DNA of 25,840 bases. Source: a virus. The notes under the pieces are model-generated. The model did no database searches. It was not told the origin of the DNA and saw only the letters and a list, made by a program, of their open reading frames with translations. The stretch covers positions 1 to 25,840 of the IMG/VR virus record IMGVR_UViG_3300035701_005943. One strand, written 5' to 3'. The position numbers were made by a program, and so were the translations under genes. This document shows positions 1 to 25,840 of this stretch, in pieces; positions within the stretch are counted from its first letter, which is position 1, and each line of letters opens with the position of its first letter.

Positions 1-252
1 GTTTACACCAACATCAAAAGAAACTCTACTAAAGCTAGGCACTGGTGCAAAGCTAATAGGTGCGAAACTAGGTGGTTCGCAGAAACATAAAGGACTTAGA
101 CTCAAGTTTACACCAACATCAAATGACACTTTTCCGATACTTGGGAAAGATGCAAAGCTAATAGGAGCAAAGCTTGGCACTTGGCAGAAACTTATACAAT
201 TAAAGCTTGGTATTTGGCAGAAGCTTACACATTGAAAACTTGGTGGTTCACA
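1..252 (-). repeat. 11-residue PSF/SF repeats nested in a 105-bp tandem repeat
   Basis: Residues 382-465 of the preceding gene consist of 11-residue units with the pattern x-x-x-P-S-F-x-x-[IV]-S-F, several starting with Cys. A larger unit of 35 residues (105 bp) starts again at residue 439: one full copy covers 82-186 and a second, cut by the window edge, covers 1-81. Each ends with the same DVGVN. At DNA level the string gtttacaccaacatcaaa occurs at 1-18 and 106-123, exactly 105 bases apart. The array probably continues beyond the edge. Confidence 0.8.
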
Positions 253-1395
253 GAATCTAATACATTCTAGGCTTGGTGCTATAATGCTAATTATACTTGG
301 TGGACAACATCCAACAAGAGATATTCTGCTAGGTAATTCGCATCCTACTAATGAAATAATACTTATTCTACAAGGGCTTATGACTCTTATAATTTGGGGT
401 GTTTTGCACGCTTCAATTACAGATATTATAACACTTGGCACACAAGTAGTCATTGAGGTTGATATTGGGCAAAGTTTGGATTCAGGAAACTGCAAAGGCG
501 GCAAATTAAACAAAGGTCCAGGGCAAATATTCTTATTTGGTATAAATTCTGGCCAATCTGGTACTGTGGGTACAGCGATTACAAAAGGAATTGAAGGATT
601 TGGTAATGTTGGTGCATTACAACCTTCATTTGGTGTTGTTGGCATTTGTATAAGCGTACAAGTAGGTGTTGTTACTGTTACTGTTGGATTACTGCCGCTT
701 GTATAGGTTACAATACCAGAAAGTTGTGTTGTCGTAGAATTACCATCGCCAAAATCTACTTCAAATGCAGTATAATCACCAAAAATTCTTACGCAATATT
801 CAGCTATATTGCCCATGATGTTAAATTCAAATTCAACATCAGGACAAGCATCATCAGGAACTGGCGCACATCCTAGCATTGTTGTTAGTGATTGATGAAG
901 AGAGGCGGTGAAGGCTATGTCCGCAGCGGCCATTGTATTTTTAGGAACAAAGTTCTTCCTAACATTTTGCTGTATTTTAAGGTTTGTGCCAATTTTAAGC
1001 ATGTCCGTAATGTCGCCAATTGTATTTTCTATTGCGACAATTGCATCTACTAATTGGTTGTGTAATTGTGCTACTACATTGGCACATACAGTTGTGCCAG
1101 CAACATATGTACTAGGTTCTCCTTCTACACCTCTAATACAGTCTTTTAGTTGTATTGTTTTGCCATTTTTGTCCTTAACTACGCTATCGTAATAGATAAG
1201 TTCTTTTTCAATAGTGACAAACCCATTATCAGCCCAAATATCCGCGTCATTAGCGAGCTTGGGATGTATGTCTATTATATCATTTGTATCACTTAAATTA
1301 TTGGCTAATATTGTTTGCGCACTATTATTGGTACTAAATAAAGTATAATTAGAATCTAGAGCAATCGGGAATAAAACACGGGGTATTGACTTCAT
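1..1395 (-). CDS. Repetitive, Cys-rich fibre-type virion protein, 3' end outside the window
   Basis: The frame stays open for 465 codons from an ATG at 1395 to the left edge, so the C-terminus is missing. Residues 59-105 resemble a segment common in phage tail proteins (G-x-x-x-I-E-x-E-x-I-Y-Y, then an RG and a GT). Residues 111-126 hold an amphipathic helix with the core HNQLVDAIVAIE, also present in the next two upstream genes. A PKD-like strand with DFGDG lies at 214-218. From about residue 250 the protein is rich in Pro, Ser and Cys, and from residue 382 it becomes an 11-residue repeat of the type C-x-x-P-S-F-x-x-I-S-F. It is the last visible gene of the tail operon, 38 bases after the preceding stop. 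No Shine-Dalgarno is visible before the ATG, only AT-rich DNA. A fibre or spike-like appendage is an inference; no receptor-binding domain is recognised. Confidence 0.75.
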   Translation of the reverse strand, partial: MKSIPRVLFPIALDSNYTLFSTNNSAQTILANNLSDTNDIIDIHPKLANDADIWADNGFVTIEKELIYYDSVVKDKNGKTIQLKDCIRGVEGEPSTYVAGTTVCANVVAQLHNQLVDAIVAIENTIGDITDMLKIGTNLKIQQNVRKNFVPKNTMAAADIAFTASLHQSLTTMLGCAPVPDDACPDVEFEFNIMGNIAEYCVRIFGDYTAFEVDFGDGNSTTTQLSGIVTYTSGSNPTVTVTTPTCTLIQMPTTPNEGCNAPTLPNPSIPFVIAVPTVPDWPEFIPNKNICPGPLFNLPPLQFPESKLCPISTSMTTCVPSVIISVIEACKTPQIIRVISPCRISIISLVGCELPSRISLVGCCPPSIISIIAPSLECIRFCEPPSFQCVSFCQIPSFNCISFCQVPSFAPISFASFPSIGKVSFDVGVNLSLSPLCFCEPPSFAPISFAPVPSFSRVSFDVGVN

Positions 1396-1433
1396 ATTTT
1401 ATATATAGTGTGCTATTGAATCAGTTTCAGGAC

Positions 1434-3542
1434 TTAAAAAAGTGTTATATGCCATTGTTGATCTGTTGGTTTTTGATTTAAAGTTGTATAAGACATATCT
1501 AGTCCATTAAATTTAATAAACCCATTATTAATTCCTTCTAAAGACAAATATGCTTTATTGTCTGAGTCTGAGGTTGCCATCAACCCATCTAAGTCATTGA
1601 TAGCAATCTTATTATGGGGTGTTATTAACTCCCAAGTTCCAGTAGAATTACCATAACAGTAGGTCATTCCAGAGTTATTGAAAAAATACACTCCATTGCT
1701 TATTGCGGCCAAGTCACCATCTTTATGATTTTCGCCAGGCAAATCTAGCAATTTAACTATGTTTTGAAATGGCAAACCAATTGTGCCTTCTGTTCTATAA
1801 AATTCACGAAAAGAGAAATTTTCTCCTAAATGCGAGTTTCTTAGTATATATCCAGTATTGTTTTTCCATGTTGTTCTATATGCAGAAAAATGACCATTTT
1901 CTGCATTAAAATTACTATCAAAGACATCAGGATTAAGGATTAAATTTTGCGCTCCATTTTTGTAATTTCTGTATTCTATTTCTTCAGAGGAAGTGGTCGA
2001 TGAATCAATGTTATAAGTTATTTTTGATTGATTAGTCATAGACAAAGTTGGTAATGGACCATCAACATTATTGCCAAGAGCGAAATATATTTTGTTATTA
2101 TTTGAAAGCGAAACCCAATTCCAAGGTCTGCCTAATATTGAATCCTTTGAGATATAAGTATCTGAAAATCCATTATATTCAACAAAATTAATCTTTTCAG
2201 CAATTGGGTCATAAGTACGATCTCTTCCAGTTGCCCAGAACATGAGTAATTCGCCACCTTGTCCTGATTTTATATCGCCCTTTTTAGCAGACCCATTATT
2301 TCTCCAAAATTCAAATTTTTCTCTTTTATGATTATCATCAATAAAGGAATCATCAATTTCTATGACCGTAGAATTGTTAGAGGTTTTAAACACCTCACTT
2401 AACAAGCCAAATTCATGTGATTTAATATTTTTGTTATTTATAGTCCACAGCCATATATTTATTGGTTCTACAACATCAATAGCATTAGGATATACAGTTG
2501 TCCTATGTGTGCCAGAAGCAGTGTCGGTTCTCACAACCAAATCATATAGACCTCCTACACTGTATAAAGCTTTTGTTTTAGGAGAATTGGCATGAGGTAA
2601 ATCATCTCCTAAATTCCATGTGTAGTTAGTAATGGCATCATTAGTTCTTGATGTATTGGGATCAATACGTTCGCCAGCAAAAGTCCTTTTTTCACTTACC
2701 ATTTTTTGTGGTATTTCGATTGTTATTGGCTGGCGTACTTGCGCTCTTATTCTGGGCATAATGTCATTTTGCATAAATCCAAGCTGTTGTTGTTGAGGCG
2801 CAAATCTTACAAGTGCTTGTTCTGGTGCTTGACCTTTTACTTTAACCATGCCAGGAAATGAAACTGAATCTTCCCCATATTGATTTTTAATTGTTAGAGA
2901 AACTGTTTTGTCGCCTGGGTCTACAAATAATTTTTGCACTCTATGTTCAGTTGTTTTTAATTCATCTTCGTCACCAAAATTCCATATATATTCAACTTCA
3001 CCAACAGGTCCAGTATTACCAGTTCCAGTAAATGTAAAATTAACTGTTAATGGTGCTGCACCTGTTATTTTGTCCACTTCAAACCAAGCTTTAGGTTCAA
3101 ACAAAATTTTTCTTAAAAAGTTAATTCTGCCAAATACCGTGTCACCATTAGGAGTATTATTTACTGTGTGTTTTGGTCCTAGAAATTTTTCTATAGATAA
3201 GATTGCATCTTTAATAGCCTCTCTATGATCTGACATTACTTGCATGGTAATTATTGTAAACTTTTTAGGTTTAAAGCAATCAATGCAATTTTCTAGTAAT
3301 TCAAGATTTAAAAATTCTCTATTGGTTCTGTGATTATAATGAAAAGAAACAGCACGTTCATGTGCAGGACTATCTTGGTCTACAAGAGTGATAATACCAT
3401 TTAGAGGAAATCTACTTATATCTCCATCTGCAATTATTATATTTTGCCCTGGGTGATAATCTGCGCCTAATGGGATTTTTAGCGCGTCTCTTACTAAGTA
3501 TAAATTCTCATCCGTATCGAATGTTGCAGGATAATTGCTCAT
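1434..3542 (-). CDS. PKD-domain fibre-type virion protein, 702 aa
   Basis: The N-terminal 150 residues follow the same plan as the two neighbouring fibre-type genes: a beta-rich segment, then a helix with core HREAIKDAILSIE (106-118), then a short linker. Two PKD/Ig-like domains follow, at about 152-237 (WNFGDED near 188-194) and 273-358 (WNLGDD near 309-314). The remaining 340 residues are rich in Asn, Gly, Ser and aromatics with many short beta-like stretches and match no family I can name; they could form a fibre tip. No signal peptide or membrane segment is visible. The start overlaps the upstream stop as ATGA, with AAGGA eleven bases upstream. PKD domains in phage tails usually act as spacers or surface-binding modules, so a role in a tail appendage is likely but inferred. 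Confidence 0.75.
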   Translation of the reverse strand: MSNYPATFDTDENLYLVRDALKIPLGADYHPGQNIIIADGDISRFPLNGIITLVDQDSPAHERAVSFHYNHRTNREFLNLELLENCIDCFKPKKFTIITMQVMSDHREAIKDAILSIEKFLGPKHTVNNTPNGDTVFGRINFLRKILFEPKAWFEVDKITGAAPLTVNFTFTGTGNTGPVGEVEYIWNFGDEDELKTTEHRVQKLFVDPGDKTVSLTIKNQYGEDSVSFPGMVKVKGQAPEQALVRFAPQQQQLGFMQNDIMPRIRAQVRQPITIEIPQKMVSEKRTFAGERIDPNTSRTNDAITNYTWNLGDDLPHANSPKTKALYSVGGLYDLVVRTDTASGTHRTTVYPNAIDVVEPINIWLWTINNKNIKSHEFGLLSEVFKTSNNSTVIEIDDSFIDDNHKREKFEFWRNNGSAKKGDIKSGQGGELLMFWATGRDRTYDPIAEKINFVEYNGFSDTYISKDSILGRPWNWVSLSNNNKIYFALGNNVDGPLPTLSMTNQSKITYNIDSSTTSSEEIEYRNYKNGAQNLILNPDVFDSNFNAENGHFSAYRTTWKNNTGYILRNSHLGENFSFREFYRTEGTIGLPFQNIVKLLDLPGENHKDGDLAAISNGVYFFNNSGMTYCYGNSTGTWELITPHNKIAINDLDGLMATSDSDNKAYLSLEGINNGFIKFNGLDMSYTTLNQKPTDQQWHITLF

Positions 3543-4531
3543 GTGACTATAATTCCTTCTGGCAAATGCACTCTTTTTGTTTTGTTATTAGCAAGTCTTA
3601 TCATTAATGATGGCACATAATTACCTTCTGCTGTGTAACGATGTGTTATTGTGTGAATGTTTGGGTTACTCATCGTTATGTCTGTGCCATCTCCAAAAAA
3701 CCAATGTCTTTCTGCAATATCTCCATCACTTTGATCTACAAACTCAAAATCAGTATTTACAGACCCTTGCAAAGGTGTAACATAAAAAAATGATGGAAGT
3801 TGCTCATTATTTACTTCTATATAATCACTTTTTTCAGTTAAACCTTGTGGACCATTTGGAGAAATAACTGTTAATTTAATTGCATACTTTCCCTCATCTT
3901 GATAAACATGGATTGGGCTCTTTTCCGTGCTTGTTGTGCCGTCCCCAAAATCCCATAAATATCTTCCGCCATATCCAGTGGAAAAATTATGAAAAGTTAC
4001 AGTCAAAGGGGATGGTCCCATTCTTGGATATGCTTTGAAAACTGGTTTTGGTGACAACCACTTGTTTTCCAAATAGTTTAATATACCGTTAATTGAATCA
4101 GCAGATGGATTAGCTTCTAAGCCAATTTTTTTCTGAATCTGTATTACTGCATCTTTTAATGCATTGTGGTGTTCAGCCATTAATGGGCAAGAAACTTTGC
4201 TGCCAGATGGCCAAGTATTAATAGATGAACCACCATAACCTCTTTGTAACATAATTAGATGATCGCCACTTTTTTTTGCATAGAAAATGACTTCAAAAGA
4301 ATCTAAAAGATTGGTCGAATTAGTTGGAGTTATTTTTATGATGCCGCTATTAGGAAATTTACTTCCATCTTGAAGTAGTATATATTTGCCATTAATAGAA
4401 AGCGTTTGTCTTAATATATTTTCAGCATTATTTTTCGCTTCATGTAAGTTTAACTTAGAATCTTTCCCTTTAGGGAACACAGACAAAGCACCTTCTTTAT
4501 GTAATTTATTAATAGACAACTTATTTTTCAT
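3539..4531 (-). CDS. Two-PKD-domain fibre-type virion protein, 330 aa
   Basis: Residues 30-118 form a beta-rich head with RG and a GS/GT-type turn, followed by a helix with core HHNALKDAVIQIQ (121-133) and a linker ending near 160. Two clear PKD domains follow: 163-240 with WDFGDGT at 193-199, and 247-329 with FFGDGT at 278-283. It looks like a shorter version of the next gene, ending after the second PKD domain where that one carries a further 340 residues. The start has AGAGGA upstream and lies inside the last codons of the coiled-coil gene (11-base overlap), so the two are probably translationally coupled. A role as a tail appendage subunit or adaptor is inferred from the domains and the position. 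Confidence 0.75.
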   Translation of the reverse strand: MKNKLSINKLHKEGALSVFPKGKDSKLNLHEAKNNAENILRQTLSINGKYILLQDGSKFPNSGIIKITPTNSTNLLDSFEVIFYAKKSGDHLIMLQRGYGGSSINTWPSGSKVSCPLMAEHHNALKDAVIQIQKKIGLEANPSADSINGILNYLENKWLSPKPVFKAYPRMGPSPLTVTFHNFSTGYGGRYLWDFGDGTTSTEKSPIHVYQDEGKYAIKLTVISPNGPQGLTEKSDYIEVNNEQLPSFFYVTPLQGSVNTDFEFVDQSDGDIAERHWFFGDGTDITMSNPNIHTITHRYTAEGNYVPSLMIRLANNKTKRVHLPEGIIVT

Positions 4532-5195
4532 TGTTTCCTCTTAAGGTTTTGACGCTCGCTTTTGCATTAGTGCTTTCTATCATTTGCATGATTTTGTTTT
4601 TTACTTCAGATTCTTGGTGAAGAGATAGTGCTGTCTTTAAAGTATCTGGACTTAAAGGCTGATTAAAAAGCAGTCTTAGATTAATTTCTTCTGAAACTTT
4701 TGCTTCCCAAAGCTCCTTTTGAGAGTCGTAATCATCAAAATCCTTTAATTCTTCCACTTGCTCTAAAGCTTCAAAAGCCTGTACAAAAAATCTTGCTTCT
4801 TGAACTACAAATTCTAGTTGCCTTTTTAATCTACTTATATTCTTATTTATTGATCCCTTCCTCCTTTTTATTTTTCTTGCTTTAATATCTTTTTCTTTTT
4901 TTAATATTTCTCCAAGTGCTTTGATGCTGTATTGAGTGTTTTCCTCATCCATTTTATCTTTCAATTCTTGTAATTCCATGAGTTGTAATTCATCTTCTAA
5001 ATCTTCGATTTGAAGTGTTATATTATCAATTGTTTCTTTTCTGGATTGTAATTCAGTTAGACATTGCCATAATTGTGATTGTGTGGTAGGCTGCTTGCCT
5101 ATGACAAAGTATTTCAATTGGTAATAACTGTGCCGATTTTCTGGCGCTTTTTCTACCAATTTGTCTATTTTTTCTAAAATTTCTAAATTTGACAT
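4521..5195 (-). CDS. Coiled-coil protein of unknown function, 224 aa
   Basis: This is a highly charged, mostly helical protein. Residues 55-110 and 115-165 look like long coiled-coil helices with a Lys/Arg-rich stretch (KARKIKRRKG) between them. No enzyme motif, signal peptide or membrane segment is visible. It is first in a tightly overlapping set of four genes with the three fibre-type proteins, so it may be an assembly factor, chaperone or connector for them; that is inferred from position only. The ATG has a strong AAGGAG eight bases upstream. The plus-strand endonuclease gene separates it from the rest of the tail operon, so transcripts from upstream must pass through that gene in antisense, or a local promoter must serve this gene. 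Confidence 0.7.
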   Translation of the reverse strand: MSNLEILEKIDKLVEKAPENRHSYYQLKYFVIGKQPTTQSQLWQCLTELQSRKETIDNITLQIEDLEDELQLMELQELKDKMDEENTQYSIKALGEILKKEKDIKARKIKRRKGSINKNISRLKRQLEFVVQEARFFVQAFEALEQVEELKDFDDYDSQKELWEAKVSEEINLRLLFNQPLSPDTLKTALSLHQESEVKNKIMQMIESTNAKASVKTLRGNNEK

Positions 5196-5210
5196 TCGAT
5201 TTCTCCTTGT

Positions 5211-5218
5211 TATTTATA
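5211..5218 (-). promoter_or_regulatory. TATAAATA element, possible T4-type late promoter
   Basis: Read on the minus strand, these bases are TATAAATA, the T4 late promoter core. They lie in the 40-base gap just upstream of the coiled-coil gene. With T4 spacing, however, transcription would start at about 5205, inside the AAGGAG ribosome binding site at 5203-5208. The same octamer also occurs by chance inside genes in this AT-rich window, so the call is weak. Confidence 0.2.
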
Positions 5219-5235
5219 ATAGTGAGGCCCTAGTC

Positions 5236-6678
5236 ATGACAAGAAATAATTATAAAGAAATGATTGATAAAAAATTTGGCTTATTATACATTGAAAATGT
5301 AATTAAAAAGGAAAATAAAACTTTTATTTTGTGCAAATGTGATTGTGGAAAACATTTAGAATTATGTCCCTACCCCGTATTTAAAAAACTTATTGTTTCT
5401 TGTGGATGTTATAAAAATAGAAATTTAGAAAAAGGTCGTATAAGAATAGAAAATTTCATATCTTATGATGAAATGTTAAAGGAAGTAAGTAAAAATAAAA
5501 CAGATAAACAAATAGCAAAAGAACACGGATTCAGCAGATTGACTATTGGCTTGTTGCGACGAAAGTATGGAATTAAATCTAAATTTTCTGATAAAAAGTC
5601 AAGTGTTAATGAGATGTTACTAACAAAAGAACAAAAAGAAATCATTATAGGAACCATTTTTGGTGATGGTAGTATTAATAATACTGGAAATTTGAGAATT
5701 GGGCATTCAATTAATCAATATCCATATATTTATTGGCTACATCATAAGCTTAAATCAATATCTTTCAATTTGTGCAGTAATGTAAAAACTAATTCATTTT
5801 CATTTGGCACCAGATCATTAGATTTTTTAAAAGATTTAAGAGAAAAATTATATCCACATGGAATTAAAATTGTTACAGAAAATATTTTGCAGTTATTGAC
5901 GCCATTATCTTTGGCCATTTGGTTCATGGATGATGGCGGATTAATGGGATCGCAAAACTTTTTAAGTACGGAAGGATTTACTCACACAGATAGAAAAATT
6001 ATAACTGATTATTTTTGGAATAAATGGGAACTTAAAACAACAATTAGAAGACATTTTAGTAAAAAACAATCAAAGTATTATTATGCCCATTTTTTTAATG
6101 CGGAGAATTCTTTTAAATTAGCACAAATTATTAAATACCATTTATTGCCTAGTATGTTATACAAAATAAGAAAAGATACAAGAAAACATGTTGTTTATCT
6201 TGCTGGAGGGATGCAAAGTAGTCCAGATGGTGGAGTAAAATGGCGTAGAAACCTTAGATTGTTATTAAATCAAAAAGGATATTATTGCATTGATCCAACC
6301 AAAGAAGAAAGCTTTATGTTATTAAACGAATGTTGGAAAAATGATATTGAAAATAATTTTGAATTGTTCCAAAAAAACATGAGAAACATCATTGTTAATG
6401 ATCTGGATTTTGTTGATAAATCAGAATCAATAGTTTGTTTATACGATGAATTTTTGGGTGGTGGTAGTTATCATGAAATAGGCGAAAGTTACCTTAAAAA
6501 CAAAAAGTTGTATATAATTAATATCAATAAATTACCATTATCAAAATTAAGTTGGTGGGTTTTAGGATGTGCTACAAAAGTTGTAAATACATATGAAGAA
6601 TTACTTAGTTTATTCCCAGATGTAAATAATGAAAAATATATTAGAAAAAATGGATTACTAGGCAAAAAACACAAGTAA
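5236..6678 (+). CDS. LAGLIDADG homing endonuclease fused to a nucleoside 2-deoxyribosyltransferase-like domain, 480 aa
   Basis: Four parts are visible. Residues 33-58 form a Cys cluster (C33, C35, C37, C56, C58) typical of a small zinc ribbon. Residues 85-112 look like a helix-turn-helix (KQIAKEHG...). Residues 130-310 are a two-motif LAGLIDADG domain with IIGTIFGDG (137-145) and LAIWFMDDG (226-234), and with LYPHGIK between them as in the LAGLIDADG_2 family. Residues 317-460 match the nucleoside 2-deoxyribosyltransferase fold: VVYLAGGM, then WR at 336-337, then GYYCIDP, then GGGSYHEIGES with E414 at the place of the nucleophile. The Asp usually just before the GT-like turn is Gly here. A start at 5161 is possible but would run through the divergent gene's start; the ATG at 5236 has GAGG eight bases upstream. 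The gene lies against the orientation of the tail operon, as free-standing homing genes often do. What the transferase half does is unknown. Confidence 0.85.
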   Translation: MTRNNYKEMIDKKFGLLYIENVIKKENKTFILCKCDCGKHLELCPYPVFKKLIVSCGCYKNRNLEKGRIRIENFISYDEMLKEVSKNKTDKQIAKEHGFSRLTIGLLRRKYGIKSKFSDKKSSVNEMLLTKEQKEIIIGTIFGDGSINNTGNLRIGHSINQYPYIYWLHHKLKSISFNLCSNVKTNSFSFGTRSLDFLKDLREKLYPHGIKIVTENILQLLTPLSLAIWFMDDGGLMGSQNFLSTEGFTHTDRKIITDYFWNKWELKTTIRRHFSKKQSKYYYAHFFNAENSFKLAQIIKYHLLPSMLYKIRKDTRKHVVYLAGGMQSSPDGGVKWRRNLRLLLNQKGYYCIDPTKEESFMLLNECWKNDIENNFELFQKNMRNIIVNDLDFVDKSESIVCLYDEFLGGGSYHEIGESYLKNKKLYIININKLPLSKLSWWVLGCATKVVNTYEELLSLFPDVNNEKYIRKNGLLGKKHK

Positions 6679-6689
6679 TATGGAGACAT

Positions 6690-7166
6690 TTAGAAGAATC
6701 TGCCACCAATAACACCCTTGAATTTATAACCCTTTTCAATGGCTGTTGTCGCCCATATCAACTTACTATCGTTACCATCTGGGAATTCTCCTATATCAGT
6801 AAAAGCTTCTTTGTGTATCATCATGCCATTATCATGACTCATAAAGTTGTAATTAATGCTTCTTGTCTTTAGAACTGGAAATAATATGTCTTTATTTGAT
6901 TCTATGAAATAAGAATATTTAATATCAATTCGGCTTTTTATCCAACCTCCAGCAGGAATAATAAAATTCCACTCATTACATTTTGATTCTTTTAAACCCT
7001 TATTTATCATAGATGTAGAACTTGAACCTTCAACTACTGTTATTTCACTATTAGGGTAATAAGCTTTAATAGAATTTGTTGTGGATTTAAGTTGTCCAAT
7101 ATTGCTAGACGAACAAAGGACGATAAATCCACATTTTATGGATTTATATTGATATAATTTATACAT
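6690..7166 (-). CDS. Small GT-A/glycosyltransferase-2-like protein, 158 aa
   Basis: The order of elements recalls a shortened family 2 glycosyltransferase: a first strand GFIVLCSSS (13-21), a second strand SEITVVEGS (40-48), a third strand WNFIIPAGGWI (66-76) where the family normally has its DxD loop, then NGMMIHKEAF (113-122) followed by IGEFP, and a final strand FKGVIGGR. The metal-binding DxD is not present; PAGG stands in its place. At 158 residues it is much shorter than a usual enzyme of about 250-300. Activity is therefore doubtful, and a structural or binding role in the tail is possible. It lies nine bases after the fibre/adaptor-like gene with GAGGT before its ATG, so it belongs to the tail operon. 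Its stop is 12 bases from the end of the convergent endonuclease gene. Confidence 0.6.
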   Translation of the reverse strand: MYKLYQYKSIKCGFIVLCSSSNIGQLKSTTNSIKAYYPNSEITVVEGSSSTSMINKGLKESKCNEWNFIIPAGGWIKSRIDIKYSYFIESNKDILFPVLKTRSINYNFMSHDNGMMIHKEAFTDIGEFPDGNDSKLIWATTAIEKGYKFKGVIGGRFF

Positions 7167-7174
7167 TCTACCTC

Positions 7175-7642
7175 TTACATGAAACTAATATTCCAACCCC
7201 ACGTTACTTCCATTTGATCTGTTTTATTGAAATCTGCAAAAGTTGATAAGCTAAAAAGACTTCCATCACTAAGCTCAAGTCCCATTTCGTTTATAGTGAA
7301 ATCATTACCTTCTTCTTCACCAATAATGACTGTGAATATAGCCTCCATTGGCGATTCAGGATCAATTTGTGAAACGACTGATTTCTTAATTCTGGTCACA
7401 CCATTTAAACCTTCTGCACTTGGAGAAACATCTTTTGGTGTGCCATTTACAGTGCCACCGTCTCCGAAAAGCATATTTGCAATGTAAAGAGTGCCTTTAT
7501 ATTCCTCTAACAAACACTTTGCCAGAAAACTCTTTCCCTTATTCAACACTTGATTCTTAAATAATAACATCTTAGTTGTATTATCTTTATATTTAATACA
7601 AGCCCGAATATAGCCTTTTGGAATCAATAATTCATTTATCAT
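7175..7642 (-). CDS. Tail fibre- or adaptor-like baseplate-associated protein, 155 aa
   Basis: The C-terminal half has the pattern INEMGLELSDGSLFSL followed by a TFADF-like segment and a final beta strand ending WGWNISF. This arrangement is familiar from small phage proteins encoded just after the gpI-like gene, where tail fibres or their adaptors are found. The N-terminal part (GYIRACIKYKDNT...) is beta-rich. No enzyme motif is visible. The ATG overlaps the stop of the gpI-like gene as ATGA, with AAGGGA upstream, so the two are likely coupled. The name rests on pattern and position; the exact role in the virion is not shown. Confidence 0.65.
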   Translation of the reverse strand: MINELLIPKGYIRACIKYKDNTTKMLLFKNQVLNKGKSFLAKCLLEEYKGTLYIANMLFGDGGTVNGTPKDVSPSAEGLNGVTRIKKSVVSQIDPESPMEAIFTVIIGEEEGNDFTINEMGLELSDGSLFSLSTFADFNKTDQMEVTWGWNISFM

Positions 7643-9462
7643 AATGTCCCTTCAATTTCTCTGCCGTCTTTATACTTGATTTTGCAAGATATAGTCTCCC
7701 CAAAAGTGACCTTCTCTTTGCTCTTACCTTTTTTAATATCAGTTTTAATTGATTCGATAGGCGGTAAAACATAATCCGTTGTCTTGCTGCTTATGATTAT
7801 ATTATGTAAAATAGCATGAAATGGAGAATAATCTATGATTATTTCTTTTGCCTCTTTTATTTTTTCATCACTAACATTATCGAATTCTAAATATATATTA
7901 AATTTACTGCTTCTTCCACCATGACATGCATCAATAAAATCCTTATTAATGTCACATGGATTATTGGAGTTATACAAACTTCCATTATAAGTATCCATGT
8001 TGAAAACTTTTTCACTGTAAAGAAACGTAGTTCTGATTTTTCCAAATATAATTGGATTGTAAAATGGGTTTCTTTCTGTTATCAATAAATCAAATAAAGG
8101 ATCATCTTCTTCTATTAACTTTATATTCCAATTTTTAAATGGATACTTTATCTTTGTCTCATCTCTTTGATCTGCTAAAGATAAAGTATCTATGTATTTT
8201 TCAATATTTGAATCAGAAATATTGCTATACTGATATTTAATTCTAATAACATCATCTTTAATTAAAGATATTTGAGGACTAGTATTGCCACCTTCCCAAA
8301 TAACCGCAGTCTTGGTTTCAGGTGCTTGCACTTCTTGTAAACTAATGATATCTTTTGGTAGCGTGACGTATTTGCCATTAGACCTGATTTCAACTGTTAA
8401 ATCATTGTTTATAGGTTTTTTAGTTAAATAACCTATTATTTGTGTATCTAAATTCACATCTTTATCAATTAAAAATCCATCTGTCCAATTGCAATTAGAT
8501 ATAACTTGCCATAAATTAGTAAGCTTAAGAAAAGTAATGCCCGCCTTATCTAATGCTTGTTTTAAACCATTGATAGTCCCTTTCTTTTTATATAAACCCA
8601 AAACACCTCTTATTTGATTCCTCCAAGCATCAGTGTCATCTGACCTTAAAGTTAAACCAAATGTATTTGCCAAGAGAGGTAAAAAATTTGTCTTAATGCA
8701 GTCTGGGTCTAATAAAGTAAAAAGCTTGATGGCCATGTCTTCTATTTCTAAAAATCCTTGACTAACTGATTTATTCAACTTCTCTATAACATATGGAGTT
8801 AAATCATTTGGCTTAGTTTTTACAAAATACATTGCTGGAATGTATTTTGTTAATAGAAAATCATATTTATCTCTAGGCGGTAAACTTAAATTACTATGTT
8901 TTAATTCTTTTGAATCAGCAACTATTGTAAATATTTTTTCTGCTGATTTTATCTTACCTTTTTCCTCTAACTTCCACTCCCATCTAATAATGTAAGTACC
9001 CTCTCGCATGTTGTCTTGTGGAAGCCATGCAAAAAAAAACCTACCTGGAATATTATTTTTGTTAGGATCAATAAAATTAACAATATTTCTTACTTTGCCG
9101 TCTATAGTCCAAAGAGGACTAGGAGTAGACATGGCAAATTGAGCCTCTTTATAATATAATTGTGAAGTGGAAGCTGTTATTTCTAATTTAGTTTTAAGGT
9201 CTTTTAATATCTTGATATTTTCAAGCGTTGGAAAATTACTAACTATTGTCTTTTGTTCTTCATAATTTTTTTGCAAATCTGGATTATAAAACTTTTTCTC
9301 AATTTTCTTATTATTTACATTTGTGTTTTTTTCCAAATAAAATATTACTACTTTTTCCACTGAAAATGGGTCTACAAACATACCGTCATCATTCTCGGTA
9401 TTTAAATCAAAAATGATAGTATCATTTGTAGTAGGACTGTCTGTATATTTTTTACGACCCAT
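7639..9462 (-). CDS. Baseplate/tail protein with P2 gpI-like domain, 607 aa
   Basis: Residues about 205-320 carry the hallmarks of the phage tail protein I family: a YIPAMYF start, a helical segment with LFTLLDPDCI, LPLLANTFGL, and the strong motif RNQIRGVLGLYKKKGTINGLKQAL (within residues 281-304). In P2 this protein links the wedge protein J to the tail fibre. Residues 28-185 form a beta-rich, Ig-like front part ending in a strand EKIFTIVAD. The C-terminal 280 residues, beta-rich and ending in a segment with YSPFHAILHNI, have no family I recognise. At 607 residues it is far longer than P2 gpI (about 175), as in many large phages. The ATG shares an A with the upstream stop (TAATG), and GGAGAG precedes it. 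Confidence 0.8.
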   Translation of the reverse strand: MGRKKYTDSPTTNDTIIFDLNTENDDGMFVDPFSVEKVVIFYLEKNTNVNNKKIEKKFYNPDLQKNYEEQKTIVSNFPTLENIKILKDLKTKLEITASTSQLYYKEAQFAMSTPSPLWTIDGKVRNIVNFIDPNKNNIPGRFFFAWLPQDNMREGTYIIRWEWKLEEKGKIKSAEKIFTIVADSKELKHSNLSLPPRDKYDFLLTKYIPAMYFVKTKPNDLTPYVIEKLNKSVSQGFLEIEDMAIKLFTLLDPDCIKTNFLPLLANTFGLTLRSDDTDAWRNQIRGVLGLYKKKGTINGLKQALDKAGITFLKLTNLWQVISNCNWTDGFLIDKDVNLDTQIIGYLTKKPINNDLTVEIRSNGKYVTLPKDIISLQEVQAPETKTAVIWEGGNTSPQISLIKDDVIRIKYQYSNISDSNIEKYIDTLSLADQRDETKIKYPFKNWNIKLIEEDDPLFDLLITERNPFYNPIIFGKIRTTFLYSEKVFNMDTYNGSLYNSNNPCDINKDFIDACHGGRSSKFNIYLEFDNVSDEKIKEAKEIIIDYSPFHAILHNIIISSKTTDYVLPPIESIKTDIKKGKSKEKVTFGETISCKIKYKDGREIEGTL

Positions 9463-11033
9463 TAGGACTCTCCAGCAGATTTATAAACGAAATTTATAAT
9501 AATGTTATCTGGGCGGATAATCTCATTATACGCAGGTGATATTATATTGTCCGCTGATTCAATATTTTTAGGAGTAATAAACCCAATTTCAAAACTTCTA
9601 ACTTCTTTCACCATTGCCAAAGACTTAATTATGTCTGAATCTTTTAACGATTTGCCAAACTCCCAATTAGGTAAGTCAAAAAACCAATCTAAGATATCAG
9701 TTATTTTTCTATTAATTTCATCCTCAATTTTTTTATTAATACGATCTAATATTACATCTATGTTAATGTCAACCAAAATTATTTCACCATCTTTTACGCA
9801 TAAATAATCAGTAAATATTTTCTTATTATTTAAATCCTCTAATAATTCTGTCTTCAAGTTATCATTAGCTTTGACAAGCTTGTAATTACCAGTTTGTGCT
9901 AGAACTATAATATCAATAATATTGCCCGCACAACCATGATTTCTTAAAACACATGTGGCTTTGCCTATAGAACCATTGTGCGTAGACATGAATTTATTAG
10001 CTAAATATTTATAGTCCATGCCCGTAACCGCTCTGTTTTGTGTTCTTAAAAATTCTGGTAGGTTTTTCCTAATTTCATTTATGGAATCGCCTGGATACCC
10101 ATAATCACTTTTTGTGTAATTCTTTGCATTTACTGTCACACCATGAGGTATCCCAGGCACAGAAACAAAAAATCTATTTTCAAATCCGCCAGTTATAACC
10201 TCTGTAGTATTTCTGTTAGCTACTCTAAAATTAACTTTCATTTCTAAATTTTGTGGAGGAATCATCCCAGCTTTCCCATTTCCAAAAATTATAGTTGGCT
10301 TATAATCTGCATCATATTCTATAATGTATTCTGGCTTTGCTACAGCCTCAGTAAAACCGTCAACTTGTCGCCATGTAGTATCCTTTGATACTATGTTAAT
10401 AGAATTATAAAAAACTGATGCATAAGGCAAATTAAAAACTTGATTTGCTTTACCTTTACTCACTATCGTAGTGTTATGACTAGACCCCTCTAAACCAACT
10501 ATAGAATTGTTAAATGTACTGCCAGCTGGAATAATGATATCTTGACCAAAAATTGGATTGTTGTTTACGTCAGCAGCAAATAACTCATATCTTATTTCAT
10601 TCGTACCATTTTCTAATAAAACTATAGCTGGTGTTGGAATAACAATGTCTATAGAATGTGGACTGTTTTTTGAAACTATAAACATAGCTCTTGAAGGTAA
10701 TGGCGGCTGTGGCTTAAACCCTAATAATTTGGCTATTCTAAATGCATTTTCTGGCTCTGTTACTGTGTCAATAAATAATTCATTGGCTATTTGATCTATT
10801 TTAAATGATAACAAATCAGCTAGCCATGCCCAACATTCAATAAGCATTACCGCTAAACTTGATTCTGTATAATCATTAAACTCATTGCCAAAATTAATAT
10901 GCAATAATTCTAACATCCTGTTTTTCATTGAATGATAGTCCTGACTCGTATAATTCAAATTATAAATTGGAGTAGTATTGGTTATTTTCGATACAGCCAA
11001 AGGGGTTACGTCAAATGGACATAAATCAGCCAT
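9462..11033 (-). CDS. Baseplate wedge protein, gpJ/gp6-like, 523 aa
   Basis: The N-terminal 120 residues match the baseplate J family: a YT..DY...-type opening, FNDYTESSLAVMLIE, a helix with WLADLLSFKIDQIANE, then ENAFRIAKLLGFKP. In P2 (J) and T4 (gp6) this protein forms the inner wedge ring that holds the baseplate together. The C-terminal part contains the expected NRAVTGMDYKYLA segment and a helix-rich end. The true start is taken as the ATG at 11033, five bases after AAGGAG; a TTG directly before it at 11036 would sit too close to that site. It lies between the gp25-like and gpI-like genes, the usual order W, J, I. Confidence 0.9.
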   Translation of the reverse strand: MADLCPFDVTPLAVSKITNTTPIYNLNYTSQDYHSMKNRMLELLHINFGNEFNDYTESSLAVMLIECWAWLADLLSFKIDQIANELFIDTVTEPENAFRIAKLLGFKPQPPLPSRAMFIVSKNSPHSIDIVIPTPAIVLLENGTNEIRYELFAADVNNNPIFGQDIIIPAGSTFNNSIVGLEGSSHNTTIVSKGKANQVFNLPYASVFYNSINIVSKDTTWRQVDGFTEAVAKPEYIIEYDADYKPTIIFGNGKAGMIPPQNLEMKVNFRVANRNTTEVITGGFENRFFVSVPGIPHGVTVNAKNYTKSDYGYPGDSINEIRKNLPEFLRTQNRAVTGMDYKYLANKFMSTHNGSIGKATCVLRNHGCAGNIIDIIVLAQTGNYKLVKANDNLKTELLEDLNNKKIFTDYLCVKDGEIILVDINIDVILDRINKKIEDEINRKITDILDWFFDLPNWEFGKSLKDSDIIKSLAMVKEVRSFEIGFITPKNIESADNIISPAYNEIIRPDNIIINFVYKSAGES

Positions 11034-11088
11034 CAATTCTCCTTAAATCGTGTGCTTAAAATTATTACTTTATATACCCTGCAAAACA

Positions 11089-11502
11089 TTAAAAAGGCAT
11101 AGATCGACCAGCAATCTCCCCAAGAGACTTTTGAATGTGTAACTCCTCTACATTTTTTAAATTAAAAGGATCAATAAAATATATGCTAATCATTAATATC
11201 AAATTATCTTCAAATTCACTTAAATTAATTTTAATATCTTGTACCTGTATTCTTTTTTCCCATATTTTTATAGCTTTTGCAATATTTTGCCTAAATGTAT
11301 CCTTAACTAATTCTTCAGGACTGTTTAAATTAACCCCAAGTATGTTCACACCATAATAAGGCTCAAAAACCCTCTCTCCCTGCTCTGTTAAAATAATAGT
11401 AGCAATATTACATTTTAATTGCTCCAAATCAGAGTTCGCATTATGCAAAAATCCTTGATGATGCTTCGTTAATGGATATAATATTCCTTTATATGCAATC
11501 AT
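11089..11502 (-). CDS. Baseplate wedge protein, GPW/gp25 family, 137 aa
   Basis: The length and pattern fit the GPW/gp25 family: a short N-terminus, DLEQLKCNIATIILTEQGER followed by VFEPYYGVNILG, and a central helix with IAKAIKIWEKRI. In T4 gp25 sits between wedge and sheath and starts sheath assembly; the family is called lysozyme-like only by old annotation, and no lytic residues are claimed here. It is preceded by the spike gene and followed 55 bases later by the gpJ-like gene, as in P2-like tails. Its ribosome binding site is unusual: eight consecutive G residues directly after TAA. Confidence 0.93.
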   Translation of the reverse strand: MIAYKGILYPLTKHHQGFLHNANSDLEQLKCNIATIILTEQGERVFEPYYGVNILGVNLNSPEELVKDTFRQNIAKAIKIWEKRIQVQDIKINLSEFEDNLILMISIYFIDPFNLKNVEELHIQKSLGEIAGRSMPF

Positions 11503-11505
11503 ATG

Positions 11506-11513
11506 CCCCCCCC
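11506..11513 (-). promoter_or_regulatory. G8 homopolymer acting as ribosome binding site
   Basis: On the minus strand the stop of the spike gene (TAA) is followed by eight G and then CAT and the ATG of the gp25-like gene. AAGGGGG can pair with the anti-Shine-Dalgarno if one G-U pair is allowed, and the spacing is suitable. A homopolymer of this length stands out in DNA this rich in A and T and may vary in length. Confidence 0.5.
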
Positions 11514-13763
11514 TTATTCGTCACTAGCTATCCCTTCACACCCTTCTGGCTCTGGTAATGCAGAAGCGAATACATGTTCACTAGCTTTCATTCCAGTCAC
11601 TGCGGATACGTATTCAGGAATTTGTTGGTAAGCAACAACAACTGGAAAAATACAAGGTTGTCCTTGTCCTACAGAACTTTGTGGATCACAATCTCTACCA
11701 GCTAATAAAAAGATGTAGTCGTCAGCCCAAAACACAGTCGTTTGATTTTTATTGTAATAAGTGTTTCTTACACTGACCAACTTGTTCCTAGAAATAAATT
11801 CCATCTTATCCGCTGGATTGTCTCTTTCCTCTCCAACCACTTCAACAAATTGATCGTATGAATAGACAATGTAATCGCCCCCAGCCCTTAAAAATACCTG
11901 CCCAGGACCATCTGCCTTCTCCTGCATATGGAAAACATGTGGACCCCTTGTTAAATTGTCCTTTTGTGGTGACATAATTTGAATGTACTGCTGATCCGTC
12001 TTAGTCTGGTCATCAGCATCAGCAAAAGTCATCGTTAAACCATAACCACTCCTAATCCTAACAAATGCCTTCTTAGCATAAGGCCCACCCTTCTCACATC
12101 CCCTTCTAGGATCACTACATTGCTTGTTAGTGTTATCACACATGTCAATTTGATGCTTAGATGTACTCTCAAGATGAATACCACGCAAAGGACCAGCAAT
12201 GCATCCAGGCAATGTCTCATCGTTTAAACAAATCTTGTTGCCACACGCAGTAACAATGTTAATGCCATTTCTTTCACTCCTTAATTGCGGCTGATTCTCT
12301 ATGTCTGCCATCTCAATGTAATGTCCAGTCGCTGACTTCCAATAAGTCCTTCCTTTAAAATTACCTGTACAACCGTCCATATCAAACTCTTTAAGAGTTC
12401 TTTCCCACTCTGTTCTTTCTCTAGGCTCCTCCACCGAATCATCCATTACCAATGTCGCACCAGAACGAGAACGAACCTGTATGCCAGATTGTAATAAACC
12501 ACAGTCTTGACAATAATATGGGAAACATTGTTGCCTATGCTTTTGATATTTGTTTTTACCAATATTGTTAAATGTAAAACAAAAATCAGTCAAACCATTA
12601 ATTACACCATTTAAACAATCCGCTGGAATATTAGGTTTTACTATTTCTGGAAATGGTAATTTTGGCCTTGGACATAGGAATTCATCACCAAGATAATCTT
12701 GATCCGTAGTTATATCTGGTGGTCTTACACCTGGGGGAGGTGGATTCTCTCCAGTAAATGTTGGACAGTTATCTGGCCCTTGAGGACAAGGATATTGAGT
12801 TCCATATGGCTCAAAAGTAATAACGTTAGCCTCATTACCAGGAATAATTGTTCCATTAATACTTATATTTGTTACATAAGTTGTAAATGATATCTGACAT
12901 ATATCTGGCACTATATCAACAGCAGGCTTGAAACACTGTGGATTTAACCACTCTCCACAATGATGATATGGATCATCTTTCATTAGAAATAAATTTCCCA
13001 TACTGGAAATTATCTCTAATCTTTTCCACCTACGATTACATTTTGGATCACCATCATCCATTATTACACGATGTTTTTCTGGAGTGTTTATACTATAAAT
13101 ATGTGGATAAGTTGTTAATGTAGTAGGATCAGGATTCTCTTCTAAATCTATGTTGCCCTCAACATCAAATCCTTGATAATTATCTGTATTTTGTGGTGGG
13201 AAAACTTGTGACTCATCATTTTTGCCAACCATGTAACCCTGACGATGACCTTCAAACACTTTATAATATTCGGGAATTTGATAATTCCAATTATCGTGTT
13301 GAATTGGACCCTTATTTCTATACCATGTGCTACCAATATAAAACGCTTGATTTAAATCACCGTTAAGAAACATAATTGCCAACATTGAACCTGGAGGTGG
13401 AACCCAATTTAATCCACAATCATCAAACCCGCCCATAGAAGAAATAGGCCAAGCCCATTCCAACTCAGAAATTTTAGTAACTTGAGAAGGACCAGTTGGT
13501 TGACCTGCAACAGCCAAAGTGCTGCCTGCAAGCGGAATATGTAATACGGGACTAAAATATTTAACACGATTTTGTTTGAAAGGGTCGCGTGTATCAATAC
13601 AAAGAGCTAAATGCACCCCGTAATAAGTATTCATTTGCTGCAATATGTTGAATTTCTTGTTGAAAAGTCTACTAAACAATTCATTAAAATTCATTTCTTT
13701 TAATCGTTTTTCATGACGAGTAAGCATCTTCCATATTTTTTCTAAATGTACGTTTTTATTCAT
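11514..13763 (-). CDS. Baseplate central spike protein, gp5/VgrG-like, 749 aa
   Basis: After an N-terminal charged helix (1-40), residues 44-170 form an OB-fold-like domain with GVHLALCIDTRDP and PPGSMLAIMFLNGDLNQAF then YIGS, the pattern by which gp5, gpV and VgrG spikes are recognised. Residues 420-700 contain repeated beta segments of the type GHYIEMAD, GIHLEST, VRIRSGYG, QVFLRAGGDY, suggesting a triple beta-helix shaft. No lysozyme domain like that of T4 gp5 is visible. The protein is unusually rich in Cys and Pro (for example YYCQDCG). It directly follows the hub gene, fifteen bases after its stop. The ATG used here has no clear Shine-Dalgarno, only T-rich DNA after TAATGG, so the start is less certain; Met residues at 24 and 44 are alternatives, the latter just before the OB-fold. 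Confidence 0.8.
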   Translation of the reverse strand: MNKNVHLEKIWKMLTRHEKRLKEMNFNELFSRLFNKKFNILQQMNTYYGVHLALCIDTRDPFKQNRVKYFSPVLHIPLAGSTLAVAGQPTGPSQVTKISELEWAWPISSMGGFDDCGLNWVPPPGSMLAIMFLNGDLNQAFYIGSTWYRNKGPIQHDNWNYQIPEYYKVFEGHRQGYMVGKNDESQVFPPQNTDNYQGFDVEGNIDLEENPDPTTLTTYPHIYSINTPEKHRVIMDDGDPKCNRRWKRLEIISSMGNLFLMKDDPYHHCGEWLNPQCFKPAVDIVPDICQISFTTYVTNISINGTIIPGNEANVITFEPYGTQYPCPQGPDNCPTFTGENPPPPGVRPPDITTDQDYLGDEFLCPRPKLPFPEIVKPNIPADCLNGVINGLTDFCFTFNNIGKNKYQKHRQQCFPYYCQDCGLLQSGIQVRSRSGATLVMDDSVEEPRERTEWERTLKEFDMDGCTGNFKGRTYWKSATGHYIEMADIENQPQLRSERNGINIVTACGNKICLNDETLPGCIAGPLRGIHLESTSKHQIDMCDNTNKQCSDPRRGCEKGGPYAKKAFVRIRSGYGLTMTFADADDQTKTDQQYIQIMSPQKDNLTRGPHVFHMQEKADGPGQVFLRAGGDYIVYSYDQFVEVVGEERDNPADKMEFISRNKLVSVRNTYYNKNQTTVFWADDYIFLLAGRDCDPQSSVGQGQPCIFPVVVAYQQIPEYVSAVTGMKASEHVFASALPEPEGCEGIASDE

Positions 13764-13778
13764 ATTATAAAAAAACCA

Positions 13779-16700
13779 TTAAGCATTACAACCAGCAAGA
13801 AGCCCAAGGAAGCCACTACAAAAATCATCATTAGCACATTTGCCAGTCCCAGGATTATCACAAGGCTGACCACTATCACATGCAGAACCACCACCAGTGT
13901 AACACACCGCTTGACAACCAACACCAACGCCACCACCAGCAACAGCAGTAGCCCAATCTACTGCTTTAAAACCTAATGCATATCTATCAGTTTGCGACTG
14001 CGTGCCACCAAAAATCGGTATTGGCGCTCCTAGCCATCCACCCGAATGTGTAGGGATGCCTAAATTTGCAAACTTTAATTCAGCGCCAGGTGCAGGTAAC
14101 GCTAATTTTAAAGTAGTAATATAACTACCTTCTTTGATTTGATGTTCTACTCCTTTTATAAACCACCCTTTATTTGTTAAGAAGCTATTGCATACACTAG
14201 TTCCTTTTTGTATGGAAAATATTGGACAATCTGCTTCATCAGCACCATCCATTAAAAATGATGGATTTATAAATATAATACCTACACATCTACCATATCC
14301 AAATATAGGTGAACATAACCAATCACTAGGATCGCCTTGAACCCTAAGCTCAGCTTCAATAGCATGAATCATTAAGTTGCCAGCTGTATGTAACATATTA
14401 GATTCCTGTGCTGCTAAATCTGGATTGTTTTGCTGTGCCATATTATCACTACCTGACGTTCCTGTACTAGTGACACTTCTACCACCAGATATGGCACAAC
14501 CTGTAGTATTTAATCCTTCAATATATTTTCTTTGATAGCCAGATATTGGTATGGAAGTACCACCAGCTTTTAAACCTAATAAGAAATGCCATCTTATAAC
14601 TGGATTAAATGCTAATACGGGGCTGCAATTATGCACAACCCCAGAATGGGTTATGAAGTTATGATAATTCTCTACATCAATGCAATAAACATATTTTGTT
14701 GTATTTTCTAGTTTTTCGCATCTTATTAAATCAAAAGTATCATAAAATATTTCTTGTTTTGTATTCAGTTTAATTTTCTTGACAAATCTATGCTGGTCTA
14801 GTATTTTATAATTCATTGATTCAACCACATATGGAGCAATTTTTTCTGATAAAACCTTAGTTTGCTCTATACTAAAATAAATTCTTGGATACTTGCTATT
14901 TTCTCTTCTGTAACACTTAATTCCCAATTCATGAATTTTATCTATTAATAAATCAACCTCTTCGTTTGTGAATCCACAAGTCGCTATTTCCGCTAATTTT
15001 TTATTTAATTTCAAATGTCCATCATCCATAAAAAGATAAGCTAAAGATATAATGCTAAAATCTTTTAATATATTCTTATTAATTATTTTGACACCATCAG
15101 GATAAAATAATTTTCTTAGTGACCTCCAATAAGGAGATGACTTAGATGTAATTTTAACAGTAGGGTATTTTTTTGTTGGTTTATCCATTACGTTTAAACC
15201 AAGCATTAGTGCCTTGTGTTCGATATATGATCTTTGTTTTTCACTATGGGCACAATGAAAACTGTAACTTTTATGACGAATATAACCATCACCTAGCATC
15301 ATCCCTAATACTGCTTGATGCACTTCCTTTGAAGACTGATAAGTACCAGAATTAATTTTATGTTCTACTAATTTTAAATGTCTTACCTCAACATAACCAC
15401 TGTCAGTTAGCATTGGATGATCCTCAGTGAAAATGGCTCCACTAATACTGCCTTTTCTTTGACGACTATTATGCAAATGAACTTTGACCATTTTCCTATT
15501 ATTTAATTTATTTCTATACCAATTCGTAATTCTAGACCAAGTTAAATCTCCATTTTCATCTACACAAGCCACCTTGCCAGAATATTTATGTCTATAAATG
15601 TAGTTAATTCTCTGCCAGCCATCTTCTGTTAAAACTACACTAGAGCCATTTTGACAATTACCACCATTCACAATATATACTGCCCTTAATCTTGAGTCCA
15701 AATCAGCTATGTTGCCTTGACAGTGTGGCACACCATTTGATGCCCATAAAATCATTGTACCTTTATCTGGTATATTTTCAGTTAAGCCATCTTGGACTAA
15801 TTCCTCACAACCATTTACTGGAAATTTAGTTAAATTATATGGGTCTTTTCTATCCAAAGTTGAATCATAATTGGCAGTAATACCTATTTTTTTCCCTGCT
15901 GAATTTATTCCGCCTGTTTGATCTATTGCCAAAACTGTTCCACTTCTAAGCCAATTATTTATAATATCTAAAGGTGTTTTTTCTCCAGTTGGCCATTTTG
16001 AATATGGCCCCTTACATTCATTGTCCATTGCAACGCCTGGTCTTTTAGCAAATCTCATGCTAGTTATCTCACTGTTGGCATTTAATGATAAAAATCTCAC
16101 TGCAAAAGGAGGCATTGAGTAAGACCCCAAAAGCCGTACTGCATCTGTAAAATACATGTGCTTGTTAAAAGGATTAGTATCATCGCCGTCTTGTCCAAGC
16201 ACTTTATTAAGCCTTTGTTCTTGACCCCTAACTAGCAAATCAACACCCTCTAATGTGTATATAAATTTACCATTTTCCCAATTTACTGTAATCATATCTG
16301 GCAAAAACCATAAAATAGGACTACAAATATTATATGCACTATTCAAACTAGGGTCTGGGGGGCCAGTTATATCAGGATCAGTTGCTCCTCTACCACATTG
16401 ATCGTTTGGACCTCCACCACTAATATACCAACCCCACTGCACTTTCATTCTATAACTACCTTTTATTGGCTTTGATGAACCTTCTGTATTAGTAGCCATT
16501 CTTTTAGCCCATTGGTCAAAGCTTCCACCTTTTTCATCAATAATTGTTATTCTACAACGATTACCACTATCAACTATTCCCCACCCATATTGAAATGACT
16601 TAATTGCAGCATTACATGTTTCTGCTGAACCTCCTCCCCCTTGCGATACATTGCCAGTAGTTATAATGGTTTGATTTGTTTTGTTTATTTGAGGCTCATT

Positions 16701-16958
16701 TCCCTCACAGTATTCTTGAAATGCAACTCTTACCCAAGGAGATTGTGCTGTTGCATTTAAAGGAGATTTTAAGATTGGCTCCCCTTTACTATTCAAATAT
16801 GGAAAACTAAAACTTGAACAAGTTGGGTTAGCAACAAATAAAAATCCAGCATCATACTCCATGAATTTGTTTTCAATGCCTGAGCAACAATATATGTCGT
16901 TGAAGTTGTCTTTAAGACTTGAACATTGTGTAAATACATCTACTACTGGTTCGGCCAT
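13779..16958 (-). CDS. Baseplate hub protein interrupted by an in-frame intein, 1059 aa (716 aa after splicing)
   Basis: Position after the gp53-like gene and before the spike gene is that of the hub (gpD/gp27 type). Near residues 935-953 the pattern VEHQIKEGSYITTLKL matches the closing strand seen in late control D/XkdQ-like hubs. An intein fills residues 435-777, bounded by Cys435 and by HN777/Cys778; splicing would join 434 and 282 residues. The spliced protein ends with a Gly-rich tail carrying seven Cys in the last 49 residues (C1015, C1019, C1027, C1033, C1041, C1047, C1057). Hub proteins form the trimeric ring on which the spike sits. The ATG is preceded by AGAGGA. The hub call rests on position plus the short C-terminal match, while the intein is certain from its motifs. 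Confidence 0.8.
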   Translation of the reverse strand: MAEPVVDVFTQCSSLKDNFNDIYCCSGIENKFMEYDAGFLFVANPTCSSFSFPYLNSKGEPILKSPLNATAQSPWVRVAFQEYCEGNEPQINKTNQTIITTGNVSQGGGGSAETCNAAIKSFQYGWGIVDSGNRCRITIIDEKGGSFDQWAKRMATNTEGSSKPIKGSYRMKVQWGWYISGGGPNDQCGRGATDPDITGPPDPSLNSAYNICSPILWFLPDMITVNWENGKFIYTLEGVDLLVRGQEQRLNKVLGQDGDDTNPFNKHMYFTDAVRLLGSYSMPPFAVRFLSLNANSEITSMRFAKRPGVAMDNECKGPYSKWPTGEKTPLDIINNWLRSGTVLAIDQTGGINSAGKKIGITANYDSTLDRKDPYNLTKFPVNGCEELVQDGLTENIPDKGTMILWASNGVPHCQGNIADLDSRLRAVYIVNGGNCQNGSSVVLTEDGWQRINYIYRHKYSGKVACVDENGDLTWSRITNWYRNKLNNRKMVKVHLHNSRQRKGSISGAIFTEDHPMLTDSGYVEVRHLKLVEHKINSGTYQSSKEVHQAVLGMMLGDGYIRHKSYSFHCAHSEKQRSYIEHKALMLGLNVMDKPTKKYPTVKITSKSSPYWRSLRKLFYPDGVKIINKNILKDFSIISLAYLFMDDGHLKLNKKLAEIATCGFTNEEVDLLIDKIHELGIKCYRRENSKYPRIYFSIEQTKVLSEKIAPYVVESMNYKILDQHRFVKKIKLNTKQEIFYDTFDLIRCEKLENTTKYVYCIDVENYHNFITHSGVVHNCSPVLAFNPVIRWHFLLGLKAGGTSIPISGYQRKYIEGLNTTGCAISGGRSVTSTGTSGSDNMAQQNNPDLAAQESNMLHTAGNLMIHAIEAELRVQGDPSDWLCSPIFGYGRCVGIIFINPSFLMDGADEADCPIFSIQKGTSVCNSFLTNKGWFIKGVEHQIKEGSYITTLKLALPAPGAELKFANLGIPTHSGGWLGAPIPIFGGTQSQTDRYALGFKAVDWATAVAGGGVGVGCQAVCYTGGGSACDSGQPCDNPGTGKCANDDFCSGFLGLLAGCNA
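14628..15656 (-). mobile_element. LAGLIDADG-containing intein, 343 aa, in the hub gene
   Basis: Splicing blocks are all visible. Block A starts at Cys435 (CQNGSSVVLTEDGW). Block B has GAIFTEDHPML with His514. Block F is VYCIDVENYHNF and block G is SGVVHN ending at Asn777, followed by Cys778 as the +1 nucleophile. Between the splicing halves lie two LAGLIDADG motifs, VLGMMLGDGYI (550-560) and LAYLFMDDGHL (639-649), with LFYPDGVKI between them. All key residues for splicing (Cys1, block B Thr and His, penultimate His, last Asn, Cys+1) are present, so the element looks active in splicing. Both acidic catalytic residues of the endonuclease (D557, D646 or its neighbour) are present too. Confidence 0.95.
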
Positions 16959-16966
16959 TTTTTCCT

Positions 16967-17293
16967 CTACATTAAGTAACTATTAGGAATTACTATATTC
17001 CTGCCTGCCCTAAATTCCATAACATCCTTCATTTTGTTGACTGCCATAATTCTCCACCACAAATCTGGTAAACCATAAAATTGATGTGAAACTAATTCTG
17101 GTCTAAATTCCATGCTTTTGGTAATTTCATAAAATTTGTCCCCTGGAGCCATACTAATATTTGATTTATTGTAAATAGCAAATGTCGCCTTTTTATCACT
17201 ACCGTAATGAATTATAGGTCTAGAATTATAACGACTTGTTGCATCCACTAAGTTAGTAGTGCTATAATTAGTGTAACTAATTTCATTTGCCAT
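16967..17293 (-). CDS. Baseplate wedge protein, gp53/LysM-like, 108 aa
   Basis: The second half has the pattern RPELVSHQFYGLPDLWWRIMA followed by N...D....FRAGRNIVIP, shared by T4 gp53 and other short baseplate proteins with a LysM-like end. Such proteins join wedge and hub parts; in P2/Mu-like tails a LysM protein lies at this point between tape measure and hub. The gene starts right after the stop of the gene before it (TAAATG) with GGAGG upstream. It is short, without membrane segment or signal peptide. Confidence 0.75.
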   Translation of the reverse strand: MANEISYTNYSTTNLVDATSRYNSRPIIHYGSDKKATFAIYNKSNISMAPGDKFYEITKSMEFRPELVSHQFYGLPDLWWRIMAVNKMKDVMEFRAGRNIVIPNSYLM

Positions 17294-17890
17294 TTATCCT
17301 CCATTAGGCTTGGTTTGTTTTATAGTTTTTGGTATAGTTACTGTCCCATATGGCGTATCAGTATTTAAAATACACTTATTAGAAGGCAAATTCTTACATG
17401 CATAAACCACTTCCCATGTACAGGTTATGGAAAATTGATACGGCAGATAAGTTGCTTCATCCCAAGCTACATTCACAGGATATCTAACACTATAACTTTT
17501 TAATATTAAGCAAAGTCCATTAGGTCCATCTAATAAACTACCACAAATAAATTTAACTACAGGTGGAGGTGTAAATGGTGCGCCACCATTAACAGTAGCA
17601 GTACCAGGATATACTAAACTTTGTATTATTTTTAGTGAGCGCCAATTATCATCTATGTCTTCCGTAGTTGTAGTCATAAAATGAAGTTCACTTGTAATCA
17701 TTCTTGCTTCAGAAAATGCATAAGTTACCATTGGATTAGACCTTCCAATTGCATTTTCTGAAGCATAATTCGCACCTTTAGAATCACTAATATCTGGGAG
17801 AATTCTCAGACAAATAGTTCCGCATGGTGTAATTATTTTACACTTACTCAATATCGCTAAACGACCACTAGTTTCTGTTGCCCTTGCCAC
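17294..17890 (-). CDS. Tail-tube end/baseplate tube-like protein, 198 aa
   Basis: Residues 83-165 have the order L..IQSLVYPG, PPVVKFICG, then LILKSYSVRYPVNV and a closing strand with SITCTWEVVY. This order is that of the N-terminal part of XkdP/Afp7-type proteins and of the tube-initiator fold, in which a hydrophobic strand with G is followed by a strand in which the substrate is a tube ring. It lies between tape measure and gp53-like gene, where such proteins are expected. The start codon is GTG at 17890, supported by AAGGGGA four bases upstream; there is no better ATG. The family assignment is by pattern only. Confidence 0.6.
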   Translation of the reverse strand: MARATETSGRLAILSKCKIITPCGTICLRILPDISDSKGANYASENAIGRSNPMVTYAFSEARMITSELHFMTTTTEDIDDNWRSLKIIQSLVYPGTATVNGGAPFTPPPVVKFICGSLLDGPNGLCLILKSYSVRYPVNVAWDEATYLPYQFSITCTWEVVYACKNLPSNKCILNTDTPYGTVTIPKTIKQTKPNGG

Positions 17891-17898
17891 TAATCCCC

Positions 17899-20800
17899 TT
17901 AATTACGTTTGCCTATATTACCTTGAGTCCACATATAACCTGGCGACCTTGCTGTGGTATCTACCCAATCAGAGTCTATAAACTGATCCCAAAATACAGA
18001 TTCGTCTACATTCTCACCATCAACAGCTGTTGAACGACCTTTACTTCTTCTCATGCCATTTAAAAGCGCACTTAATAATATTGCAGTTCTACGAGTGTTC
18101 TCTGCTGTGTCACCAGTGTTAGCTACTATTTCACTAGTACCATCGTCTTTATCCATTTGTCTTTTCTTAATCTCTTCTTCTACATCCACCCCTGGCAACA
18201 TAGGAGACATTGTTGCTACCGCCGCATCCTGAATAGCCGTTATTTCACCTAATTGTGTAGAAATATCATTCAATGTGCCCCAAACCCAATCTAATGATTC
18301 CACTACATTGTAGTCATGTGTAAAAATCGAATGTCCTGTAGTTGCTCTTTTATAATATTCCTTAGCCTTTTCAGATTCAGTTTCTTGGATTTTGAGTATA
18401 TCTTCAAGTATTTTTATATATTTTTTATCTTCTGGAAAAAGCTTACTTTGACTTAAATACTCTTTTAAAACTTGCTTTAATTTATCTGGATTTTCTTCAA
18501 ATGTTTTGGAAATCCTTGTTACTGTTTCCATATACTCTTTTCTGTCTACTCCTTCAGGTTTTAAAATATTGTTTACATCGGTGTCAGCTATTCCCATTTT
18601 TGCATATATAAATTTTAGTGAATTATCACCAATAGCTTGTCTAGTTCCAAAATTACTTTCGCCTGGTTTGCCAGGAAGCGGCCCTGATGCTATTTCTGCA
18701 ACTGACATTCCCATATTTTTGTTCACACTTTGCAACTTGTCTTTCAGTGATTCTGCTAGGTCTAGGTCTTTTGCACGTTTGAGCGCCGCTTTATTTAGTT
18801 CCCAAATATTTACTTCTTGTTGTCCTTGATCTCTAAGATAAGTATTAAGCTTATCTTGAAGGGCTTTTGTTTTATCATGCCATTCTTTTTGTTTTTCTGG
18901 GTTTGTATATCTAACTTCCATTTCCCAATTACTTTGCAACTCTGTAAATTGAGCTAATAAGTCTTCTTTAAATGCTTGATACTCTTTTGGCAATGTTGGC
19001 ATTGCTTCGCCAAGTGTTAATATTTTACTTTCTTTTAATGCATTTTGTCTAATTGTATATGCTTGATGTGCATATTGTGGTGCAGCGGCTCCTGCCCTTC
19101 TCACTTCATTGCCATATTTTTCAACTCTTGTTTGTGTACCAAGTGGATTTGTATATGCTTCTAATCTAGACTTAGCTTGTAATCTAACAGCTGCTTCACC
19201 ATGTATTGTATCAACAATGGCTCGTTCTGTATTTCTAATTAATTCATCACTAACTATGCCAAGCATTCTTGCCGCACCACCAGAATTGGAACTTGTATAG
19301 TTATTTAAAGTTTGCGAGCCTTCTTTAGCTTGCATTGTTTTAAGCTCTGACTGCCTTATTGTTTCTTTTAACTGTTCTGCTGTTTGGCGTGTAATGGTTC
19401 TATCCTCTTTTAGAATTGCGTTGATACCCGCTAATCTTCTTCTAGATATGTCTAACATTATATCATTGTTCTTATCTACTATTTCTCGCTGATCCTTGAT
19501 TTCCTTTCCTATTAAAATGGCCCCTATTATAGCACCAGCCCCTAAAAGACTAGCCCCTCCAACACCTAGACCACCAGCAGCAGCAGTACCTCCAGCAGCA
19601 GCACCGCCAGCAGCAGCACCGCCAGCAGCAGCACCGCCAGCAGCAACACCGCCAGCAGCAGCGGGCAAAAATCTACCTATTAAACCACCAACCGCAGGTC
19701 CAACCACACTTGCAGCTTTGGCAACCCCTAATGCAAGAGCAATTGCGGCAAGCACTTTGATGTTGTCAAAAGACCACGCTACTAAACTTGCTAAATGACC
19801 AACCATTGTTCCTAAATGACCAACCATCAGTGGAATAGTATTATCCATAAACTTTTCTATTTTTGGTTGATTTATTTCAAGCCATTTAGTTATTTTTGGC
19901 AACCAATCAACAAGCAACTTGCCCCATGATTCTTGTATTTTGCCTAAAGTTAGATTTATTTCTCTTTGTGTAGCTCCCATAGGGTCGAGATTTACCCTTT
20001 GATCTTCTGACATTCTCCTCTTTACAGCATCCATAGCATCTACAACAGCTTGTAATTTAGTTTGTACCTCTGCTGGATCACCGCCTACCTTAAGAGCAGC
20101 ATCTTGTGCCTCTTTATAAGCCTTTTGGACTCCAAGCTCGGTAAATATTGACTTTGCACCTGCATTGACCAAATTGCCTTTATCGTCTTTTTTTTCTGTA
20201 TCCGCTTGTAACATTTTAAATTGGGCTTCAAGATTTTTGCTTAACTCTGCTGTATCGCCTCCCTGAAATCCACTTACTTTAGCAGCCAATTCATTATAAT
20301 TTATTTGTCCTATTTGTGCCGCTTTTTCAGTAGGTGTCAAACCTGCATTTTTATTAATATCAACAATTTGTTGCTCAACACTCTTGCTCATATCAATAAA
20401 GTTTTTACCAAGAAGTTCCATTTCTTTGGCACCTTGCTTAAACGCACTTTGCGTCACCATACTTACCCTGCCAGCTTCTTGTGGTGTTAATTGACTTAAT
20501 TTACTTTTTCTACCACCAGTTTGAGCCATAATTATCTGTGATAATTGATCGAGTATGCCTTCTCCTAAAGCCTTAGTAGTAGTTTTGTCTCCAAGTGCCG
20601 TACCTGTTACTAATTGATCTAATATTTTTGGATTGCCACCACTAGCCGCTAATAATAAGTTGGCTGTTGGTTGGTCTGTAGCAGTAGTTATACTACCTTG
20701 CAAAACACCAAGTACGCTTTGTGCCGCTTTGTTATTTCCAGTTTTTTCTGCGCGAGCTAAGAATCCTATAATATTGTTTGCGGCTGATGCTGTAAATGTT

Positions 20801-22143
20801 CCAGCATTTCTCATGTTATCCATGAATGTTTTAGAATTTTGTGCAACTTTTAATAAATTGTCGCCAGTTAAACCAGTTTGTCTGCCAATAGCTAACATAT
20901 TGCGGGCAATTACATTCAATTTACTGCTGCTTAAATCTAAGTGTAAGTTCCAGTTGCCAAACATTTCCGCAGCGTCTTCGGCTTTTGCCCCAATTTGACT
21001 GGCTAAGTTCAATCCTGTTTTTGTAACTTTGTTAGTTGTATTCCAATCAGTTATGCCTTTTTTGGCATTTGCAAGTCTTGCTTTCTCTATTGCATTATAG
21101 GATACACCTGTCTCTAATACTTCATTAGCATTAAGAACTAAGTCTTTCTGTCGTTTTGCTGCATCTGCGGCGTTTCCACCAATCGTAGAGTATATAAGAC
21201 TTGCTCTATTACTTAAATCTTCAAACGCTTTAATTAAAGGACTGAAAAGAAACTTAAGTAAACCTTCTATAAGCCCTCCTGCTAATCCTCCTGTTGCTGC
21301 CCCCAGCAGTGCAGTTATGCCACCTGTTATTTGTCCTGTTTTTTGAGATACACCATTAATGATATCCCCAATAACCTGCTTTTTACCATCCTCTCCTGTA
21401 TATGTTTGTAGCTTACCTGAAATGCTCTGTCCTTTAGCATATTTTTCTTTATATATCTCCTCTGGCTTCTTGCGGTTGAATGCGTCCAGCATGTCACTGA
21501 ATGCATTACTTGCAGAAGGAGGTTTTTTTAACTTTTTATTACTTTCTTTACTTTCTTTATTTCCCTCGGCAATTGCTTTGTTAGTTTTGTTAACACCAGT
21601 AGACATTTTGCCAGACATCCTTTCAATGCATTCACAAATACACTTACATAAATCTCTTTTAGCTGTAACTGGTGCGGTTTTTGTGGCAGCGTCTGGTGCG
21701 CCTGGCATTGCACGAAAACTTGCCATTTTAGTTTGAATCTCATTTGCTACTTTTTCTAATGATTTATTTAAATTAACAGCAAAATTATTAAGATCATTTT
21801 CAGTTTTTCCTAAAATCTCTTTTAAACTTTTTTGCAAACTAGCAGATGCTGAAGCTGCTTCACTTGCCTTTGCAGCCTTTTTCTCAGTTTTATTCCTTGC
21901 CGTTTCTTCATATATTTGTGTAATTTTCGCAAGAGAATTTTTGAATTTTAACAATTCTCCGTCTAAGTCATAACCAGCAATTGTACCTATTTGCTTGATA
22001 AGCTTATCTACAGGTTCTTGATTTGACGCATTAGTAGTGTCAGTTTTTGGAGCAAGACTCTGCAATAGTTGTGCTTTAAGTGTCGCCACATTTACGTTTT
22101 CTACATTTATAGTTCGACCAGCACCATCTTTCACTTCTGACAT
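17899..22143 (-). CDS. Tail tape measure protein, 1414 aa
   Basis: By far the longest gene here, it is helical, rich in Ala, Lys, Gln and Glu, and has two long hydrophobic stretches (about 270-305 and 780-880), as usual for tape measure proteins, which fix tail length and are released into the cell envelope. The second stretch contains a low-complexity GGAAAGG repeat. A short Cys cluster CKCICEC lies near residue 165. The N-terminal 200 residues are coiled-coil-like. No peptidase or lytic transglycosylase domain is recognised. If the usual relation of about 1.5 Angstrom per residue holds, the tail would be near 200 nm. AAAGG lies just before the ATG. Position ahead of tube-end, gp53-like and hub genes agrees. 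Confidence 0.88.
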   Translation of the reverse strand: MSEVKDGAGRTINVENVNVATLKAQLLQSLAPKTDTTNASNQEPVDKLIKQIGTIAGYDLDGELLKFKNSLAKITQIYEETARNKTEKKAAKASEAASASASLQKSLKEILGKTENDLNNFAVNLNKSLEKVANEIQTKMASFRAMPGAPDAATKTAPVTAKRDLCKCICECIERMSGKMSTGVNKTNKAIAEGNKESKESNKKLKKPPSASNAFSDMLDAFNRKKPEEIYKEKYAKGQSISGKLQTYTGEDGKKQVIGDIINGVSQKTGQITGGITALLGAATGGLAGGLIEGLLKFLFSPLIKAFEDLSNRASLIYSTIGGNAADAAKRQKDLVLNANEVLETGVSYNAIEKARLANAKKGITDWNTTNKVTKTGLNLASQIGAKAEDAAEMFGNWNLHLDLSSSKLNVIARNMLAIGRQTGLTGDNLLKVAQNSKTFMDNMRNAGTFTASAANNIIGFLARAEKTGNNKAAQSVLGVLQGSITTATDQPTANLLLAASGGNPKILDQLVTGTALGDKTTTKALGEGILDQLSQIIMAQTGGRKSKLSQLTPQEAGRVSMVTQSAFKQGAKEMELLGKNFIDMSKSVEQQIVDINKNAGLTPTEKAAQIGQINYNELAAKVSGFQGGDTAELSKNLEAQFKMLQADTEKKDDKGNLVNAGAKSIFTELGVQKAYKEAQDAALKVGGDPAEVQTKLQAVVDAMDAVKRRMSEDQRVNLDPMGATQREINLTLGKIQESWGKLLVDWLPKITKWLEINQPKIEKFMDNTIPLMVGHLGTMVGHLASLVAWSFDNIKVLAAIALALGVAKAASVVGPAVGGLIGRFLPAAAGGVAAGGAAAGGAAAGGAAAGGTAAAGGLGVGGASLLGAGAIIGAILIGKEIKDQREIVDKNNDIMLDISRRRLAGINAILKEDRTITRQTAEQLKETIRQSELKTMQAKEGSQTLNNYTSSNSGGAARMLGIVSDELIRNTERAIVDTIHGEAAVRLQAKSRLEAYTNPLGTQTRVEKYGNEVRRAGAAAPQYAHQAYTIRQNALKESKILTLGEAMPTLPKEYQAFKEDLLAQFTELQSNWEMEVRYTNPEKQKEWHDKTKALQDKLNTYLRDQGQQEVNIWELNKAALKRAKDLDLAESLKDKLQSVNKNMGMSVAEIASGPLPGKPGESNFGTRQAIGDNSLKFIYAKMGIADTDVNNILKPEGVDRKEYMETVTRISKTFEENPDKLKQVLKEYLSQSKLFPEDKKYIKILEDILKIQETESEKAKEYYKRATTGHSIFTHDYNVVESLDWVWGTLNDISTQLGEITAIQDAAVATMSPMLPGVDVEEEIKKRQMDKDDGTSEIVANTGDTAENTRRTAILLSALLNGMRRSKGRSTAVDGENVDESVFWDQFIDSDWVDTTARSPGYMWTQGNIGKRN
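19589..19663 (-). repeat. Five tandem copies of a 15-bp repeat in the tape measure gene
   Basis: Five adjacent units close to ccgccagcagcagca (plus strand) run from 19589 to 19663, with single-base changes in the first, fourth and fifth. They encode GGAAA units within the second hydrophobic stretch. The repeat is GC-rich compared with its surroundings. Length could vary by slippage without breaking the frame because the unit is a multiple of three. Confidence 0.9.
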
Positions 22144-22182
22144 ATTACCTTTATTAAATTAAATGATATGAATTATTATTAT

Positions 22183-22683
22183 TTATGCATTGAAATCCAT
22201 TTCTTCTGGTTCGGCTGAAGGTTGTTGTGATGCTTGCCTTATTAATGTCTCAATCTGACTCCTAATCTGCTCAATCTCATTAACATCCAGCGACCTTGCC
22301 GCCGCCGCCAAGCCCTTCAAGAAATCTCCATCCATCATTCGTAAACTACTTATCCCATTTCTTTTATAAGTTCTGAATGCGTTAGTAATATAGTTGTCAG
22401 TTTTTATGTTAGCATAAGAAAAAGGTGTGTCTAAGTAAGTTTTTATCAATGATGTAACATATGGTGCATCTAATAAATTTAAATTAATCCCTCTTATCGC
22501 ATCTGTGAATATATCAGATACTAATAGGAGAGGATATGGATCATGTGTGGCTTGCCTTCTTTGCCCAATATAAAAGAAGTTAATAATACTTCCTTTATGG
22601 ACTATTTTTGTTCTGTTCTTTTGTGGGAACTCAGTTGCTTGCCAAAGCTTGCTTATATTTGGAGGTAATTGAAGGTTAGCCAT
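22183..22683 (-). CDS. Conserved phage protein ahead of the tape measure, 166 aa
   Basis: The protein has a beta-rich front with GSIINFFYIGQ, then DPYPLLLVSDIF, RGINLNLLDAPYV, and later FRTYKRNGI. This order (a strand, D..P, then G.NL..L) recalls a family of unknown function found in many myoviruses. It is not a recognised enzyme. The place before the tape measure is often held by a tail assembly chaperone, but it does not look like one and no frameshifted extension was found, so that role is not claimed. The C-terminal 30 residues are acidic and Gln-rich. No clear ribosome binding site is visible; AT-rich DNA (ATATAAAGTAGT) precedes the ATG, which is 14 bases from a divergent plus-strand gene. 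Confidence 0.6.
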   Translation of the reverse strand: MANLQLPPNISKLWQATEFPQKNRTKIVHKGSIINFFYIGQRRQATHDPYPLLLVSDIFTDAIRGINLNLLDAPYVTSLIKTYLDTPFSYANIKTDNYITNAFRTYKRNGISSLRMMDGDFLKGLAAAARSLDVNEIEQIRSQIETLIRQASQQPSAEPEEMDFNA

Positions 22684-22697
22684 ACTACTTTATATGT

Positions 22698-22907
22698 ATG
22701 ATTCTACAATTAAATCCAGTGATCCCACTCGAAACCCCAAAAGGAAAAGGTTTCGCTCATTTTATTCTGGATTACTCACAAGAACACGAAATGATATGGG
22801 TTGTTTTCATAGACTCAACGGGAGAATGCTGGTCATTCAGAAATCCTGAAATACGACTTCAAAAGAACATGACATTCGGTAGGAATGTTACACCGAAATG
22901 TTCTTAG
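22698..22907 (+). CDS. Small conserved-looking protein on the opposite strand, 69 aa
   Basis: Opening LNPVIPLETPKGKGFAHF, then W..F.DSTGECWSF, then NPEIR and KN.T.GRN give a pattern I know from small proteins of unknown function in many phages and bacteria, so this is probably a real gene and not a shadow. It starts 14 bases from the divergent conserved phage gene and ends inside the convergent HNH gene, with a 20-base overlap of the two 3' ends. No strong ribosome binding site is visible. The last few residues (VTPKCS) differ from what I expect for the family and could reflect a new end created when the HNH gene arrived; this is inference. Confidence 0.65.
   Translation: MILQLNPVIPLETPKGKGFAHFILDYSQEHEMIWVVFIDSTGECWSFRNPEIRLQKNMTFGRNVTPKCS
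22872..22901. repeat. Inverted repeat at the overlapping ends of two convergent genes
   Basis: The arms acattcggt (22872-22880) and accgaaatgt (22892-22901) can pair with one bulged base and an 11-base loop. The hairpin lies in the last codons of both the small plus-strand gene and the HNH gene. There is no T-run after it, so it is not a clear intrinsic terminator. Confidence 0.35.
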
Positions 22908-23994
22908 ATTTAAGCCATACTTCAAATTCTTCTTTAGAGTATTTAGCATTTTTTTTTAAATTATCTTCACCTGTCAACGGTTGAAGATTGTCGATGCAAT
23001 TAATTAGCTTGATATCAAGTAAATTATAATCACAAAAAGCTTTGACAGGGAAAATATGGTCAATATGCCAGATTTTATCTTTCACCGTGTCCCAATTTGG
23101 ATGACTGGTAATATGCTCTTGCAATTGTTTCCCGCTGTATCCTAGTAATTTATGCGTCTCGTCTTTTTTAACCATGTTAAGTTCTTTTAAGATACGTCTT
23201 AGCATAGCTCTACACCTTTGCATAAATTTTGGATCGCCAAATTTTGCTCGGATATTATCCAATTTACATTGCATACATCTTCTGCCTCTTTGAAAATTAT
23301 TATATGTTATTTGCGACTGGCGACCACATTTGCAAATGTAGTCTAATTTTTGTTGAGCATTAACATAAAAATTTGTTAATAATTTACATCTATTGTTCTC
23401 AAAAAATTGTTTTACTTGCTCATGACTTAACTTGAAAAATTCAGCCAATTTTCGCCGCCCACATTCTTTACACTTTTTCCCTTTTTGAAAATTATTCCAA
23501 CTTATTTGAAATATATTTCCACAAGAACATTTAGTTTTCATTTTTGTACGGGCATTTTTGTAATTTTCCTCAAGTAGTTCACATCCAATTTCAACATACT
23601 TTAACTTTAAGTATTCTATTGTAAGTTTTTTCTTTCCACCACAAACTTCACAATAACAACCTTTGTTATGGAATGAAGCAAACGTAATAGTGGAAAACTC
23701 TCCGCATTTACACCTGAATTTTAACCTTGTACGGTTGTTAACGTAAACATCTAAAAGTTCACAATCTCTATCTTTAAAACATGTTTCTACATATTCTTGA
23801 GAAAAAGATTGTTTCCTCGCCGCACAATTCCAACAATAAGAATTTTTAATAAAATTACAAAAACTATTTTGGGCAATCATACCACATTTACAACGATATT
23901 TTAAAGATCGTGCAGCGTTAGTATATTGCTCTAAAAGTTCACAGTCATTTTGTTTGTAAAATCCTTCGACAAATTCTTTTGTATATTGTTTCAT
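22888..23994 (-). CDS. HNH homing endonuclease with four tandem zinc ribbons, 368 aa
   Basis: Four similar units of about 60 residues each contain CxC and CxxC pairs: C35/C37 with C54/C57, C95/C97 with C115/C118, C156/C158 with C175/C178, and C221/C223 with C240/C243. Each unit also repeats a segment like CELLE-Y-N-AR before the first pair. They are probably DNA-binding modules of the kind seen in phage HNH enzymes. Residues 309-350 form the HNH domain: WHIDHIFPVKAF (H310, D312, H313), then IDNLQPL (N336) and N345, the usual H-N-N order. The gene stands alone without intron or intein and lies between two phage genes, typical of a free-standing homing gene. The start is the ATG at 23994; AGGA lies farther upstream than usual. 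Confidence 0.85.
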   Translation of the reverse strand: MKQYTKEFVEGFYKQNDCELLEQYTNAARSLKYRCKCGMIAQNSFCNFIKNSYCWNCAARKQSFSQEYVETCFKDRDCELLDVYVNNRTRLKFRCKCGEFSTITFASFHNKGCYCEVCGGKKKLTIEYLKLKYVEIGCELLEENYKNARTKMKTKCSCGNIFQISWNNFQKGKKCKECGRRKLAEFFKLSHEQVKQFFENNRCKLLTNFYVNAQQKLDYICKCGRQSQITYNNFQRGRRCMQCKLDNIRAKFGDPKFMQRCRAMLRRILKELNMVKKDETHKLLGYSGKQLQEHITSHPNWDTVKDKIWHIDHIFPVKAFCDYNLLDIKLINCIDNLQPLTGEDNLKKNAKYSKEEFEVWLKSKNISV

Positions 23995-24017
23995 AGGCTA
24001 TTATTGTATCCTACAAT

Positions 24018-24025
24018 TATTTATA
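24018..24025 (-). promoter_or_regulatory. TATAAATA element upstream of the HNH gene, possible late promoter
   Basis: On the minus strand this is a perfect TATAAATA, the T4 late promoter core, in the 47-base gap ahead of the HNH gene. With T4 spacing, transcription would start near 24012 and give an 18-base leader. The octamer also occurs inside genes of this AT-rich window at about the chance rate, so the evidence is modest. Confidence 0.3.
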
Positions 24026-24041
24026 AGTCAAGATTAAAGCA

Positions 24042-24533
24042 TCAAGCTTTCATATATGTAAGGTTACTATAATCTCCCATTCCAAAATCGCTCGAACGAA
24101 CAGCAACCTTGCCAAACGGGTCTTTATCAAACTGTTTATCACGAATACCCTTTTCAGCTTCTGAACTCTTTTCAAAAAACTTCTTAACTTCAGTTACAAC
24201 TGCTTCTATTATTTTTTTACCTGCGTGTTCTGGCTTATAATCAGAAACTAGATCGGTAAACATATCCTCAATTGCCAATGGATATGCTTTACCAAATGGA
24301 TGAGTTTTTTCTTCTTTTTGAACTCTAAAGGAAAGTTGATTTCCTACTTTGTAGATTCTAATACCGTCAAAAAATGTATTCTTTTTTGGGTTGTAAACAA
24401 AAACATAAGGATCATCATCGTGGACGTGATCTTTAACCATAAAGCCATGCCCGCCAAGTATCTTCTCAATGATCTTCAACTGGTGTTTGGCTTCTCTTTC
24501 TTTCTTATCCAAAAATTCAAAAAACTTTTTCAT
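24042..24533 (-). CDS. Small charged protein of unknown function, 163 aa
   Basis: I do not recognise this protein. The N-terminus is a Lys/Glu-rich helix (KKFFEFLDKKEREAKHQLK), followed by a beta-rich middle with VHDDDPYVFVYNP and GIRIYKVGNQLSFRVQ, which could be a small alpha/beta domain, and by a charged helical end. There is no membrane segment, signal peptide or catalytic motif. The ATG at 24533 is chosen over a TTG directly before it at 24536; neither has a clear ribosome binding site. Its neighbours are a divergent methyltransferase gene 54 bases away and the HNH gene downstream. Codon use and strand fit the structural operon, but the role is unknown. Confidence 0.6.
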   Translation of the reverse strand: MKKFFEFLDKKEREAKHQLKIIEKILGGHGFMVKDHVHDDDPYVFVYNPKKNTFFDGIRIYKVGNQLSFRVQKEEKTHPFGKAYPLAIEDMFTDLVSDYKPEHAGKKIIEAVVTEVKKFFEKSSEAEKGIRDKQFDKDPFGKVAVRSSDFGMGDYSNLTYMKA

Positions 24534-24551
24534 CAAAGATATTTAGTAACA

Positions 24552-24580
24552 TTGACTTATTTTTTAGTATCATGTATCTT
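24552..24580 (+). promoter_or_regulatory. Possible sigma70-type promoter for the methyltransferase gene
   Basis: TTGACT at 24552-24557 (five of six to the -35 consensus) is followed after 17 bases by TATCTT at 24575-24580 (four of six to the -10 consensus). Transcription would start near 24587, one base before the methyltransferase ATG, so the message would be close to leaderless, which agrees with the lack of a Shine-Dalgarno. A chance match cannot be excluded. Confidence 0.35.
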
Positions 24581-24587
24581 ATGTTCC

Positions 24588-25415
24588 ATGAATGTTACAT
24601 CCAAACAAGAATGGAATGTTAGCAAACAAACAATTATCTGCAATGATTGTGTTGTAGAAATGAAGTCCATGCCAGAAAAGTCTGTGGATGTGATTGTTAC
24701 TAGCCCTCCCTATAACATTGGCATTAAATACAAAACCTATCAAGACCGTATGACTAACGAAGCATACTTGGCATGGCTTTGTAACGTCGGTCTAGAAATA
24801 AAAAGGATTCTAAAAGATGATGGTTCTCTATTTCTAAACATTGGTAACAAACCATCTCTGCCATATATTGCAATGCAAGTGTGCATGGAGATGGCGAAAA
24901 ATACTGGATTGATATTACAAAATAATATCGTCTGGGTTAAATCAATCACTATTAACAACACAAGTAGTGGTCACTTTAAACCAATTAATAGTAAACGTTA
25001 TCTTAATGACCAACATGAATCTATATTTCATTTTACAAAAACTGGACTCGTAACAATGGATCGGTTGGGTGCTGGTGTCCCATATGCTGACAAAAGTAAC
25101 ATTGAAAGATGGCATCACGGAGAAAAAGGAGGCAAGCCAGATTTAAGATGCCGTGGCAATACATGGTTTATACCTTATAAAACCGTGCAGAAAAAGAAAG
25201 AGCATCCAGCTGGCTTCCCGACAGAATTGCCTGAAATGTGCATTAAATTAGCTGGCATTAAAAATGATATGGTTGTTCTTGATCCTTTTCTTGGATGCGG
25301 TTCAAGTCTGTTGGCTTGTAATAAACTAAATTTAAATGGGATTGGAATTGAACTAGACGAAACTTATTGTCAAATGACTTTAGAAAGATTGAAAAATGAA
25401 ACTATTGAAAAATGA
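24588..25415 (+). CDS. DNA methyltransferase, beta-class N4/N6 type, 275 aa
   Basis: The catalytic motif IV TSPPYN is at residues 38-43 and the S-adenosylmethionine-binding motif I DPFLGCGS at 232-239, so motif IV precedes motif I, the beta-class order. HPAGFPTELP (206-215) is the usual motif X region ahead of motif I. The family (N6_N4_Mtase) methylates adenine N6 or cytosine N4 in DNA; TSPPY occurs in both, so the target base is undecided. Residues 120-195 form the variable target-recognition part. The frame stays open upstream to 24300, but that would overlap the divergent gene; the ATG at 24588 lies 20 codons before a conserved-looking core and is preferred. No restriction enzyme gene is visible beside it, so it is probably a solitary phage enzyme that protects phage DNA or affects gene expression. 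Confidence 0.88.
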   Translation: MNVTSKQEWNVSKQTIICNDCVVEMKSMPEKSVDVIVTSPPYNIGIKYKTYQDRMTNEAYLAWLCNVGLEIKRILKDDGSLFLNIGNKPSLPYIAMQVCMEMAKNTGLILQNNIVWVKSITINNTSSGHFKPINSKRYLNDQHESIFHFTKTGLVTMDRLGAGVPYADKSNIERWHHGEKGGKPDLRCRGNTWFIPYKTVQKKKEHPAGFPTELPEMCIKLAGIKNDMVVLDPFLGCGSSLLACNKLNLNGIGIELDETYCQMTLERLKNETIEK

Positions 25416-25840
25416 ACGAATAGCACATTGTTTTTCATGTCCCCGCAGAATATTAACAACACAATATAATGGAATAAACATTAAAGTGGATCATCGAAAT
25501 TATAGTTTTATGAGTGATGGTAGACTTAACCCAGAAAGTGAAATATTAGGAATAAACATTAAATTCTCTGTTGGCGGTGTGCCTGCGGTTTATCAATGGT
25601 CTGGAAGCAGAGACACCGAAAGTTTTGATGGATGGCTTATTTATGGTAACATTAAAGAAAAAGTTAGTTGTAGAAATGTGACGCCCGCAATGGCTGGCTA
25701 TGATGATAGAGGAGTGAAAAAACGGGGCTTGAATTTTCATAAAGCTATTAAAACAGGTGGTGGCAGAGGAAAAAGCTCATCGTCGGAAAAAAACCAGGAT
25801 ATTAAAGCCGTAGAATGGCATATGTTTTCTGACATTAGGG
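25396..25840 (+). CDS. Unknown protein overlapping the methyltransferase gene, 3' end outside the window
   Basis: An open frame of 148 codons runs from an ATG at 25396, 20 bases inside the end of the methyltransferase gene, to the right edge. The N-terminus has a CxxC (HCFSCPRR), then a region rich in beta-like stretches (GINIKFSVGGVPAVYQW, DGWLIYGNI) and a Lys/Ser-rich segment GGGRGKSSSSEKN. I recognise no family. AGAAAG lies shortly before the ATG. The overlap suggests translation coupled to the methyltransferase, so the two may act together, but nothing in the sequence identifies it as a nuclease or a modification enzyme. Confidence 0.6.
   Translation, partial: MKLLKNERIAHCFSCPRRILTTQYNGINIKVDHRNYSFMSDGRLNPESEILGINIKFSVGGVPAVYQWSGSRDTESFDGWLIYGNIKEKVSCRNVTPAMAGYDDRGVKKRGLNFHKAIKTGGGRGKSSSSEKNQDIKAVEWHMFSDIR

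Follow-up and report, generated by a model that had tools for sequence, protein, structure and literature searches.

The window, that is, the whole stretch of DNA that was analysed (25,840 nucleotides; IMG/VR record IMGVR_UViG_3300035701_005943, positions 1 to 25,840), comes from an uncultured phage and is a 25.8 kb fragment whose minus strand carries a T4-like baseplate and tail-fibre region. The gene described here is on the plus strand, tightly enclosed by two genes of the minus strand (Table 1). Its ATG stands eight bases past GTGAGG, and the frame remains open until the TAA at 6676-6678; a TTG at 5161 is a less likely upstream alternative for the start. The first-pass annotation had placed here one uninterrupted frame with a zinc ribbon, a helix-turn-helix, two LAGLIDADG motifs and a domain like nucleoside 2-deoxyribosyltransferase (NDT), and its coordinates were right. 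A promoter scan around the start of the gene gave no more than expected by chance, and the T4-like late box TATAAATA was not enriched within the window.

Table 1. Positions of the fused gene, its parts and its flanking genes in the window
Feature	Position	Strand	Remarks
Flanking gene g224	4521-5195	-	Divergent neighbour at the 5′ edge of the site
Upstream region and ribosome site of the fused gene	5198-5235	+	GTGAGG at 5222-5227; common to the stand-alone NDT gene of a close relative
Fused gene	5236-6678	+	Open frame, 480 aa: zinc ribbon, helix-turn-helix, LAGLIDADG nuclease and NDT-fold domain
Zinc ribbon (residues 1-66)	5236-5433	+	CxCxC...SCGC; match to phrog_374 (HNH endonuclease), 6e-8
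Helix-turn-helix-like segment (about residues 75-115)	5458-5580	+	Model helices 77-85, 90-97 and 101-111
Two-repeat LAGLIDADG nuclease (residues 127-312)	5614-6171	+	Pfam LAGLIDADG_2; catalytic acids D144 and D232/D233
NDT-fold domain (residues 317-456)	6184-6603	+	Structure model and fold searches; D389, E414 (6475-6477), G408
Flanking gene GT	6690-7166	-	Convergent neighbour, marks the 3′ side of the site; no Pfam match; putatively glycosyltransferase-like by eye

In profile searches, residues 134-276 matched PF03161/LAGLIDADG_2 (1.5e-33 to 3.7e-33; 115 bits, cut-off 25), and the catalytic acids of both repeats, D144 (5665-5667) and D232/D233 (5929-5934), were invariant in the nuclease alignment (A13), both known fused proteins included. 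Structure searches with the full-length model gave I-WcaI and I-SceI as the closest matches. An intein or a group I intron as the host of the nuclease was ruled out by the absence of splicing motifs and Rfam matches: the fused protein had no match to the Pfam Intein_splicing motifs, which do match the real intein of the window (13779-16958), the Rfam search of the window gave none, and the gene is intergenic, outside any intron or intein. The intein just mentioned is itself of the LAGLIDADG type and occupies residues of about 442-777 of a structural protein encoded on the minus strand (CQNGSSVV...GVVHN|C); the ortholog in G019, a 390 kb phage, is without it, and the phage of locus L001 has one.

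The C-terminal half was weaker in profile searches, with PF05014 and PF15891 at E 0.004, both below cut-off; PF05014 scored 17.7 bits against a cut-off of 28.8, which the same part of the L001 ortholog exceeded (32.8 bits). The AlphaFold2 model of this half (pLDDT 86, pTM 0.82) matched the 2′-deoxyribosyltransferase 7o62 (Z 16.8, rmsd 2.8 over 134 residues), DNPH1 (Z 13.7) and MilB (Z 13.6), and the transferase fold predicted from the letters alone was therefore borne out. An in-frame ATG is present at M307, but no ribosome site for a separate NDT product is visible there, and since SMxYK often ends these nucleases, this internal ATG says little.

A search for the same two-part order, also suggested at the outset, recovered a second example, L001 (IMG/VR 3300020193_002337), from another metagenome, which has the same four parts in the same order and is 65% identical over 476 residues. 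Assembly artefact was therefore excluded as the origin of the fusion, and no stop or frameshift separates the halves. Between the window and L001, conservation is highest in the NDT half (73-79% identity). Pairwise dN/dS (NG86) was about 0.15 for the nuclease and about 0.14 for the NDT half, values that are only rough because dS is near saturation; both halves appear to be under purifying selection and hence maintained. These two fused proteins are the only ones known, and all data are metagenomic. L001 was the sole match when the fused NDT or the complete fusion served as query; the fused NDT gave nothing against named phages, the PDB (with a two-sequence profile), NCBIfam or PADLOC, and bacterial and archaeal genomes, scanned twice by a method that reaches close relatives only, yielded no relative. 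No report of such an endonuclease-NDT fusion was found in the open-access literature, which is weak evidence of novelty.

In an alignment of 54 phage members of the NDT family, Y321, W336-R337, D389, G410, E414 and W441 were invariant, and the DL...GxxxE motif with D389 and the nucleophile E414 was present in every member. The position six residues before the nucleophile, an uncharged Gly in both fused proteins (G408 in the window), was Thr in 43 members, Gln in six, Gly in two, Ser in two and Ala in one, and Asp in none. We take an Asp at this position to correspond to D92 of the L. leichmannii NDT, a hallmark of strict deoxyribosyltransferases. The equivalent residues S98 of DNPH1 and S97 of MilB coordinate the 5′-phosphate (PMC10603095, PMC4081090). 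The first-pass annotation had correctly read E414 as kept and the earlier Asp as replaced by Gly; as the Asp is absent family-wide and Ser binds phosphate in DNPH1 and MilB, its loss is not decay and fits a nucleotide rather than a nucleoside substrate. Judged from these residues, the replacement suggests a nucleoside-monophosphate hydrolase rather than a true transferase, and the domain is probably a 2′-deoxynucleoside 5′-monophosphate N-hydrolase of the DNPH1/MilB type serving the phage nucleotide economy. The nearest stand-alone relatives of the fused NDT are those of loci L086 and L140, a placement that rests on long branches; as read by sequence, the ORFs beside the former would encode dUTPase and dCMP deaminase, and that beside the latter dTMP kinase. 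The idea that the C-terminal half is a degenerate remnant was ruled out by purifying selection and the invariant active site, so that, of the first-pass description, the two-part protein with a transferase fold stands and the remnant of a host gene does not.

The normal resident of the site was identified from a PF05014 search among phages with related nucleases, which located G019, a close relative of the window (structural-region ortholog pairs mostly 59-89% identical) with a stand-alone NDT gene between orthologs of both neighbours and antisense to both. Two further scans with the NDT and the downstream neighbour as baits gathered about 100 loci, many of them on contigs of 340-530 kb, with 53 distinct NDT genes (two fused included), and 45 of these lay on loci with both neighbours; because the baits were NDT and flanking genes, locus frequencies are not population frequencies. 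At all 45, g224 was on the 5′ side and GT on the 3′ side, each on the opposite strand, the window and L001 being the fused two. Most of the 45 (e.g. L092, L093 and L100) were free of endonuclease at this site, and ten other loci had both flanks and no NDT, which indicates that the gene is dispensable. A stand-alone NDT is also carried by a 595 kb phage in GenBank (LR756511.1), whose baseplate protein is 55% identical to that of the window; in bacterial and archaeal genomes, a scan reaching close relatives only yielded no relative of the resident gene. The fused NDT is about 15-25% identical to the stand-alone copies. The first-pass suggestions of a captured neighbour gene, or of a host gene invaded by an endonuclease, were thus essentially right, since a stand-alone NDT normally occupies the site in related phages.

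Elsewhere in the window, two further features were compared with G019: the first protein (1-400, minus strand) ends in PSFxxISF-type repeats, which are far more numerous in the ortholog from G019 (1449 aa frame), and an N4/N6 DNA methylase (24300-25415, plus strand; Pfam 4e-44) is 84% identical to the G019 copy.

Endonuclease genes were found at both edges of the NDT gene. Just upstream of it and on the same strand, L114, L142 and L201 each have a separate LAGLIDADG ORF that overlaps the NDT start; the overlap in L201 (...CGATGGGTAAATTAG...) contains both the ATG of the NDT gene and the TAG of the nuclease. The nuclease ORFs of L114 (33%) and L201 (29%) are among the nearest relatives of the window nuclease half after L001, and the helix-turn-helix part of the fused protein aligns with the same part of these separate endonucleases. 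An HNH ORF overlaps the NDT start in L174, overlaps the NDT end in L091 and directly follows the NDT gene in L148. Among all ORFs of the fetched loci, a set biased toward the NDT site, the zinc ribbon of the fused protein recurred only in L001 and in the HNH ORFs beside NDT (L148, L091 and L174). Between the final Tyr-Lys of the nuclease and the Tyr-Leu in the first strand of the NDT, 49-50 bases were counted by hand in L114 and L201, versus 30 in the fusion, and a deletion spanning the overlap and removing about 19-20 bases would fuse the frames.

Other endonuclease genes and inserts were also noted. One gene from the fusion site, G019 has a separate LAGLIDADG ORF (L092, 3898-4938) overlapping the downstream neighbour at its start, and a 301 kb phage contig carries three consecutive LAGLIDADG ORFs (L002, 3510-6928). 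The window also encodes a 368-aa protein (22888-23994, minus strand), probably a further homing endonuclease, in which CxC...CxxC ribbons recur and the end is HNH-like; its G019 counterpart is shorter, with 317 aa. In L174 (5659-7849) and L136 (6374-8134), inserts separate the NDT gene from its downstream neighbour and contain DNA methyltransferase-like ORFs, with a ParB-like ORF also in L174, so that the spot downstream of NDT takes varied cargo.

The trees of the neighbouring genes and of the NDT disagreed. By the neighbouring genes, the window grouped with L091/L092 (0.999) and a clade of the window with L001 was rejected (AU p 0.0001); by the NDT, the window grouped with L001 (100/99) and a clade of the two fused copies with L091 and L092 was rejected (AU p 0.001). 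From this conflict, it appears that the fused gene was transferred whole and took the place of a resident NDT. The proteins of the window and L001 agree with this in degree, the fused protein being 65% identical and the flanking proteins 38-56%. At the nucleotide level, the window resembles L092/L091 up to 5223-5228, just short of the start codon of the fusion, and the similarity to L092 returns only within the downstream neighbour; the 60 nt before the start are 86% identical to L092 (stand-alone NDT) and 54% identical to L001 (fusion). Taken together, the break and the L092-like upstream sequence suggest that the lineage of the window kept its own expression signals while the NDT coding sequence was swapped for the fused one. 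Co-conversion beyond the ORF was not seen, the flanks of the window and L001 showing no excess of L001-like similarity; a tract confined to the ORF is as would be expected of an old event, and would not be a positive mark of recent homing. The alignment that mixed both halves (A12), in which the NDT rows were misplaced, was left out of the prediction.

Stand-alone, overlapping and fused states thus all exist at one site, and in the window the fused gene sits in the exact place of the resident gene, behind the resident ribosome site. We consider it reasonably likely that a LAGLIDADG endonuclease lodged at the site became fused to the resident NDT, and that the fusion spreads by intronless homing that carries a replacement copy of an NDT, the latter a probable dNMP N-hydrolase. 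By this account, a free-standing LAGLIDADG endonuclease would lodge directly before the resident NDT-fold gene, its ORF would come to overlap the NDT start, and in one lineage the two would fuse. Phages with a resident NDT allele, or with its flanking sequence, would then be cut by the nuclease half, and repair of the break with the fused donor as template would exchange the resident NDT for the fused copy. Because the donor brings its own NDT, the recipient would keep the enzyme; the donor NDT itself is probably spared by its own nuclease, being strongly diverged from the resident copies (about 20-25% identity). No cleavage site of the fused nuclease was found.

Several other readings were weighed against this one. 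The nuclease half might no longer cut and might only help the NDT enzyme to bind DNA or to dimerise, as a domesticated extension or as an autorepressor of its own promoter. Homing endonuclease genes often decay once fixed, and fusion equalises the abundance of nuclease and enzyme, which an active nuclease would perhaps make intolerable; the invariance of the catalytic acids of both repeats in A13, the purifying selection on this half and the past mobility indicated by the tree conflict nevertheless make loss of cutting unlikely. It is also unlikely that the fusion is old and was inherited vertically, with the stand-alone genes of L091, L092 and others as later replacements or nuclease losses. 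Only two fused examples are available and the direction of change is not directly readable from them, but such a history requires replacement of the NDT by that of another lineage in many phages and in neither the window nor L001, which are not sisters by their neighbouring genes, and the window has kept an L092-like upstream region.

Other readings concern what the NDT half does. That it is a signal-handling or counter-defence domain of TIR-like fold, binding or degrading an NAD-derived or nucleotide alarm signal, would suit a conserved non-structural gene in antisense orientation, and TIR-APAZ structures do match the model (Z 12.7-12.8); we regard it as improbable, since NDT, DNPH1 and MilB structures match equally or better (7o62, Z 16.8), the active-site set of the NDT family is invariant and PADLOC gave no match for this half. 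Participation of the NDT half in homing, whether it senses nucleotides and times the nuclease accordingly or acts on DNA bases at the target, had been raised in the first-pass annotation as nucleotide sensing or base exchange and found no support. Retention of the in-frame fusion in two diverged phages, with the NDT half as its most conserved part, would be in keeping with such a part, yet most relatives have the domain as a separate gene with no nuclease, and the nearest stand-alone relatives sit in nucleotide-metabolism clusters, so that we hold it to be very improbable. Equally improbable is the stronger form, in which the fused protein is one machine whose NDT half reads or changes nucleotides and controls when or where the nuclease acts, and homing is tied to the dNMP pool; if true, homing would be linked, for example, to the breakdown of host DNA in the infected cell.

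At this site, where several endonuclease families adjoin the same gene, the steps from neighbouring endonuclease to overlapping pair to fused protein are visible. An endonuclease joined in one chain to a functional copy of the gene that it displaces would amount to a natural replacement drive. The analysis further marks out an unnamed antisense gene, widespread in jumbo-like phages, as a likely nucleotide hydrolase.

The system resembles the intronless homing of T4, in which SegF acts at soc/56, SegG at 32/59 and MobE at nrdA/nrdB (PMC2988022), in that a free-standing endonuclease gene lies beside a conserved phage gene, outside any intron or intein. The T4 endonuclease genes are promoterless cassettes that use resident expression signals, commonly overlap their neighbours (segC by 20 bp, segF by 11 bp, mobA by 23 bp and mobC by 24 bp), and in the case of SegF target gene 56, which adjoins its own insertion site (PMC2988022). 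The T4 enzymes, however, are GIY-YIG or HNH endonucleases, encoded downstream of the overlapped gene as separate proteins, whereas here a LAGLIDADG endonuclease is upstream of the gene, is fused to it and replaces a highly diverged resident allele. The nuclease half is likewise close to the LAGLIDADG_2 monomers I-SceI and I-WcaI, its best matches in structure and sequence, which have two repeats in one chain; these are intron-encoded, whereas the present nuclease is free-standing and has a zinc ribbon on its N-terminal side and an enzyme domain on its C-terminal side. The NDT half shares with DNPH1/Rcl and MilB/BcmB the fold, the active-site Asp and Glu and the lack of an Asp six residues before the nucleophile Glu, where DNPH1 and MilB have Ser, the fused proteins Gly and the phage family mostly Thr; unlike DNPH1 and MilB, the phage NDT family is marked by an invariant Trp-Arg pair. 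DmtZ, found in Z-genome phages, is an NDT-family enzyme that acts on dNMP and is sometimes fused to dUTPase (PMC12884076); it is likened here by description, its partner being a nucleotide enzyme and not an endonuclease.
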